A DNA stretch of 64,000 bases, from assembly GCF_900215325.1 (NCBI RefSeq), contig NZ_OCMS01000003.1, positions 1 through 64,000 of the forward strand, in the 5' to 3' direction. Every line of letters starts with the position of its first letter. Positions within the stretch are counted from its first letter, which is position 1. A program made the position numbers and the translations under genes. The DNA is from Fibrobacter sp. UWB16 (GTDB taxonomy: Bacteria > Fibrobacterota > Fibrobacteria > Fibrobacterales > Fibrobacteraceae). Of the stretch, positions 1-64,000 are shown in pieces. A model generated the notes under the pieces. The model made no database searches and was not told where the DNA came from. It worked only from the letters and a program-made list of their open reading frames with translations.

Positions 1-48
1 CCGATGGTACCTGGCCCCCGGGCCCGGGAGAGTAGGTCGCCGCTGGAT
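1..48 (+). rRNA. rrf: 5S rRNA, 3' end (partial)
   Basis: The first ~48 bases read like the 3' third of bacterial 5S rRNA: GATGGTA, a G/C-rich helix, then GAGAGTAGGTCGCCGC, the conserved loop and closing strand. The 5' part lies before the window, so this is the tail of an rRNA operon. A strong terminator follows at once, as expected for the last gene of such an operon. The exact mature 3' end is an estimate. Confidence 0.85.
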
Positions 49-52
49 TCAC

Positions 53-95
53 GCCCCGCCTGACGCAACACGTCGGGCGGGGCTTTTTCTTTTTT
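53..95 (+). terminator. rRNA operon terminator
   Basis: An 11-bp stem (53-63 with 73-83, one G-T pair) is followed by a T-rich tract. It sits directly after the 5S end. Confidence 0.9.
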
Positions 96-214
96 GTGCC
101 GCCCGCCGCTTCCACGAATCGCGCAGGCGCTCCCGCGAATCCCGTGGTGCGCTGTCATGCCGGACTTGCTCTGTCATTCCCCTAACGTGGCCTGACTTGT
201 TCGCCTCGGATATA

Positions 215-234
215 GAAACATGCAAGCATGTTTC
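215..234. repeat. Perfect inverted repeat (hairpin)
   Basis: GAAACATGC, a 2-nt AA spacer, then GCATGTTTC. It lies between CCTCGG and ACTCGGC half-sites and has no T-tract on either side, so it looks like a dispersed palindromic element rather than a terminator. Confidence 0.6.
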
Positions 235-252
235 TGCATCACTCGGCTCCGT

Positions 253-280
253 GTCATTCCCGCCCCCGAGCGGGAATCCC
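253..280. repeat. Family A palindromic repeat (GTCATTCCCG type)
   Basis: GTCATTCCCGCcccCGAGCGGGAATCC matches copies at 41540 and 57390 almost exactly, all intergenic. The inverted arms CCCGC/GCGGG can form a hairpin. Confidence 0.75.
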
Positions 281-582
281 CTGTCCGTGCCGGACTTGTG
301 CAGGGAAGTCTCGTTTAAAACGTTTTATACCTTGTCTAAAATGGCCTTTTTAAAGTTGATGGATTAATTTGTATTAACTCTAATTTAAATACTTTGTCTG
401 CACTATTTGGGTGCGAATCGTTCTTTTTTCGGGGGTTTTCTTCACGTTTTTTGGGAATGTCGATTTCTATACATAATTTTGGTTCAAAAGAATTCTTTTT
501 TTTTTAATATTTTTGTTTTTTTACAAAAAAATAGTGTAAATTTAAACTTACGGGTGTGGAATAACTAAAAGGTGAGTGTTGT

Positions 583-3500
583 ATGAGACACCTGTATTTG
601 GCTTTTTGTATTTTGGGCGCTGCTGCGTCTTCGGCTTTTGCTAGTTTGACTGTTCACTTGCAGTCTCCTTTTGGCGTTGCCGCTACTACTTATTCTCCTC
701 ACGTTGTTGAGAATGCTTCGGAACCGGTTGTTGGAGCCACTTCTTCTACTTTAATGAAGAGTGAGAGCGACAATTGGTATTCTTATACGTTCAAAAAATC
801 CCTTTCTGATTTTAAGGGTACTGAGACGCTTAGCTTTAAGGGATGTACCGATGATGCTAAGGCAACTTGTGTTGCTTGGCCTCAGGGCACTGATATTAAT
901 ATTTATGATCTTTTTGAGGGCAGTTCCGAAGTCTGGATTTATACAGATGAGGAGACTGGAGATTATACGAAGTCCTTTGCGGCTCCGGGTTCCAAGATTG
1001 TTTGGTTCAAGAGCCCGTGGGGTAACAAGGCCCTCCCTCAGATGGTGTTTGCTGAAGATACCATCGTGATGCATTTTTCTGAGGACGAGACGAAGTGCGG
1101 CTGGTTCTATGGCGCAATCTCGCCTGAAATGTTAGAAGGCCGCGTGCTCCAGATGGCTTATTTTACGCGTTTCAAGGCTCCCTGGTTAACGGTTCCTGAA
1201 AGTAAGAATGCAATGATCGACTTGAGCACTGCGCTTTCGAAGAAGGATACTATATATGTTGATGGGACAGAAGCTGTTCCTTCTGCTGGCATCAAGATGG
1301 GGAAGGTCGGCGAATGCTTCGACAAGAGCCGTACATTGCATATCTATAATCCGTGGCGTAATAACAGCGTCTATCGCGATAGCACGATTTTTGTGAGCAT
1401 TGATGGTGTCCGCCCTGATTCTGTTCTCGAAGAGAATGCAAATGTTGTGGGCCCTGCTCAGACCGGGCTTGCTTATGACAAGGATTATAAGTATTGGCTT
1501 TCTTTAAGTTTCTCAGATTCGATTGTCTCTTCTGCAGCATGGAAGTCTGAAGATGCCAAGGTGCAGATCATCCGTAGCTATACTGAACGAAATATTACAG
1601 CTCATTACTTTAGTGAAAAGAACCGTCCGGTTGCAAGCGACTTGTTCCCGTCTGGTGTTTATGAGACCTGGTTCTTTACCAGCTCCACTATGGAATATCT
1701 TGATCTTTCGTATGCACCGCTTGAACCCAAGGTTGTCCGTTTACTGAGCCCGTGGAAAAATACGCCGACTTCTTTCATTGTCGATGCGAACAACGATGTC
1801 GTGAGAATGTCTACGTTCTCGAAGGATACTTGCGGCTGGTTCGAAGGTACGTATTACAAGCATGCCGCAGATTGGAAGGTCTATTTCAAGCAGAGCTTTG
1901 GTTTGGAAAAGTATGCGCTTGAAGGCGTTGTCAAGGCTAGTGACGATGTTGAAGGCTTGATTAACCTGGACTCCTTGATGAGTGAACACGATACGGCGTG
2001 GGTCTATCCGCATGACAAGAGCTATAGTAGCCCAGAAGCTTCTGCAACGTTCCCCAACAAGCTTGGTGAATGCCCGAGCATGAAGATTTCTGCCAGATTC
2101 TATGACTGGGCTGGCGAACACCCGATTAATCTTTTCCCTGAAATTACTGATGAAAACAAGGACGAAATCAATAGTATAGATGTGGACTTTGGTAATACCT
2201 ATGGTGGAAACAAGTACACAAAGGTTGGATCCGACAGTTCTTGCCAGGCCGGTACTGTAACAGGAATGGTGCGAGATACGCTTGTTGGAGGATACCCTGC
2301 TCGCGTGGATTCTGCGGATTTCCCGTGGAATAAGTGCGCTGCAGCCCATGAAATTGAAAAGTGGTTTAAGCCTGAATTTATCCAGCTGGATCCGACGACG
2401 GGTGATTCTTTAACGAACCTGGTCTGCAAGGATATCGAACTTGAACTGGATAATGATGGTTTCTGGTATGCCGACTACACGAATGAATCGGGTGACTGCA
2501 ATGACCCAGTAAGCCCGGGATTCTTCCCGTTGGACAACTTTAAGTACCTCGACACCAAGGATACTGTAGGCAAGGTCCCGAACCCGAAATTCGACTGGGA
2601 TGTTCCGGGATGGGTAAAGTGGGCTAGTGAAAAGGATGGTAAGACTGATACGTGCCGTCACAACTATGGCTATGCGATGGCTGTTTCTGCCAGCTTCAAG
2701 TACGTGAAGGGTCAGTACTTTGAATTCCGTGGTGACGATGATGTGTGGGTCTTTATCAATAATCGCCTTGTCGTGGATATCGGTGGTGTCCATGAAAAGG
2801 TGGAAGGTGCTGTCAACCTCGATACGATTGGCCAGGGCAATGCAAAGTACAAGCTCGTTGAAGGACGTGAATACCCGTTCCATATCTTCTATGCAGAACG
2901 TAATGCGACGGGTTCGAACTTCAAGATGCGTACCTCCATCAACTTGCAGAAGCAGAACACGTACCTTCCGATTGTCAAGGAAAATTCCAAGAGCAGTATC
3001 ACGGGTGTCCTTAAGCTGAAGATGGATTCCAAGGCCATCAGCTGCGATCCGCGTGCAACATCTGTGGCAGATACGAGCGATGCTCCGTCTATCTTCTACC
3101 TTGCAGGTGGCAACCTCTCTGAAACTAAGGAATTGAGTGTCGGTATTAATTTTGCCGGTGGTATTGTTATCAATGCGGATAAGGCTGGCTTTGAAATCAA
3201 TATCGATGAAATTGTGAAGCAGCGTTCGCTGAGCCCGGGAACATACACCTTGTACTACTTCCTCGAAGAAGACATGTCTTTGAACGATTCTTACGAATTC
3301 ACAGTGCCTGAATACCCGATGCCGGAGATTGCGTTTGTTGACGTGTTCAGTGAAAAGTCTGGAGACAAGTTGACCGCATTTGACCCGAAGAACAAGAATC
3401 TGAAGGGCGAAACGATTGTGGTTGGCGAAAATGACACGTTGATGACTCATGTCCGCTATCCGGAAATCAAGTACATCGAGGTCATGGTGACCTATATGGG

Positions 3501-4983
3501 CAATATTTGCGAAGACTGCAATGTTGTGCTGGACTTGGTTCCGAGCGACAGGAACATGCTCTTCTACGATGAGACTGAACAGCAGATGAACACTGTGATA
3601 ACGGATGACAAGGGCCTTGCCCGCTTCTATGTGATTGGCGATGCCCCGATGACTGGCGCTTCGTTTAGCGTTGTCGGTGTTAGCGGTGTCCAGAACCAGC
3701 TCAAGTGGGAAAATATCAACTTCAAGGATCCTGAAATTCCTTTGGCCAAGACCGGCGAAATTTACGACCGCAATGGCGACGGTGTTCCGGACAGTATCTA
3801 CGTTCCGTTTGAATTCAATGCCTTTAAGAAGCATGAGCTGGATTCCATTGCCTGGAATTTTGGCAGCAAGGACTGGCATGAATTCTCCATGGATAAAATT
3901 TCGGATTTCGTCAAGAACGATTCGACTGTTATCATTACGGCTGACAGCTTGATTGATTCCGTGTTGACGGGTGCATCAAAGGGCATTATCGAAGGAAACT
4001 TCCTCTACCAATACATTTATGAAGACGATGCGACGATTTCGACGCAGATGTCCGATGTGATGGTGACGAAGATTCAGGAAAGAATCGGTGCGATTATGCT
4101 CGAAAAGCCGATGCTCAAGATTATGTCGGATAATGTGGTCAAGGTGACGATCAAGCTTTCTGAAGCTTGCAATTCCAGTGGACTTGGAAATACCAGGTTT
4201 ATTGAACTGAAAGACAAGAACGACGAGATTGTCGATCCGGCAACATACAAGATTCTTTCGTATGATCCTTCGGGCGAAAGCGACTACTATGACCTTGTGT
4301 TCCAGAAGTCTACTGAATATATCATTCCTGAAGTTGGCTTCAAGATCCGCTTGTTGCCGGGTGTATTGCCGGATAAGCTCGGGAATACGCCGCACAAGAA
4401 CAACCCGTGGCGCAGAATCGAAGGTGAACAGCCGCTCGAAACTGAACGTCCGAAGGTCGTGACGGTCAATCCGGGCATGTTTGAAGATAATCCGTGGCCG
4501 GGCGATACCAATGACGTGATTGCGGTCCGTGTGGATCCGGAACTCACTTTGAAGGAAGTTATCCAGGAAACGGGCTTGCCGGGCGTGTTGGTGAAGTTCC
4601 AGCTGAACGACTACGCTACGACTCTGTTGCTGAGCAAGGCTGACAGTGCAACTAGGGATGAAATCCTGAGCAAGGTCAAGGTCCGCTGGGATATCGAATT
4701 CTTCTCTAGCCTGGGTCAGTACGTGAACTGGGTCAAGGGTGAATTCGCATGTAACGACAAGAGCGTCTATGGTACGGACTGTATCCAGAATGCCGGCAAC
4801 ATGTTCTTCGAATGGGATGCCATGAGTGACAAGGGCCGCATGGTTGGAACGGGCGTGTATATCGCGAAGTTCAAGTTCAAGATTTTCTCGGATACGGAAA
4901 TCGTTGGCAAGGGAGAAGAAACGTTCACGTTCGGTATCCGCCGCAACGAGAAATACAAGCACGGAACAAAAAAGATCAAATAG
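583..4983 (+). CDS. Fibro-slime domain surface protein A
   Basis: A 1466-residue exported protein with a signal peptide of about 20 residues (cleavage after SAFA). The N-terminal half carries four divergent modules of roughly 115-130 residues. Each opens with a strand ending SPF, SPW or NPW (near residues 24, 139, 252 and 384), and two contain CGWFxG. Residues ~498-790 form the fibro-slime domain, seen in GQYFEFRGDDDVWVFINN and the later YPFHIFYAERNATGSNFKMR. Near 1062 there is a DRNGDGVPDS loop like a calcium EF-hand or dockerin loop. The C-terminus ends in a GTGVYIAK strand like FlgD-type Ig domains. The fibro-slime family is known from Fibrobacter, where members occur among outer-membrane proteins linked to cellulose binding. 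A role in adhesion is inferred. The start is supported by AAAAGGTGAG at 567-576. A paralog follows immediately. Confidence 0.93.
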   Translation: MRHLYLAFCILGAAASSAFASLTVHLQSPFGVAATTYSPHVVENASEPVVGATSSTLMKSESDNWYSYTFKKSLSDFKGTETLSFKGCTDDAKATCVAWPQGTDINIYDLFEGSSEVWIYTDEETGDYTKSFAAPGSKIVWFKSPWGNKALPQMVFAEDTIVMHFSEDETKCGWFYGAISPEMLEGRVLQMAYFTRFKAPWLTVPESKNAMIDLSTALSKKDTIYVDGTEAVPSAGIKMGKVGECFDKSRTLHIYNPWRNNSVYRDSTIFVSIDGVRPDSVLEENANVVGPAQTGLAYDKDYKYWLSLSFSDSIVSSAAWKSEDAKVQIIRSYTERNITAHYFSEKNRPVASDLFPSGVYETWFFTSSTMEYLDLSYAPLEPKVVRLLSPWKNTPTSFIVDANNDVVRMSTFSKDTCGWFEGTYYKHAADWKVYFKQSFGLEKYALEGVVKASDDVEGLINLDSLMSEHDTAWVYPHDKSYSSPEASATFPNKLGECPSMKISARFYDWAGEHPINLFPEITDENKDEINSIDVDFGNTYGGNKYTKVGSDSSCQAGTVTGMVRDTLVGGYPARVDSADFPWNKCAAAHEIEKWFKPEFIQLDPTTGDSLTNLVCKDIELELDNDGFWYADYTNESGDCNDPVSPGFFPLDNFKYLDTKDTVGKVPNPKFDWDVPGWVKWASEKDGKTDTCRHNYGYAMAVSASFKYVKGQYFEFRGDDDVWVFINNRLVVDIGGVHEKVEGAVNLDTIGQGNAKYKLVEGREYPFHIFYAERNATGSNFKMRTSINLQKQNTYLPIVKENSKSSITGVLKLKMDSKAISCDPRATSVADTSDAPSIFYLAGGNLSETKELSVGINFAGGIVINADKAGFEINIDEIVKQRSLSPGTYTLYYFLEEDMSLNDSYEFTVPEYPMPEIAFVDVFSEKSGDKLTAFDPKNKNLKGETIVVGENDTLMTHVRYPEIKYIEVMVTYMGNICEDCNVVLDLVPSDRNMLFYDETEQQMNTVITDDKGLARFYVIGDAPMTGASFSVVGVSGVQNQLKWENINFKDPEIPLAKTGEIYDRNGDGVPDSIYVPFEFNAFKKHELDSIAWNFGSKDWHEFSMDKISDFVKNDSTVIITADSLIDSVLTGASKGIIEGNFLYQYIYEDDATISTQMSDVMVTKIQERIGAIMLEKPMLKIMSDNVVKVTIKLSEACNSSGLGNTRFIELKDKNDEIVDPATYKILSYDPSGESDYYDLVFQKSTEYIIPEVGFKIRLLPGVLPDKLGNTPHKNNPWRRIEGEQPLETERPKVVTVNPGMFEDNPWPGDTNDVIAVRVDPELTLKEVIQETGLPGVLVKFQLNDYATTLLLSKADSATRDEILSKVKVRWDIEFFSSLGQYVNWVKGEFACNDKSVYGTDCIQNAGNMFFEWDAMSDKGRMVGTGVYIAKFKFKIFSDTEIVGKGEETFTFGIRRNEKYKHGTKKIK

Positions 4984-5009
4984 TTTTGTAAGAGAAGGCG
5001 AAGCCCGAC

Positions 5010-5045
5010 TGTCATCCCGGACTCGTTCCGGGACGGGCATGACAG
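5010..5045. repeat. Family A palindromic repeat
   Basis: CTGTCATCCCGGAC...GGGCATGACAG forms a near-perfect palindrome with terminal TGTCAT/ATGACA arms, the same ends as other family A copies in this window. Confidence 0.7.
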
Positions 5046-5064
5046 CTTCTTGTTGTAATGTTGA

Positions 5065-5095
5065 CCCCGCCTCGAGCGGGGTTTTTCTTTTTTTT
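5065..5095 (+). terminator. Terminator of the first fibro-slime gene
   Basis: CCCCGC-ctcga-GCGGGG stem followed by TTTTTCTTTTTTTT. Confidence 0.85.
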
Positions 5096-5181
5096 ACTTT
5101 TTTTTCCTTATTGCATTTTGATTTTTGAATAATTGAATATATCTTTTAGCTAAAGTGTGGGCAAAATTAAGAGGGTGTTGA

Positions 5182-8100
5182 ATGAAACACTGTTGTTTGG
5201 GTATTTTTGCTTCATTGTCTTTAGTTGCCACTGCATGGGCAGACTTGACGGTGCATTTACAGTCGCCTTTCCGCAATGATGCAACTGCTTCAGAATATAT
5301 TCCGCATGTTGTCGGTAGCGTAACGGAGTACAATCCGGGTTTTGGTGATTTGTCCAAGACCATGATGAAGAGCGAAGGCGACAACTGGTATTCGTATACA
5401 TGGACGGGCAAGACGATTGCCGATTTCCAGGAATGGCAAGACTTTGAATTCAAGGCATGCCCCAATACGGACGACTATAACTACAATAATAACGCTTGCG
5501 TTTCGTGGAAGGAAGGCGGAAAGCCCAGGATTACATCGTTCTTTGGTTCTGAAACGGAAATCTGGCTTTATACGGACGTGACGGACATGTCCTACAAAAA
5601 GTCGTTCATGGCTCCGGGTTCCAAGATTGTTTGGTTCAAGAGCCCGTGGGGCAACAAGGCTCTCCCCCAGATGATTTTTGGTGCGGATTCCGTGCTGATG
5701 CGCTTTAGTGAAGATGACAAGACGAAGTGTGGCTGGTTCTATGGTGCTTTGACGCCAGACAAGATGGCGGCAAACGCAATCAAGGTTGCCCATTTTATCC
5801 GCTATAAGGCTCCGTGGTATGCAGTGCCGGCGTCTAAGGATTCGCTTATTGATCTTGGTTCGCTTTTGTCGCTGAATGATACGGTTTATGTGGATGGAAC
5901 TGCATCAAGCCCTACTGCATCTGCTGAAATCGGGACTCCAGGTGAATGCTTTGACCCGACTCGCCGTTTGCATGTTTACCACCCGTGGCGTACGAACACG
6001 ACATTCCGTGATAGCGCTTTCTATATCAAAATTGATAATAACATCTTGAATACGCCGACGCCGTTGAGCGATGAAGGCGAATATAAGTATTGGCGTCATA
6101 TTGATTTTGCGGATACGGTTGTGGAGTCTTCGCAGTGGAATTCTCAAATGTCGCATGTGCAGATTCTGCGTGGCAGCAACGAATGGCCGCAACATCCTTA
6201 TTTCCCGGAAGCGTCACGCCCGCTTGCAAGTGAGTTTTTCCCGACTGGAATTTATGAAGTCTGGTTCTATACGTCGGTTTCGCTTGGAACGATGGACTTT
6301 GCTTATTATCCGCCGGAGCCCAAGGTCATTCGCCTGAAGAGCCCGTGGGACAATACTTCGCCGTCGCTGGTTGTGGAATCTATGGGCGAGGTTGTCAAGA
6401 TGGCTCCGCTTGCAGATACGTGCGGCTGGTATAGCGGTACGTACTACAAGCATGTCGATGATTGGCGTGTTTACTTTAGACAGACTTTTGGTATGGAGCG
6501 TTACGGTGGCAAGGGCGTTGTCGCGGAAAAGGACGAGCTCGATTCCCTGATTTCGCTGGATTCTTCCTTGGCGTCGCATGACACGGTTTGGGTGTATCCG
6601 AACCCGAAACAGCGCTATGAGCCGAACGATACGACGGTATATCCGGGCATTCTTGGCATTTGCCCGTCGCTCAAGATTTCGGCTCTTGTTGTGGACTGGG
6701 CCGGTGAAGGCTTCCATGACAGTATTGACGTGGACTTTGGTAACATCTGGTCTGGTAACCCCTATACGACGGTCCTCTTTAATGGAGAGGAATATTCGAA
6801 CTGCAAGGCGGAACATTCGGCAACGTACGATGGCGTCGCTCTTGGCATGGTCCAGGATACGCTCGTGAATGGCCTGCCTGCACGTATCGATTCCTTGAGT
6901 TACCCTTGGAGCGAATGCTCTGCGGCTCATGAAATCGAGAAGTGGTTTGTGCCGCAGGTGGTGGCGACGGATGCGGCTGGAAAGGAATACACAAATGCTG
7001 TTTGCCGTGACATTGACCTTGTGCTGGACGAAGAAGGGTTCTGGCTTGCAGATATTTCGGAGAATAATGAAGATGGCGGGTTCTTTCCGATTGACAATCT
7101 GGAATTCTTGGATTCGGCAAAGACGGTGCGCAACCCGAAATTTGACTGGGATGAACAGCTGACCAAGAACGGTAAAAAGCACAACTATAGCTTTGCCATG
7201 AAGATTTCTGCCCAGTTCAAGTACATCAAGGGCCAGTATTTTGAATTCCGCGGTGACGATGACGTGTGGGTCTTTATCAATAACCGCCTCGTCGTGGATA
7301 TCGGTGGTTGCCATAACCCGGTAGAACGTGCTGTGGATTTGGATACGCTTGGACTTATTGAAGGCCGTGAATACCCGTTCCATATTTTCTTCTCGGAACG
7401 CAATGCCAATGGTTCGAACTTCAAGATGCGTACGTCGATCAACTTGCAGACGCAAAAGACGTATTACCCGGTAGAAGAAAAGACGACGGATGGAACAATC
7501 AAGTACAACATTTTGCAGCTGTTGATGGATGAGTCGATCAGTTGCGATGTCTCTAGCACGACAAAGATTGATACGATGCCTGCGCAGTCCTCGTTTGTCT
7601 TGTTTGGCGATGACGAGAGAATCCCGTCGACGGGTATGGAGCTTTTGCCGGGAACGATTGAAGGTATCAACATCGATGCCAACATGGCTGGCTTTGTGAT
7701 CGATACGGTGGAAATCGTACGCAAGCGTTCCTTGGCTCCGGGATCTTACATGTTGCAGTTCTTCTTGGCTAGCGATATGAGCCAGTCTAGCTCTGTCTAC
7801 TTTACGGTGCCTGCGTACCCGCTACCGGATATTGCTTTTATCGACGTGTTTAACGGTCCGGAAGCCTACAAGGCATTTGATCCGACGGGTATTAGCTTGC
7901 GTGGTCTTCCGTTTGATGGATCAGCTTATGATACTCTCTTGACGCATGTGGCTTACCCGGATACGGTACCTTTGCAGGTGGGCGTGTACTACATGACGAA
8001 ACTTTGTACGGACTGCTATGCCGTTTTGGACTTGAAGACTTCATTCCCGATTTCTTTCTTGGATGAAAAGAAGCAGCGCGTGAATAAGCTGATTACCGAT

Positions 8101-9444
8101 TCTACGGGTGTCATCAAGTTCTATGTGGTTGGCGATTCCTCGGTGACGAACGCTAGCTTTGAAGTTTCTGGAAGCGGAGTCGCGAATGTGATTTCGTGGG
8201 GCAACATCCACTTCAAGGAACCGCCTGTGCCGTTTGCAAGTCTTGGCGAAGCGTTTGACCGCAATGGTGATGGTGTGCTGGATAGTATTTCTGTTGTGTT
8301 CAACAAGCCGTTTGGCGAAACTATCCCGGATACGATTGCCTGGACGTTTGGTAGCGACGACTGGCATACGGTTGCCTCTGTGCCGAGCGTTACGGCGTTG
8401 ATGCAGGGCGAACAGAGCCTCTCTATTTATGCCGACAGTTTGCTGAATGTGGCATTTACTGGTGGCTCCAAGGAACTTTATCAGGGGTCCTTCAGGTACC
8501 ATTATACGTACATGGATAAGGAAACCGGACAGATGACGCAGCTCAGCTTGGATGGGCTTGCCATTGAAGACCGCATTGGCGCCATTCTTTTGGAAAAGCC
8601 CATTGTGAAGCCGATTTCTGCTACGGTGAACAAGCTGACGGTCTATATCAGCGAGGCCACGCAGGCGAACTTGCTCAATGGAATGGCGTTCCTTGAATTC
8701 AAGGACAAGGCCGGTGAATTGATAGACCCGTCGCTTTTTGCGGTGCTTTCTGTTTCGCCGACGAGGACAAGCAATTACTATGATGTGCTGTACCAGAAGA
8801 CATCGGATAACGTTGTTCTCCCGGATGTGGGCTTCATGGTGCGCCTTGTTCCTGGTGTCTTGCAGGACTTGAACGGCAATGTGCCGCATGTGAACAATCC
8901 GTGGCGTCGAATTGAAGGTGAACAGCGCGTAGGCGTGGAAACTCCGGGCGTTGTCTCTGTGGATCCGATGAACTGGACTCCGGAAAAATGGCCTTACCAG
9001 GCGGATGTCGCTCCGGTCCGTGTCGATGTGTCTAAGAAGCTGGACGATGTCATTGCCGAAAGAGGGCTTCCGGGCGAACTGATTACGTTTGACTTGAGCG
9101 AAGTCGCGAAGACGCTCCTTTTGAATTCGGATGAACCTAGAGAAACGGTACTTGCAAAGGCGAAGATTAAGTGGGAAGTGGAATACTTCTCGACGCTTGG
9201 GCAGTTTGTCAATGTGCAGAATGGCTCTGTTGCCTGCAATGACAAGGCTGTGTTCGGCACGGACTGTGTCGATAATCCGGGTAACGTGTTCTTGATGTGG
9301 GATGCCCATACCGCTAAGGGACGCTGGGTTGGTACGGGTGTCTATATCGCGAAACTCAAGTTCAAGATTTTCCAGGGCGACAAGGTTGTCGGAAAGTCCG
9401 ATGAGACCTTTACTTTGGGTGTTCGCCGTCACGGCAAGAAATAA
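5182..9444 (+). CDS. Fibro-slime domain surface protein B
   Basis: A 1420-residue paralog of the preceding gene with the same architecture. It has a signal peptide of ~20 residues (ending TAWA) and four SPF/SPW/HPW modules (near residues 24, 148, 263 and 382). The fibro-slime domain is at ~495-755, with an almost identical GDDDVWVFINNRLVVDIGG core. An EF-hand-like DRNGDGVLDS lies near 1026, and the same GTGVYIAK C-terminal Ig-like end follows. It lacks a few short insertions found in protein A. AAGAGGG precedes the ATG, and TATCTTTT upstream (near 5140) resembles the promoter element seen elsewhere here. The terminator between the two genes suggests they are transcribed separately. It probably arose by tandem duplication. 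A surface adhesion role is inferred from the family. Confidence 0.93.
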   Translation: MKHCCLGIFASLSLVATAWADLTVHLQSPFRNDATASEYIPHVVGSVTEYNPGFGDLSKTMMKSEGDNWYSYTWTGKTIADFQEWQDFEFKACPNTDDYNYNNNACVSWKEGGKPRITSFFGSETEIWLYTDVTDMSYKKSFMAPGSKIVWFKSPWGNKALPQMIFGADSVLMRFSEDDKTKCGWFYGALTPDKMAANAIKVAHFIRYKAPWYAVPASKDSLIDLGSLLSLNDTVYVDGTASSPTASAEIGTPGECFDPTRRLHVYHPWRTNTTFRDSAFYIKIDNNILNTPTPLSDEGEYKYWRHIDFADTVVESSQWNSQMSHVQILRGSNEWPQHPYFPEASRPLASEFFPTGIYEVWFYTSVSLGTMDFAYYPPEPKVIRLKSPWDNTSPSLVVESMGEVVKMAPLADTCGWYSGTYYKHVDDWRVYFRQTFGMERYGGKGVVAEKDELDSLISLDSSLASHDTVWVYPNPKQRYEPNDTTVYPGILGICPSLKISALVVDWAGEGFHDSIDVDFGNIWSGNPYTTVLFNGEEYSNCKAEHSATYDGVALGMVQDTLVNGLPARIDSLSYPWSECSAAHEIEKWFVPQVVATDAAGKEYTNAVCRDIDLVLDEEGFWLADISENNEDGGFFPIDNLEFLDSAKTVRNPKFDWDEQLTKNGKKHNYSFAMKISAQFKYIKGQYFEFRGDDDVWVFINNRLVVDIGGCHNPVERAVDLDTLGLIEGREYPFHIFFSERNANGSNFKMRTSINLQTQKTYYPVEEKTTDGTIKYNILQLLMDESISCDVSSTTKIDTMPAQSSFVLFGDDERIPSTGMELLPGTIEGINIDANMAGFVIDTVEIVRKRSLAPGSYMLQFFLASDMSQSSSVYFTVPAYPLPDIAFIDVFNGPEAYKAFDPTGISLRGLPFDGSAYDTLLTHVAYPDTVPLQVGVYYMTKLCTDCYAVLDLKTSFPISFLDEKKQRVNKLITDSTGVIKFYVVGDSSVTNASFEVSGSGVANVISWGNIHFKEPPVPFASLGEAFDRNGDGVLDSISVVFNKPFGETIPDTIAWTFGSDDWHTVASVPSVTALMQGEQSLSIYADSLLNVAFTGGSKELYQGSFRYHYTYMDKETGQMTQLSLDGLAIEDRIGAILLEKPIVKPISATVNKLTVYISEATQANLLNGMAFLEFKDKAGELIDPSLFAVLSVSPTRTSNYYDVLYQKTSDNVVLPDVGFMVRLVPGVLQDLNGNVPHVNNPWRRIEGEQRVGVETPGVVSVDPMNWTPEKWPYQADVAPVRVDVSKKLDDVIAERGLPGELITFDLSEVAKTLLLNSDEPRETVLAKAKIKWEVEYFSTLGQFVNVQNGSVACNDKAVFGTDCVDNPGNVFLMWDAHTAKGRWVGTGVYIAKLKFKIFQGDKVVGKSDETFTLGVRRHGKK

Positions 9445-9472
9445 CCACAACTTATCAACAGCTTAAGAATAG

Positions 9473-9527
9473 GCCTCGCGGAAAGTAACTCTTTGAAACT
9501 TAACGGGTTACACGCGGGGTTTTCTTT
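9473..9527 (+). terminator. Terminator of the second fibro-slime gene
   Basis: Outer stem CCTCGCG (9474-9480) with CGCGGGG (9513-9519) and inner stem GTAAC/GTTAC, followed by TTTTCTTT. Confidence 0.7.
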
Positions 9528-9728
9528 ATGCCTGAATTTTATTTACAAAGGGTGTTGATAGATGTTGAAAGTCTATTGGAAATTTGAAGTTTTTTGTAGT
9601 AATTTCGTGATAATTTGTTGCCAAACGTATCTTTTTTATTTACATTGTCCAAAAAATTGCGCATTTCTGGCAAATGTGGGTTCGCCAGAAATGTCGTTTG
9701 TCATTTGGAACCCGCAAGGTTGAATGGA

Positions 9729-10868
9729 ATGAAACTGATTCTCAAGACTCTTGCTGCAGGACTTTTCGCCTTCTCGATGGCGAATGCTCAGGATGATGTC
9801 CCTGCCGATGCCGCTTTGGCCCCTGCTTCTGACAAGCCGACGATGGCTAGAAGCGAACTCCCGGTGGGCGCCGATATTTCTAACCGTTACCTCGAACGCG
9901 TTTTCTACCACTGGAAGGACAATAAGGAAAAGGGCATCATCAAGGTGTTCATCCACACGGATGAACTTGCCGAAGAACGCGAACCGGATGTCTTGAACTA
10001 CGACGTGCTTTATAGGGATGCCGACAGCAATGTCGTCTTCTGGAAGGACCATGTTGCAAAGTGCGTCAAGTGCTTTGGTAAGCCGGTTGTCGATGGCCCG
10101 ACCCCGAATACCCCGAAGGCTCTCGTGTATGACTGGGATCCGAAGAAGATCGACGATACCACCAAGACGATGCTCGAAGGCGAATTGCCGGCTGAAGTCT
10201 ACATGATCACGAAGGACAACGATATCAGAAATCTCAAGTCCCGCTGGATTGGCCCGTCTGACAAGGAACAGGGTGAAAGCGAATTCGTGCGCGCTTACCG
10301 CTTTGGCTCCATCATGAAGTATAACGACAAGAACGCTTTTGCGATGGCTTTCGTTTACAAGAAGGGCGGCAAGTTCTTCTATGTGCCGGAAGGATACGGC
10401 TATATCGACCAGGGTGTTTACAAGGGCGTTGCTTTCCCGGAAAAGTTCTACGAAGTTGAAGTGACTGACTTCAAGGAAATCGTGGGCAAGTCTCCGATCG
10501 AAGAAGTCCAGGATGCTATCAAGCGTGGCCCGACTCCGGTCAAGATGGCTGACCTCCCGAAGCAGACCTGGAAGGGTCCGAAGATTGAAAAGGAACTCAA
10601 GGCTCTCGTGAAGGGCTACAAGATCAAGAAGCTCATCATCACGAGCGACTCTTGGGAATACCGCAGAAACTTCTTCGGCTTTGTCCTTTACAGATGGGTC
10701 GGATTTGACATTGTCTATGACGGCAAGAACAAGGACGGCAAGAAGGCTACCATGTACAAGTCTGGCTTTATTGCAAAGCAGATGAGCAATGGCAGCGGCT
10801 TTGATAAGAAATTGATCATGACGGGTTCTCCGGTTTCTTGGAACCGCGAAGTTCTCGACTGGAAGTAA
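9729..10868 (+). CDS. Exported protein of unknown function
   Basis: I do not recognise the family. The start was placed at the ATG at 9729 rather than upstream because the protein then opens with a clean signal peptide (MKLILKTLAAG, cleavage after ANA near residue 20). That leaves a mature protein of about 360 residues. The mature part is soluble, Lys-rich and has no transmembrane segment. The middle has two nearby Cys (KCVKCFGK) that could form a disulfide or bind metal. The C-terminal third (TSDSWEYRRNFFGFVLYRWVGF and later) is rich in aromatic and basic residues. C-ending codons dominate, as in highly expressed genes of this genome. TATCTTTT at 9628-9635 is a promoter candidate. The gene has its own terminator and stands alone. 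Confidence 0.75.
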   Translation: MKLILKTLAAGLFAFSMANAQDDVPADAALAPASDKPTMARSELPVGADISNRYLERVFYHWKDNKEKGIIKVFIHTDELAEEREPDVLNYDVLYRDADSNVVFWKDHVAKCVKCFGKPVVDGPTPNTPKALVYDWDPKKIDDTTKTMLEGELPAEVYMITKDNDIRNLKSRWIGPSDKEQGESEFVRAYRFGSIMKYNDKNAFAMAFVYKKGGKFFYVPEGYGYIDQGVYKGVAFPEKFYEVEVTDFKEIVGKSPIEEVQDAIKRGPTPVKMADLPKQTWKGPKIEKELKALVKGYKIKKLIITSDSWEYRRNFFGFVLYRWVGFDIVYDGKNKDGKKATMYKSGFIAKQMSNGSGFDKKLIMTGSPVSWNREVLDWK

Positions 10869-10890
10869 TCTCGCTCTGCTGAGTTTAGGT

Positions 10891-10924
10891 GCGGCTCCCA
10901 TTAGCGTGGGGGGCGCTTTTTTTT
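10891..10924 (+). terminator. Terminator after the exported protein gene
   Basis: GCGGCTCCC (10891-10899) pairs with GGGGGGCGC (10908-10916) with one mismatch, followed by an 8-T tract. It overlaps any 5' extension of the ABC-F reading frame, which argues for the later GTG start. Confidence 0.65.
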
Positions 10925-10931
10925 ATCTTTG
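10924..10931 (+). promoter_or_regulatory. TAnnTTTG promoter element 5 nt before a GTG start
   Basis: TATCTTTG followed by ATTTC and the GTG start. No Shine-Dalgarno could fit, so a leaderless transcript is inferred. Confidence 0.55.
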
Positions 10932-10936
10932 ATTTC

Positions 10937-12823
10937 GTGATTCAAATTCAGAACGTCTCTAAGTCTTTTGGCATGCAGGTCCTTTTGGATAACGCTAGCA
11001 TGCTTGTTGCCGACCATGAACGCGTCGGTCTTGTTGGTCGCAATGGTTGCGGCAAATCGACCCTTTTCAAGATGATTCTCGGGCAGGAATGTCTCGATGG
11101 CGGTAACATCGACATCCCGAAGGGTTATACGATTGGCTATTTGCAGCAGCACATCAAGTTCACGCACCCGACGGTTCACGAAGAAGCGTGCAGCGTGCTC
11201 AAGGTGAATGAGGACGGCTGGCTCGAAGAACACAAGGTCGAGGCGATTCTCTTTGGTCTTGGCTTTGACGAAGAGAGCATGCAGAAAGACCCGATGCTTT
11301 TGTCGGGCGGTTTCCAGATCCGTCTGAATTTGGCGAAGGTTTTGGCGTCGGAACCGGACATGCTTTTGCTGGACGAACCGACGAACTACTTGGACATTGT
11401 TTCTATGCGTTGGCTCAGCCGCTTTTTGCGCGCGTGGAAGGGCGAAGTGCTCTTGATTACGCATGACCACCATTTTATGGACGAGGTCTGCACGCATACG
11501 GTGGGGATTCACCGCCACAAGATGCGCAAGGTCAAGGGGACGGTCGAAAAGTTGCGCGAGACGATTGCCGAAGAAGAAGAAGTGGCGATGCGCACGCAAG
11601 AAAACGAGCAGCGCAAAAAGGAACAGCTCGAGCGTGTCATCGAACGTTTCCGCTACAAGGCGGCGAAAGCTGCGATGGTGCAGTCAAAGATTAAGGCTGC
11701 GGCAAAGCTTGCAACGGGTGAGCGCCTCTCGCACGAACGCAACCTAGATTTCAATTTCAAGAATGCAGAATTCCCGGGCAAGCGCATGCTCCAGATTCAT
11801 GGGCTGCACTTTGCGTACAAGAACGAAAACGGTTACGGTCCGGAGCTGATTTCGGACCTCGAGATGGAAGTGTTCAAGGGTGATCGCATTGCGATTATCG
11901 GCCCGAACGGTCGTGGTAAAACGACGCTCTTGAACTTGATTGCGAAAGAATTTGAACCGACCCAGGGTACAATCAATTACAACCCGAACCTCAAGATAAA
12001 TTACTTTGGACAGACGAACATCAACCGCCTGAATCTTGAAAATACGGTCGAAGAAGAAATTGCAAGTGCGATTGCGGATGTGTCGCAGAAGAGCCGTGCG
12101 CGTAGCCTTGCTGGCGTGATGATGTTCAGCGGCGACACCGCTATGAAGAAGGTCAAGGTGCTTTCGGGTGGTGAACGTAGCCGTGTGCTTTTGGGCAAGA
12201 TTTTGGCGAACGAAAGCAATATGCTTTTGCTCGACGAACCGACGAACCACTTGGATATGGAAAGCATCGAGAGCTTGATCGATGCGCTCGAAGATTACGA
12301 TGGCACCGCACTTGTCGTGACGCATGACGAAGAACTGCTGCACGCTTTTGCGACGCGCCTCATCGTCTTCGACGGTGGTAAGTGCCGTATCTTCGAAGGC
12401 ACTTACGCGGACTTCCTTGAAAAGGTTGGCTGGGCTTCTGAAAAGAAGCCGGGCGGCGCGAACTCCGCAAACATCAAGGTCTCGAATATCGACGTCACGG
12501 ACGACAAACCCGTGAGTTCGACGCCGCGCACCAAGGAAGACCGCAGGGCGCGAGCAGACTACATTGCCGAACGCAGCAAGGTCATTAAGCCGCTCGAAAA
12601 AGAGACCGCGCGCCTCGAAGCAGAAATCGCGAAGGCAGAAGCTCTCGGCGGTGAACTTGAAGCAAAGCTTGTGGCCGCTTCGGAATCTGGCGACGGCAAT
12701 GCGATTACGTCCATTGCAAAGGACATGGACGAAAACAAGAAGCTGACCGAAGAACTTTACGCCGCTTGGGAAAAGGCAAGTGCTGAACTCGAAGCCGCGA
12801 AAGACAAGTATAAATTAGACTAG
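10937..12823 (+). CDS. ABC-F family ATPase (ribosome-associated type)
   Basis: A 628-residue soluble tandem ATPase. The first domain has Walker A GRNGCGKST, signature LSGGFQIRLNLAK and Walker B LLLDEPTNYLD. After the ABC-F linker (long charged helices, about residues 200-270) comes a second domain with GPNGRGKTT, LSGGERSRVLLGK and LLLDEPTNHLD. The C-terminal ~100 residues are a charged coiled coil. There is no membrane domain, so it is not a transporter. ABC-F proteins act at the ribosomal E site as translation factors or antibiotic-protection proteins. The subgroup (YheS/YdiF-like) is not certain. The GTG at 10937 was chosen because the conserved fold starts there (VIQIQNVSKSFG) and upstream codons run through a terminator. 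It lacks a Shine-Dalgarno. Confidence 0.92.
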   Translation: MIQIQNVSKSFGMQVLLDNASMLVADHERVGLVGRNGCGKSTLFKMILGQECLDGGNIDIPKGYTIGYLQQHIKFTHPTVHEEACSVLKVNEDGWLEEHKVEAILFGLGFDEESMQKDPMLLSGGFQIRLNLAKVLASEPDMLLLDEPTNYLDIVSMRWLSRFLRAWKGEVLLITHDHHFMDEVCTHTVGIHRHKMRKVKGTVEKLRETIAEEEEVAMRTQENEQRKKEQLERVIERFRYKAAKAAMVQSKIKAAAKLATGERLSHERNLDFNFKNAEFPGKRMLQIHGLHFAYKNENGYGPELISDLEMEVFKGDRIAIIGPNGRGKTTLLNLIAKEFEPTQGTINYNPNLKINYFGQTNINRLNLENTVEEEIASAIADVSQKSRARSLAGVMMFSGDTAMKKVKVLSGGERSRVLLGKILANESNMLLLDEPTNHLDMESIESLIDALEDYDGTALVVTHDEELLHAFATRLIVFDGGKCRIFEGTYADFLEKVGWASEKKPGGANSANIKVSNIDVTDDKPVSSTPRTKEDRRARADYIAERSKVIKPLEKETARLEAEIAKAEALGGELEAKLVAASESGDGNAITSIAKDMDENKKLTEELYAAWEKASAELEAAKDKYKLD

Positions 12824-12856
12824 TCAATAGTCTTTAGTCATTAGTTTGGTAGAAGG

Positions 12857-12883
12857 GAGATGCCCGATCAAGTCGGGCATGAC
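12857..12883. repeat. Family A palindromic repeat
   Basis: GAGATGCCCGATCAAGTCGGGCATGAC: inverted arms ATGCCCGA/TCGGGCAT. Same type as the copy at 29505. Confidence 0.7.
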
Positions 12884-12900
12884 AATGCTATGACAGTTTC

Positions 12901-12933
12901 GTCATTGCGAGGAACGAAGTGACGCGGCAATCT
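12901..12933. repeat. GTCATTGCGAGG-type dispersed repeat
   Basis: GTCATTGCGAGGAACGAAGTGACGCGGCAATCT carries terminal inverted arms (ATTGC/GCAAT). This sequence type is familiar as an intergenic REP-like repeat in several unrelated bacterial genomes. Only one copy was noticed here. Confidence 0.6.
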
Positions 12934-12941
12934 AGTTAAGT

Positions 12942-13034
12942 CTACTCCACGCGTTTGCGCGGGGTAAGCGTCATCCCGTTGCTACGGTAGTATTGAATGT
13001 CCGTAAGGACTTGGCCCACCCAATAATGCTTTTG
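12942..13034 (-). pseudogene. 30-codon C-terminal stump of the LT-like gene
   Basis: Read on the minus strand this gives QKHYWVGQVLTDIQYYRSNG, then MTLTPRKRVE and a stop. It is the C-terminus of the gene at 22956-23906, which ends MTLVPRKRAE. Bases 12967-13034 are identical to 22981-23048 (68 of 68). Beyond 13035 all similarity stops abruptly. On the other side the last eight codons plus the stop are diverged but codon-aligned (T/V and V/A changes, silent differences). There is no start or body, so it is a fragment. Together with the intact copy it brackets the AT-rich block 13035-22980. Confidence 0.9.
12967..13034. repeat. 68-bp direct repeat, left copy (candidate attachment site)
   Basis: Identical in the same orientation to 22981-23048. 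Homology ends sharply at 13035 on the inner side. The arrangement is what site-specific insertion at the 3' end of a gene leaves behind. No recombinase gene was found between the copies, so the mechanism is inference. Confidence 0.8.
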
Positions 13035-13232
13035 AGTTTTTTTGTTTTGAATTTTAATAACGTTTGCTAAAATGAATTTGTTTTTGATAGTTTGAATGGA
13101 AATTTGCTAGAAATTTAATTGTTATATTTTGTAAAAATAAGTTTGTAATAAATGATTTCTTGTTGACAAGATAAAATAATGTTATTATTTTATGATGTTA
13201 TTAATTTGTAATGTTAAAATGAGGTTTATGAA
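13035..13232 (+). promoter_or_regulatory. AT-rich leader of the island operon
   Basis: About 200 bases of very AT-rich sequence with no gene begin right after the 68-bp repeat. TATATTTT near 13125 is the best match to the TAnnTTTG element. GAGG stands ~8 nt before the ATG at 13233. Confidence 0.4.
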
Positions 13233-16200
13233 ATGAAATTGTGTGTGTTGCAATTTTCTAAATGTTGTAAATCAATTCTTAGGAATTTGATAATGCTGAT
13301 GGTCTTGACGGCGATGACGAAATCTTTTGCCGTTGATTTCCCGTATTCCGAATGGTCCCTTGCTATGTATGAAGGGGCTTATGCTACTATTAGCGGTGGG
13401 ACAGTCTCTGTTTCCTATGGTGGCTATGATTATTGGCATGTTCAATTGACTCGTAGAAATATTGAATTGCAAGACGGTAAGACTTATGAGCTGAAATTCT
13501 TTTTGCAGGGCGTTGGAGAAAGGAAAAATACCGAAATTCGAATTGGTAGAGATGGCGCTCCATATGATGCTTTCGCTGAATTTGGTGAAATTGCAGCAAC
13601 AGTTAATGGTCGTGTTATAACCAAAACATTTAAAATGGAGTCTGGTAACGTTGATGATGCGCGGCTTGAGTTTAATCTAGGAAAGGGATCCGGCACGGTT
13701 TATTTTTCTGACGTCAGTTTAACTTGCCTTGATTGCGGCTCCAATCCTCAAAATACTATAGGAAGTGATCTTGCTGTAGGTTTCAATGATATTTTGGATT
13801 ATACTGTTATAGCCGATGAAGTTGATTTTCGCCCTTATTCCATGGCTTTAGGGGATATCTTTGGAGCGAAACTTCTGTTGGGCGCAGATTCGAAAATTTA
13901 TGGAAATGTAGATGCGTCGAATGAATGCGCATTGTACGAAAGAGCTTATATGGAGGGAGATTTGCAATATGGCAATCCCTGTATGGAACAGAATTATGTT
14001 GTTGTTTCGTCGAAGAAAAAGACTTCTTTGGTGAAACCGGTTGTTGCTCTTCCCGAATTTTCCGCTGGTGTAGAGCCGATTTCCGTTAATTTGGATGAAT
14101 CTGTGATTCTTCCTCCAGGAAATTATGGAACGTTTTATGCCAATGCGAGATCAAAGGTGTCATTTTCGTCTGGATCCTATACCTTCCAGAGCTTTTTTAC
14201 GGAACCCGATGCTCAATTCACGTTTGATATGACTTCTGGTCCTGTGTCCATTGCTGTAGCGGGAAATGTTCGTTTTGGCGATAGAAATCGCTTTGCAATT
14301 ATCGGTGGCGGTCCGAATGAAATATCTTGGAAAATTGCTGGAACTTCTGTGAATTTTGGAACGGATGGCCTGTATTTTGGTTCGATAATAGCTCCGGCTG
14401 CGTATGTTAATGTTCCGTCTCGTTCTCATTTGGTGGGGGGGGTGTATGCGAATAAATTCAGGATTGAACCTCAATCAACTGTTTCGCGGCAGCCACGTAT
14501 AGATGAAATTTCCCATAGCGAAGAACATTTTGGTCCATTCTTTGAATCTGGGATTTATCGTTATCGTTCTGTATTGCCTACGAACGCTGAATCTGTGGAG
14601 ATGTATGTGTACTCAAAGAATTCAAATGTGAAAATTAATGGAGGCGATTCTAAAGTTATTGATCTTTCCTCGTCTAATACAACAGTGAATATATCGGTTT
14701 CTCGTGATATGATTTCGGGCTTCCCGGTTGAGGCGTTTAGCAGCAATTACAAATTTGAATTTGTGAAGAACTCAAATTATCGTGTTTATTGGAATCCGCA
14801 GACTCCGTGTAAGGATGGGTGCGATGGTTCTACTGTTGCAACAGCAATCGGCGATTTTGAAACAGTTCTTGAAATTGCAAAGACTACTGGCCGTGAAATC
14901 AATATGGCTGGTGGTACATGGAATGCTGCTGCAAAGTATAGTGATGGCGTTGTTCCTTGGAAGGTTGGCTTTGAATTGGTTGGTTATAAGGGAAATATTT
15001 GGGATTTGAATTCTGAGAGTGATTTGCCTCTTATTAATCTTGGTGAAACATCCCGTATTGAAATTGAAGGACGTTCGCCGCGTAGTTTGGTAGGCGTGCG
15101 GATTACAAACGGATTTAATGTGGGCAATGGTGGTGCTGTTAGTGCGGATAACGAAAAGCTTACGGTTAATAATGTTATAATCTCTGATGCGAAATCACAT
15201 GGCGATGGCGGCGCGTTGTATGCTGCTGGTGTTTTGAACCTTGAAAATGCCAGATTCTCTGGTAATGCCGCTTTAGGCGATGGTGGTGCGGTTGTAGTTA
15301 ATGGCGAAACAAATATGCTCAATGTGATTTTTACGGGAAATCTTTCTGGTAAAAATGCTGGTGCCGTTGAACTTGTTGCTGGTAATACCTATATCGGTAA
15401 TGCGATATTCCATAACAACCACGCTGCTTTGGATGGCGGCGCGATAAACAACGAATCTGCGACATTAAATCTTTGGAATTCGACATTCTTTGCCAATGTT
15501 GCTATGGTTTCGAATCCCGCCATTGGTGGTAATGCAAATGGAACTATTGGGAATAGTATTTTTTGGAAGAATGCTACGCCGAGTTGCGCTCCTGGCGAAT
15601 GTGCTGGTGAAGTTGTTAACGGTTATCATGTCTTGAATTCATCATTGTCTAAGACGTATTCTGGTTGGGGTGAGTTTATTTATTCAGGAGATCCGAAATT
15701 TGTTGACGAAGCAAATTTTGCGGGCGAAAATATGTTTATGGGGTATGATGCTGGAATTAACCTTTCAAATGAATCGCATTTAGTGAGTGCTGGTACGAAA
15801 AATGTGAATGTTCCTCTAGCTGATATTATTGGTTCTGATCGTGAACTTAGTAGTATTCCGTTGGGGCCGTATGGATGGACGTTAAAAGAAGGAGGGGAAT
15901 CTTTTATAGGGACTCTTGGGGTTGATGGTAAAGTCCAAACTATAAAACCGGCTATTCCGTTGATTGATGAAATAACTGGTGATTGGTATAGGAATTATTT
16001 GGCAAAGTCGCCTTATGCGCGTGTAATGAAATTTTCTGTAAGAAAGCACAGTAAAACAAATCTTTCTGAGGCAAATGTGACGTTGTGGGTGAAAGATGTT
16101 AATGGCTCGAAACGAACAGATGTTAAGCCTATTCGCTTTAAAGTATATCGTGTTGGTGATGAAAATGGGAAATACGTATTCCAAACTATGACGCAAACAA

Positions 16201-16316
16201 AAGGAAAGCCAATTGTTTTTTCGAGACGTCCAGAAGATGCTAAAAATTATGAAAATGTAATTGTAATTTGTATGAAAGAATTATCGGATTTTTTTCATAT
16301 AGAAGCTTCAAAATAA
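13233..16316 (+). CDS. Large secreted beta-helix surface protein
   Basis: 1027 residues. A long signal peptide (about 33 residues, ending TKSFA) is followed by a jelly-roll region (~34-160) resembling CBM4/9-type carbohydrate-binding or galactose-binding folds, seen in alternating strands around YDYWHVQLTRRNIELQDG. Residues ~170-420 form a beta-rich region of unknown family with PGNYGTFYANARSKVSFSSG. Residues ~620-770 are a right-handed parallel beta-helix. This part repeats GNGGAV, GDGGAL, GDGGAV and DGGAIN and resembles Chlamydia-type polymorphic outer-membrane repeats. A C-terminal ~200-residue tail is unassigned. It is the first gene of a tight operon (9-10 bp gaps) with a metzincin-like lipoprotein and a SUMF1-fold protein. 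Codon use is more AT-rich than the flanking housekeeping genes. A surface binding role is inferred. Confidence 0.8.
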   Translation: MKLCVLQFSKCCKSILRNLIMLMVLTAMTKSFAVDFPYSEWSLAMYEGAYATISGGTVSVSYGGYDYWHVQLTRRNIELQDGKTYELKFFLQGVGERKNTEIRIGRDGAPYDAFAEFGEIAATVNGRVITKTFKMESGNVDDARLEFNLGKGSGTVYFSDVSLTCLDCGSNPQNTIGSDLAVGFNDILDYTVIADEVDFRPYSMALGDIFGAKLLLGADSKIYGNVDASNECALYERAYMEGDLQYGNPCMEQNYVVVSSKKKTSLVKPVVALPEFSAGVEPISVNLDESVILPPGNYGTFYANARSKVSFSSGSYTFQSFFTEPDAQFTFDMTSGPVSIAVAGNVRFGDRNRFAIIGGGPNEISWKIAGTSVNFGTDGLYFGSIIAPAAYVNVPSRSHLVGGVYANKFRIEPQSTVSRQPRIDEISHSEEHFGPFFESGIYRYRSVLPTNAESVEMYVYSKNSNVKINGGDSKVIDLSSSNTTVNISVSRDMISGFPVEAFSSNYKFEFVKNSNYRVYWNPQTPCKDGCDGSTVATAIGDFETVLEIAKTTGREINMAGGTWNAAAKYSDGVVPWKVGFELVGYKGNIWDLNSESDLPLINLGETSRIEIEGRSPRSLVGVRITNGFNVGNGGAVSADNEKLTVNNVIISDAKSHGDGGALYAAGVLNLENARFSGNAALGDGGAVVVNGETNMLNVIFTGNLSGKNAGAVELVAGNTYIGNAIFHNNHAALDGGAINNESATLNLWNSTFFANVAMVSNPAIGGNANGTIGNSIFWKNATPSCAPGECAGEVVNGYHVLNSSLSKTYSGWGEFIYSGDPKFVDEANFAGENMFMGYDAGINLSNESHLVSAGTKNVNVPLADIIGSDRELSSIPLGPYGWTLKEGGESFIGTLGVDGKVQTIKPAIPLIDEITGDWYRNYLAKSPYARVMKFSVRKHSKTNLSEANVTLWVKDVNGSKRTDVKPIRFKVYRVGDENGKYVFQTMTQTKGKPIVFSRRPEDAKNYENVIVICMKELSDFFHIEASK

Positions 16317-16325
16317 GGAGATCTT

Positions 16326-18191
16326 ATGTTTGTTAAAATTATATTGTCTGTTATAACAGCTTTGTTGTGTATTGCTTGTTCTGATAAAAAAGTTACGAGT
16401 GATGTTGATTCAACTGAGGAGACTGCAAAATGTAGGGAAAACTATGATCCGGCAAAATGTGAAGATATTGTATTTGTAAATTGTCATGAGCTTTCTGCAG
16501 TTGATCCAGAATATTGTGATTTCGATGATTTTGAGTCTGATTATGTTCCTGGTGGAACCATGTCTAAAGAAGAATTATTTAAAGAATATCCTAATATTTT
16601 GGCGGAGTCTCATGCAGAAGGCTCTGTAATTGGCTTTACTTGGCAAAATACGCTTCCATGGTATTATAGATCCAAAGAACATAAGTATGGGTTTGATAAA
16701 GACCCAATGTCTAATTGGCCTGATTACATTGAAGCAGGAAAGGATGTTTATGTTTCGGTTGCTAAAGGGGAAGTTGCTAAAGTTAAATTAAAGGTCCCTT
16801 CTGAATATTCAAAAATATCTTTAGTGAATAAAGATGGTGTTAAAATGTGTTCAGGAAGTACATGTGATGGAGATGTGTCTTTGGATGCGGGTGATTATAA
16901 ACTTATGGATGGTAATAATGATCTTGACAGAAATTTACATGTGATAGCGTATGAAAAAAAAGGACCTTATGAAATAACGTATGTTCAGTTTGATGGCGAA
17001 GATGGATCTTCGTGTTTGGGAGAGGCTGGATGTTATGAAAGAAATACACTGCAGACTAAAATGAATGAAGTTTTTTCACAAGCTGTTATGAGCGTGAATC
17101 TCAAAGAAATAAAACCATCTGAAATAGGTCTTGAAAGTTTATTAGAGTTTGATATGACTGATGGTGGAGATGATGCGATTTATAAAACATTGCGAGATAA
17201 AATATTGCTTCGAAATCCTATGTTTAAGGAATTTAATGAAGCTAGATTTAGGTATGATGAATCAAAAAATAATTGCGAAAAATATAAAGAAGAAGGAAAT
17301 GCTGCCTATCAGGATGCTTGGTGTAAGCAATATGAAGAAGATAAATTGATTTATAAGAAAAAAAGTGAAGCAGCTGTAAAGAATCCGGTAAGAGCGGTTG
17401 TTGGTATAAATAGTTTTAGACTTATTTGGAAATTAAAAAATCAAAAAAATTCAAATGAGCTGAGTTTTCCGAAAAGTCAAGAAGCTTTTTATACAGCGTA
17501 TAAAAATCTTTATGGGAATGGTTTTGGTAAAGGTGCTGAATTGCCTGTGTTTTTAAAAAGTTATTCGAATAAATGCTCAGGAGGTGCTGGTGAAAAACCT
17601 GTGCCTGTTGTTCTAAAATTTTTAAATGGACCTGATCCTATTGTGGTTTCGTTGCTCGGACAATCTGGTGAACCAATTTCGTTTAGTTCAGATTGTGATT
17701 ATTTGTATGTTGATACTTATGCATTCCTTCCTGGTATGCAAAATAAAGCGCAAGTAACTTATCCTTATAGAAATGATGATGACGAACTTGTCGGTGCGGT
17801 ATCTATAGCTCCTCGTAGGGTGGGAGAGTCATCTTTAAATACGCTTATTCATGAAGTTGGTCATCAGTTTGATTTGTCTGATTTGTATATAGATGGGGGG
17901 GATCCGTCTGTGCCTTATTGTATGGAAATGAGTGAAGATGGTAAATTTATATATAAGGAAGAACGTCAGCTTATTGGGGGACAATATTGGATGAGATATT
18001 TGTTTACAAAAGAAAAATGTAGTTTTATAACATCAGAGGCAAATCTTATGAATCATGAGGTTCCGACTGGTCCAAAATTAAGATATAGACCGATGCCAAT
18101 TGTTGAAACGAGCACAAATGATCGTATTGGAACGTTTGATTCTCAGTGGGAATGTCTGCAAAATGCAAATTGCGGTAGGTATAGTGAATAA
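16326..18191 (+). CDS. Metzincin-like zinc metalloprotease lipoprotein
   Basis: 621 residues, preceded by AAGGAGA. The signal peptide ends LLCIAC, giving a lipidated Cys18 with an unusual Cys at -3. An N-terminal beta-rich part (about 80-230) could be a bacterial pre-peptidase-like domain (DVYVSVAKGEVAKVKLKVP). The catalytic motif is HEVGHQFDLSD at 509-519. It fits HExxHxxxxxD, with H509, H513 and D519 as zinc ligands and E510 as catalyst. ANLMNHE further on is a plausible Met-turn. The usual Gly of HExxHxxG is replaced by Asp, so it is a divergent member. Cys residues scattered through the mature part fit an extracytoplasmic location. The substrate is unknown. It lies 9 bp downstream of the beta-helix gene and is strongly AT-rich (15 G/C in the 60 bases from 16321). 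Confidence 0.75.
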   Translation: MFVKIILSVITALLCIACSDKKVTSDVDSTEETAKCRENYDPAKCEDIVFVNCHELSAVDPEYCDFDDFESDYVPGGTMSKEELFKEYPNILAESHAEGSVIGFTWQNTLPWYYRSKEHKYGFDKDPMSNWPDYIEAGKDVYVSVAKGEVAKVKLKVPSEYSKISLVNKDGVKMCSGSTCDGDVSLDAGDYKLMDGNNDLDRNLHVIAYEKKGPYEITYVQFDGEDGSSCLGEAGCYERNTLQTKMNEVFSQAVMSVNLKEIKPSEIGLESLLEFDMTDGGDDAIYKTLRDKILLRNPMFKEFNEARFRYDESKNNCEKYKEEGNAAYQDAWCKQYEEDKLIYKKKSEAAVKNPVRAVVGINSFRLIWKLKNQKNSNELSFPKSQEAFYTAYKNLYGNGFGKGAELPVFLKSYSNKCSGGAGEKPVPVVLKFLNGPDPIVVSLLGQSGEPISFSSDCDYLYVDTYAFLPGMQNKAQVTYPYRNDDDELVGAVSIAPRRVGESSLNTLIHEVGHQFDLSDLYIDGGDPSVPYCMEMSEDGKFIYKEERQLIGGQYWMRYLFTKEKCSFITSEANLMNHEVPTGPKLRYRPMPIVETSTNDRIGTFDSQWECLQNANCGRYSE

Positions 18192-18201
18192 GGAGTAAAA
18201 G

Positions 18202-19623
18202 ATGAAAAAGAATATTGTTATTAGTATTTTCCTTTTGCCAATAGTTCTTTTGGCTGCAGATTATTCCATTTTTGGTCTCGATGGGAAAAAAATTGGAAAT
18301 GAGGATTGTTTAGAAAAAACAGAATGTGTTTCTTCTGCTCGATCGAAATATTCAAAAGCAATCGTTATTGTTGGTGATTCGCAAAAAAGTTTTTCATCAA
18401 AAACTTTGTCTCGATCAATACAAAACGATGACTCCTTTAAAATATCCCTACGGGATTCTATTTCGTGGGTCGAAGTAGAGAAAAATACGATGGTTTCGTT
18501 ATGTGTAGATGATGCAAATGGTGGTCGTTGGTTTATTTACGATTTATCGTATAGTTCTCCGAATGATTCTTGTGTGTTATTTGATTCTGGCAAGTTTGTT
18601 AAGTCTTCGCAGATTCGTTATGTTTCAAAAACAGGAAAAAAACAGATTGTGAATATTCTTGTTGGGATGAGACGAATCGATTTGTCCAAATCTATGCATG
18701 AAATCGGTTTTTATGGCAAGGAATATTCTTTGAAGAAGAATGTTATATATACTGATGAACGAAAAAATATGAATAATAGAGAGTATCCAGATCCAGTAAG
18801 GGATACGTCTATAAAAGAAATTCTTGCTGTTGATAAATATTTGGTAACGAATTGTGAAATAATTTACGGGTTATGGGATTCAATACCAAGTTATTCCCGT
18901 GCTAAAGATAAAATTCCTTTAGAGTATCATAATTATTGGATTGGGAAAAAGAAGAACATGCAAAAAAATGGAATTTGCGATACGCATGATTCAGCGGCAG
19001 TTAGAGTATATTTGTATGATGCTTTGGTTTATGCTAATGCTCGTAGTATTCGTGATGGATTAAAGCCTGTATATAAATTAAAAAAAATAAAACAAAAAAA
19101 ATATTTACCTAAGTTGTATAAAGATGGTAGTTTTGATGTTGCTACAACAAGTTTTTTCGAAACATACGAAAACTCAGATGAAGGGTGGATTCGTGTTGAA
19201 ATAGATGATAATGCTGATGGTTATCGTCTTCCTTACTATAATGAATGGATGACTTTGGCTAAAGCTGGAAATAAAAAGTCAAAGTATATTTGGGGAAATA
19301 GTGAAAATTCTACTTTGGCCTCTGAATATGCGTGGTTTGGCGAAGGTGTTATGATTTCTGAAAAGTACGGTGTCTATGATCAAGAGTCTCGCCCAGTTGG
19401 AATGAAGAAGCCAAATGATTATGGACTTTATGATATGATGGGCCTTGTGTGTGAAAATGTAATGTTGCCGGGAAAGAGTATTTTTGGAAACGAAATAACT
19501 TCTTGTAAGGGTGGTTTTTTATATGATTCCTTGCAGGCTTTGAATTTTGGTGCCCATGCTAATAATTATGTTGGTGGCTATGGTAAGTATCAAGGTTTAA
19601 GGCTTGTCCGCCTATTAAAATAG
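18202..19623 (+). CDS. SUMF1/FGE-fold exported protein, probably non-catalytic
   Basis: 473 residues with a signal peptide (ending VLLAA near 19) and AAGGAG before the ATG. The N-terminal ~190 residues are unassigned and contain several Cys. The C-terminal ~270 residues match the formylglycine-generating-enzyme (SUMF1) fold: VDKYLVTNCE near 210, GYRLPYYNEW near 338, NDYGLYDMMG near 409 and the terminal GLRLVRLL. The paired active-site cysteines of true FGE, expected just before the GLRLVR end, are absent, so enzyme activity is unlikely. Proteins with this lectin-like fold often serve as binding modules. It is the third gene of the operon after the beta-helix protein and the metalloprotease, with a 10-bp gap. 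Confidence 0.75.
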   Translation: MKKNIVISIFLLPIVLLAADYSIFGLDGKKIGNEDCLEKTECVSSARSKYSKAIVIVGDSQKSFSSKTLSRSIQNDDSFKISLRDSISWVEVEKNTMVSLCVDDANGGRWFIYDLSYSSPNDSCVLFDSGKFVKSSQIRYVSKTGKKQIVNILVGMRRIDLSKSMHEIGFYGKEYSLKKNVIYTDERKNMNNREYPDPVRDTSIKEILAVDKYLVTNCEIIYGLWDSIPSYSRAKDKIPLEYHNYWIGKKKNMQKNGICDTHDSAAVRVYLYDALVYANARSIRDGLKPVYKLKKIKQKKYLPKLYKDGSFDVATTSFFETYENSDEGWIRVEIDDNADGYRLPYYNEWMTLAKAGNKKSKYIWGNSENSTLASEYAWFGEGVMISEKYGVYDQESRPVGMKKPNDYGLYDMMGLVCENVMLPGKSIFGNEITSCKGGFLYDSLQALNFGAHANNYVGGYGKYQGLRLVRLLK

Positions 19624-19645
19624 ACGCTTGATTAGAAAAGTTTTT

Positions 19646-19665
19646 CCCTCAGTTATTGCTGAGGG
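19646..19665. terminator. Hairpin ending the three-gene operon
   Basis: CCCTCAG-ttattg-CTGAGGG is a perfect 7-bp stem 23 bp after the SUMF1-like gene. A T-run precedes it and the following sequence is T-rich but interrupted, so terminator strength is uncertain. Confidence 0.55.
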
Positions 19666-19689
19666 ATTATGTTATTTCGTAAGTAATAG

Positions 19690-19697
19690 TATATTTG
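19690..19697 (+). promoter_or_regulatory. TAnnTTTG promoter element
   Basis: TATATTTG, 30 nt before the ATG at 19728, with a separate AGGAG ribosome site between. This is a conventional leader, unlike the leaderless cases. Confidence 0.5.
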
Positions 19698-19727
19698 GAA
19701 AGTCCTATTATTAGGAGATGGAGTTGA

Positions 19728-20963
19728 ATGAAATTTAGGAAAAATACATGCATATTTTTAGTGTCTCTTTTGTATTGGGCTTGTACTGAATCTGGTATTG
19801 ATGCTGAAGAACGAAATCCTTCTGTTAAAGGTTATTTTTTTATCACTCCTAATGTCCATCAATTAAGTGATTCTCTTGATGAACGGATTACGAAAGAGGG
19901 GGTGAGAACGCGAATTACATCTGGCGGTAGATACTCCCTTGTTGCTTATAGTGATTCTGTTGATGTTGAACCAGTGCTTTTCGTTGATAGCATTGAATGC
20001 TGCGAAACGGGATGCTCTGGTCATCGAGAGGGGAATCGTTTCTTATTTGAATTTTCGTGTGAATTAAATGAACCTGCTCATGCTATTTTGCATTTAAAAG
20101 ATGTGGGTGGAAATTTTTTGGATTATTCTTTTTATAATGTGAGTTTGGTTGGTGTGGGTGATTATTCAGATCATTTATCATTGAATTTGATTGTTGCAGG
20201 AGCTTTTGATAGCACCGCAGATGGTAAATCAGTTGATAGTCTTGCAAGGGCTATTGGACAATCTATTCATAATTATTTTGATATTCAAGTAGATACGGTT
20301 TATATTTCTTATGCGTATGAACATCCTTCTGTGGGGTATATGTTTACGAAGGATTCAGTTATGTATGTAGGCTCATCGCGTATTATAGATTCATTAAGTG
20401 AACCATGGGGTGAGTCTGGAAAAGATGGTGCGTTTGATATAGTTTTAGTCGATTATATAGATAGTGTTAGAGCGGGATATGCTTATAGATTTTTTTACCA
20501 AAGCTCTTTGAATTTGGATGTGTCGGTTGTTGCTTTTCGTGGTTCAGATGGCCTTGCTCGTGGTTCAAAAACTATTCAAAATGTGTCGGTGCATGAAATT
20601 GGCCATGTTTTGGGGCTGTCTCATACGACGCTGACTATGAAAGAGCTGTTGGCGTGGGGCGATTATTCAGTTTATGAAGATGGTTTAGAAGATACGCCCT
20701 ATTGTCAGAAATATGTAGATAAATATAAAGATAGTTTGAAATTAAAAGGCTTAGGAAAGCGTTGTTTTGATATTGAAGATCCTTTGGATTGGGCTTTGTT
20801 GGATAGTACTTATAAAACAGATTCGTTAGTAGTTCTTTGGACTGGTTGTCCTGATTATTTCAACATTATGTATCCTTATGAAGGCGGTGAATATGATTAT
20901 TTAGAATCTTCCCCGATGCAGCGCGAAATTTTCAAAAAAAACCTGACGCTTATTCCGCATTGA
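19728..20963 (+). CDS. Metzincin metalloprotease lipoprotein
   Basis: 411 residues. The signal peptide ends LYWAC, giving a putative lipid-anchored Cys with a relaxed lipobox. The zinc site HEIGHVLGLSH at 289-299 is the full metzincin HExxHxxGxxH motif. FNIMYPY supplies the Met-turn (Met381), followed by SPMQREIF as in many bacterial and archaeal metzincins. Residues ~30-140 are a beta-rich N-terminal domain with a Cys cluster (SIECCETGCSGH). It probably cleaves proteins outside the cell, and the substrate is unknown. AGGAG precedes the ATG. It is the second metzincin-type lipoprotein in the same AT-rich block, unrelated in overall sequence to the one at 16326. Confidence 0.85.
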   Translation: MKFRKNTCIFLVSLLYWACTESGIDAEERNPSVKGYFFITPNVHQLSDSLDERITKEGVRTRITSGGRYSLVAYSDSVDVEPVLFVDSIECCETGCSGHREGNRFLFEFSCELNEPAHAILHLKDVGGNFLDYSFYNVSLVGVGDYSDHLSLNLIVAGAFDSTADGKSVDSLARAIGQSIHNYFDIQVDTVYISYAYEHPSVGYMFTKDSVMYVGSSRIIDSLSEPWGESGKDGAFDIVLVDYIDSVRAGYAYRFFYQSSLNLDVSVVAFRGSDGLARGSKTIQNVSVHEIGHVLGLSHTTLTMKELLAWGDYSVYEDGLEDTPYCQKYVDKYKDSLKLKGLGKRCFDIEDPLDWALLDSTYKTDSLVVLWTGCPDYFNIMYPYEGGEYDYLESSPMQREIFKKNLTLIPH

Positions 20964-21055
20964 TTCCGTTTTCGCTTGAAAAACTTTTTATTTGATATAT
21001 CTGTAATTTTCTTAATTTTTTTTATATTTAGTACAAATGTTTTTAATGAGTATAA

Positions 21056-21976
21056 ATGAAGCTCTTATTCTATTTTAGTTTGCTTTTTACTTTACTTTTT
21101 GTGGCTTGCGATGATGAATCTAGCAATCCATTTGTTGCGAATGAAAATTCGTCATCCTTGATCCCAATTGGGGCTCTTTCTAGCAGTAGCAATGGAAATC
21201 CCGGCTCAATGGTCGGAGGGACAAGTAGCAGCCTTATGGATTCCGCTGTTTCTTCGAGTTCATCAAAAGATAAATTGTCTTCTTCTGTTGTTAAAAGCAG
21301 TAGTTCACTTCGGATGAGTTCTGCAAGTTTATCTTCTGGCAGTAATCGCAAAGCTTCTATCAGTTCTTCGAGCGTCCAGAATGAGAAATCATCTTCATCA
21401 GAAAAGAATGATGCGGTGACAGGAACCATGACGGATGAACGTGACGGGCAGACTTACAAGATTGTGAAAATTGGACACTTGTGGTGGTTTGCACAAAATC
21501 TCAATTACGAAACAGTGGATAGTCACTGCTATAACGATTCTGCTGAGTATTGTGCGAAATATGGACGGCTTTATAAATGGGCGGCTGCTGTTGGCAAGTC
21601 GGAAGATGAGTGCGGATATAGACATGAATGTAATCTTACGTTACCGGTGCAGGGGGCTTGCCCGCCGGGATGGCGTGTTCCGTCAAATTACGATTGGAAC
21701 GATTTGATTGTTGCTGCTGGTGGCGATGAGATTGCAGGCGAAGTGTTGAGAGAATCGAAAGAAGGCGGTTTTGCATTGCTTTATGCGGGGCGAATAAATT
21801 TTGCTGGTGAATTTGTTCAAGAAGGACGGAGTGCATGTATTTGGACTTCTAGCGAGACTGACGAATATGACGCATATTATGCGGACTTTTACTATTCTTA
21901 TAGCAAAGTGATTTTCCCTAATGATGCCGAAAAGTATGATGGCTATTCCGTTCGCTGCGTAAAGGGAGAACTATAG
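21056..21976 (+). CDS. FISUMP-domain lipoprotein
   Basis: 306 residues. The signal peptide ends LLFVAC (Cys18). Residues ~30-125 are a Ser-rich low-complexity linker (SSSS runs). Residues ~130-306 are the Fibrobacter succinogenes major paralogous domain: DGQTYKIVKIGHLWWFAQNL, four or more Cys, CPPGWRVPSNYDWNDL and the terminal YSVRCVKGEL. The domain is a large lineage-specific family of surface lipoproteins whose function is not established. TATATTTA at 21023-21030 may be its promoter. No clear Shine-Dalgarno was seen. It lies inside the AT-rich island, although its own codon use is closer to the host. Confidence 0.9.
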   Translation: MKLLFYFSLLFTLLFVACDDESSNPFVANENSSSLIPIGALSSSSNGNPGSMVGGTSSSLMDSAVSSSSSKDKLSSSVVKSSSSLRMSSASLSSGSNRKASISSSSVQNEKSSSSEKNDAVTGTMTDERDGQTYKIVKIGHLWWFAQNLNYETVDSHCYNDSAEYCAKYGRLYKWAAAVGKSEDECGYRHECNLTLPVQGACPPGWRVPSNYDWNDLIVAAGGDEIAGEVLRESKEGGFALLYAGRINFAGEFVQEGRSACIWTSSETDEYDAYYADFYYSYSKVIFPNDAEKYDGYSVRCVKGEL

Positions 21977-22027
21977 GAAAAATTTTAAATTATATTCATA
22001 AATGAACGATTAAAAAGGAGGAGAGAA

Positions 22028-22954
22028 ATGAATTTTTTGAGGATTGCGGCGACGTTAGGATGTCTTCTTTGTGTTGCTTGTTCGGACAGCGGAAAGTCAA
22101 ATCCGTCAAGCAGTGTGGTGAACGATGCGGATAAATCCAATATAGTGTATTCCTACGTGAAGGTGAAAAATTATAATAGCGGGCCTTATGCTGTTGATAC
22201 GTTTACGATTGCGTCGAGATATTTCAATTGCGATATTCAAGACTCGAATTTTGAATGCCGGTACATTGATTTTTGTCATGAAAAGCGCAATGAAAAATTT
22301 CCTATCGATGCGGATACGGTTCGTTTGAATTATGGTGAAAATCGGGTATCGAATTTTTCGTTCGAAGTTGAAGTTCCTAAAATTGATATGGTCGCATTGC
22401 GAAAATTTTTTGCAGAGCTTCGTTTGCCTCCATGTGCTGTGTTGAAGGATTCCGTCTTTTCGAATTACTCGTTCGAGGCGAAAGGCTTGCCTGAAAACAT
22501 ATCTTTGATGAGTGAAAAAATTGAAGGCTTTGATTGGATTTCAAAACATACAATGGATTCGATAAACGCTTCGTCGGAGAATAGCGTGGCTTTAATTCGT
22601 GCGGATAGATGCGCGGAGGAACGGTTCCCGCCTGATTCTATAAAGTTGTTTGCAAAATGTGAAGCGAGAAGTTCATGTAAAATGCCGGTTGTATATACTG
22701 CATCTGTGAAAGAGAATCCACCTAAGGTATGTTATACAAAGATTGATAAAAAAACAGGAATCGAAGAAGATGTTGGAACCGTCGATGGTTACTTGAAAAT
22801 GACCAAAGATGTTTTGATGGGTGGGTACTATACTCTTGTGAATACTCGAACGGAACCGTTTGTTTCTGATACAACGGTCAATTGGACGTTGATTTACGTT
22901 GATCAATATGGTCGCAGGGATTCTCTAGCGATGACGACCGTATTAAAAAAATAA
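22028..22954 (+). CDS. Lipoprotein of unknown function
   Basis: 308 residues. The signal peptide ends LLCVAC (Cys18), followed by a Ser/Asn spacer. AAAAAGGAGGAGAG gives a strong ribosome site. The mature part contains about nine Cys, mostly in two groups, and ends in alternating hydrophobic strands (TVNWTLIYVDQYGRRDSLAM), which suggests an Ig-like or other beta-sandwich domain. I do not recognise a family. It is the last gene of the AT-rich block, and its stop is one base from the convergent LT-like gene's stop. Confidence 0.75.
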   Translation: MNFLRIAATLGCLLCVACSDSGKSNPSSSVVNDADKSNIVYSYVKVKNYNSGPYAVDTFTIASRYFNCDIQDSNFECRYIDFCHEKRNEKFPIDADTVRLNYGENRVSNFSFEVEVPKIDMVALRKFFAELRLPPCAVLKDSVFSNYSFEAKGLPENISLMSEKIEGFDWISKHTMDSINASSENSVALIRADRCAEERFPPDSIKLFAKCEARSSCKMPVVYTASVKENPPKVCYTKIDKKTGIEEDVGTVDGYLKMTKDVLMGGYYTLVNTRTEPFVSDTTVNWTLIYVDQYGRRDSLAMTTVLKK

Positions 22955-22955
22955 T

Positions 22956-23906
22956 CTATTCCGCTCTTTTACGCGGCACGAGCGTCATCCCGTTGCTACG
23001 GTAGTATTGAATGTCCGTAAGGACTTGGCCCACCCAATAATGCTTTTGCGGGTCCTTGCGCCAGTTCTCGAATTTGTTGCGATGCTCTGTGTCGGGGTAG
23101 AATTGTGCGACCGCGTCGGCGAGCGTGGGTGATGTCGCGAGAACTTTTTTGAGGCGGCGGGCGCCTATATCAATTTGTTCTAAACCCTTTCCTGTATCGA
23201 GCGCTAAGAGTCCTGACGTGTTGTTTTTGCCCTGATAGTTCATCTGGAATCCGGAAGTGTGATGGATGATGGACATGAGAACGGCAGGATCCGTGCGTTC
23301 GCGGAGGCATGCTTCAAGCACAGGCAAGTTGCAAAGGTGTTCGCTGTCCCAGCGCTTTCCGTTGTATGTGATTTTCAGCGTGTGGTCCGTGTCTTCGGAA
23401 TTGATTTCGATATCGTAGCGGATGCCGAGATCGCGTTGTAGCGCTTTTGTGAGGCGGATTCCCCTGTTCCTGAATTTTTTGTAGCCAATCATCTTTATCT
23501 GTAACGTGTCCTTGATGGATTCGAGAATCGGCGTTGTAGGGCGCGTGACAACGATATTGTAATTGTTGATGACGGTGGGGAGGATATAGGCGAGTTCTGC
23601 GGCCGCGCTGTCGAGATTGCAGTTCATGTCGATGATGAGCTCACCTTGGTCGCAGAGCTTTTGAATCGCGGACGTGGTGTACTTCTGGTATTCGAGCTTT
23701 TCATCAATTGTTGGGCGCGGGGATTCTTCGGGGTGCGTCGCATATGCGGTTGTGATGGCCGCGATCCCCAAGGCACAAGCGATGATGGTGAGTTTGACCT
23801 TGATGCTCCTCCAGAGAATGCGGATAACTGCACGACCTTTTTTAGTCATGCAGATGCATAGTAGCCAAATGACGGCGATGCCCGCCCAGAGGAGAATTAA
23901 GTTCAC
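22956..23906 (-). CDS. Membrane-anchored lytic-transglycosylase-like protein, catalytic Glu absent
   Basis: 316 residues from a GTG start 14 bp after the RavA-like gene. Two N-terminal hydrophobic segments (about 3-19 and 38-56) place the rest outside the inner membrane. Residues ~205-290 follow the Slt/MltE-like layout. VLMSIIHHTSGFQMN stands where lytic transglycosylases have IIxxESGF. It is followed by SGLLALD (usually GLMQLMP) and a helix with DIGARRLKKVLA (usually NxxxGxxYLxxLL). The catalytic Glu is Thr217, so it may bind rather than cleave glycan chains. The assignment is from motif layout only. Its last 23 codons overlap the 68-bp direct repeat, and a second copy of the C-terminus lies at 12942. 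Confidence 0.6.
   Translation of the reverse strand: MNLILLWAGIAVIWLLCICMTKKGRAVIRILWRSIKVKLTIIACALGIAAITTAYATHPEESPRPTIDEKLEYQKYTTSAIQKLCDQGELIIDMNCNLDSAAAELAYILPTVINNYNIVVTRPTTPILESIKDTLQIKMIGYKKFRNRGIRLTKALQRDLGIRYDIEINSEDTDHTLKITYNGKRWDSEHLCNLPVLEACLRERTDPAVLMSIIHHTSGFQMNYQGKNNTSGLLALDTGKGLEQIDIGARRLKKVLATSPTLADAVAQFYPDTEHRNKFENWRKDPQKHYWVGQVLTDIQYYRSNGMTLVPRKRAE
22981..23048. repeat. 68-bp direct repeat, right copy (candidate attachment site)
   Basis: Identical to 12967-13034, within the 3' end of the LT-like gene. The gene remains intact, as expected when an inserted element restores the 3' end of its target. Confidence 0.8.
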
Positions 23907-23920
23907 GCCCTCAATATACG

Positions 23921-25468
23921 TTATTTTTCGGCGTTAGAAGGCTGTGCAGCTTGGGGTGCCTGCGGTTTCACTTGCGGCTTGCCGACTAGATTCGGGGTCT
24001 TGAGCATGTTGCTCGGTAACGTGGCGATGACTTCGCTTGCCTTCTTGATGGTCTTGATGATATTTGCAGTGTTGTCGAACTGTTCCTTGATATCGTTTTG
24101 AACGGCGTTGAACATCTGCGTAAAGCAGAAAAGGTCTTCCTTGGACTCGTTGAATAATTTATATGTATTTCGCAATGCGACGAGGTTTGCCGTTTCGCGT
24201 TCCATGGATTCCTTGATTTCGGCATTAAGCGTGTCGCGGAGGACTTTCTTTTCGTCGATGATTTCGGGAGCGTTTTCTCTCAAGATGTATGTCGGGAGCG
24301 TTCCGAATTCTTCGAACTTGATGTTAGTGGAATTGGACTGGTTGACGGAGCTGCGCAGCCCGCTGGTGCGAACTTGCGGATCGATAGAAATGGTGCAGTT
24401 TGAAGTGCCGTGGTAATTACAGACAACACGTTTTTCGATTTGACGGAGCTCGTTGTACGGATTGAAGTTGATGTCTGTTTCGATGTACTTGAGTGGCGCG
24501 TAAAGCGGTACGGATTCGCCTGCGATCGTGATGCGGTAGGCGAGGCACTTTTCACCGTTGAACGGCTTGGTTTCGTAAAGGTTGTTAGAACTGTGGACGA
24601 GATGGTTGACGCGCATGAGCAGGTTGTTGGCGTCATAAGGCGTTTCAAGGAGGCTCGGCGTGTTCTTGTATAATTGCTCTTTGAGAATTTGCTTGTAGCT
24701 TTCAGAAATGGCGGTGTTCGATGCGCTACGGCCCCAGATGGATGTTCCGAGGAAGAACGTGTCGATGAGCTTTGTCTCGGTGCGGCCGTTGAGGAAGGCG
24801 ATAGCCTTGATCATGTTTGAAAGCGCAAGCCATCTGCGGATGGGTACGTAAACGCAGTTCTTTTCGCAGGTCTCTGCAACTTTGCCAATGACGGCAAGCG
24901 TGTTCGGGGAGAGCGTTACCTTGCTGAGTGCCTGAATCCATTCTGCCTGTTCTTCGGCGCTGATAGCAATTGACGGAGGCACGATGACATTACTGTCGGT
25001 GCCGTGAATTTGTAAGAGCTTGCAAAGGGCGTCCGAGGAGATGCTGTCAGGAAGCATGATGGTCAGCGTCACTTGATCGCTTACTTCGGACCTGCTCAGA
25101 GCCGATTCCGGTTTCTGGTCGCCAGAGATGATGATGGAATTCTTTTCGTGATCGTGGATGACAATCTGGAGATTGCTCTTGCTCAGTTCATCGTTTGGCG
25201 TGAAGTTGTCAAAGATGATCAGGTTAAAATCATTGATGTTGTCGGGGAGCTGTCTTTGCTTTTTTCCGAGCTTTAAAACACGGGCGTCTTTAAATGCGCT
25301 TGAAATTCTGCGGATAAAGAGGGAGCTTCCACAGCCGGGGCGGCCATAGAGGTAGAACGGTTCCTGAATCAGTGCGGTGAGGAAACCCAACTGCACATAG
25401 TATTCTCTTTCTGGAATGTCTTTGGTGATGATCTGAAGAAGTTCGGCAAAACGTTCACGCAAATTCAT
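23921..25468 (-). CDS. RavA/MoxR-like AAA+ protein with degenerate nucleotide site
   Basis: 515 residues, preceded by AGGGAGAG. The N-terminus (RERFAELLQIITKDIPEREYY) and the GRPGCGSS loop at 42-49 line up with RavA-type MoxR AAA+ ATPases. So does the VPIRRWLALSNMIKAIAFLNGR segment near 214-237, which corresponds to the RavA 'VSDRRW' helix. Two key residues are changed: the Walker A lysine is Ser48, and the Walker B acidic pair is D87-N88. ATP hydrolysis is therefore doubtful. The C-terminal 200 residues are charged and helical, with a Pro/Ala/Gln-rich tail. RavA normally pairs with a VWA protein (ViaA); none is nearby, and the downstream partner is the LT-like membrane protein. It follows lpxK by 63 bp and may share its transcript. 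Confidence 0.65.
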   Translation of the reverse strand: MNLRERFAELLQIITKDIPEREYYVQLGFLTALIQEPFYLYGRPGCGSSLFIRRISSAFKDARVLKLGKKQRQLPDNINDFNLIIFDNFTPNDELSKSNLQIVIHDHEKNSIIISGDQKPESALSRSEVSDQVTLTIMLPDSISSDALCKLLQIHGTDSNVIVPPSIAISAEEQAEWIQALSKVTLSPNTLAVIGKVAETCEKNCVYVPIRRWLALSNMIKAIAFLNGRTETKLIDTFFLGTSIWGRSASNTAISESYKQILKEQLYKNTPSLLETPYDANNLLMRVNHLVHSSNNLYETKPFNGEKCLAYRITIAGESVPLYAPLKYIETDINFNPYNELRQIEKRVVCNYHGTSNCTISIDPQVRTSGLRSSVNQSNSTNIKFEEFGTLPTYILRENAPEIIDEKKVLRDTLNAEIKESMERETANLVALRNTYKLFNESKEDLFCFTQMFNAVQNDIKEQFDNTANIIKTIKKASEVIATLPSNMLKTPNLVGKPQVKPQAPQAAQPSNAEK

Positions 25469-25531
25469 ATTTTCTCTCCCTAGTTCTTGTGCTTAAAAAT
25501 ACAATAAAAAAGGGAAAAGTTACCGAAATTT

Positions 25532-26398
25532 TTACGAAGAATGTAATGTTAGGTGGGCCGAAACTTCAATTTCTTGGATGGCAATATGGAGCTTGGGGTG
25601 TTCGAGGTTTGTTTGCGGTAGACGGCAGGCGTCTTTTTGTGAAATAATAATGTCGTTGCCACAAGAAATTTCTTTTTGAACAACTTGTGCGAAATGTTTA
25701 TCGTGGTCCGGGCGCGTAATGACTTTATTTATTTGTATGCCGGTGCTTGCCGCGAATGTACCGATATCGTCAATGAATCTTTTGGGGGAACCGAGACCGC
25801 AAATGAGGGTGGCGGATAATGGCTTGCCGGGAATGTAATTTGTTATGGATTTAATGTAAAAGCGAATATCGGGCGTTTGGGAATCTGCATCGAAGCAACG
25901 GATATGGATGATTTCGCTTTCGTCGTGGTCCTGCTTTAAACTGCGGAACGGCCCTGCGGGCCAAAGCTTTGTCCAAGACGTGGGCGGTTCTTCCCAGTCA
26001 AGGCAAATGCGGTGGGCGCCTGTAAAGCGCGAATCTTCGAATCCGTCGTCGCAGAGGATGATGTCGAATTTGTCCTGAATTTCTTTGGCGGTCGAATAGC
26101 GGTTGCTGGTCGCGATGACCTTTGCGCTGTGCGAGAGGCTGTTTTGCAACAAGATAAATTCGTCCCATGCGGCGCTGTGGCAAAGAACCGCAACTTTTTT
26201 ACCTTGTTCTTGAAGACGCTTTGCAAGCCAGATGGTGAACGGAGTCTTTCCGGCGCCGCCTGCTAGGTAACTCCCGACGATAATGACGGGAGTCTGAATG
26301 GGCGGTTGTGGCCGTAAAAATATTTTATGGTGCAGCTTGTACGCAATCCGGTAGAATGCGGCTGCTGCAAGACGGAAAGGCTTCGTTGTGTATATCAT
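25532..26398 (-). CDS. lpxK: Tetraacyldisaccharide 4'-kinase (lipid A synthesis)
   Basis: 288 residues. The N-terminal P-loop VGSYLAGGAGKTPF matches the LpxK GGTGKTP loop. CDDGFEDSRF corresponds to the DDGLQH region, LWPAGPFRS to LLPAGPLRE, and the C-terminal ISQKDACRL to TTEKDAVKL. LpxK phosphorylates the 4' position of the lipid A disaccharide at the inner face of the cytoplasmic membrane. The protein is about 40 residues shorter than E. coli LpxK, and the N-terminal membrane segment is weak. It lies between aroC (69 bp upstream) and the RavA-like gene on the same strand. Confidence 0.9.
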   Translation of the reverse strand: MIYTTKPFRLAAAAFYRIAYKLHHKIFLRPQPPIQTPVIIVGSYLAGGAGKTPFTIWLAKRLQEQGKKVAVLCHSAAWDEFILLQNSLSHSAKVIATSNRYSTAKEIQDKFDIILCDDGFEDSRFTGAHRICLDWEEPPTSWTKLWPAGPFRSLKQDHDESEIIHIRCFDADSQTPDIRFYIKSITNYIPGKPLSATLICGLGSPKRFIDDIGTFAASTGIQINKVITRPDHDKHFAQVVQKEISCGNDIIISQKDACRLPQTNLEHPKLHIAIQEIEVSAHLTLHSS

Positions 26399-26467
26399 TA
26401 GCAGTGCCTCGATGCATGTCGTGCCGGACTCCGTTCCTGCATCGCCTTTTCATAAGCTAGAACTTAA

Positions 26468-27550
26468 TTAAAGGCAATTGCGTTTCTGTTGCAGATAAAG
26501 GTCTGCGAGTACAAGGGCTGCCATGCTTTCGACAATCACGGGAGCGCGGACGGCAACACAAGGATCGTGCCTTCCCTTGGCGGCAAGTTCACCATTCTCG
26601 TAACCGCGGCCGGCGGTCTTCTGCAACTGCGAAATTGTAGCGGTCGGCTTGAAGGCCATGCGGCAGTAGATCGGTTCCCCGTTGGAGATGCCGCCAAGGC
26701 TACCACCCGCGTTGTTTGTACGCGTGTGGTAGGTATTGCCTTCAACATAAATTTCATCGTTGTGCTCGCTGCCGTGCATGCGTGCTGCGGCAAAGCCACT
26801 GCCAATTTCAAAACCCTTGCATGCCGGGATGGAAAGCATCGCCTGGGCGAGGAGCGCGTCAAGTCTGTCAAACACGGGCTCGCCGAGTGCGGCCGGGACG
26901 TTTTTCACGAGGAGTGCAACTGTTCCGCCAACGCTATCGCCTTTGGACTTCGCCTCCAGGATGGCCTGTTCCATCTTGGCACTAGCGGCAGCTTCTGGGC
27001 AGCGGACGGGGGATGCTTCGACCTGTTCAAGTGTGAGCTCGCTCACGTTGAGGGGCGGGCAATCAACTTCACCAACAGAAGAAACCCAAGAAAGAAATTC
27101 TGTACCGGCGACGGTCTTGAGGAAGGCCTTTGCGACGGCGCCTGCGGCGACGCGACCGATGGTCTCGCGGGCGGAGCTTCTGCCACCACCACGGTAATCA
27201 CGGAACCCGTACTTGAGGTCGTAGCAGAGGTCTGCGTGTCCCGGTCTGTACCACTTGGCGATGTCGGCGTAGTCCTTGCTATGCTGGTCTTCGTTAAATA
27301 CGACGAACGAGATGGGCGTTCCCGTCGTTTTTCCTTCGAAAACGCCGGAAAGGATTTTCACCGTATCTTTTTCGTTACGGGGCGTCGTCAGTTTACCCTG
27401 ACCCGGGCGCCTGCGATTCAGTTCTGCCTGAATCATTTCTTCGGTGATAGGGAGACCGGCGGGGCATCCGTCGAGGACGGCTCCGACAGCAGGACCATGG
27501 GATTCACCCCATGTAGTGACAGAAAAAATCTTTCCAAACGTGCTTGACAT
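26468..27550 (-). CDS. aroC: Chorismate synthase
   Basis: 360 residues, full length. The start has the conserved TFGKIFSVTTWGESHG. RPGQGKLTTPRNEKD, GYRDYRGGGRSSARET (here GFRDYRGGG) and GGISNGEPIYCRMAFKPT are all in place. The enzyme converts EPSP to chorismate with reduced FMN, the last step of the common aromatic pathway. There is no Shine-Dalgarno. TATATTTG ends 5 nt before the ATG, so the mRNA is probably leaderless. It is divergent from the exported protein gene at 27655. Confidence 0.97.
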   Translation of the reverse strand: MSSTFGKIFSVTTWGESHGPAVGAVLDGCPAGLPITEEMIQAELNRRRPGQGKLTTPRNEKDTVKILSGVFEGKTTGTPISFVVFNEDQHSKDYADIAKWYRPGHADLCYDLKYGFRDYRGGGRSSARETIGRVAAGAVAKAFLKTVAGTEFLSWVSSVGEVDCPPLNVSELTLEQVEASPVRCPEAAASAKMEQAILEAKSKGDSVGGTVALLVKNVPAALGEPVFDRLDALLAQAMLSIPACKGFEIGSGFAAARMHGSEHNDEIYVEGNTYHTRTNNAGGSLGGISNGEPIYCRMAFKPTATISQLQKTAGRGYENGELAAKGRHDPCVAVRAPVIVESMAALVLADLYLQQKRNCL

Positions 27551-27555
27551 GTGAC

Positions 27556-27563
27556 CAAATATA
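27556..27563 (-). promoter_or_regulatory. TAnnTTTG promoter element of aroC
   Basis: On the minus strand TATATTTG, GTCAC, ATG. The 5-nt spacing implies that transcription starts at or next to the start codon. Confidence 0.65.
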
Positions 27564-27654
27564 AATTCTGGACCAAAAAAACTTTTTTTTATGAAAAATT
27601 TTTGCTTACTTAGAAAAAGTTTACTATCTTTTACAATATCTAGAGGAGTCTATC

Positions 27655-28236
27655 GTGTCCAAGTTTGGAATTGTCATCACTTTTTTGATTCTTGTGCTTT
27701 CGCTTCATGTGCAAGCACAGTCTCAGAATAATTTTGCGGGCATTCCTTTTGGCTCCACTCGCGAAACCGTTATTGAAGAAATGATGAAAAAGGGCTATGA
27801 ACCCTACGGTCAGACGGGTATTGGCGAACGCGTGGTGATTCCTGTTTATATGTTCGGTGAACTGCCTGTTCAGGTCGATTTCATTTTCAACAAGAACGAC
27901 AAGTTCTACGCTTTTGAAATCCGTACAGGTCGTGTCGAACGTGCTCGTTTGAGCAAAACTTTTGAAGCTGTGGGCTATATGTCAGACCAGTTTACGCTTA
28001 AGTATGGCAAGGCTTCTGGCGCTCCGGCAATCAACGAAACCTCGAACCTCAAAGAAAATGTGCATAACCTTTACCAGGAATGGTTCTCGGTGAAAGCTCT
28101 CGACGCTTATACCGCGGTGATCCAAAAAGGTAACCGCTATTATGCTGTGGGTTCTGTAACGCACCGTCAGCTGGCTACGGAAAGCGAAAGCGCTAAGCGT
28201 GCCCGCGAAAAGGCTTCCGAAGCTCCGGCGTTCTAA
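27655..28236 (+). CDS. Exported protein of unknown function
   Basis: 193 residues from a GTG start with AGAGGAG upstream. TATCTTTT at 27625-27632 is the promoter candidate. The signal peptide is about 21 residues (ending HVQA). The mature protein is a small alpha/beta domain: FAGIPFGSTRETVIEEMMKKGY is a common opening for periplasmic proteins that compare predicted and observed sequence flow, but no named family is recognised. It ends in a charged Ala/Lys-rich helix. It is a single gene with its own terminator. Confidence 0.75.
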   Translation: MSKFGIVITFLILVLSLHVQAQSQNNFAGIPFGSTRETVIEEMMKKGYEPYGQTGIGERVVIPVYMFGELPVQVDFIFNKNDKFYAFEIRTGRVERARLSKTFEAVGYMSDQFTLKYGKASGAPAINETSNLKENVHNLYQEWFSVKALDAYTAVIQKGNRYYAVGSVTHRQLATESESAKRAREKASEAPAF

Positions 28237-28266
28237 ATTTCCCATAAAAAAGCAAGAATGCTAAAT

Positions 28267-28289
28267 CGACCCGAACGGGTCGTTTTTTT
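28267..28289 (+). terminator. Terminator of the 27655 gene
   Basis: GACCC-gaac-GGGTC stem followed by GTTTTTTTA. Confidence 0.75.
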
Positions 28290-28456
28290 ATGCTTTTATC
28301 ATGCTTTTTTTAAAATTTTAATGGATATTTATAAAAAGTGCTTGTTTTGGCTTGACAATATTTGAAATAATTGTATATTTTTAATTGTTACAAAAAACAA
28401 GAACAAATTTAAAACGAATTTTTCATTTAATTCCGCATCGCGGAAAAGGAGAAGAT

Positions 28457-29014
28457 ATGAAGGTCTGGGTTTGCAAAGTTTGCGGTTATGTTCACATGGG
28501 TCCGGAAGCTCCGGATGAATGCCCGCAGTGCCATGCTCCGAAGAGCAAGTTCTTCGAAAAGGTGGAAACGCCTGCTGCAGGGAAGATTGTCTGGGCTGAC
28601 GAACACAAGGTCGGTGTCGCTCAGGGCTTGGATGCCGAAGTGGTGCAGGGCCTCCGTGAAAATTTCGCGGGTGAATGTACCGAAGTGGGCATGTACCTTG
28701 CGATGAGCCGTCAGGCGGACCGCGAAGGATTCCCGGAAGTGGCTGAAGCTTACAAGCGCATCGCTTTCGAAGAAGCTGAACATGCTGCCAAGTTTGCAGA
28801 ACTCTTGGGCGAAGTCGTCTATGCCGACACCAAGAAGAACCTGGAACTTCGCGTTGCTGCCGAAGCGGGAGCAACTGAGGGTAAGCTTGCTCTTGCAAAG
28901 CGCGCCAAGGAACTCGGTTACGATGCTATCCATGACACTGTTCATGAAATGTGTAAGGACGAGGCCCGTCACGGCTCTGCTTTCCAGGGCTTGCTCGGTC
29001 GCTACTTCAAGTAA
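28457..29014 (+). CDS. Rubrerythrin (N-terminal rubredoxin type)
   Basis: 185 residues. The ATG at 28457 is set by AAAAGGAGAAG. The order is reversed relative to classic rubrerythrin. The rubredoxin-like iron site comes first (VCKVCGY near 5-8 and [10 protein letters not shown] near 22), and the ferritin-like di-iron four-helix domain follows ([12 protein letters not shown] and [13 protein letters not shown] supply ExxH pairs). Such 'reverse' rubrerythrins reduce hydrogen peroxide in the cytoplasm of strict anaerobes. A Fur/PerR-type regulator follows, a common pairing for peroxide response. TATATTTT at 28374-28381, with TTGACA upstream, is the promoter candidate. Confidence 0.93.
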
Positions 29015-29029
29015 GATTGGAGTGTGGTG

Positions 29030-29070
29030 CGGTTCCGGACGTCTCAGGGCGTGCGGGGCCGCTTTTTTAT
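29030..29070 (+). terminator. Hairpin between rubrerythrin and the Fur-family gene
   Basis: GCGGTTCCG with CGGGGCCGC (G-T pairs), then TTTTTTAT. It may reduce read-through from rubrerythrin into the regulator gene. Confidence 0.65.
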
Positions 29071-29097
29071 GGAATGTTTGAGGAAAGGGGGTGTGAT

Positions 29098-29544
29098 ATG
29101 CAAGAAACGGCAAACATACTCAAAGATCATGGCATTAGGCCGTCGCTACAGAGGGTCTTTGTCTATCGCTACCTGCGGAGTGTCAAGACGCACCCGACGG
29201 TCGATGAAATTTATATGGCGCTTTTGCCAGAACACCCGTCGCTTTCGCGCACGACGGTCTACAATACATTGGAACTGTTGCTCGAAAATGACTTGGCGAT
29301 TTCGCTGGATTTTGGCGACGGCTTCTTGCGCTACGATGCGGACTGCTCTCCGCATAGCCATTTCAAGTGCAGAAAATGCGGCAAGGTCTATGATATCTTT
29401 GTGGCGCCGCCGGATTGTACACAAATGATTCCCCCGGGATTTACGTTGCAGGGGACTTCGCTCTATATGTTCGGACTGTGCGACAAGTGCGCGGTCGGAG
29501 ATGGAGATGCCCGCTCAGAGGCGGGCATGACAGTCGAAAATTAA
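29098..29544 (+). CDS. Fur-family regulator, probably PerR
   Basis: 148 residues. The ATG at 29098 was chosen because the Fur fold begins there (ILKDHGIRPSLQRVFVYRYL) and AAAGGGGGTG precedes it. The winged helix includes HPSLSRTTVYNTLELL. The dimerisation half has the metal-site sequence SPHSHFKCRKCGKVYDI and a second CxxC (LCDKC). Its position after rubrerythrin suggests peroxide sensing (PerR) rather than iron or zinc control; this is inference. The last ~15 residues (GDGDARSEAGMTVEN) are encoded by a family A intergenic repeat that has become part of the reading frame. The stop overlaps the convergent ktrA stop by 4 bp. Confidence 0.88.
   Translation: MQETANILKDHGIRPSLQRVFVYRYLRSVKTHPTVDEIYMALLPEHPSLSRTTVYNTLELLLENDLAISLDFGDGFLRYDADCSPHSHFKCRKCGKVYDIFVAPPDCTQMIPPGFTLQGTSLYMFGLCDKCAVGDGDARSEAGMTVEN
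29502..29532. repeat. Family A palindromic repeat inside a coding region
   Basis: GAGATGCCCGCTCAGAGGCGGGCATGACAG is the same type as the intergenic copies at 12857 and 60442. Here it is translated as the tail of the Fur-family protein. Confidence 0.8.
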
Positions 29545-30200
29545 TCTTTCAGTTTGTCGAGGGCTTCGTTCGGCCCGATGATGAACAGCACGTCGTCTTC
29601 TTGCAAGATGACGTCTGCAATGTTACCGATTTTAGGCGTCGGCTCTTGCGGGTCGCGGATGGCGATAACCTGCACGCCGTATTTGTGCGTGAGCGACAAA
29701 GTCTTCAGTGTTTTACCGACAAAGTTCTTGGGGCAGACGATTTCTACGATGGAGTAGCCTTCCATGAACGGGAGGAAGTCGACCATGTTCGGACGGTTGA
29801 GGCGTTCGGCTAGGCTTATGGCGGCGTCGCGTTCCGGGTGGAAAATGTCTGTGACGCCAAGCTTTTCCAAGATGCTCGTGTGTTCGGCACTGCTCGACTT
29901 GGCTATGATGTGCTTGACCCCGAGTTCTTTCAAGTTCAGGATGGTGAGGAGGGAAGCTTCCAGGTTGCTGCCGATGCAGACGATGACGCTATCCGCTTTG
30001 GTCAGTGCCGGGATGGAGGCGAGCTGCTTTTTGCGGGTACTGTCGGCGACAACAGCTTGCGAGACCATGCTCGCGAAGTCCTGGACCTTTTCGGGATGAG
30101 AGTCGATGACCATGATGTCATGACCCAGCGACGTCAGGTGACGTGCAAGGTAGTTTGCCGAATTTCCAAGACCGATAATAACGAATTGTCTAGAAGCCAT
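29541..30200 (-). CDS. ktrA: Potassium uptake regulatory subunit (KtrA/TrkA type)
   Basis: 219 residues: one RCK-N Rossmann domain (VIIGLGNSANYLARHL, acidic Asp at the second strand end in VIDSHPEK) and one RCK-C domain (residues ~140-219). This single RCK_N plus RCK_C size is that of KtrA, whereas E. coli TrkA is a double-length fusion. It forms a cytoplasmic nucleotide-binding ring that gates the KtrB channel. It lies 20 bp downstream of ktrB on the same strand. It also has its own TATATTTA 4 nt before the ATG, so it may be transcribed separately. Confidence 0.92.
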   Translation of the reverse strand: MASRQFVIIGLGNSANYLARHLTSLGHDIMVIDSHPEKVQDFASMVSQAVVADSTRKKQLASIPALTKADSVIVCIGSNLEASLLTILNLKELGVKHIIAKSSSAEHTSILEKLGVTDIFHPERDAAISLAERLNRPNMVDFLPFMEGYSIVEIVCPKNFVGKTLKTLSLTHKYGVQVIAIRDPQEPTPKIGNIADVILQEDDVLFIIGPNEALDKLKD

Positions 30201-30220
30201 GGTTTAAATATAGTATTAAG

Positions 30221-31624
30221 TTAACCCACCATTATGTCTTCTTCGGCGTACCAGGCGGTGTCCTGGAGCTTGCCTGCGACTGCCGAAATGAGGAACAGCG
30301 GGCCCATACGGCCAATGAACATCACGCAGCAGATGACGATTTTTCCGACCGTGGAGAGTTCTTCGGTGAGTCCCATCGAGAGTCCGCATGTGGCATACGC
30401 GCTCACGACTTCGAATAGGATCTTGAGGAACGGGGAGCTATTGGCGGGGTAGGCTGTGCCGGTAGGTATTTCGGTGCAGAGGAGGATGAGTGTCGCCGTT
30501 GCAATCACGACTATAGCGACAACGAAAATTCGAATGGCCTTATCGACGGTGTTGTTCGGGATGGTGCGACCCATGACCTGGGTCTTTTCCCTACCGAGAA
30601 GCCTGTTTATGCCCAAAAGCCCGATGACCGCTGCGGTCGTAATCTTGATGCCGCCGCCACAGCTACCGGGGTTTGCGCCGATGAACATGATGATGATAAA
30701 GAAGAATAGCGATGCTTGCGTGAGGTCGGGAATGTTCACGGAGTTGAGCCCCGCGGTGCGGCTCGTGAATGCCATGAACAGTACGGATTGTGCGTTTTCG
30801 CCAAAGGTGTGGCCGCTAAAGAGGTTGTGCCATTCGGTGAGCGAGAAGACGAGAATGCTTGCGAGGATGACTATGATGGTGCCGTAAGTTGCGATTCGCG
30901 TGTGCAAGGAGACGCGGCGGATTTCCTTGTGGCTGAAGTCGAAAATGTAGCGGAGCTCCGCAATGGCCAAAAATCCGAAACCGCCTGCCAGCACGAGGAT
31001 GCAGGTGGTGATGTTCATGACGGGATTGTACTGGAAACCTTCGAGCGAGTTGGGGAACAACGTAAATCCAACACCGCAGAAGGAGCTGACGGCCTGGAAT
31101 ATCGAGCACAAGATGCGGTCGTACATTTCCATGGAATCGAATTGCGTGAAGTAGACGATGCCGCCAATGAATTCAAGGAAAAACGTAAAGGGAATCACGG
31201 CTCGGAGGATGCGGCCAGCGTCGATGTTTCCTTCTTGCGTGAATTCGGAGAAGAAGACGGACTGGTGGCTAAATCCGGGGTGCATGCCGGCAAGCAAGAT
31301 AAGCGTCGTAGATGCGGTCATGATGCCGAGACCACCAAGCTGCATGAGGATGATGATGAACCAGTGCCCGGTGTCGGTAAACGTCGATGAGATATCGACG
31401 ATGGAAAGCCCGGTGACACAGACGGCAGACATGGACGTGAAGAACGCTTCGATAAAATCTATGGGACGGGTTGTCGATACGGATAGACTTAAAAGCCCGG
31501 TGCCAATGGCGATAAGCAAAAGGTAGGCGAGAACCACCAGCATGATCGGGTTTGCCTGGGTCCTTGTCTTGAATATGTTCTCGGAGAGTGAATCCGTGAG
31601 CATCTGGTACTTTGAACGTAGCAT
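30221..31624 (-). CDS. ktrB: Potassium transporter membrane subunit (KtrB/TrkH family)
   Basis: 467 residues with about eight to ten hydrophobic helices and four pore-loop regions of the TrkH/KtrB superfamily. Visible selectivity-type stretches include SAVCVTGLSIVD, SSFCGVGFTLF, TSRTAGLNSVN and SAYATCGLSMGL, one per repeat. It transports potassium across the inner membrane with KtrA. There is no Shine-Dalgarno. TAAATTCG stands 5 nt before the ATG. Confidence 0.95.
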   Translation of the reverse strand: MLRSKYQMLTDSLSENIFKTRTQANPIMLVVLAYLLLIAIGTGLLSLSVSTTRPIDFIEAFFTSMSAVCVTGLSIVDISSTFTDTGHWFIIILMQLGGLGIMTASTTLILLAGMHPGFSHQSVFFSEFTQEGNIDAGRILRAVIPFTFFLEFIGGIVYFTQFDSMEMYDRILCSIFQAVSSFCGVGFTLFPNSLEGFQYNPVMNITTCILVLAGGFGFLAIAELRYIFDFSHKEIRRVSLHTRIATYGTIIVILASILVFSLTEWHNLFSGHTFGENAQSVLFMAFTSRTAGLNSVNIPDLTQASLFFFIIIMFIGANPGSCGGGIKITTAAVIGLLGINRLLGREKTQVMGRTIPNNTVDKAIRIFVVAIVVIATATLILLCTEIPTGTAYPANSSPFLKILFEVVSAYATCGLSMGLTEELSTVGKIVICCVMFIGRMGPLFLISAVAGKLQDTAWYAEEDIMVG

Positions 31625-31629
31625 AAAAG

Positions 31630-31637
31630 CGAATTTA
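31630..31637 (-). promoter_or_regulatory. TAnnTTTG-like promoter element of ktrB
   Basis: On the minus strand TAAATTCG, CTTTT, ATG. Seven of the eight positions fit the consensus pattern at a 5-nt spacing. Confidence 0.45.
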
Positions 31638-31664
31638 GTAAAGTTGAGGGGTGGTTACCTGCAA

Positions 31665-31698
31665 AACAATAAAAGACCTCGCTTTCGCAAGGTCCTTT
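31665..31698 (-). terminator. Terminator of the FISUMP lipoprotein gene
   Basis: On the minus strand GACCTTGC-gaaa-GCGAGGTC (one wobble) is followed by TTTTATTGTTTT. Confidence 0.75.
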
Positions 31699-31720
31699 GA
31701 GGAGGAAATTATTTTGAGGA

Positions 31721-32623
31721 TTACTCCTGAACGCAGCGGACGCTGAAGCGCTTAGTCTTGGAGTCCACCTGGAAGAACAATCTTTCTTCGCCTTCCTTGT
31801 CCTTGATGTATTCGGGAGATTTTTCCACGATAATGAGAGCTGCGCTTGTACCGCCGTTTTCGTCGAATTTCTTGTCGCCGGATTCCGGGGTGCCAGAGGT
31901 CCAGTGGAAGCCCATGTCGCCCAGGAAGTTGCAGTCGCCATCCTTGCAGCGTCCGCTATAGCTCCAAGGCATGGCTTCGCTGTTGATGGCCGCTTGGGCT
32001 TCTTCGCGATTCGGAAGGCGCCAGCCGCTGGGACATGCCTTCTGGGCGGCGTTGTATGTATAGAGTCGACCGTTTGTCGTGCAGTTGGCGTCAGATTCGT
32101 TGTAGCATTCGCTGTTGGCGACGGAGTAATTCATATCCTGGGCCATCCAGAGCTTTGAGCCAACTTGAATAAGGGTGTAGGTCTGGTTGTCGCGCGTGTC
32201 GGTCATGGAAAGACCTTGGACAACAGGCGTCTTCTCTTCAGGATTGTCGATGGTGATACCGCCAGCGCTAGAGGACGACTTTGCGACCGGAGCCGACTTG
32301 GAAGAGGAAGAAGGCGGCTTGACCGTGCTTTCGCAACCCTTAGTCCAGCAGAACACCGGATCGCTTACGATATCCGGATACTTGATGCTTGAACCGGAGA
32401 CGGTGATGATTTCCTTCTTGATAGTCGTGTCTTTCTTGTCGATAATTACTGTGTTGGAAGAGTAACGTATCTGTTGGGCGCTGGAAGACTGGCCTACATA
32501 AACGGAAGACGAGGAGTAGTTGTACGAGGTATCGGGCGCCATTGGAGCTGGCGCATCTTCGGAACAACCAAAAAACAGGGCTGTAAAGCCGATAAGGCCG
32601 AAAGAAAGGAGTGTTTTCTTCAT
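31721..32623 (-). CDS. FISUMP-domain lipoprotein
   Basis: 300 residues. The signal peptide ends ALFFGC (lipidated Cys20). A Ser/Pro/Thr linker (about 25-135) with SSSS runs separates the anchor from the FISUMP domain (~140-300): DNQTYTLIQVGSKLWMAQDM, paired Cys, ACPSGWRLPNREE and the terminal RFSVRCVQE. It belongs to the same family as the lipoprotein at 21056. TATATTTG stands 6 nt before the ATG, yet GAAAGGAG lies within the first codons rather than upstream. Function is not established. It is divergent from nuoA with only 69 bp between starts. Confidence 0.9.
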   Translation of the reverse strand: MKKTLLSFGLIGFTALFFGCSEDAPAPMAPDTSYNYSSSSVYVGQSSSAQQIRYSSNTVIIDKKDTTIKKEIITVSGSSIKYPDIVSDPVFCWTKGCESTVKPPSSSSKSAPVAKSSSSAGGITIDNPEEKTPVVQGLSMTDTRDNQTYTLIQVGSKLWMAQDMNYSVANSECYNESDANCTTNGRLYTYNAAQKACPSGWRLPNREEAQAAINSEAMPWSYSGRCKDGDCNFLGDMGFHWTSGTPESGDKKFDENGGTSAALIIVEKSPEYIKDKEGEERLFFQVDSKTKRFSVRCVQE

Positions 32624-32629
32624 GATTTA

Positions 32630-32637
32630 CAAATATA
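32630..32637 (-). promoter_or_regulatory. TAnnTTTG promoter element of the FISUMP gene
   Basis: On the minus strand TATATTTG, TAAATC, ATG (6-nt spacing). Confidence 0.6.
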
Positions 32638-32676
32638 GTTTACAAAAAGACATTGTTGTAGCAAAAACTTTTTTAC

Positions 32677-32684
32677 TATCTTTG
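32677..32684 (+). promoter_or_regulatory. TAnnTTTG promoter element of nuoA
   Basis: TATCTTTG ends 8 nt before the ATG. No Shine-Dalgarno fits in the gap. Confidence 0.55.
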
Positions 32685-32692
32685 GGATCACT

Positions 32693-33085
32693 ATGAGCAA
32701 TGTTGAAATTTTCGACACCACCTTCGCCATGACGATCCTCGTGATCATGGCTCTCTGCATCCCTACAATCCTTCTTGTGGCCAACTGGGTCTTGCATCCG
32801 GGTAAGCTCAAGCAGACTATTATTAAGGGTTCTGCTTACGAATGCGGTCTGGCTCACGTTTCCGGTACGGCCAACGAACGCTATCCGGTGAAGTACTACA
32901 TGGTGGCCATGCTCTTCTTGGTGTTCGACCTTGAAGTCGCCTTTATCTACCCCTGGACGATCCAGTTCCTCGCTGGTGGCTGGGAACTCTTGTTCATCCT
33001 CCTCGGATTCCTCCTGATCCTCGAAGCCGGTTACATCTACCTCCTCAAGAAGGGTGTCCTGGACTGGAACAGCGTTAAGGACTAA
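32693..33085 (+). CDS. nuoA: NADH-quinone oxidoreductase subunit A, standing alone
   Basis: 130 residues with three membrane helices. The conserved loop YECGLAHVSGTANERYPVKYYMVAMLFLVFDLEVAFIYPW contains the YECG, the Y/F-x-V-x-Y region and the acidic FDLE motif of NuoA/ND3. The subunit forms part of the quinone-side membrane arm of complex I. It is not followed by nuoB; a strong terminator lies 34 bp after the stop. The rest of the complex must be encoded elsewhere, or this is an extra copy. Confidence 0.93.
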   Translation: MSNVEIFDTTFAMTILVIMALCIPTILLVANWVLHPGKLKQTIIKGSAYECGLAHVSGTANERYPVKYYMVAMLFLVFDLEVAFIYPWTIQFLAGGWELLFILLGFLLILEAGYIYLLKKGVLDWNSVKD

Positions 33086-33119
33086 TCTTTTTAACTGTTG
33101 ATTATTCTATCTCAAAATG

Positions 33120-33156
33120 GCGGATGCAGACCTTGGGTTTGCGTCCGCTTTTTTTC
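33120..33156 (+). terminator. Terminator of nuoA
   Basis: A 13-bp stem (33120-33132 with 33136-33148, a few G-T pairs) and a T-tract TTTTTTTCTT. Confidence 0.9.
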
Positions 33157-33186
33157 TTGTCACCAAACCATCGCTTACTAGATATG

Positions 33187-33217
33187 ACTGGATCCTTCGG
33201 CTTTGCCTCAGGATGAC
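33187..33217. repeat. Family B repeat (ACTGGATCCTTCGG type)
   Basis: ACTGGATCCTTCGG...CCTCAGGATGAC shares its ends with the copy at 62580 and, in reverse, with 39478. Confidence 0.7.
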
Positions 33218-33228
33218 GTTCCTAGTCA

Positions 33229-34320
33229 CTAGAATGCGTCGCGGACGTACATCGTCATGCCGATGTTCTTGAAGTCGACCCACGAAAATTCACAGCGGGC
33301 GTACAAGTTTTCTTTCTGGTTGAGCGCCAACCGCCCCCCGAAGCCCAAGCTCCTGTGCCACTTGTTACGCATAAGGTCGCTAAAGTAATCGCCGGTCTTT
33401 CCGCCTTCGAAGAAGATATCCCCGGCAAGGCGCCAGAATAGCTTTTTGCGGAATTCCATTTGCAGGAACATGGCCTGGTTCCCGTAGAAGTAGTTCTTTT
33501 CGACGCCGCGGAACCGCTTGAGGCCGTCTGAACCAGCAAGTTTATCGAAAGGGGCGTTCCCGTCTACGCGCTGCCAAAGGAGACCGACAGCCATGGATGT
33601 ATTCCAGATGAATTCTGTGTAACCGCGGACGTCGAGTTCCTGATGGGTGTAGCTGTAGTCGCCCATTCCCTTGTTATAAAAGTAATGACCCCATTGGACT
33701 AGGTAGCCATGTCGTGCCCAGTTCGTGTTGTCGCGCGTGTCCATGGAGAGGTGGTAGCCGATGCCGTTCCTCCAGCCGTCCGTGTTTTCGGGGCGGTTGA
33801 GGTTTCCATGGTAATGATAACGGTTGAGGTCGATGTCGGTGTAGTTTATCTCAAAGAAAAGACCGTAACGGAAGTCTTTTAGCCACTGCTTTGTACCAAA
33901 GTTTGATTCGGTCAGCGATGTGAGGTAGAACGTCCTGCGGTCGAACTTGCGGAAATCGTCAATGTCTGGGTTGTTGCCTCTGCCAAAGTAGTTGCCGACC
34001 CAGTTGTCGTAATGGAGGTCTAGCTCGCCAGAAATCTGGTCTTTCAGAAAATAGAACTTGGGTGAAATCGATCCCGTGACCTGTTTGCGCGTTGTGCCGT
34101 AGAACGAAAGGTCTAGCTCGGTTGCGTTGCCGCCTTCAAATTCGGGCCTGAAAAAGATAATTGCCATGGCCCCGAACTGGTACTTTGTCTCTTCGGTATA
34201 GCCAATGATGGGAACGGCGGAAAAACGTTGAAAGTCATCCGTCGAATCGGCTTCTACCCCTGCAAATGTAGGTGCGGCAAAGGCTGCTAATGCTAGTAGC
34301 TTTTTAGTCAAAAAACGCAT
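33229..34320 (-). CDS. BamA/TamA-family outer-membrane barrel protein
   Basis: 363 residues from the ATG at 34320, which gives a good signal peptide (MRFLTKKLLALAAFAAPTFA). The mature part is a chain of alternating beta-strands. It carries the surface-antigen (Omp85-type) C-terminal features GSDGLKRFRGVEKNYFYGN, which is close to the (V/I)RGF loop motif, and FGGRLALNQKENLYARCEFSW. It ends in a Phe, as outer-membrane barrels do. No POTRA domain is present, so it is not BamA itself. It resembles the short barrel-only Omp85 relatives. It presumably sits in the outer membrane; what it moves is unknown. TAAATTTG stands 6 nt before the ATG. Confidence 0.82.
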   Translation of the reverse strand: MRFLTKKLLALAAFAAPTFAGVEADSTDDFQRFSAVPIIGYTEETKYQFGAMAIIFFRPEFEGGNATELDLSFYGTTRKQVTGSISPKFYFLKDQISGELDLHYDNWVGNYFGRGNNPDIDDFRKFDRRTFYLTSLTESNFGTKQWLKDFRYGLFFEINYTDIDLNRYHYHGNLNRPENTDGWRNGIGYHLSMDTRDNTNWARHGYLVQWGHYFYNKGMGDYSYTHQELDVRGYTEFIWNTSMAVGLLWQRVDGNAPFDKLAGSDGLKRFRGVEKNYFYGNQAMFLQMEFRKKLFWRLAGDIFFEGGKTGDYFSDLMRNKWHRSLGFGGRLALNQKENLYARCEFSWVDFKNIGMTMYVRDAF

Positions 34321-34326
34321 TTCGCT

Positions 34327-34334
34327 CAAATTTA
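34327..34334 (-). promoter_or_regulatory. TAnnTTTG promoter element of the barrel gene
   Basis: On the minus strand TAAATTTG, AGCGAA, ATG (6-nt spacing). Confidence 0.55.
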
Positions 34335-34416
34335 GATAAATAAATGAGAAGTACGCACGGGCACCGAGCCCGAAGCTTTAAATTTTTATTTTTGTGGAAA
34401 AGAAGCAGGTTTGTTT

Positions 34417-36273
34417 ATGCCCATTTTGTCGGTTCAGAATATTTTGCTGCGTTTTGGCGGTCCGCCGCTTTTGGATAATGTCTCGTTCGATATCGAGGCG
34501 GGTGACCGCATTTGCCTTGTGGGCCGTAATGGCGAGGGCAAGAGCACGCTTTTGAAGGTGCTGACCGGCGAGATGGAAGCAAATTCCGGCGAAATCGTAA
34601 AGAAGACGGGGCTTAAAGTCTCCCGCATGATCCAGGAAATCCCCGCACATCTTGATGGGACTGTTCGCGACATTGTGATGGGCCGCGTGTCCGTGGTGAG
34701 CGGAGGTTCCGTGATTTCCAAGAAGATTCTGGACGATGGAGCGCACAATGCGACTGCCGAGGCGATTCTTGGTAAAACGGGTATCGATGCGGATGCGCCT
34801 TACGACAGCTTGAGCGGTGGCCAGAAGCGCCGTGTGCTTTTTGCGCGTGCCGTGGCCGAAGACCCGGACTTGCTTTTGCTCGACGAACCGACGAACCATT
34901 TGGACATTCCTGCCATTCAGTGGCTGGAAGGGATTGTGACGCGCTTGAATTGCGCGGTGATGTTCGTGAGCCATGACCGTGCTTTTGTCCGCCGTACGGC
35001 AACCCGCATTTTTGAGCTTGACCGTGGCCGTGTGCGCAGCTGGGACTTCCCGTACGACAAGTTTGTGCAGTTCAGGGACCAGGCGCTTGCCGAAGAAGAA
35101 AAGGCGAATGCACTTTTCGATAAGAAGTTGGCTGAAGAAGAAGTCTGGATCCGCAAAGGCATCCAGGCCCGCCGTACGCGCAACGAGGGGCGAGTCCGCG
35201 CCTTGATTAAAATGCGCGAAGAACGCGCGGCCCGCCGCTCCCGTACGGGCAATGTGAACATGCAGATTACGGAAGCCGACCGTTCCGGGCGCCTCGTTGC
35301 GCGTCTCAAGAACGTGAGCTATTCCTATGATGGGAGCCCGCTCATTAGCGACCTCTCGACCGAAATCAGCCGTGGCGACCGCATTGGCATTGTGGGGCCG
35401 AATGGCTCCGGCAAGACGACGCTTTTACGCTTGATTCTCGGCGAACTCCAGCCGGAATCGGGTGAAGTGCGCTTGGGCAGTAACCTCCATATTGCCTATT
35501 TCGACCAGATGCGCACCCGCTTGCGCGAAGACAAGTCGCTCATTGAGAATATCGGCGATGGCCAGGCTTATATCACGCTCAACGGCGTCAAACGCCATGT
35601 ATTAAGTTATTTGCAAGACTTCCTGTTCTCGGCAGATCGCGCCCGCGGCCCGATTAGTGCGCTTAGCGGCGGTGAACGCAACCGCCTTTTGCTCGCGTGC
35701 CTCTTTAGCCACCCGAGCAACGTCTTGGTGCTTGACGAACCGACGAATGACTTGGACATGGAAACCCTCGACCTTTTGGCGGAACTTTTGGCCGACTATA
35801 ACGGCACCGTCCTGACAGTCAGTCATGACCGAGCCTTCCTCGACTCCGTGGCGACCGGCATCCTCGCCATCGAAGATGGCGGCCACGTTTTTGAAGCCGT
35901 CGGCGGCTACTCCGATTACGAGGCAAACAAGAAGCTCCGCGATAAGGAAGCCGCCCAGGCCGCCCGCCTGGCCGCCGAACGCGAAGCCGAAAAGCTGGCT
36001 CGCTTAAGCGCTGGCGCCGGCGCCGCCTCTGCGGCCCCCGCCCCCGCGAAAAAGAAAAAGCGCAGCTACAACGAGGAGCGCGAATACGCCGCCCTCCCCG
36101 AAAAAATCGAAAAACTCGAAAAGGAAATTGCCGACTACCAGCTGGAACTTTCCAAGCCCGAGGTCTACACGAACGCCACCCTCATCGTGGAACTCCAGAA
36201 AAAGATTGCCGATGACGAGACCCTGCTCGAACAGGCCTACGAACGCTTCGAAGCCCTTGACAATTTGGGATGA
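34417..36273 (+). CDS. uup: ABC-F ATPase, Uup type
   Basis: 618 residues. Two ATPase domains: Walker A GRNGEGKST and GPNGSGKTT, signatures LSGGQKRRVLFARA and LSGGERNRLLLACL, Walker B LLLLDEPTNHLD and VLVLDEPTNDLD. An arm/linker helix region lies between them. The C-terminal ~80 residues are a KKKKRSYNEEREYAALPEKIEKLE coiled coil, typical of Uup's DNA-binding tail. Uup proteins act at ribosomes and affect transposon excision. The ATG at 34417 was chosen over an upstream TTG. AGCAGG precedes it, and TATTTTTG further upstream is a promoter candidate. The sequence is distinctly GC-rich (38 G/C in the 60 bases from 35161). Confidence 0.93.
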   Translation: MPILSVQNILLRFGGPPLLDNVSFDIEAGDRICLVGRNGEGKSTLLKVLTGEMEANSGEIVKKTGLKVSRMIQEIPAHLDGTVRDIVMGRVSVVSGGSVISKKILDDGAHNATAEAILGKTGIDADAPYDSLSGGQKRRVLFARAVAEDPDLLLLDEPTNHLDIPAIQWLEGIVTRLNCAVMFVSHDRAFVRRTATRIFELDRGRVRSWDFPYDKFVQFRDQALAEEEKANALFDKKLAEEEVWIRKGIQARRTRNEGRVRALIKMREERAARRSRTGNVNMQITEADRSGRLVARLKNVSYSYDGSPLISDLSTEISRGDRIGIVGPNGSGKTTLLRLILGELQPESGEVRLGSNLHIAYFDQMRTRLREDKSLIENIGDGQAYITLNGVKRHVLSYLQDFLFSADRARGPISALSGGERNRLLLACLFSHPSNVLVLDEPTNDLDMETLDLLAELLADYNGTVLTVSHDRAFLDSVATGILAIEDGGHVFEAVGGYSDYEANKKLRDKEAAQAARLAAEREAEKLARLSAGAGAASAAPAPAKKKKRSYNEEREYAALPEKIEKLEKEIADYQLELSKPEVYTNATLIVELQKKIADDETLLEQAYERFEALDNLG

Positions 36274-36365
36274 AAAATTTTTGCTCCCCTAGTGACAAAA
36301 CTCATTGCATAATATAGATTTACACTGAATGGGTCTTGGTGTTGAAATCTTAGAGGAGTTTAAAA

Positions 36366-39300
36366 ATGAAATCGCTATCATTGTCTTTTGCGATGATTTT
36401 GGCCGGGGCGGTCTCGGGTATCGCCGGCACAAGTGTTTGGAGTTACGATAAACATAAGGGTAACGAAGTTCAGCCTGCAAGATGGGGCGATGTCTATAGT
36501 CAGCCAAGTGGTTCTACGGCTGCATTGGATTCTTCTTCCAATTACATGGAATTTTCGACGAATTTGAATGTCGATACGGAAGACTACGCTGCTGCCGGTT
36601 TTTCGTTAGTATGGAAGACTTCTGGAACTATAGACCTTTCGTCCTATTCTGGAATTTGCTTGACCTATAAGGCTGATCGTCCGTTCCGTGTGGACTTGAA
36701 ACAGTCTACAATTGAAGACTATAACTACCATGGCGCGGTTCTCCCGGCTCAGGCGGATTTTGCGCCTGTGTTTATTGATTTTTCGGAAGTTGCACAGGAA
36801 CCGGGTTGGGGCGAGACAGTCGCTTTGGACTTGACAAAGCAACTTGCCATCCAGATCAACTATAAGGAAGGCATTGCATCCGAAGTCAGTGAAAGCGACG
36901 CCAACAGGACCAAGAATGTCATTACAGTGGCTGCCGTTTCCCTCGGTGAATGCTCTACTCCTGTCGTATCGGGCCTCAAACTCCTTGAACCCTATGACAA
37001 GGAACAGACTGTTTCGGTCAAGGAATCTGAAACTTTAAAGATTGACCTCAAGAAAGTCTTTTCCGCAGGTGAAGACGAAGTGGTTTCTATTGTAACTAAG
37101 GTTTCGCCGGCGACTTTGCTCACGCTGACGAAGCCTGAAGGCGACCCGACTTTGACGGATGAACTCGTTTTCACTCCTAAGGCTGTTGATGAAGATGCCT
37201 CTGGTACAATTACCGTTACGGCGATGAGTGAAACTAGTGAAAAGTTTGTGAAGGCTACGTTCAATGTCACGGTTAAGGATGAATCTGCCGTTGGCCCGAC
37301 ATGCCCGGGTGACCCGGAATGCCCGGATGATCCTCCTGCAAATAACCCGCCTGTCGTGCTTTCTCCATATGACAAGACTGCTCCTGAGGTGGAATTGACC
37401 GAAGGCGTCGATACTTTGAAGATTGTTCTTGCAAAGCTTTTTGCTGATGAAGACAACGACCCGCTTACCTTTACTGTCGAATTGGGTGCTCCTCTGATGA
37501 CGGTTTTGGATGATGTGAAAAAGCTCACTTTGAAGGATACGCTTCACATTATAACTAAGAGTGTTAAGAAGGATACGACGTTCCTTGTTACCGTCAATGC
37601 GACGGACGGCAAGATTGAAGGTGTTGTCAAGGCTCATCATCGTGTGACCATTATCGATGTTCCGAATGTGATTGTTCCGCCTGCTGTTTGCGATCTCGAA
37701 TATACGGTCAATGAAGATGGTAGCTTGAGTGTCCCGTGGAATAGAGGTATTTGGGTAGAATGCGGTCAGCCGGACGGATTCGTCGTTTTTGGACCGGTTG
37801 ATTCGACCAAGCACGGAGAACTTGTTAAGGCTGATGGTATTATAATTGATACTATGGGTGCATTTACCTATATACCGAACAAGGATTTCTACGGCGATGA
37901 TACGCTCACCTATGTGTTTATTGAACGTGAAAAGCGTGAAGGTGAAGAAAGACTCACTAGTGCTAAAGGTACTATTGCTATTCACGTGAAGGCTGTCAAT
38001 GATGCTCCGGTTGCAAAGGTTTCTGACAGCACGTTCATCAAGGATACGCTTGTGCTTGACATGGACTTCGATGAAGATACCGTGTCCCAGATTAAGATCC
38101 CGGTCAAGTCTCTCTCCTTTACGGACATCGAAGTTACCGATGGCTCGCAGAAGCTTACTTACGGCGCTCTCGGTGGAAAGAAGATCAAGGCCGAACTGGA
38201 TAGCTTGAACAAGACGTCTTACTTCATCTCTGTGAAATCGGTTACCGGCGCAAGTGGTTTAGACTCCATCCTCGTCTTTGCAACGGATGGTGTCGATACT
38301 ACGGGTGTGCACATCTATGTCAAGCTCGTTTCTCCGAAGGATTTGGCTCAGGCTGCTGCTGATGAATACACGGCATTCAAGGATAGCACGCTTTCTGTGA
38401 GTGCCAAGGAAGGCGTCCTTGCTAATGACAAGTACCCCGAAGGTGTAACGAAGGGTATGACGGCTGAACTTGCCCAGAAGCCTGCTCATGGAACGCTTAC
38501 CCTCAATAAGGACGGTAGCTTCAAGTACACGCCGGCCGAAGATTTCGAAGGTAAGGATTACTTTGGTTACTACTGCGTTGTCAACGAAACGAAGTCCAAG
38601 GCGGTTATTGTGACGATTTCTGTTGAAGAACGCAACATGCTCCCGACGGTTGTCGTAAAGTCCTCTACTCTCGATACGACTGTGACTGAAGACTTCCCGT
38701 CTTCGAGACCGATCAAGTACACGAAGGCTACTGTGACTTCTTGGTTCAAGGATCCGGAAGGAGACCCGCTGACCTATTCTGCAAAGAGCAAGGATGGCAA
38801 GCTCAAGGTCGAAATTACGGACAAGGGCGTTCTTGAAATCAACTCTGTTCCGGATTCTACTGGCAAGGCCTATGTGGTCGTGACGGCAACGGACAAGAAG
38901 TCTGGCTCCAAGAGCTTTGAATTCTGCGTGACGATCAAGCCGGTGAACGACAAGCCTGAACTTTTGCATGCCGATACGGCTTATGTGTCGAACAGCGGCT
39001 GGACGGTCAAGTGGGATCTTGATACGCTTGTCGTCGATGTCGATGGCGATGAATTGACTTACAGTCCGAATGAAACGTCTGCTTTGTCGAAGTTGGTGAC
39101 AATTTCTATGAAGGGCTCCGTTATTACGGTGAAGGCCAATAGCGGTGTTAAGTTCAAGGACGACCAGAAGGTCAACGTTGGTGTGAAGGTTAGCGATCCG
39201 GACAAGGCCAATGTGACGATTCCGCTTTGCATCATCGTCGGTGAAAAGCCTGCAGGTTTGATGCCGCAGCTTGCCCAGCCGAAGAACAACTGGCAGAATG

Positions 39301-39464
39301 CTGTTATGGCTAAGCGCGGTGCTGTTTCGATGATGGACATGCAGGGTCGCGTCATCTGGAAGGCTAAGCTCCCGGTGAACCCGGCTGAAGTGCTCAATGC
39401 TTCTGCTAAGGTTCAGGGCCGCAAGATCCTCCGCGTCAACACTCAGACCTGGACGATTAAGTAA
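36366..39464 (+). CDS. Large secreted protein with cadherin-like tandem repeats
   Basis: 1032 residues with GAGGAG before the ATG and a signal peptide of ~20 residues (ending GIA). Residues ~25-200 look like a CIA30/CBM11-type galactose-binding jelly roll. Several ~100-residue cadherin/Ig-like repeats follow, recognised by VNDAPVAKV and VNDKPELLH (the VNDxP signature), LFADEDNDPLTFTV, and YTPAEDFEGKDYFGYYCVV (Big_9/tandem-95 type). A Pro/Cys-rich spacer (CPGDPECPDDPPANNPP) sits near 315. The C-terminus ends in a short domain with MMDMQGRVIW and a terminal ILRVNTQTWTIK. This resembles a type-A type IX secretion sorting domain and matches the end of the protein at 54227. Surface display and polysaccharide binding are inferred. 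Confidence 0.82.
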   Translation: MKSLSLSFAMILAGAVSGIAGTSVWSYDKHKGNEVQPARWGDVYSQPSGSTAALDSSSNYMEFSTNLNVDTEDYAAAGFSLVWKTSGTIDLSSYSGICLTYKADRPFRVDLKQSTIEDYNYHGAVLPAQADFAPVFIDFSEVAQEPGWGETVALDLTKQLAIQINYKEGIASEVSESDANRTKNVITVAAVSLGECSTPVVSGLKLLEPYDKEQTVSVKESETLKIDLKKVFSAGEDEVVSIVTKVSPATLLTLTKPEGDPTLTDELVFTPKAVDEDASGTITVTAMSETSEKFVKATFNVTVKDESAVGPTCPGDPECPDDPPANNPPVVLSPYDKTAPEVELTEGVDTLKIVLAKLFADEDNDPLTFTVELGAPLMTVLDDVKKLTLKDTLHIITKSVKKDTTFLVTVNATDGKIEGVVKAHHRVTIIDVPNVIVPPAVCDLEYTVNEDGSLSVPWNRGIWVECGQPDGFVVFGPVDSTKHGELVKADGIIIDTMGAFTYIPNKDFYGDDTLTYVFIEREKREGEERLTSAKGTIAIHVKAVNDAPVAKVSDSTFIKDTLVLDMDFDEDTVSQIKIPVKSLSFTDIEVTDGSQKLTYGALGGKKIKAELDSLNKTSYFISVKSVTGASGLDSILVFATDGVDTTGVHIYVKLVSPKDLAQAAADEYTAFKDSTLSVSAKEGVLANDKYPEGVTKGMTAELAQKPAHGTLTLNKDGSFKYTPAEDFEGKDYFGYYCVVNETKSKAVIVTISVEERNMLPTVVVKSSTLDTTVTEDFPSSRPIKYTKATVTSWFKDPEGDPLTYSAKSKDGKLKVEITDKGVLEINSVPDSTGKAYVVVTATDKKSGSKSFEFCVTIKPVNDKPELLHADTAYVSNSGWTVKWDLDTLVVDVDGDELTYSPNETSALSKLVTISMKGSVITVKANSGVKFKDDQKVNVGVKVSDPDKANVTIPLCIIVGEKPAGLMPQLAQPKNNWQNAVMAKRGAVSMMDMQGRVIWKAKLPVNPAEVLNASAKVQGRKILRVNTQTWTIK

Positions 39465-39477
39465 GGCGCTGTGCGCG

Positions 39478-39515
39478 GTCATCCTGAGCGGTCATGGACC
39501 GCGAAGGATCCAGTT
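39478..39515. repeat. Family B repeat, reverse orientation
   Basis: GTCATCCTGAGCGGTCATGGACCGCGAAGGATCCAGTT is the reverse complement type of 62580, with internal arms GCGGTC/GACCGC. Confidence 0.75.
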
Positions 39516-39531
39516 AATGTTTATGATGTCT

Positions 39532-39561
39532 CCCCGGACTTGTTCCGGGGTTGACTTTTTT
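39532..39561 (+). terminator. Terminator of the cadherin-repeat gene
   Basis: CCCCGGA-cttgt-TCCGGGG stem, then TTGACTTTTTTTAT. The stem doubles as a family A-like repeat core. Confidence 0.7.
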
Positions 39562-39575
39562 TATATAAAAACAAA

Positions 39576-39600
39576 GACTCCGCAATGCGGAGCCTTTTTC
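39576..39600 (+). terminator. Second hairpin terminator
   Basis: CTCCGCA/TGCGGAG stem (39578-39592) followed by CCTTTTT. Confidence 0.7.
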
Positions 39601-39706
39601 TGACCGTTCGCGCTAGAATCTGCAAAACATGTGCAGGGCTGGCGCTCACTCTCGCAACCGTCCCAGCTTAACGCATGGGACTTGTTGCTCACTATTCTGC
39701 TTTGCG

Positions 39707-40888
39707 TTACTTCACCAGTGCTTCGGTATCGAGAGCGATGAGCAGTTCTTCGTTTGTTGCAACGACGATTGCCTTCGGCGTGCCATCCTTCGTGATGAGG
39801 TGGTTGGATTCCTTGCCGCTCTTGAGGTTGCGTTCTTCGTCGACCTGGTAGCCGAGGAGCTTCAGGTTGTCGAGAGCCTGCTTGCGGACGTAGAAGCTGT
39901 TTTCACCGATGCCGCCCGTGAAGACGATAGCATCGATGCGCGGGAGTGCCATGGCGAGGCCGCCGATTTCGCGGGTGAGACGGTAGCAGAAGACGTCGAG
40001 AGCGATTTGGGCGCGCTTGTTGCCTTCGCTTGCCGCCTGCGTGAGAGTACGCATGTCGTTAGAAAGTCCAGAGAGGCCCAACAAGCCAGATTCCTTGTTC
40101 ACGAGGTGGTCGAGCTTGTCGATGGTGCCGTATTCTTCGCCGTACTTCTTAGCGATGTAGAAGAGGATTGCCGGGTCGAGGCTACCGGAGCGGGTGCCCA
40201 TGATAAGGCCTTCGAGCGGTGTGAAGCCCATCGTGGTATCGACGCACTGGCCGTTCAAGATGGCGGAGCAGCTGGAGCCGTTGCCGAGGTGAGCTGTGAT
40301 AAGGCAGGTTTCTTCGGGCTTGGTGCCGAGAACCTTGCAAGCTTCGGCAGTCACGAAGCGGTGGCTTGTGCCGTGTGCACCGTAACGGCGGATGCCGTCG
40401 TTTTCATAGAACTTGTACGGGATACCGTAGAGGTAAGCCTTCTGCGGCATGGTCTGGTGGAAAGCCGTATCGAACACGGCGACCTGCGGGAGACCCGGGA
40501 AGAACTTGGTAGCGCATTCCATGCCGGTTGCGAGTGCGGGTTCGTGGAGCGGGGCAAAGAGCGTGATGCTGCGGATGTAGTCGATGACTTCTTGAGAGAC
40601 CTTTTCGCTCTTGATGTACTTACCGCCATGCACGACGCGGTGGCCGATGGCTTCGATCGTGTCGGTGAGTTTCTGGGCGTCGAGGAATTTCTTGACCTGG
40701 TCCACAGCTTCGGCATGCGTGGGGCAGTCGAAGTTGAAGTCAATCTTGCCTTCAGGACCCTTAGCCTTGGTGTGGCCGTTCACGCCGATGTTTTCGACGA
40801 GGCCGCTAGCGATGGATTCCTGGGTCTTTGTATCGATGACAGCAAATTTTACAGAGGAGCTGCCGCAGTTGAGAACGAGTACGCGCAT
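39707..40888 (-). CDS. ackA: Acetate kinase
   Basis: 393 residues, complete. It has the N-terminal phosphate-binding VLNCGSSSVKFAV, GHRVVHGG, VAVFDTAFHQTMP (here QVAVFDTAFHQTMP), the GTSHRFV and LGNGSS loops, and FTGGIGENS. It interconverts acetyl phosphate plus ADP and acetate plus ATP in the cytoplasm, the ATP-yielding step of acetate formation, a main fermentation product of Fibrobacter. There is no pta next to it. It is divergent from the PAP2 gene. Confidence 0.97.
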   Translation of the reverse strand: MRVLVLNCGSSSVKFAVIDTKTQESIASGLVENIGVNGHTKAKGPEGKIDFNFDCPTHAEAVDQVKKFLDAQKLTDTIEAIGHRVVHGGKYIKSEKVSQEVIDYIRSITLFAPLHEPALATGMECATKFFPGLPQVAVFDTAFHQTMPQKAYLYGIPYKFYENDGIRRYGAHGTSHRFVTAEACKVLGTKPEETCLITAHLGNGSSCSAILNGQCVDTTMGFTPLEGLIMGTRSGSLDPAILFYIAKKYGEEYGTIDKLDHLVNKESGLLGLSGLSNDMRTLTQAASEGNKRAQIALDVFCYRLTREIGGLAMALPRIDAIVFTGGIGENSFYVRKQALDNLKLLGYQVDEERNLKSGKESNHLITKDGTPKAIVVATNEELLIALDTEALVK

Positions 40889-40977
40889 GGTTTTTTCCTT
40901 TAGTCTGTAGCCGCGAAGCGGCGTTCTTTAGTCTGATAAAATAGGAATTTTGGCGCAGTGTGGCGAGCGTAAAAATC

Positions 40978-40985
40978 TACATTTA
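40978..40985 (+). promoter_or_regulatory. TAnnTTTG-like promoter element of the PAP2 gene
   Basis: TACATTTA, ACCTG, ATG (5-nt spacing), no Shine-Dalgarno. Confidence 0.5.
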
Positions 40986-40990
40986 ACCTG

Positions 40991-41536
40991 ATGTTGAAGA
41001 AAATTTTTGATTTTGACAATCGTGTTTCGGTTTACTGGACCAATCGTCATTTTTCACGCAAGGTGAACGGCTGGTTGCGCTTTTACGTGCGCCTTGGCGA
41101 TGGCTATATCTGGGCTTTGTTCATTGCATTTTTGATTTGGAAAATTGGTTGGGAAAGTTTTTTGCCGATTCTCTGGCAGGCACTTGTTTCGCTTGCGATG
41201 AGCCTTTTGATTTATGAAGGCGTTAAGCTCAGCACCAAGCGTCCGCGTCCGTTTGCCGCAAATCCGCAAATCAAGGCGGAGGTTCCGCCGCTCGACAAGT
41301 ACAGCTTTCCGTCGGGCCATACGATGAACAATTTGGCGGTGGCAAGCACGGTGTTTTATTGCGTGCCGCAGTACGGATGGATTATGATGCTGTTGCCGCT
41401 CACGTGGGGACTTTTGCGCGTGTACTTTGGCGTGCACTGGTTCTCGGATATTATCTGCGGATTCTTGCTTGGTATCTTGAGCTTTGTGCTCGGACACGTT
41501 TTGTGGATCCCGATTTCTGCAGCTATTGGCGCTTGA
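40991..41536 (+). CDS. PAP2-family membrane phosphatase
   Basis: 181 residues with about five hydrophobic helices. The three phosphatase motifs are present: KLSTKRPRP (KxxxxxxRP), FPSGH (PSGH) and LRVYFGVHWFSD (SRxxxxxHxxxD with Leu for Ser). The His of motifs 2 and 3 carry out phosphotransfer on the outer face of the membrane. Likely substrates are undecaprenyl pyrophosphate or phosphatidylglycerol phosphate, which sequence alone cannot separate. It starts without a Shine-Dalgarno, 5 nt after a TAnnTTTG-like box. Confidence 0.88.
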   Translation: MLKKIFDFDNRVSVYWTNRHFSRKVNGWLRFYVRLGDGYIWALFIAFLIWKIGWESFLPILWQALVSLAMSLLIYEGVKLSTKRPRPFAANPQIKAEVPPLDKYSFPSGHTMNNLAVASTVFYCVPQYGWIMMLLPLTWGLLRVYFGVHWFSDIICGFLLGILSFVLGHVLWIPISAAIGA

Positions 41537-41539
41537 TTT

Positions 41540-41568
41540 GTCATTCCCGCCTCCGAGCGGGACATCCT
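41540..41568. repeat. Family A palindromic repeat
   Basis: GTCATTCCCGCCTCCGAGCGGGACATCC, immediately after the PAP2 gene. It is nearly identical to 57390. Confidence 0.75.
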
Positions 41569-41692
41569 TCAAGGTGAGTGTCGCGACAGGCTGCTTGCAG
41601 ACTGTCATGACCGAGCCGCTGAGGATGGGGCGAAAGCCCAATCACCTTTATAAACTATTGACCATTGACTAATGGCTACTGACTAATACCTA

Positions 41693-42370
41693 ATGACTAA
41701 CGACTTCGTACAAATTTCAGACTTTTTTGCCCAGGCTGACTGGAACTCTAAAATTTATCTGTTGTTGCGCCATGCCGAACGCAACCACATCACGCCCGGT
41801 GACAAGGATTTTGGTGCACATGTGGGGCTTACGGATTGTGGGCGTCGCCAGGCGGTAGCGCTTGGCAAAATGATTCCTGCCATTGGCGACGCTGTTTATT
41901 TTTCGAGCCCGGTCGGGCGTTGCATGGAAACCGCAAAGTGCATTGGTGAGGGCCGTAAGCTCGCGGGTTTTGGGGCTTGTGCGGGCGCCTCGGTGAATGT
42001 CACGCCGCTGAATGAACTTGGCGATTTCTTTGTCCGAGATGTGACTGCATACGAGCAGACTTTGCGAGAAGGTTTTTACGAAGGTATCTGTGAGTGGCTA
42101 GACTCCGGCGAGCACGATGCGTTTTGGCCGCTTCACGAGCGTGCTGAACAGATGCGCGAGATGATGTTTGCAAAAGGGGATTCGCGTTTCAATATCTTCG
42201 TGACGCACGATGCCTGGACGGTTCCATGCCTTTCGCATTTCTGCAATTTGAAGTTTCAGCCAAAATGCTGGATGAACTTTTTGACGGGTCTTGCTTTTGA
42301 ACGCTCTGAAAAAGGCAACGTGAAAGTCACACCCATCACTGCCATGGAAACGGGCTGGCTGCATTTTTAA
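41693..42370 (+). CDS. Histidine phosphatase superfamily protein
   Basis: 225 residues. LLLRHAERN near 30-38 is the RHG-type catalytic loop (RHA), with the phospho-accepting His. LTDCGRRQAVALGK follows, then YFSSPVGRCMETAKCIGEG. The second catalytic His is in FVTHDAWTVP. The family ranges from phosphoglycerate mutases to small-molecule and protein phosphatases. The substrate cannot be read from sequence, and the length and lack of a signal peptide suggest a cytoplasmic enzyme. The start is provisional because no ribosome site is visible and the leader is a short TAAT/GACTAA-rich tract also seen after the ABC-F gene at 12824. Confidence 0.82.
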   Translation: MTNDFVQISDFFAQADWNSKIYLLLRHAERNHITPGDKDFGAHVGLTDCGRRQAVALGKMIPAIGDAVYFSSPVGRCMETAKCIGEGRKLAGFGACAGASVNVTPLNELGDFFVRDVTAYEQTLREGFYEGICEWLDSGEHDAFWPLHERAEQMREMMFAKGDSRFNIFVTHDAWTVPCLSHFCNLKFQPKCWMNFLTGLAFERSEKGNVKVTPITAMETGWLHF

Positions 42371-42404
42371 GTTCTTTTCCGCTTAAAAATTATACATTAA
42401 CGGT

Positions 42405-43391
42405 ATGATGCAGTCGAATTGTTATCGCCGTATTTTTGTACTTGGTTCTGGTTTCAGCAAGTCCTTCTCGCCGCAGATGCCCACGCTCCGCGACTTGAAC
42501 GAACTTATCCCTTTTGGAATCCCGGACGAGTTCCCGCATTTTCGCGATTACTGCAAGCGCTTTTTGACGCTCTGCAACGGCGATAGCGATTACCTTGGCA
42601 TCGAGCCTTTGGCAACGTCTATTCTCTCGGCGCAGATTTTTCCGGGCGAGCGTGAACGTCTTTACCATGCGTCGCTCCGTTTTGAACTGTTGCGCTTTAT
42701 TGCAAGCGTTATCCGTCGCGATAACGATGTGCTTAACGAATCAGCTGCTGCGATTCTCAAGAAATTTTTGGTGTCTTGCGAAAACGATTCGGCATCGGGT
42801 TCCCGTGAAACACTCTTGCTCTCGTTCAATTACGACACGCTTATTGAAACCGCAATTGCGAACGACAAGGAACTTTGCGAACAGGTTTCTGTGGATTACG
42901 GCGTGAAAATTGACCCTGCCGACCGCTCGGCAAAACGCGGCAAGAAAACCCGGACGATTGACCTTATCAAATTGCATGGTTCGCTCAACTGGTTCCCTGT
43001 CAAGGGCGCAAGCGATGAACTCGATTTGAAAAATGTCTGCGAAGTCGAACCGCAAGACCGCAGTTTCCCCATCTACTGTGAAGACACGCCCATTTTCATT
43101 CCGATGGCGCATGCCAAGGAATCTTTCTTGCGTGGGAGTCTTTTCAACTTGCTATGGTCCAAGGCCGATTACTATCTGAAAAATGCCGAAGAGATTTACT
43201 TTATCGGTTACGGTTTCCCGAAGACGGACATCAACAATCTGGAATTCCTGTTGCGCCATCGCGACCGCTTTAAGAAGGTGGTCATCTTTGAACACGATGG
43301 TCGCCATGACTTAGAGCGCTTACAGAAGCTGCTTGGCGAAAATCTCGTCGAATCTTGCGATGCAAAAGAGTTTTTGGAAAAACTGAAGTAG
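42405..43391 (+). CDS. SIR2-like domain protein
   Basis: 328 residues, cytoplasmic. The Rossmann-type start IFVLGSGFSKSF matches the GxGxS of SIR2-like nucleotide-binding domains. LLSFNYDTLIETAI, IDLIKLHGSLNWFP (with the HG pair) and EIYFIGYGFPKTDINN are the other hallmark strands of the SIR2_2/SIR2-like group. Such domains cleave NAD in several anti-phage systems, but many are of unknown role. Here there is no visible partner effector or sensor gene; the neighbours are a histidine phosphatase and an AlgX-like gene. Two ATGs (42405 and 42408) are possible. TACATTAA lies 4 nt before the first, and no Shine-Dalgarno is seen. Confidence 0.8.
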   Translation: MMQSNCYRRIFVLGSGFSKSFSPQMPTLRDLNELIPFGIPDEFPHFRDYCKRFLTLCNGDSDYLGIEPLATSILSAQIFPGERERLYHASLRFELLRFIASVIRRDNDVLNESAAAILKKFLVSCENDSASGSRETLLLSFNYDTLIETAIANDKELCEQVSVDYGVKIDPADRSAKRGKKTRTIDLIKLHGSLNWFPVKGASDELDLKNVCEVEPQDRSFPIYCEDTPIFIPMAHAKESFLRGSLFNLLWSKADYYLKNAEEIYFIGYGFPKTDINNLEFLLRHRDRFKKVVIFEHDGRHDLERLQKLLGENLVESCDAKEFLEKLK

Positions 43392-43417
43392 CTAGTAATT
43401 GTCGCTTTAACGAATTT

Positions 43418-44353
43418 TTAAAATTCCGGTGCTTTGAAATGCCCGTAGAGCTCGCGGCCGTCGAATACCCAGACGACTGCTTTTTTGCCTTCTAAAAAGC
43501 TCTCTTTGCCTTTGAACATTTGCGGGCCGATATTGCCGCCGCCGACTTTGCTGATGGAAAACGTCTCGACGCTTGTCGCTGCTGCGATGTATGCGCCGAT
43601 TTGTGCACCGTAGGATTTGCCTTGGCCTACATTGCTGTCGCCAATGACGATGATCGGTGCTTTTTTGGAACCGCGATATTTGTAGCCGTCGGTGCCCAAA
43701 ACTTTTTGCTCTTTTATTTTGTACTCAATTTCTTTGCCATGGAGCAAATCGTAGAGGTTCCCGGTGCCATCGACAATGGTGTCGCGTAGCGGGTAGCGTT
43801 TGCGGTTCATGCCGTAGAGGAGTGGTGCGATGGAATCGGCGGCCATTTTTGCGAGTACGAGTCTTGCGGGGCCTGTGCAGTGGCTTTCGTACGGCTCGAA
43901 CATGGGTGTTTCGGTGCCGAGTTTTTTGTGGAGATCCTTGAGGTTTTCAAGCGCGTCGATGACAGTCACGTTGTGCTTGCGGAGCGTGTCTACCCACTTC
44001 TTGTACTGCGGAAGCTTGATTCCTTTTTTCGCCTTGTCGGAATACTGCTCGGGTACGACTAGGAGCTTGTCTGGAACGGGTACGACAATGAGCTTGATGC
44101 CGCGCGCTTCGAGAGAGTCCTTGAAGGCAATGATTTGCGGTGTGTTGTCGTTCCAGCGCTTGGTGGCATTCAGCAGGCTTTCTTGCAAAAAGAGCCAGCC
44201 GTCCTTGCCTTCGACAACGCAAGTGACTTCTTCGGTGGTGCTGCCGCATTTCTTCATGTCGTGCACCATCTGCTTCTGGAGCTCGGAGGCGGCGATTGCT
44301 TGTGTTGGCCACAAAGTGCATAAAGCGAAAAGCGCCACGAGGGCGCCTTTCAT
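43418..44353 (-). CDS. AlgX/AlgJ-like SGNH acetyltransferase-fold exported protein
   Basis: 311 residues from the ATG at 44353, which begins a normal signal peptide (MKGALVALFALCTLWP, cleavage after QAIA). An ATG five codons upstream is also possible. The mature protein has GKDGWLFLQESLL, KLIVVPVPDKLLVVPEQ and PIIVIGDSNVGQGKSYG. These correspond to the AlgX/AlgJ domain, which has the SGNH-type Ser in GDS and usually O-acetylates exopolysaccharide in the periplasm. Downstream VGGGNIGPQMF and KKAVVWVFDGRELY fit the same fold. The family normally works with an MBOAT membrane protein (AlgI), and none is adjacent. It is convergent with the SIR2-like gene (26 bp). Confidence 0.75.
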   Translation of the reverse strand: MKGALVALFALCTLWPTQAIAASELQKQMVHDMKKCGSTTEEVTCVVEGKDGWLFLQESLLNATKRWNDNTPQIIAFKDSLEARGIKLIVVPVPDKLLVVPEQYSDKAKKGIKLPQYKKWVDTLRKHNVTVIDALENLKDLHKKLGTETPMFEPYESHCTGPARLVLAKMAADSIAPLLYGMNRKRYPLRDTIVDGTGNLYDLLHGKEIEYKIKEQKVLGTDGYKYRGSKKAPIIVIGDSNVGQGKSYGAQIGAYIAAATSVETFSISKVGGGNIGPQMFKGKESFLEGKKAVVWVFDGRELYGHFKAPEF

Positions 44354-44537
44354 TAAACCGCTGATCATCCAAAAATAACTGGATGCTCCTTCGAACCTAA
44401 CTCTACTAAGGCAACAAGTTGCCAAGTATCGTATATCGGCTTCGTTTTCGGAGTTTACCCCGGACTTGTTCCGGGGCTCAGGATGACACTGTATGAACAT
44501 TTGATTCTTTGGCACTTCGCTCAGAATAACTTTGCTG

Positions 44538-45377
44538 TTACTTAATGAGGGATTCGCCGGATTCCACGCTCTGGTAGATGAGGGTGTTGATGGTCATCGG
44601 ACCGACACCGCCCGGAACCGGAGTGTATGCGGAGGCAACTTCTTCGAGACCCTTTTCGATATCGCCGACGCCACCCGGGTGGTAACCAGCGTCCACGACA
44701 ACTGCACCCGGCTTGATCCAGGACTTCTTGATGAATTCCGGCTTGCCGACGGCACCCACGAGGATGTCTGCCTGCTTCACGAATTCCGGAAGGTTTTCGG
44801 TCTTGCTGTGGCAAATGGTCACGGTGCAGTTCGCGTTGAGAAGCATCATGGCCATCGGCTTTCCGAGGATGGCGCTGCGGCCAACGACCACGGCGTGCTT
44901 ACCTGCGAGAGGAATGTTATAGGCCTTGAGGAGACGCATGATGCCGGCCGGCGTTGCGCAACCGTAAGCACGCTCGCCCATGGACATGCGGCCAAAGCCG
45001 AGGCATGTCACGCCGTCTACGTCCTTGCGGGCGTCGATGGCTTCGAAAGCGGCGCGTTCGTCGATGTGGCGCGGAACCGGGTGCTGCAAGAGGATGCCAT
45101 GCACGTTCGGGTTTTCGTTGAGTTCCTGAATCTTGTTGAGGAGCTCTTCGGTCGTGGTGTTCTTGTCCATCACCACGCGGATGCTTTCCATGCCCACGCG
45201 AGCGCAGGCGTTGCCCTTCATCTTGACGTAAGTGGCGCTAGCCGGATCGTCGCCCACGAGAATCGTTGCAAGAATCGGGGTCTTGCCGGTCTTTTCCTTG
45301 AGGCTCGCCACGCGGGCGCTGAGTTCTTCTTCAGTAGTCTTGGCAAGAGCCTTGCCATCGAGAATGAGTGCTGCCAT
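44538..45377 (-). CDS. folD: Methylenetetrahydrofolate dehydrogenase/cyclohydrolase
   Basis: 279 residues, complete. [15 protein letters not shown] contains the catalytic Lys region (YxxxK). The [13 protein letters not shown] loop (usually GILVQLPLP) follows. The [25 protein letters not shown](P) loop and [13 protein letters not shown] near the end are also present. The bifunctional enzyme interconverts methylene-, methenyl- and formyl-tetrahydrofolate in the cytoplasm. CGGAG serves as ribosome site, and TAAATTTG (45395-45402) is the promoter candidate with a normal 17-nt leader. Confidence 0.96.
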
Positions 45378-45460
45378 AAAATCTCCGTTTTTTGCAAATT
45401 TAAAAAATTTGGGCTTATCGCTAAAGGGATTTTTTTAAATAGTAAAAAAGTACGTCATGC

Positions 45461-45507
45461 GGGCGGGGCCCCAGCTCGGAGTTGCGAAGGCCGCACGGGC
45501 CCCTCCC
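45461..45507. repeat. GC-rich inverted repeat
   Basis: GGGCGGGGCCC (45461-45471) is the reverse complement of GGGCCCCTCCC (45497-45507) with one mismatch, with a 25-nt loop. It is not followed by a T-tract on either strand. Confidence 0.6.
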
Positions 45508-45620
45508 TGCACCCTCCCCATCCTTGGCCGACGCTTTTATTTTCACAACGATAGCCTGTTATTTTTTTAGTTGATTTGCTATCGCGCGATTTGATTTGAA
45601 AACAGCAAAGGAATATTCTT

Positions 45621-45652
45621 TAAAAAAAAGCAAAGCCCGCTTGCGGCGGGCG
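45621..45652 (-). terminator. Terminator of the small membrane-protein gene
   Basis: On the minus strand GCCCGC-cgcaa-GCGGGC followed by TTTGCTTTTTTTT. Confidence 0.8.
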
Positions 45653-45679
45653 TTTCGGAGTTAAAGTATGAACTTTAAA

Positions 45680-45928
45680 TTACAGGTTTTCGATAATCGA
45701 CGGGATGATGACGCTAACGATTGCCCAGGGGTAAGAGAGAGCTCCTCTAAGCCAGCCAGTCGAATAAACCGGTTCCGGCTTCTTAAAAAGCTGCTCATCA
45801 CTATCATTACGTACAGTAGATTCCGCTACGGCTTTGATTAAGGAATCTTTAACGTTATCAATAGATTCATCGAACAGCCTCTTCTGGGCTGTTGCAGAAT
45901 CGATATAACACTTAAAGCTGTTTTTCAT
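45680..45928 (-). CDS. Small protein with C-terminal membrane segment
   Basis: 82 residues, unknown family. The first ~50 residues are charged and helical (SIDNVKDSLIKAVAEST). The last ~20 (LSYPWAIVSVIIPSIIENL) are hydrophobic and could anchor the protein by its tail. It appears real because it has AAAGGTAA before the ATG, a TATCTTTG box (45948-45955) upstream and a strong terminator downstream. It stands alone between folD and the FKBP lipoprotein. Confidence 0.65.
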   Translation of the reverse strand: MKNSFKCYIDSATAQKRLFDESIDNVKDSLIKAVAESTVRNDSDEQLFKKPEPVYSTGWLRGALSYPWAIVSVIIPSIIENL

Positions 45929-45947
45929 TGTAAGTTACCTTTGCGCA

Positions 45948-45955
45948 CAAAGATA
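45948..45955 (-). promoter_or_regulatory. TAnnTTTG promoter element of the 82-residue gene
   Basis: On the minus strand TATCTTTG, followed by a 19-nt leader that contains AAAGGTAA. Confidence 0.55.
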
Positions 45956-46100
45956 GGAAAAATGTAAGAAGATTTAAAGGGGTAGTGTGTGTTTTTCTTT
46001 ACATTTATGGCAAATTAGCGATTTTGCTCACATTTACTCGTGCTTTTTTTGCATAAAAAACTATTTTAAAAAGGCTAAATTCAGGATTGGAACTGATTTT

Positions 46101-46907
46101 ATGAAAATTTTTCGAAATTTACCGTTGATTTTTGTGGGGGGCGTCATTGCCGCATGCGGTGGTAGCAAACCCGCACCCGCTGTTGATCCGGCTCCGGCTA
46201 CAGAAGCGAAGGTCGCTCCTGCGGTGCCCGACTTGACTCCCGTACCGGAACCTGCTCAGGTCGAAGAACAGAAGGTGTTTTTGGACAATGCCGTAGACCG
46301 CTACAGTTATGCGCTTGGCGTTGATTTCGGCAGGGCCGTTTCGAATATCAACGTGCCCGTAAAGCTCGATGTGCTTATAGATGCCATGCGTGATGTGATT
46401 GATTCGAGTCGCGAAATCCTCATGACGGATTCGCAGTCCGAGGCTGCCCTTCAGGACTTGCTCAACCAGATGCAGATCCAAAAGGATATCGACGAGGCTG
46501 CGGCTGCGCGCAAGGCTTTGACGGACCAGGCCGCGTTCCTAGCGAAAAACGCTCAGGATCCGAGAATCTGGGTCACGAAAAAGGGTGTGCAGTATTTGAT
46601 CCTCAATGAAGGGACTGGCATTAGACCCAAGGCGACGGACAAGGTCCAGGTTCATTATGTCGGTTCATTGCTGAGCGGTGCCGAATTTGACAATAGCGTC
46701 AAGCGCGGTGCGCCGATGGAGTTTGCGATTTCGTCGGTCATTGAAGGCTGGCAGGACCTGCTTCTGGAAATGAAGGTCGGCGAGAAGGTACGGGCCTGGA
46801 TTCCGAGTGCGCTTGCTTACGGCGAGGCCGGAGCTCCGCCGTCCATTCCGCCGAACTCCCTCCTGGTGTTCGAGGTGGAACTGCTGCAGGTTTTCCCATC
46901 GAAGTAA
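46101..46907 (+). CDS. FKBP-type peptidyl-prolyl isomerase lipoprotein
   Basis: 268 residues. The start is at 46101, where a lipoprotein signal begins (lipobox VIAAC, Cys19), followed by a Pro/Ala-rich spacer. Residues ~60-150 form the helical FKBP N-terminal dimerisation domain (RYSYALGVDFGRAV). Residues ~170-268 form the FKBP catalytic domain (VQVHYVGSLLSGAEFDNS, VIEGWQDLLLEMKVGEK, IPSALAYGEAG, SLLVFEVELL). This is the Mip/FkpA type, which speeds proline isomerisation during folding of exported proteins. It is probably anchored in the periplasm or outer membrane. It is a single gene with a terminator. Confidence 0.93.
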   Translation: MKIFRNLPLIFVGGVIAACGGSKPAPAVDPAPATEAKVAPAVPDLTPVPEPAQVEEQKVFLDNAVDRYSYALGVDFGRAVSNINVPVKLDVLIDAMRDVIDSSREILMTDSQSEAALQDLLNQMQIQKDIDEAAAARKALTDQAAFLAKNAQDPRIWVTKKGVQYLILNEGTGIRPKATDKVQVHYVGSLLSGAEFDNSVKRGAPMEFAISSVIEGWQDLLLEMKVGEKVRAWIPSALAYGEAGAPPSIPPNSLLVFEVELLQVFPSK

Positions 46908-46960
46908 GTTAGGCGATGCGCGGGATGCATCCGCGAAAATGCCGAATTTTTGTTCAAATG

Positions 46961-46989
46961 GCGAAGGGCTTTCTGTCCTTCGCTTTTTC
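46961..46989 (+). terminator. Terminator of the FKBP gene
   Basis: GCGAAGG/CCTTCGC stem followed by TTTTTCT. Confidence 0.85.
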
Positions 46990-46995
46990 TGTTGC

Positions 46996-47003
46996 TACTT
47001 TTT
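46996..47003 (+). promoter_or_regulatory. TAnnTTTG-like promoter element of argA
   Basis: TACTTTTT, AGCAC, ATG (5-nt spacing); no Shine-Dalgarno. Confidence 0.45.
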
Positions 47004-47008
47004 AGCAC

Positions 47009-48367
47009 ATGAATAACGCAGCGTCCGATTTTTATTCTCAGCACTTCGAAGTTGCCGGATTCATCCGGGAAGTGTTTGGCTACATGGATAGGTTCAAGGA
47101 CCAACTTTTCGTCCTGAAAATTGACGATAGCCTGATGGACCATCCGATGTTCCCCGTGCTGATGCGCGATATCGCCCTTTTGCATAAGGCGGGTATCCGA
47201 ATCATTATCGTGCCGGGCACGCGAAATAGCATCGACGCTCAGCTCAAGGCCTGGGACCTTGAGACAGAATTTCATAACGGCGTAAGACTCACGAACGAAG
47301 AAGCGCTCCCGCTTGTGGAACAGGCTTCCTTGGGTGTGGCACAGCGCATCATGAGCCACCTCACGGCAAGCGGCCTCAGTGGCATTCAGGGCAACTGGAT
47401 TTTGGCCCGCAGCATGGGTGTGATTAACGGTGTCGACTACATGCGTACCGGCCGCATCGAGCGTATCCAGCGCGACTTGCTCGAACAGCTCATGAACGAG
47501 AAGTTCGTGCCGATCATCCCGCCGATTGGCTGGAACAAGATTGGACACGCCTACAATATTTCGAGTACGGAACTTGCTACCGAACTTTGCAAGTACCTTA
47601 AAGTCGGGAAGCTGTTCTTTATCGGAAGTGAAAGCGGCATCAAGCTCGAAGGTCTTGTAACGGGCAAGAATACGAAGCACCTGGAACCGACGGACAACGG
47701 GCTCATTTCGGCAATGGACGTGGACCAGGCGAAGGAACTTTTGGAACTCAACTCCGATGTGCTTGACTTTGCGCAGATGGATTACCTGATGAATGCCATC
47801 CATGCATGCGAAGCGGGTGCGAACCGTGTTCACCTGTTGAGCGGTGAATTCCAGGGCAGCGTGCTGCAGGAAGTGTTCTCGGCCCGTGGTGATGGTACCA
47901 TGGTGTACGCAAACCAGTACTCCAGTATCCGTCCGGCGACCATCGAAGACATCCCGGATATCTTGCGCATCATGCAGGACTATATCGCGAAGGGTTACCT
48001 TGTGCCGCGTACGCAGGAATCTATTTCCGAAAAATTGGACGACTACGTTGTCTATAGCATTGACAATAGCGTTCACGGTTGCGGTGCGCTCCATGCGTTT
48101 GAAAATGGAATGGCCGAAGTTGCAGGCATTGCTGTCGGTGCGAACTACCGTAAGTCGGGCATTGGCGATGCGATTGTGCGCCACCTGATTTCGCTTGGCC
48201 GCATGAAGGGCTACAAGAAGTTGTTCTTGCTTACGACCCAGGCTCTCGATTGGTTCTACCAGCTCGGATTTGAAGATGGTACGGTTGACGAGCTGCCGCC
48301 TTCCAAGCGTGACCACTACAACAAAAAGCGCAAGTCCAGAATCTTGATGCTCCCGCTGGATAAATAA
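47009..48367 (+). CDS. argA: N-acetylglutamate synthase
   Basis: 452 residues. The N-terminal ~290 residues are an amino-acid-kinase fold (RIIIVPGTRNSIDAQL, PIIPPIGWNKIGHAYNISSTELA). The C-terminal ~150 are a GNAT acetyltransferase (IRPATIEDIPDILRIM, VAGIAVGANYRKSGIGDAIVRHL with the acetyl-CoA loop, LTTQALDWFYQLGF). This fusion is the classic ArgA form that makes N-acetylglutamate from glutamate and acetyl-CoA, the first step of arginine synthesis, usually inhibited by arginine through the kinase-like domain. It stands alone, far from other arg genes. Confidence 0.94.
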   Translation: MNNAASDFYSQHFEVAGFIREVFGYMDRFKDQLFVLKIDDSLMDHPMFPVLMRDIALLHKAGIRIIIVPGTRNSIDAQLKAWDLETEFHNGVRLTNEEALPLVEQASLGVAQRIMSHLTASGLSGIQGNWILARSMGVINGVDYMRTGRIERIQRDLLEQLMNEKFVPIIPPIGWNKIGHAYNISSTELATELCKYLKVGKLFFIGSESGIKLEGLVTGKNTKHLEPTDNGLISAMDVDQAKELLELNSDVLDFAQMDYLMNAIHACEAGANRVHLLSGEFQGSVLQEVFSARGDGTMVYANQYSSIRPATIEDIPDILRIMQDYIAKGYLVPRTQESISEKLDDYVVYSIDNSVHGCGALHAFENGMAEVAGIAVGANYRKSGIGDAIVRHLISLGRMKGYKKLFLLTTQALDWFYQLGFEDGTVDELPPSKRDHYNKKRKSRILMLPLDK

Positions 48368-48395
48368 TCCGTGTGCATCTCGCTTCATGCATTTC

Positions 48396-48425
48396 ATCCG
48401 GCCTTTAGGCCGGATTTTCTTTTTT
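48396..48425 (+). terminator. Terminator of argA
   Basis: Perfect 8-bp stem ATCCGGCC-ttta-GGCCGGAT followed by TTTCTTTTTT. Confidence 0.9.
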
Positions 48426-48480
48426 ATATACTCTGTTCTAAATATAGTTTGTATATTTATAAAAAATAGGGAGAAAAGAA

Positions 48481-50175
48481 ATGAGACTGGTAAAAGCAGC
48501 TATCTTGTTGCTGTCGGCTTTAATGGGCTTTGTGGCTTGTTCCGATAGCGTTAGCGAAGACGTGCTATCTCGCGTCGATGAAAATGGCGTCCAGTATTCT
48601 CCTACAGAAATGAACGGGCAAGTGTATTTCCTGAAAACCATGATTCCTGAAAGCATGAGGGTGATAAACGTCGATGAAAAATTGAATCCTTTGGATTCTG
48701 TAGATGCAGAATTAACTCTAAGTACGTACTCGGGGAGTTATTCTTTTTGGGTGCCACGGCACGATTACCAGCAACCGTATGCAAAAATCGTAACGGTATT
48801 TCCGTTGGACTCAAAGTCGAAAATGGAGTTCCCGCAATATGTTCGCTTGCAGGAGTACAATGACCACAAGGAACTTTCTTTTGCGAATTCTATGATAACG
48901 GGCCGTGTTGAAACCTTGGTGCGTGAAAAGGGACTCGATTTTGAGCAGGCGTGGTCTCAGGCGGTGAGTGAGCTGAAAAAGTCGCTTAATTATTCGCTGG
49001 ATGATGTTTTTTCAACATCGGCGGAAGCTCGTGACATGGGATACAATAGGTCCCAGCTGGGTGGTATGTCGCTGTATATTTATTGCCATCATGAAATTTC
49101 GGACAAAGAGTTCTATAGTACGTACCAGGACTTTTATAAATCGTTTGCCAAGAATGGCTATGTCAATGAATCGTTGATTGTAGATGCCGCTGATGTGTGG
49201 CTTTCGACTTTTGTTTCTTCTGATATGGATGGGAGAACGTTTTTTAAGAGTAACACAAGAGATAGTGATGTGGGTGTGAAGTACCTAAGTCCTGAATTTC
49301 TGGAACATGCTTATGGAGTGAATCTCTCAATCACTTTGGATGACTGGAATCGAAGAACCGATAAGTTTGTTACCATTGAAAATAAAAACAGCATGTATGA
49401 TGGCCGTACGCTTATTTATGATGCTGCAATGGGTGGCTGGCGCCTACAATCGCTTTTGGAAGATTCCATTGGCGTATGCATGAGTAACAAGGATTCGGTT
49501 GCCCAAAATGGTGATGCTTATTATCGCTGCTTGAAGAACTCAGCCACATGGGAAAAGTTGACGGTTCGTGATACGCTCTTGGATGCGGTTTATGGAAAAT
49601 GTGGCGGCTATTATATCAAGCACGGATTTATGGCTTATCTGTGGGATTCCCTGTTTGTTTGCGAATGCATGAATTCAGAGAGTTGCGCTTGGTCGGATAA
49701 GTATTTTGGCCAGTCTTTTGACGAGGGGGATTCTTTATATGCCAATTACATTAACGCCAAGGCGACGCAACAGTTTGGCCAGTGTACAAAAACCACAGTA
49801 AGCGAGAGAAAAATGGATGACCTGTTTGTGTACTGTTCTTGGGATCGCTGGCGCTTGATGGATTCTTTGGATTATTATCTGGGCAATTGCAGTGACTCTA
49901 ACTATACGGGTGAACATTCAGGGAAGTATTACGCCTGCAAAAATTTTGGCGAATACGATGCGTATAACAATAAATGGGCCGAAATCCCCGCGCCGGCGTA
50001 TTATGGTGACAAGTGCTTTATAAAGCAGGCCGAAGATAAAATGACCTTGGAATGTAAAGGTGATTATTTCATTTGTGATGTCGACAACGGCTATTATAAA
50101 TGGCGTAAAATAAGTAAAGAAGAAATTGACGAGTCTGTAGAAGTGGGCGTCTGTTCTATAACAAGAGGAGATTAG
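48481..50175 (+). CDS. Cys-rich-module lipoprotein, first of three paralogs
   Basis: 564 residues. The signal peptide ends LMGFVAC (Cys20), with AGGGAGAAAAG upstream. The shared N-terminal domain opens with YSPTEMNGQVYFLKTMIPES, then KSKMEFPQYVRLQ, then helices with EISDKEFYSTYQDF and ADVWLSTF. The C-terminal half is a run of short modules, each with GxC, then DSLxVxC and W, such as DDLFVYCSWDRWRLMDSLDYY-LGNC. They are probably small disulfide-linked folds outside the cell. I do not recognise a named family; it looks lineage-specific. It is first in a three-gene tandem array with gaps of 8 and 1 bp, transcribed together. Function unknown. Confidence 0.8.
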   Translation: MRLVKAAILLLSALMGFVACSDSVSEDVLSRVDENGVQYSPTEMNGQVYFLKTMIPESMRVINVDEKLNPLDSVDAELTLSTYSGSYSFWVPRHDYQQPYAKIVTVFPLDSKSKMEFPQYVRLQEYNDHKELSFANSMITGRVETLVREKGLDFEQAWSQAVSELKKSLNYSLDDVFSTSAEARDMGYNRSQLGGMSLYIYCHHEISDKEFYSTYQDFYKSFAKNGYVNESLIVDAADVWLSTFVSSDMDGRTFFKSNTRDSDVGVKYLSPEFLEHAYGVNLSITLDDWNRRTDKFVTIENKNSMYDGRTLIYDAAMGGWRLQSLLEDSIGVCMSNKDSVAQNGDAYYRCLKNSATWEKLTVRDTLLDAVYGKCGGYYIKHGFMAYLWDSLFVCECMNSESCAWSDKYFGQSFDEGDSLYANYINAKATQQFGQCTKTTVSERKMDDLFVYCSWDRWRLMDSLDYYLGNCSDSNYTGEHSGKYYACKNFGEYDAYNNKWAEIPAPAYYGDKCFIKQAEDKMTLECKGDYFICDVDNGYYKWRKISKEEIDESVEVGVCSITRGD

Positions 50176-50183
50176 GAGGGCAT

Positions 50184-51977
50184 ATGAATTTCAAGAAGTT
50201 TGCTTTAACGCTGCCTGTGCTGCTTTGCTTTGCAGCATGTTCAAGTGTGAATGATGGAGATGATGACGAAGTCCTTTACCGCTACGATGACGATGGCTCG
50301 CGGTATTCTCCAGCGACATTGGGTGGTTCCATAGAATATTTGCCGACAATGAAATCTGAAAAACTTCGGGTTGTAAAGGTCGATAGTAAACTGAACCCGA
50401 AAGATTCCTTTGAAATTGCGGCGGATTCGGTTTATTCGTATAGCTATACTTCGAGAGATTACATATCGTATTATAATGATTTTTATGTAGGCTCTAACGA
50501 TTACGAAGTTCCATACGTCAAGCTGGTTCTAGTCTTCCCGCTAAATAAAAAATCGAAGATGGAATTTTCGCAGTATGTACGCATATCGAACCGCAATTCC
50601 AATATAAGATTGAATTTGTATGGCGCTTTGGCGGCGGGACGCATCGAAACCTTGATGCGTGAAAAGAACTATAGTTTTAACGATGCCGAAACGACGGCGT
50701 ACGAAGAATTGAAAAAATCTTTGCGCCAGTCTTTTGACATGACTAATCGCTTTAACGCAAATACCATTAAGTACGGGATAGAAAGTTATAACGACGTATG
50801 GCCGTATTTGATTTTGAGGCACGAAATTTCGGATAGCGTTTTCTATAGGGACTTTAAGGAATACAGGGATGTCTTTGCCCGAAATGGAAAAGTCGATGCT
50901 TCTATAGAAGTGCGTGCTGCTGACGCTTTCTTCTCTACATTTGAGGTGCCATCGGATAGCGAATACGTTTATTTGTTCAAGAGTATTTCTCGCGATACCG
51001 CTGCCGGGCTGTATGCGATGAATTTGAACTTCTTTAAAGAGGTCTATGATCTTGATACTTATGGATTAGATTACGAAGTCATGAAAAAGGACAGCACGAC
51101 AGATTATTCTGTGGTGATTAATGACCGATCCAGCGAATATTACGGAAGAAGCTTTGCTTATGAATATGTTCGTGGAGCTTCTGTTTATACGGGATGGCGC
51201 GTACAGTCGAAGGAAGAAGATTCTCTTGGACTATGTCGCTACCATTCTCAAAAATATACTGAACATGGTAAAGCAAGCTATTTGTGCAGGGAGAATACAC
51301 GCAAGTGGGAAAAGCTGACTGAACGAGATTCCATTCTGAAGTATAAGCTAGGCGAATGTAGTTCATATTCGTTTGCTTATGTTTTAAGTTATAAGGACAC
51401 GTTGCTTGTTTGCCACCACAAGGATTACAATTATTTCTGGGAAAAAGTCGAAAAGGTTAAGAAAGATAGTCTTGAAGATTTTGAGGCGGTCAGCATCGAA
51501 GGGGCGGAGCGTTTCGGAATTTGTGATGTTAACATCGGCGAAAAGAAGAAACTGGATAGCCTATATGTTCAGTGCTACGCGAAGAGATGGATGGTAATAG
51601 ATTCTCTTTCGTACTACATCGGTAGTTGCACGTACAATAACCGTAACGCGATTGAAAAATTACCTAGTGGCGAATACTATAAGTGTACCAGCGACGGGTG
51701 GGCGCCGATTTCTGTTCCGTCGGGCCATGGCGACGATTGCTGGAACTGGAATGCTTCGGTCTATAAAAAGTATGACGGCAAGTATTACTATTGCGATGGG
51801 CAGGCCTGGAAAGAATCTCCTGAGGAATCGGTTTATGCTCCGGTTTTAAATGACGATCCGTGTGATGAAAGCCATGAATCAGACGTGAAAACGTATGGCG
51901 ACGAATCTTTTGTATGTCGCAAGGTTGCTGGTGATTACTACGTCTGGCTGTTGAACAAGGAATCGAAGGAAAAGTAA
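50184..51977 (+). CDS. Cys-rich-module lipoprotein, second of three paralogs
   Basis: 597 residues, the longest of the three, preceded by TTAGGAGGGC. The signal peptide ends LLCFAAC (Cys19), followed by an acidic stretch (DGDDDE). It has the same N-terminal domain (RYSPATLGGSIEYLPTMKSE, LNPKDSFE, KKSKMEFSQYVRIS, EISDSVFYRDFKEYRD, ADAFFSTF). The module-rich C-terminus includes KKLDSLYVQCYAKRWMVIDS and two extra CDGQAW-like units near the end. It is closer to the third paralog than to the first. Function unknown. Confidence 0.8.
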   Translation: MNFKKFALTLPVLLCFAACSSVNDGDDDEVLYRYDDDGSRYSPATLGGSIEYLPTMKSEKLRVVKVDSKLNPKDSFEIAADSVYSYSYTSRDYISYYNDFYVGSNDYEVPYVKLVLVFPLNKKSKMEFSQYVRISNRNSNIRLNLYGALAAGRIETLMREKNYSFNDAETTAYEELKKSLRQSFDMTNRFNANTIKYGIESYNDVWPYLILRHEISDSVFYRDFKEYRDVFARNGKVDASIEVRAADAFFSTFEVPSDSEYVYLFKSISRDTAAGLYAMNLNFFKEVYDLDTYGLDYEVMKKDSTTDYSVVINDRSSEYYGRSFAYEYVRGASVYTGWRVQSKEEDSLGLCRYHSQKYTEHGKASYLCRENTRKWEKLTERDSILKYKLGECSSYSFAYVLSYKDTLLVCHHKDYNYFWEKVEKVKKDSLEDFEAVSIEGAERFGICDVNIGEKKKLDSLYVQCYAKRWMVIDSLSYYIGSCTYNNRNAIEKLPSGEYYKCTSDGWAPISVPSGHGDDCWNWNASVYKKYDGKYYYCDGQAWKESPEESVYAPVLNDDPCDESHESDVKTYGDESFVCRKVAGDYYVWLLNKESKEK

Positions 51978-51978
51978 A

Positions 51979-53589
51979 ATGAATTGTCAAAAAAGTATTG
52001 CGGCGTTGCTTTTAGCCATGTTTGGCTTGATGGCTTGTTCTAGTACGGATAGTGAAGAAGAATTCCTTTATCGAACCGATGAATTTGGGAATCGGTATTC
52101 TCCTGCGCTCTTGTCCGGGGTGGTGGAATACATGCCTACCATGAAGCCCGAATCCGTTCGAATTGTCGTTGCCGATGCATCGCTGAACCCGAAGGATTCT
52201 TTTGAAGTCTCGCCGGAATCAAGGGAACGTGGCTCGTTTGCTTTTTCTATTCCTGAACAGGATTATGAATACCCGTATTTGAAGTTTGTACTTGTTTTCC
52301 CGTCTGAGAAAAAATCTAAAATGGAATTTTCTCAGTATGCCCGTTTGCGTTCCCAGGATTATAATGTGAATTTGCAATTCTATGGCGCGTTGATTTCTGG
52401 ACGTATTGAAACGCTGGTGCAAAAGGAAAAATTCAGCTTTGACGAAGCCGAAACGAAGGCTTATGAGGAACTGGAAAAAGAATTGGGTGTGAGCTTAGAC
52501 GGCCCGAAATACAATCCTTTCAGGGATCGGAATTATTGGGGAGATCCGGGACTTTATGACATGTTGCCGTATGTAGTCTGTCGTCATGAAATTTCGGATA
52601 GTGCTTTCTACAGTGATTATAAGGAATTCCGGGAATCCTTTGCTAAAAAAGGTACAATCAGTGAATCTATAAAAGCGCGTGCCGCTGATGCTTGGCTCTC
52701 GACGTTTAAATTGCAGTCTGATTCTACGCAGCTTTATCCTTTTGAAAGTAAAACTCGTGATACGTCAAGTTGTTTGCGCTTTATCGATACCACATTTTTT
52801 GAGTGGGCGTACGGGCTTGATGCATCGTGGGCAAATCGCGACTCTGTGCAAATAAAAAATAAATCGAGCGAGTATAATGGAAGAATGCTTATTTATGAAA
52901 AAGCAAACATTACTGGTACTCGTGAAGGCTGGCGATTGCGTACACTGCTTGAAGATACGATTGGAACTTGTTCGTATTCTAGATTCGAGCTGATGGAGTG
53001 GAATGCAAGCGCCTACTATTGCGGTGTTGCAAAGCTTGGCTGGGAAAAGTTGGATGATATTGATACCATCATGAATCTTAAATATTACCTCACATGTCGA
53101 AGGGATAGGGATAGTTATGGCTTTGTGGGTTCTTTTAACGATTCGCTTTATGTCTGTTCTTGTAAAAGCGATGAGGCTTGTGGCTGGTCTAAGGTAAAGG
53201 AAGACTATGAAACGACTGAAATAGATTCGCTGTCGGTAAATGTAATGGCGTCGATTCGCTTTGGGGTATGCCGTGATCATTACAATGAAAAGCAGATGCT
53301 GGATAGCATTATGCTGAGATGCGATGGAAACAAGTGGCGTATGGTGGATTCGCTCTCGTATTACATGGGAATTTGCGACAACAATTCCAATATAACGGAT
53401 TATGCTAAAATGCCCAACGGCGATTATTACAAGTGCAGGACTTTTGGTGGAAAAGAATGGGAACGCTGTACACCTCTTGAGGCAAATGGTGTTCCGTGCA
53501 ATAGCGACAATCGAAATACTTACAAGGAATATGAAGGCCGTAATTACTATTGCAGTAATGAAAAATGGACTGAAGTTACAGAGGAATAA
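51979..53589 (+). CDS. Cys-rich-module lipoprotein, third of three paralogs
   Basis: 536 residues. It starts 1 bp after the second paralog's stop, and the ribosome site (GGAAAAG) lies in that gene's last codons. The signal peptide ends LMAC (Cys20). It shares YSPALLSGVVEYMPTMKPES, LNPKDSFE, KSKMEFSQYARLR, EISDSAFYSDYKEFRESFAKKG and ADAWLSTF with its neighbours, and has four to five Cys modules in the C-terminal half (ISxxxGxC...WRMVDSLSYYMGIC). Function unknown. Confidence 0.8.
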   Translation: MNCQKSIAALLLAMFGLMACSSTDSEEEFLYRTDEFGNRYSPALLSGVVEYMPTMKPESVRIVVADASLNPKDSFEVSPESRERGSFAFSIPEQDYEYPYLKFVLVFPSEKKSKMEFSQYARLRSQDYNVNLQFYGALISGRIETLVQKEKFSFDEAETKAYEELEKELGVSLDGPKYNPFRDRNYWGDPGLYDMLPYVVCRHEISDSAFYSDYKEFRESFAKKGTISESIKARAADAWLSTFKLQSDSTQLYPFESKTRDTSSCLRFIDTTFFEWAYGLDASWANRDSVQIKNKSSEYNGRMLIYEKANITGTREGWRLRTLLEDTIGTCSYSRFELMEWNASAYYCGVAKLGWEKLDDIDTIMNLKYYLTCRRDRDSYGFVGSFNDSLYVCSCKSDEACGWSKVKEDYETTEIDSLSVNVMASIRFGVCRDHYNEKQMLDSIMLRCDGNKWRMVDSLSYYMGICDNNSNITDYAKMPNGDYYKCRTFGGKEWERCTPLEANGVPCNSDNRNTYKEYEGRNYYCSNEKWTEVTEE

Positions 53590-53591
53590 AT

Positions 53592-54182
53592 ATGAATACT
53601 TTTGAAGCTATCAAGACGCGTCGCAGCACGCGCAAGTTCAAGGCTCAGCCTGTTGAAATCGAAAAGTTGAAGGCCATCGCAGAAGCGGGGCAGTTTGGCC
53701 CCACGGGCGGTAACGCACAAGGTAATCACTTCTTTGTGATTTCGGATGCGTCGGTCATCGCAAAGCTCAAGGAACTTGTGCAGTCTGCATTTGCAGCGAT
53801 GGAACTCCGCGAAGACCTTTACAAGAGCCTCAAGAACTCCATCACGCTTTCGCGCAAGGGCAATTATTCTTTCTGCTATACGGCGCCTGTGCTTATCGTG
53901 GTTGCGAACAAGAAGGAATACGGCAATAACATGGCCGATGTCGCCTGCGCTGTCGAAAACATGATGCTTGCCGCCAATGAGCTCGATCTTGGCAGTTGCT
54001 ATATCAATCAGCTCAAGTGGCTGAACGAAGATCCGACGCTTCTCGCGTACTTGCGCGGCCTTGGCCTTAAGGAAGATGAACGCGTTTACGCTTCTGTTGC
54101 GATTGGCTATGCCGATACGGAATCGGGACTCCCGAACCGCGCGGAAACACCCCGCACAGGCAACGAAGTCGTGTTTGTGTAA
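53592..54182 (+). CDS. Nitroreductase-family flavoprotein
   Basis: 196 residues. TRRSTRKFKAQPVEIEKLKAIAEAGQFGPTGGNAQ is the FMN-phosphate-binding start of the nitroreductase family. ADVACAVENMMLAANELDLGSCYI is the central helix, and a C-terminal ASVAIGYAD strand completes the small alpha/beta fold. It is a dimeric FMN oxidoreductase using NAD(P)H; the substrate is not known. It begins 2 bp after the third lipoprotein gene, so it is likely co-transcribed, but its codon use is C-rich like housekeeping genes. Confidence 0.9.
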   Translation: MNTFEAIKTRRSTRKFKAQPVEIEKLKAIAEAGQFGPTGGNAQGNHFFVISDASVIAKLKELVQSAFAAMELREDLYKSLKNSITLSRKGNYSFCYTAPVLIVVANKKEYGNNMADVACAVENMMLAANELDLGSCYINQLKWLNEDPTLLAYLRGLGLKEDERVYASVAIGYADTESGLPNRAETPRTGNEVVFV

Positions 54183-54226
54183 AATAAAATGTTTTGATGC
54201 ATAACTCTTAATAAGGGAGGTGTCTG

Positions 54227-56797
54227 ATGATTGCAATTTGTAGAGTGCCCGCTTTTGCAGTTGTATTGCTTGTGACGGCCATTTCGGCAAATGCCTATAC
54301 CATCAAGTACAACTTGAATGGGGGTACAAATCATCCGGACAACCCGACGAGTTATGCATCGGGTTGGGAATCCAAGCTGGAATTGAAGGACCCTTCCCGC
54401 GAGGGCTATGAATTTTTAGGGTGGTATGTTGTTCCTAAATCGGATACGCTCTCTACTTTCATAGATTTTGCGAGGATCCAAGGGAATTGGACGTCTACGG
54501 TTGCTTATGGTCTCGGTAGTTTCACTGTAGAGGCGAGATGGGGGCTTGTTCCTGTAACCCCGAAACAAGATGAACGCGGCTGCTACCTTATCCATACCGC
54601 CGAAGAACTTTACGGCATTGCTTCTGTTTCCAAGCAGATTGGTGATTATTCTAGAGAACACCGTTATTATTTTGATGGTTGTATTTCGCTCCAGAATGAT
54701 ATTGTCGTAAATAAAAAGGTTCTGGACGAAAATGGAAATCTATCGTTAGAGGGTTATGTATCGTGGATTCCGATTGGATTCTATGGTGTATTTGAAGGTA
54801 ACGGGTTCAAGATATCTGGGCTAGTTGGTGAAAACGGTTTGTTTGAATTTGTTGGCAATCGTTATTCTTGGATTCACGATATTAGCTATGTAAGGAATTT
54901 GGGCATAGAGGATTCTTACTTTACGGGCGATTTAGTGGGCGGCATTGCGGGCCGTATTGTAGGTCCGATGCAGCTGAAGAATGTTTATTCGAATGCGACA
55001 GTCCGTTCTGCAGATATGGCCGGTGGTTTGATTGGTGAAGTCAATATTTTGGGCGATGAGTGCCCGACGGCGATGATTTCCCGTGCTTCTGCATTGACGG
55101 CAAAAAATATTGATTCATCAAATGTTGTCTTTGTTGAAAACGCGTACAGCACGGGGCTTGTTGAAGGTGCGCGTGCTAGTGGAATCATTTCGGAAATGGA
55201 TGCCGCCATCTTGAAAAATGTTTATTTCGCAGGTGAGCTGAAAAGCAAGTCTCCGGATTGCATTGTGCAGAAAGAGGGCTTTGCCTGCAACGGAAGCAAA
55301 CGCGTTTTTGAAGTGGAGAACGCTTTATGCCTAGATTCCAAGGATACGACGGTCTCGAAGGCGGTATCGCTTAGCAAGGCGCAGTTTGCAGATGGAACGG
55401 CTTTGGAAAAACTTTCGGCAGGCGAAAACGGTTCTAGCTGGGTCCAAGAAGTGGGCTCCGATGAGTTCCCTCGCCTTTATAACGTTCAATACGGAATACA
55501 CTATGTGCTGAATGGCGGCGAGAATAGTGAGTTGAATCCGCATAGCTATACGAAAAATGACAAGGCGTTCGCATTACAAAATGCTGTGCGGGATGGCGAC
55601 GAATTCGAAGGCTGGTTTACAGATGAACGCTTTACGCGAAAGGTCGATTCCATAAATACTAGCCTTTATGGCGACTGGACGCTTTACGCCAAGTGGAAAA
55701 GTTACTTTACCATCAATATCGACTTGAATGGCGGCAATCGCTATAAAGGGAATCTCGAATACGAAAATCTGATGTTCCCGTGGTCTGCGGATTCTTCGAC
55801 ATTTGTATTTGAGAGAGCTTCGCGCGACGGGTATGAATTTGAGGGCTGGTATACGGATACCCTCTTTACGAATAAGATTACGGAAGTTCCTGCCGGGAAT
55901 ACAGAAGATGTTACGGTGCATGCCAAGTGGAAAATGCTGGATTACACGATAACGTACCATTTGAACGGAGGTGTCAATGATCCAGAAAATCCAACTCGGT
56001 TTACGGTTCTTGATACTGGCTTTGTCTTTAAGGAACCGACACGAGAGGGTGCAAAATTCTTGTATTGGGGTAACAGTCCACTCGGGTATTCTGTGAATCG
56101 AAAAATAGATAAAGCAAAAAATTATACTTTGTACGCAGAATGGATTCCGGTCCCGCAAAAACCGAAAAAGAATTCGAAGGGGTGCTATCTTATTACGACT
56201 AAGGAAGAACTGTATTGGCTTGCTGAACTCGTCAATGGAGGAATAGAGGGGATGAGTGGTTATGAAACATGCGCCTCCCTCCAGAACGATATTGTCGTTA
56301 ATGAAAATGTGCCGAAGAAATTTGTAGATGAACTTGACAGTATGGTTTACTTTAACTGGAAACCATTTGGGATTTTTGAAGGAACGTTTGCTGGGAACGG
56401 TCATTCTATTTCGGGTTTATTGGTGGATGATTATTGTGGCAATGAAGAATATTATGGAGGATTATTTGATGAAGTGTGGGGCGAAAATACAGTAACGGGT
56501 GTTACGGTTAAGAACACGTATACTATGCGTTATGGCTATATAGACAGCCTCCGGATTACAGGGGATCGCATGGCTCTTCCGAGTGTCGCTGTAAAGAGTG
56601 GCTGGCAAATGGATGTTCACGGGAAACGCTTGGCGTTCTCTGGGCTTGTTGCAGGTCGCCCGCTCCTTGTGATGGATGTGCAGGGCCGTGTTTTGCAACG
56701 TTTGACGACTGAGCCTTCGATGGCTGTAGAATTGCCGAAACTGGGCCGCTTCTTCATCCGCTACGGGAACGAGACCAGGGCTGTTACGATTCGCTGA
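54227..56797 (+). CDS. Secreted InlB-repeat (Flg_new) surface protein
   Basis: 856 residues with AAGGGAGGTG before the ATG and a signal peptide of ~23 residues (ending SANA). Four InlB B-repeat-like units are present: IKYNLNGGTNHPDNP near 26, YVLNGGENS near 427, IDLNGGNRY near 503 and YHLNGGVND near 587. Each is followed by REGYEFLGWY or DGYEFEGWY. Between and after them are segments with GLUG-like strands (FEGNGFKISGLVG, FAGNGHSISGLLV) and CYLIHTAEELYGIA. The C-terminus (LLVMDVQGRVLQ...RFFIRYGNETRAVTIR) resembles a type-A type IX sorting signal and matches the end of the protein at 36366. Probably cell-surface binding. Confidence 0.85.
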   Translation: MIAICRVPAFAVVLLVTAISANAYTIKYNLNGGTNHPDNPTSYASGWESKLELKDPSREGYEFLGWYVVPKSDTLSTFIDFARIQGNWTSTVAYGLGSFTVEARWGLVPVTPKQDERGCYLIHTAEELYGIASVSKQIGDYSREHRYYFDGCISLQNDIVVNKKVLDENGNLSLEGYVSWIPIGFYGVFEGNGFKISGLVGENGLFEFVGNRYSWIHDISYVRNLGIEDSYFTGDLVGGIAGRIVGPMQLKNVYSNATVRSADMAGGLIGEVNILGDECPTAMISRASALTAKNIDSSNVVFVENAYSTGLVEGARASGIISEMDAAILKNVYFAGELKSKSPDCIVQKEGFACNGSKRVFEVENALCLDSKDTTVSKAVSLSKAQFADGTALEKLSAGENGSSWVQEVGSDEFPRLYNVQYGIHYVLNGGENSELNPHSYTKNDKAFALQNAVRDGDEFEGWFTDERFTRKVDSINTSLYGDWTLYAKWKSYFTINIDLNGGNRYKGNLEYENLMFPWSADSSTFVFERASRDGYEFEGWYTDTLFTNKITEVPAGNTEDVTVHAKWKMLDYTITYHLNGGVNDPENPTRFTVLDTGFVFKEPTREGAKFLYWGNSPLGYSVNRKIDKAKNYTLYAEWIPVPQKPKKNSKGCYLITTKEELYWLAELVNGGIEGMSGYETCASLQNDIVVNENVPKKFVDELDSMVYFNWKPFGIFEGTFAGNGHSISGLLVDDYCGNEEYYGGLFDEVWGENTVTGVTVKNTYTMRYGYIDSLRITGDRMALPSVAVKSGWQMDVHGKRLAFSGLVAGRPLLVMDVQGRVLQRLTTEPSMAVELPKLGRFFIRYGNETRAVTIR

Positions 56798-56804
56798 TTT
56801 TTGC

Positions 56805-56812
56805 TATCTTTT
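56805..56812 (+). promoter_or_regulatory. TAnnTTTG-like promoter element of folE
   Basis: TATCTTTT, AACCC, ATG (5-nt spacing). Confidence 0.5.
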
Positions 56813-56817
56813 AACCC

Positions 56818-57387
56818 ATGATGGATTTTAAGAAAATGGAAGACGGCTTCCGGATGATTCTGGAAGGCATGGGCGAAGACCCGAACCGTGAAGGCCTTAT
56901 CGATACGCCGAAGCGTGTTGCTAAGATGTACGCTGAGCTCATGACAAGCCTTACGGGCGAAATGAAGGCCGAAGACATCCTCAAGACGCGTTTCCACGAA
57001 AAGTACGACGAAATGATCATCGTGCCGGATATCGAGTTCGCGAGCATGTGCGAACACCATTTTCTGCCGTTTACGGGCAAGGCTCACGTGGCCTACATCC
57101 CGGGTGATTGCGTAGTCGGTCTTTCGAAAATCCCGCGCGTTGTGGAATTTTATGCCCGCTTCCCGCAGATTCAGGAACGCATGACGCGCCAGATTGCGGA
57201 ACTCATCCAGAAAGTGCTCCAGCCGAAGGGCGTTGCCGTGGTTCTCGAAGCCTCGCACATGTGCATGACAATGCGCGGTGTGAAAAAGCCGGGAGCCATG
57301 ATGGTCACGACGCAGCTCCTCGGACGCTTCAAGACGGACGAAAAGACTCGCGCCGAATTCATGTCCCGCATCTACGCCCCGCGTTAG
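56818..57387 (+). CDS. folE: GTP cyclohydrolase I
   Basis: 189 residues, complete. [13 protein letters not shown], then [20 protein letters not shown] with the zinc Cys and the catalytic His pair, [21 protein letters not shown], and [19 protein letters not shown] with the second zinc Cys. It converts GTP to dihydroneopterin triphosphate in the cytoplasm, the first step of folate (and queuosine) synthesis. Two consecutive ATGs are possible. No Shine-Dalgarno is present, and a TAnnTTTG-like box stands 5 nt upstream. Confidence 0.97.
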
Positions 57388-57389
57388 TT

Positions 57390-57418
57390 GTCATTCCCGC
57401 CTCCGAGCGGGAATCTCC
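57390..57418. repeat. Family A palindromic repeat
   Basis: GTCATTCCCGCCTCCGAGCGGGAATCTCC begins 3 bp after the folE stop. It is the clearest consensus copy in the window. Confidence 0.8.
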
Positions 57419-57452
57419 TTTTTTAGCTTTGGACTTTTTGTCAACGAAACGT

Positions 57453-57484
57453 GCCCTGTGATTTTGATCACGGGGCTTTTTTGG
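57453..57484 (+). terminator. Terminator of folE
   Basis: GCCCTGTGAT/ATCACGGGGC stem (one wobble) followed by TTTTTT. Confidence 0.85.
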
Positions 57485-57538
57485 GGGTATTTTATTGAAG
57501 GATGGGATTAAGGTCTTGGTAAAAAAGGAGTGCCTAAA

Positions 57539-58720
57539 ATGAAATCAAAGATTTTTAAGGGTGTGATTTTGGCAAGTGCCATTGCCTTTATCAACTGCGG
57601 GGACGATTCTGCAACTTCTCCGTTATCGTCTACTGGCGATATTTCTTCATCAAGCATAGAAGCCACGGCTGAAAGTTCTAGCTCTGAAGTGGCGCCTGTC
57701 GAAAGCTCTTCTAGCGAGATTGCGCCGACGTCTAGCTCCGAAATTGCGCCTGCATCGAGTTCCGATGTAGCTCCGGCTAGTTCCGCGGATGCTCCGAGCA
57801 GCTCCTCTGATGTGCTGTCTAGCTCAAGCGACGTGGCCTCAAGTTCTTCCGTGGCGCAGTCGAGTTCCAGTTCTGAGAAATCTCCGGAATCTAGCTCTGC
57901 AAAGGTGGAATCCAGCTCCAGTGCCGAAGCCCCGAAGGGCATCTTCCTCGCGAGCGGCAAGGAAGAAGAAAAGGACCAGCTGAAGGTCGTTTACAAGACA
58001 AATACGGGTTGGGATAATAAGGGTATTTTAGCTTATCCGGAACAGCTTTCCAGCGACCAGAAGCACGGCGTTGTCGTGTGGGGGCCGGGCGGTGGTACAG
58101 AACCGGGCGCATACGAAGGTATGATTCGCAGACTCGCTTCGCATGGTTTTGTCGTGATTGCCTTGAGCGTTTCTCCGGGCGATGCAACGCAGGCGACCAA
58201 GGCGATTGACTGGCTCGAAAACAAGAACAAGGATTCCAACGACCCGTTCTACCAGAAGCTTGAATTGACGAAGGTCGGTTGCTCCGGGCATTCGATGGGT
58301 GGCTTGGAATCGGAACAGGCTGCTATCAAGGACAAGCGCGTGTTTACCGCATTCCTCAACAATAGCGGTGACAAGAATGGCGGTGTCATCAAGAATTTCC
58401 CGAAAGAAAAGACGGCCGCAGTGCTCTATGGCGAAGTCGGCATGGAAAAGCCGAACGCCATCAAGGATTACGAAACGGCAACGGATATCAAGTCTTGCCT
58501 GATCGAAATGACGGGCGGTCCGAAGAACAATTCCGAAGGCGGTTACGGTCACGGTTCCGGATCTTGGGACGGCATGGCGGCAACGATTGCCTGGATGCGC
58601 TGGCAGCTCGGTGGCGAAAACGAACGTCAGGCCGATTTTGTGGGTACGACCGGCAAGTATATCGATGGGAGCATCATCGGTAAGCAGGGCAAATGGAAAA
58701 CCCAATGTAAGAATTTCTAA
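57539..58720 (+). CDS. Putative esterase lipoprotein A (PETase/cutinase-like alpha/beta hydrolase)
   Basis: 393 residues. The ATG at 57539 is set by AAAAAAGGAG. The signal peptide ends FINC, so a lipid anchor is likely although Asn at -1 is unusual. Residues ~25-135 are a Ser-rich linker. The catalytic domain has VVWGPGGGTEPGAYEGMIRRLASHGFVVIAL, the nucleophile elbow GHSMGG (Ser near 250) and GGYGHGSGSWDGMAATIAWMRW, whose His is placed like that of PETase/cutinase-type hydrolases. The natural substrate is probably an acyl or aryl ester in plant cell walls; this is inference. A paralog with a longer linker follows at 59016. Confidence 0.8.
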   Translation: MKSKIFKGVILASAIAFINCGDDSATSPLSSTGDISSSSIEATAESSSSEVAPVESSSSEIAPTSSSEIAPASSSDVAPASSADAPSSSSDVLSSSSDVASSSSVAQSSSSSEKSPESSSAKVESSSSAEAPKGIFLASGKEEEKDQLKVVYKTNTGWDNKGILAYPEQLSSDQKHGVVVWGPGGGTEPGAYEGMIRRLASHGFVVIALSVSPGDATQATKAIDWLENKNKDSNDPFYQKLELTKVGCSGHSMGGLESEQAAIKDKRVFTAFLNNSGDKNGGVIKNFPKEKTAAVLYGEVGMEKPNAIKDYETATDIKSCLIEMTGGPKNNSEGGYGHGSGSWDGMAATIAWMRWQLGGENERQADFVGTTGKYIDGSIIGKQGKWKTQCKNF

Positions 58721-58745
58721 TCATTTCCACACTCCAACAACCAAG

Positions 58746-58778
58746 CGTCTCGGTCATTTCGATCGAGACGTTTTCTTT
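58746..58778 (+). terminator. Terminator of esterase A
   Basis: CGTCTCG (58746-58752) with CGAGACG (58764-58770), followed by TTTTCTTT. Confidence 0.8.
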
Positions 58779-58781
58779 ACA

Positions 58782-58866
58782 GTGTCATGCCCGCGGGTTT
58801 CTCGGTTATCTATTGTATCGGCAAGCGCGAACTTTGCTGTCATGCCCGCGCAGACGGGCGTCTCCT
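58782..58866. repeat. Degenerate family A repeats
   Basis: Two partial copies, GTCATGCCCGCGGG and GTCATGCCCGCGCAGACGGGCGTCTCC, about 60 bp apart in the gap between the two esterase genes. Confidence 0.6.
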
Positions 58867-59015
58867 TACACGTCTTGAATTACGACTGCGTTTTCTTATA
58901 GACTGAGATTATGCACTTTGGATTTTTTATCCACGGGACTTTGTTCGAAACGTGAAATTTCGATGAAATTATAAGGTACTTTCTATACGGGTTATGGGAA
59001 AAATAGGAGAACAAT

Positions 59016-60335
59016 ATGAAATCTAAACTCTTAAAAACTGTGGTGTTGGCCAGTTCATTGGTCTTCCTGAATTGCGGTGACGATGCTGTCACATCTGCAA
59101 TGGGTGACTACTCTAACACGATCTCGTCTAGCTCTGCTGAAGAAGTTCAGCCGGGCACGAGCTCTGATTCTCAGGGTACTGCTGGCACAGAAATTTCTAG
59201 CTCTAGTGCTGTTCAGCAGAATAACGATGCAATTCTGCCAGGTTCCAGCGCTTCTGTTGAAGCTGGCTCCAGTGCAACTGTTCCGGGTTCCAGTGCGGAT
59301 GTTGGGCCGCAGGCAGGATCCAGCAGTGCAGTGGCTTCGGGCGCAGAATCCTCTGCTGATGTTGCTGCAAGCTCTAGCTCCGATGACAAGTGCTTGGCTT
59401 CTAGCTTGCCGAACGCCTGCGGTGACGCTCCGGCATCGAGCTCTGCTACCGCACCGGCTGTAAGTTCCAGCTCGGTGAGTGCTCCTGCTGTAAGCTCCTC
59501 TAGCTCCGAAAAGAAGGTCGAATCTAGCTCGAGCGAAGCTGCAAAGCCAAAGGGTATTTTCCTTGCCGAAGGCAAGGAAGAAGAAAAGGACCTGATGAGG
59601 GTTGTCTACAAGACGAATACTGGTTGGGATGGCGCTGGCATTCTTGCCTATCCGGAACAGCTTTCCAAGGACCAGAAGCATGGTATTGTCGTATGGGGAC
59701 CAGGTGGCGGTACTGCACCGAGTGCATACGAGGGCATGATTCGCAGGCTTGCGTCGCATGGCTTTGTGGTGATTGCGCTTAAGGAATCTCCGGGTAATGC
59801 ATCCCAGGCGATCAATGCTCTTGACTGGATGGATCGGCAGAACAAGGACCGCAATAGCCCGCTTTACGACAAGCTTGACATGAATGTTGTCGGTTGCTCC
59901 GGGCACTCCATGGGCGGTCTCGAATCCGAACAGGCCGTTATCAAGGATAAGCGCGTGCTCACGGCGTTCCTCAACAACAGCGGTGACTGGGGTGGTGCCG
60001 GTGCAAAGAATGTTGCAACGGATCGATCGATTGCGATCCTGTTCGGTGAAGTCGGCATGGAAAAGGATAATGCCAAGAATGACTACAACAATCGCGATGT
60101 CAAGGCTCCCGCCTGCCTGATTGAAATGACGGGTGGCCCGCGTAACGGCGAAGGTGGTTATGGTCATGGTTCCGGCTCTTGGGACGGCATGGCGGCAACC
60201 GTTGCTTGGATGCGTTGGCACCTCGGTGGTGAAGACTTCCGCAAGGCGGATTTCGTAGGCAATAGTGGCAAGTATATTGATGGCAACATCATCGGTAAGC
60301 AGGGAAAATGGAAGACCCAGTGCAAGAACTTCTAA
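59016..60335 (+). CDS. Putative esterase lipoprotein B (PETase/cutinase-like alpha/beta hydrolase)
   Basis: 439 residues with AGGAGA before the ATG. The signal peptide ends FLNC, the same unusual lipobox as its paralog. The Ser/Ala linker is about 45 residues longer (roughly 25-180) and contains a Cys pair. The catalytic domain is very similar to that of esterase A: VVWGPGGGTAPSAYEGMIRRL, CSGHSMGGLESEQ (Ser near 295), FLNNSGDWGG, GYGHGSGSWDGMAATVAWMRW, and the shared C-terminus DGNIIGKQGKWKTQCKNF. A tandem duplication with a changed linker is the simplest reading. Extracytoplasmic ester hydrolysis is inferred from the fold. Confidence 0.8.
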   Translation: MKSKLLKTVVLASSLVFLNCGDDAVTSAMGDYSNTISSSSAEEVQPGTSSDSQGTAGTEISSSSAVQQNNDAILPGSSASVEAGSSATVPGSSADVGPQAGSSSAVASGAESSADVAASSSSDDKCLASSLPNACGDAPASSSATAPAVSSSSVSAPAVSSSSSEKKVESSSSEAAKPKGIFLAEGKEEEKDLMRVVYKTNTGWDGAGILAYPEQLSKDQKHGIVVWGPGGGTAPSAYEGMIRRLASHGFVVIALKESPGNASQAINALDWMDRQNKDRNSPLYDKLDMNVVGCSGHSMGGLESEQAVIKDKRVLTAFLNNSGDWGGAGAKNVATDRSIAILFGEVGMEKDNAKNDYNNRDVKAPACLIEMTGGPRNGEGGYGHGSGSWDGMAATVAWMRWHLGGEDFRKADFVGNSGKYIDGNIIGKQGKWKTQCKNF

Positions 60336-60360
60336 TCTCTTAAACACTCCAAACACCAAG

Positions 60361-60395
60361 CGCCTCGATCTTTATGGTCGAGGTGTTTGTTTTAT
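60361..60395 (+). terminator. Terminator of esterase B
   Basis: CGCCTCGA/TCGAGGTG stem followed by TTTGTTTT. It is similar in sequence and position to the terminator of esterase A, supporting duplication of the whole unit. Confidence 0.75.
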
Positions 60396-60399
60396 GCTT

Positions 60400-60470
60400 G
60401 TCATGCCCGCGGATATTATTGTCATGCTCGCAAATATTATTGTCATGCCCGCCTCCGAGCGGGCATCTCC
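60400..60470. repeat. Tandem heads of family A repeat, 21-bp period
   Basis: GTCATGCCCGC-type heads start at 60400, 60421 and 60442. The first two are truncated and separated by ATATTATT. Only the third is complete (GCCCGCCTCCGAGCGGGCATCTCC). Confidence 0.7.
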
Positions 60471-60554
60471 ATATACAATTTTTTATAATTATTCACGAGA
60501 ACAGTTTGCGGGCATTCACTTAACCCCTGTCCACTAAACACTGTTTGCTGTATT

Positions 60555-61787
60555 ATGAACGCTGCTATCCTTACTAATGAGTTTCCGCCAGAAATCTATG
60601 GCGGTGCAGGTATCCACGTCAAGTTCTTGAGCCAAGAACTTTCCAAGCTCTGCCACATCGAAGCACGTTGCTTTGGTGCGCAGAATGACGATGCAGACAA
60701 TATCCGAGCCATTGGTTTTAGCCAGAAGCTAGAACATAATCCGGCTGATGAACGTTTCAAGAAAATCTTGAAGCCGCTTGATATTAATTTGCAGTGGATG
60801 TCCTCGCTTAAGGATATCGATGTGATTCATTGCCATACGTGGTACAGCCATTTCGGTGGCGTGGTCGCAAGTCGCCTTTTGCAGTGCCCGCTGATTTTGA
60901 CGACGCACTCGCTCGAACCGCACCGTCCGTGGAAAGCGGAACAGCTCGGTGACGGCGGCTATAACATGAGCTGCTGGATTGAACGCACCGCTTACGAAGC
61001 CGCAGACGGCGTGATTGCAGTGAGCGAGGGCATGAAGCGCGATGTGATGAAGCTTTACGGCGTGCCGGAAGATCGTGTGAAGGTTATCTACAATGGTATT
61101 GATCCGGACTTTTACAAGCCGACGTTTGACGAAGAAATCTTGAAGAAGTGGGGCGTGGATCCGAAGCGACCGTTCGTGCTTTTTGTGGGCCGCATTACGC
61201 GCCAGAAGGGCATCAGCCAGCTCATTCAGGCTATCCCGCAAATCGATAAGAACGCCCAGGTAGTGCTTTGCGCCGGTGCGCCGGATACGCAGGAACTTGC
61301 CGACGAATGCAAGCGCTTGATTGAAGAAGTCCAGAAGACACGTGATGGAGTCGTGTGGATTCAGGATGCTGTGCCGCATACGGAACTTCGCGTGCTCTAC
61401 AGCCATGCAACCGTGTTTGCAACGCCGTCTCTTTATGAACCGTTCGGCATCATCAATCTCGAAGCCATGAGCTGCGGAACGCCTGTTGTGGGCAGCGCTG
61501 TTGGTGGTATTCCGGAAATCATCGTCGATGGCGAAACGGGTTACCTCGTGCCGCTCAAGCCGGTTTCCGAAAAGATTTTTGAACCGGCAGACCCGAAGGC
61601 TTTCCAGACGGACTTTGCGAACAAGCTCAACAAGATTCTTGAGAATCCGGAACTTGCAAAGAAGATGGGCGAAGTCAGCCGCAAGCGCGCCATTGACGTG
61701 TTCAGCTGGAAGACGATTGCCAAGCAGACATTCGACTTCTATCAGGAATGCATCGAACGCTACAAGCGTGAAGGCAAACGCGTTTAA
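60555..61787 (+). CDS. GT4 glycogen synthase (GlgM-like)
   Basis: 410 residues. NEFPPEIYGGAGIHVKFL at the start is the glycogen-synthase GGAG loop. Then come HCHTWYSHFGG, THSLEPHRPWKAEQLGDGG, ISxxEG-type VIAVSEGMKRDV, FVGRITRQKGISQL and the C-terminal ATPSLYEPFGIINLEAMSCGTPVVGSAVGGIPE. This is the GT4 form found in actinobacterial GlgA/GlgM, about 410 residues rather than the GT5 form of ~480. It builds alpha-1,4-glucan or its maltose-phosphate precursor from ADP-glucose. Fibrobacter is known to store much glycogen. No other glycogen gene is adjacent. The ribosome site is weak. Confidence 0.9.
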   Translation: MNAAILTNEFPPEIYGGAGIHVKFLSQELSKLCHIEARCFGAQNDDADNIRAIGFSQKLEHNPADERFKKILKPLDINLQWMSSLKDIDVIHCHTWYSHFGGVVASRLLQCPLILTTHSLEPHRPWKAEQLGDGGYNMSCWIERTAYEAADGVIAVSEGMKRDVMKLYGVPEDRVKVIYNGIDPDFYKPTFDEEILKKWGVDPKRPFVLFVGRITRQKGISQLIQAIPQIDKNAQVVLCAGAPDTQELADECKRLIEEVQKTRDGVVWIQDAVPHTELRVLYSHATVFATPSLYEPFGIINLEAMSCGTPVVGSAVGGIPEIIVDGETGYLVPLKPVSEKIFEPADPKAFQTDFANKLNKILENPELAKKMGEVSRKRAIDVFSWKTIAKQTFDFYQECIERYKREGKRV

Positions 61788-61789
61788 TG

Positions 61790-61815
61790 TTGTCATTCCG
61801 GATTTATTCCGGCAT
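61790..61815. repeat. Family A-like repeat fragment
   Basis: TTGTCATTCCGGATTTATTCCGGCA with CCGGA/TCCGG arms, 2-3 bp after the glycogen synthase stop. Confidence 0.55.
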
Positions 61816-61831
61816 CGCCAGTAAAGCGAAA

Positions 61832-61861
61832 AAAGGTGACCCACAAGCCACCTTTTTTTTG
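61832..61861 (+). terminator. Terminator of the glycogen synthase gene
   Basis: AAAGGTG with CACCTTT around a 10-nt loop, followed by TTTTT. Almost the same hairpin sequence recurs at 62527. Confidence 0.75.
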
Positions 61862-61953
61862 CGTTATTCTAATTATTTCTATTACGCCGTCTTGTTTTTT
61901 GAGGAGCTATTCATTATATTCGTGGTGTGTTATTTGAAATAAGGTATATGGGA

Positions 61954-62508
61954 ATGAAAACAAAGATTTTGTGCGCTTTAATCGCCGTGGCAACTAGCTT
62001 TGGCTTGTTTGTGGGCTGTTCCGATAGTGATGGTAACAATGTTACCGGTTCTGATGATTCTTTGGTGACTGTTCCCCCGAATACATCGTCGATAAAGGGG
62101 GAGTCATTTGATTTCAAGTATACTTCATCTTGCGGAGAGAATCCTGCTAAACTGAATCTCGCAAAATGGTCTGATGGTTCAGGCGAAGAATTTATTGATT
62201 TTTATATAAATGACGATGGAACCGCTACTGTGAATATCAGGAAGGGTGTCTCGTGTGATGGAGGCTTTGTTTCGATGCTCTATGAAACAAGGAATGATAC
62301 CTTGTTTGCTGAGCAAAATTATGTTCGTTTAATCAAAGAATATGATCCAATTACGAACGATTCTATTGTAGTGGGGACTGATGAGTTTATGTCTCATTGT
62401 TCTTGCCTAGTTGACCTCGAGTTGCATATCCCGGCAGAATTTATTGGCACGAAATATGTCGATTTTGAAGGCGATTGCCGCGAGATTGTTTACAAGAAGA
62501 AAAAGTAA
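61954..62508 (+). CDS. Small lipoprotein of unknown function
   Basis: 184 residues from the ATG at 61954, which has AAGG 9 nt upstream; an ATG two codons earlier is also possible. The signal peptide ends LFVGC (Cys22). The spacer SDSDGNNVTGSDDS is followed by a beta-rich domain of about 140 residues with four Cys in pairs (SSCGE, SCDGG, HCSCLV, DCRE). No family recognised. TATATTCG near 61913 may be the promoter. It is flanked by two nearly identical terminators. Confidence 0.75.
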   Translation: MKTKILCALIAVATSFGLFVGCSDSDGNNVTGSDDSLVTVPPNTSSIKGESFDFKYTSSCGENPAKLNLAKWSDGSGEEFIDFYINDDGTATVNIRKGVSCDGGFVSMLYETRNDTLFAEQNYVRLIKEYDPITNDSIVVGTDEFMSHCSCLVDLELHIPAEFIGTKYVDFEGDCREIVYKKKK

Positions 62509-62526
62509 TTTGAATAATGTTTATGA

Positions 62527-62556
62527 AAAAAGGTGGCCTGCAAGCCACCTTTTTTT
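62527..62556 (+). terminator. Terminator of the small lipoprotein gene
   Basis: AAAAAGGTGGC-ctgcaa-GCCACCTTTTTTT, a perfect stem with a T-tract. It is A-rich on the other side, so it may also serve the convergent dsbD gene. Confidence 0.85.
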
Positions 62557-62579
62557 GCTGTTGAGATTTTCGAGAATTT

Positions 62580-62616
62580 AACTGGATCCTTCGCGGTTAA
62601 TACCGCTCAGGATGAC
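62580..62616. repeat. Family B repeat
   Basis: AACTGGATCCTTCGCGGTTAATACCGCTCAGGATGAC with internal arms GCGGT/ACCGC. Best consensus copy of family B. Confidence 0.75.
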
Positions 62617-62635
62617 GAGTGTGCAGGCTCCGCTT

Positions 62636-64000
62636 CTAGTAACTAGTTACAATCTTCTCCACGATTGCGCTTGTGGTGAGGAGTTCCGGGAGTACGATTT
62701 GCTTGCTTGCATCGCCGGCGGGGTAGATCGCGTAGGCGGGCACTCCGGACTTGCCCATGCTGCGCAGGAGTGCGGTGACTTCGGGCGTTTCGCGGGTCCA
62801 GTCGGCCTTGACGCGGGCAACGTTCAAGCTGTCCATCGCGCGCTTGAAATCATCGCGGTTGAGGACGGCTGCTTCGTTTGCCTTGCAGGTGAGGCACCAG
62901 TCGGCGGTCGCGTCAATGAATACGGTACGGCCAGACTTTGCAAATTCTTCGATGAGTTCCGGCGTGTAGCGGTACCAGCCATCTTCGGTGACGAGCTGTA
63001 CTGACCTTGCCTTGAAAATCGCATCGACTTCGGCTTCGAACTTTGGTGATGCAAATGCAAACCAGATGATGGCAAGGATTACAACGGCGCCTCCAACGGA
63101 GAGCACTTCGCGAAAAAACGCGACGCCCGGCGGGGCGATGTTCCCGATTGCAAAGCTCATGGCGATGCTCAAGAGCGAAATGGCGGCGAAGATGCCGACG
63201 CCGACGTTTCCGGCCTGTTCATGCACGACCCACAGGAGCCATACGACGGTACCGAGCAAAAGAACGCCCATGATTTTCTGGAGCGTGACCATCCAAGCGC
63301 CCGGCTTTGGGAAAACTTTCAGGATTTTCGGGAATGTACTCACGAGCATGTAGGGGAGCGCAAGCCCGACGCCTGCTGCTGTGAAAAACAAGAACAGCAC
63401 AGGGGTCGATGCGGTAAAAGCAAAACCCATCGCCGTGCCGAGAAACGGTGCGGAGCACGGTGTGCTCAAAAGCACGAGGAGTGAGCCTGTGAAAAACGCA
63501 CCCCAAAAGCCCTGCTTGCGCCCGGCTTTGTCCATCTTGGTCGTGGCACTTCCAGGAAGCCAGATTTCAAAGACTCCAAAAAAGCTCATGGCAAAAGCGC
63601 TCAGAATCACGACCATGAACGCGATGAATCCAGCGCTCTGGAATTGCATGCCCCAGCCTGCATTCCCGCCGCCGGCTTTGACGGCGGCAACAATCCCGGC
63701 GAGCGCCCAGAAGCTCGCGAGAATCCCGAGCGTTGTCGAAGTCCCGAGTACGAGCAGTCGCTTGCGGCTTTCGCCAGCCTGCTTGATCAAGCTGAAAAGC
63801 TTTAGCGAAAGCACCGGCAGCACGCACGGCATCAAGTTCAGAATTAAGCCTCCGAACAGAGCCGACAAAAGCAATATGAATGTCCCGGCAGCGCCTTCTG
63901 TCGCATTCCCTGCGGCGCTCGGCGCATTGATGACATTCCCGGTTGCGTTTCCGTTGGCGTCTGTGCTAGTGGCGCTCCCGTGCATATTCCCAGCGTCATC
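62636..64000 (-). CDS. dsbD: DsbD-family thiol:disulfide interchange protein (5' end outside window)
   Basis: At least 454 residues; the frame is open to the window edge, so the N-terminus is missing. Most of the visible part is the eight-helix transmembrane domain, with the two redox Cys in LNLMPCVLPVLSLK and LLSTPCSAPFLGT. It ends in a thioredoxin-like periplasmic domain with the active site ATADWCLTCKANE. DsbD carries electrons from cytoplasmic thioredoxin to periplasmic thiol pathways. The Ala/Asn/Gly-rich stretch near the edge (NGNATGNVINAPSAAG) is probably the linker after an N-terminal DsbD-alpha domain. The many Cys-rich lipoproteins in this window would be plausible clients of such disulfide chemistry. 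Confidence 0.93.
   Translation of the reverse strand, partial: DDAGNMHGSATSTDANGNATGNVINAPSAAGNATEGAAGTFILLLSALFGGLILNLMPCVLPVLSLKLFSLIKQAGESRKRLLVLGTSTTLGILASFWALAGIVAAVKAGGGNAGWGMQFQSAGFIAFMVVILSAFAMSFFGVFEIWLPGSATTKMDKAGRKQGFWGAFFTGSLLVLLSTPCSAPFLGTAMGFAFTASTPVLFLFFTAAGVGLALPYMLVSTFPKILKVFPKPGAWMVTLQKIMGVLLLGTVVWLLWVVHEQAGNVGVGIFAAISLLSIAMSFAIGNIAPPGVAFFREVLSVGGAVVILAIIWFAFASPKFEAEVDAIFKARSVQLVTEDGWYRYTPELIEEFAKSGRTVFIDATADWCLTCKANEAAVLNRDDFKRAMDSLNVARVKADWTRETPEVTALLRSMGKSGVPAYAIYPAGDASKQIVLPELLTTSAIVEKIVTSY

Follow-up and report, generated by a model that had tools for sequence, protein, structure and literature searches.

A six-gene surface-protein block between duplicated copies of a gene's 3′ end, at a locus of variable content in Fibrobacter

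It is an open question how gene islands devoid of a recombinase get into bacterial chromosomes and out of them again, and mobility genes are absent from many hotspots of variable gene content. Hotspots that lack an MGE and have flanks undergoing recombination are common (PMC5635113). Cis-mobilizable elements (CIMEs) carry attL and attR sites, and no integrase (PMC5704250). In E. coli, the single crossover of a circularised linear DNA gives partial-gene duplications of 109-950 bp under laboratory selection (PMC3240628).

We report here on a locus of Fibrobacter sp. UWB16, contained in a stretch of 64,000 nucleotides (the window), that can be set against these three systems. Like the MGE-free hotspots (PMC5635113), it holds variable cargo between two conserved genes, with no mobility genes and with what may be signs of recombination in the flanks, but pieces of a neighbouring gene are duplicated at the cargo ends, and the breakpoints lie at the 3′ tip of this gene. 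As in a CIME, the 3′ end of a gene is present in two direct copies, one of which keeps the gene intact, and integrase and transfer genes are lacking; the difference is that no integrase relative was found, that there is no fixed core, and that unrelated repeats are present at other sites of the operon. With single-crossover integration, or homology-facilitated illegitimate recombination (PMC3240628), it shares the partial duplication of one gene end beside inserted DNA, but at 68-94 bp, in a natural and recurrent situation rather than under selection. The locus also permits us to separate the steps of the process, as it offers empty alleles, several cargos, stranded gene tails and a breakpoint confined to an 8-bp interval.

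The two conserved genes are convergent. On the left is an ABC-F ATPase gene (10889..12823, plus strand; Pfam ABC_tran, E=1.5e-50), syntenic in close relatives. On the right, the gene we call the target gene (22956..23906, minus strand, 951 bp) encodes a conserved membrane-anchored protein to which no family could be assigned: it has no match in Pfam or NCBIfam and no significant one in PDB, so that the label 'LT-like' given to it by the original prediction is not confirmed and is still a guess. The ten residues that follow its YRSNG motif form a clade-specific tail, missing in distant orthologues.

Direct comparison of the two stretches showed that positions 12967-13034 and 22981-23048 are identical over 68 bp and in direct orientation. 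This 68-mer has only these two copies in the whole 3.56-Mb genome. The right copy lies within the intact target gene (minus strand), at its 3′ end, and the left one in a displaced 3′ stump of the same gene (12941..13034, minus strand). Including the diverged tail, the repeat amounts to 94 bp at 90.4% identity (12941-13034 versus 22955-23048). Its last 26 bases contain 9 differences, all within 22959-22980, and the C-termini encoded by the two tails are nevertheless homologous, PRKRAE-stop in the gene and PRKRVE-stop in the stump. The perfect repeat, the intact minus-strand gene on the right, the displaced stump on the left and the diverged but codon-aligned ends had all been described correctly by the original prediction. 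Within 464 kb of this genome, no other pair of exact direct repeats of at least 60 bp has copies more than 3 kb apart; the remaining ones have a spacing of 0.1-2.5 kb, and mostly lie in tandem or adjacent paralogues. A dispersed-repeat artefact was dismissed, as the 68-mer is confined to the pair, and so was tRNA-borne integration, as no tRNA gene is found anywhere in the window. DNA folding of the 68-mer was unremarkable, and a candidate attB core formed by an inverted repeat (CCMCGCG-CAAA-CGCGTGG) was discarded for want of conservation across genomes. The stump is followed by TTAACTAGATTGCCGCG, which is a short intergenic repeat of its own, present in two copies.

The 10-kb block enclosed by the repeats consists of six genes, all on the plus strand. 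It starts with an AT-rich region 5′ of the first gene (13035..13232), and homology with two related genomes, G074 and G040, stops at this junction. Gene 1 (p13233, 13233..16316) encodes a secreted protein with a CBM_4_9 domain, a sub-cutoff match to DUF7305 and a GGAI-type repeat region. Gene 2 (p16326, 16326..18191) encodes a lipoprotein with the zincin motif HEVGHQFDLSD, which is kept in homologues that are just 23-29% identical. Gene 3 (p18202, 18202..19623) encodes a secreted protein with an FGE-sulfatase domain (PF03781, E=1.2e-13). The last three genes encode lipoproteins: one with the matrixin-like motif HEIGHVLGLSHT (gene 4, 19728..20963), one with a Fib_succ_major (FISUMP) domain (gene 5, 21056..21976), and one that is convergent with the target gene (gene 6, p22028, 22028..22954) and is a recently exchanged cassette common to G035, G040 and G086. 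As expected of an AT-rich block holding only extracytoplasmic proteins, its G+C content is 33-42%, compared to about 50% in the flanks, and a signal peptide or lipobox could be read from the sequence at the start of all 6 ORFs. No other repeat of at least 25 bp was found inside the block. Across homologous blocks, the proteins of genes 2-4 share 24-50% amino-acid identity, compared to 78-92% for the first and last genes, and the region 16326-20963 (two putative metalloproteases and the FGE-domain protein) is a diversifying surface module. The cargo includes putative surface proteases that diverge fast, in bacteria that are important degraders of fibre in the rumen. A segment of 630 bp in the Fib_succ_major gene (21355-21984) is 99.84% identical to G040 (L053:4087-4716), while the rest of the block is about 80% alike; this is either a short exchange of very recent date or an artefact of the MAG.

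The locus was compared in 16 close Fibrobacter genomes, including that of UWB16. In the 15 others, the target gene is present at 81-96% amino-acid identity, with the ABC-F gene downstream. Insertions at this place are polymorphic. The site is empty in 5 of the 16 (G022, G063, G084, G092 and G089), with a gap of 55-250 bp, and in G022 the alignment is continuous straight across it. The 11 remaining genomes, UWB16 included, contain between the two genes either the six-gene block or a small cargo, of which there are several unrelated kinds: a 0.9-kb cargo A in G088, G018, G025 and G069, a cargo B in G060 and G083, p22028 as sole cargo in G086 and G035, and the block or a close version of it in UWB16, G074 and G040. 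Strains without the block do exist, as had been predicted, and the case that would have spoken against a mobile origin, the same block in all relatives, did not occur, as most genomes have no block or a different cargo. Gene content thus differs among relatives at one locus from which mobility genes are absent, as in a hotspot. The trees of the target gene and of the ABC-F gene are in conflict for G089, and mosaic tracts are present at the locus as well.

The stump is not the only displaced tail. Tails of the target gene were found in the UWB16 and G074 blocks, at the end of cargo A in G069 (GCAAACGCGTAGAATAAACTTAACTAG, nearly identical to the tail of the UWB16 stump), and at the end of cargo B in G060 (CAAACGTCTAGAATAA). 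A degenerate motif for this tail matched at only 10 places when 80 genomes were scanned; 6 of them belong to this locus, and the 4 others lie in coding sequence that is unrelated. This means that the original gene end has been displaced under at least three cargo types. In G040, the block is present and the stump absent. The G074 stump (L058) is the same as that of UWB16, but extends about 15 bp further, and it differs from the G074 target gene at 5 positions over about 91 bp. Compared to these, the 68 exact bp of UWB16 imply a recent duplication or conversion in its lineage. The left stump junction is nearly the same in the two genomes, while their first block proteins differ by about 22%, which is compatible with either a single old event or a site-directed one. 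G074 also has a second copy of the block at another locus (L135, G074:C63), the first protein of which is 67% identical to that of UWB16.

A stump could in principle be what is left of a complete second gene, if the target gene had been duplicated and one copy deleted, with the island trapped between the two. The stump is indeed a genuine fragment of the target gene, but across the genus (111 genomes searched) the gene is present in a single copy per genome, and no full second copy was found in any of them, so that the duplicate gene that might have been expected in relatives is held by none. Only UWB16 and G074 have a second match, limited to the stump, and the two split matches seen in G055 are pieces of one gene. 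Moreover, the displaced tail is found alone in two unrelated cargos, and the empty alleles contain no extra copy. We consider this history very improbable.

To locate the breakpoints, tails and cargos were compared with those of relatives. The target genes of UWB16 and G035 are 81% identical, versus 98% for the last 25 bp together with p22028 (179 mismatches in 926 bp of gene, and 19 in 841 bp of tail and p22028, p=8e-34). The switch point falls within 22981-22988, between position 22980, the first difference between gene and stump, and position 22989, the last difference between gene and G035. As the gene tail matches G035 and not the stump, the stump carries the tail of the host and the gene a foreign one, which comprises the last 25 bp including the stop (22956..22980, minus strand) and travels with p22028. 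The suggestion that one tail came from the element and the other was original is borne out: the displaced tail is that of the host, and the gene-side tail arrived with the incoming DNA. A similar jump was seen for cargo A, which is 99% identical among three species whose target genes differ by about 11%: 5-8 mismatches were counted in 870 bp, compared to 97-105 in the adjoining 940 bp of gene, and the jump lies no more than about 9 bp from the stop. The most distant switch point is about 35 bp before the stop and the nearest under 9 bp, a spread of about 30 bp. To judge from these sequences, cargos have been exchanged recently between species, with the identity jump inside the last 35 bp of the gene. 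Breaks there would probably cost nothing, since the residues after YRSNG are absent in distant orthologues.

These positions bear on the possibility that ordinary double crossovers in the flanking core genes move the whole locus, the repeat being an incidental relic. Gene-content hotspots of such a type are common (PMC5635113), and the adjoining gap at 10868-10889 is variable too, without repeats. However, three recent transfers break in the last 35 bp of the 951-bp gene and not inside the flanks, and the origin of the stump is left unexplained, so that we regard this possibility as doubtful. The gap in question, which lies between the gene at 9615 and the ABC-F gene, is a second variable slot: G088, G025, G083 and G084 have there an insertion of 0.8-2.7 kb with a lipoprotein-like gene, and no duplicated gene tails were found at this slot.

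We then considered which recombinase might act at the site. As the original prediction had it, no integrase is present: no recombinase was found within the block or nearby. The UWB16 genome encodes four tyrosine recombinases (PF00589), all on other contigs and common to the clade, and no serine recombinase. No PF00589 protein was found near the target-gene site in UWB16 or in the 22 relatives searched, nor did any of the related operons at other loci of the genus turn out to carry a recombinase. No relatives were found among plasmids, phages or viral contigs, and a phage or plasmid origin was dismissed. A DNA transposon was rejected likewise, as there is no transposase among the block ORFs and no terminal inverted repeats or shared ends, and so was an integron cassette array, as the block has no further repeat of at least 25 bp that could be an attC site and no integrase is in or near the locus. 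Outside the window, a direct repeat of about 97 bp with complementary ends (GAAGATGTT...AACATCTTC) brackets one small acyltransferase-like gene (G000:C3:293384-293481 and 294702-294800; L160); it is attC-like or MITE-like, with a DNA fold z-score of only -1.8.

The original prediction was that of an integrative element inserted into the 3′ end of a gene. Part of it stands, namely the geometry, the preserved gene, the foreign tail on the gene side and the empty alleles; the integrase, a fixed core and related repeats at other sites are wanting. A decayed or trans-mobilised site-specific element, similar to a CIME, would have been inserted by a past tyrosine recombinase, with attL and attR remaining and the integrase lost or located elsewhere. 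The geometry together with the empty sites is in line with it, as are the reuse of one gene end by three or more cargo types, whose displaced tails start CAAACG, and the nearly identical left junction of two divergent blocks. Against it are the four clade-wide PF00589 proteins, none of them near the site, the lack of a serine recombinase and of plasmid, phage or viral relatives, crossovers scattered over about 30 bp, and the unrelated sequences that bracket the operon family elsewhere. Unrelated repeats and scattered crossovers both argue against one site-specific enzyme, and we hold such an element to be unlikely.

At least 13 Fibrobacter genomes have the core of the operon, p13233-p16326-p18202, at other loci. 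At 4 of 13 sites, that of UWB16 included, the operon family is bracketed by direct repeats of 61-104 bp, local in sequence and mutually unrelated. At the G059 site, the repeat is of 61/64 bp, with 61 bp exact, and is found in that genome only at the two edges of the block. The G039 site has a 104-bp repeat at 89% identity, and the G025/G060 site a repeat of about 80 bp at 80%, for which G086 provides the empty allele. In a random control, 3 of 400 segments of the UWB16 genome reached such a repeat level, giving a binomial p of about 2e-6 for 4 of 13 sites, with a control drawn from one genome and a count of independent sites that is our own. What is new here is this habit of the operon family of sitting between local repeats.

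Such repeats would be produced by an insertion with a long target-site duplication, if a transposition-like or repair process put the operon at any gene boundary and duplicated about 60-110 bp. The sequence-unrelated repeats at four sites, their rarity in the control and the empty allele in G086 are what this process would give, but no transposase, shared block ends or terminal inverted repeats were found at the block sites compared, several of these sites have no bracketing repeat, nor does G040 at the target-gene site, and paralogous gene ends or related promoters might account in part for the G039 and G025/G060 repeats. All in all, this process seems rather unlikely. We can offer only as a speculation that the widespread core operon is a mobile unit without a recombinase of its own, which would enter unrelated gene boundaries through a host or trans-acting system, duplicating about 60-110 bp of target and leaving both neighbours intact. 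As the operon family occupies unrelated sites, each bracketed copy having repeats particular to its site, one can test in Fibrobacter for a general route of insertion by which duplications are formed.

Since single-crossover duplications are known, recombinase-free hotspots are common and no site-specific enzyme is supported, we favour host recombination. The reading we prefer, tentatively and at somewhat less than an even chance, is that of a passive surface-protein cassette in a recombination hotspot, moved by a single crossover of a circularised fragment at a short gene end. The 3′ end of the target gene, at the gap that separates it from the convergent ABC-F gene, would be the slot of this hotspot, into which surface and lipoprotein cassettes enter and are swapped between Fibrobacter species. 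We infer that a fragment composed of the last ~100 bp of the gene and the operon would be taken up (UWB16 encodes a ComEC competence protein), would circularise, and would be integrated at the short gene end through one RecA-type crossover (Campbell integration), the cassette having no recombinase. The landing of the six-gene operon would duplicate 68-94 bp of the gene end, the intact copy staying with the gene and the other being stranded beside ABC-F. The two copies would later cross over or convert with each other and with other alleles, by which the gene tail and the last gene would be swapped and the 68 bp kept identical. That breakpoints gather in the last 35 bp would be due to the C-terminal tail being dispensable and to the incoming pieces carrying only that gene end. 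Against this route, 68-94 bp is short for a RecA crossover, and UWB16 and G074 have nearly the same left stump junction beside divergent blocks. Also, because the G059, G039 and G025/G060 repeats are each local in sequence, it would need a circle carrying local sequence at every site.

At the edge of the window (positions 1-131), the contigs of many relatives end at the start position of the window, with about 95-130 bp of common sequence, which suggests that a long repeat, for example an rRNA operon, lies just outside.
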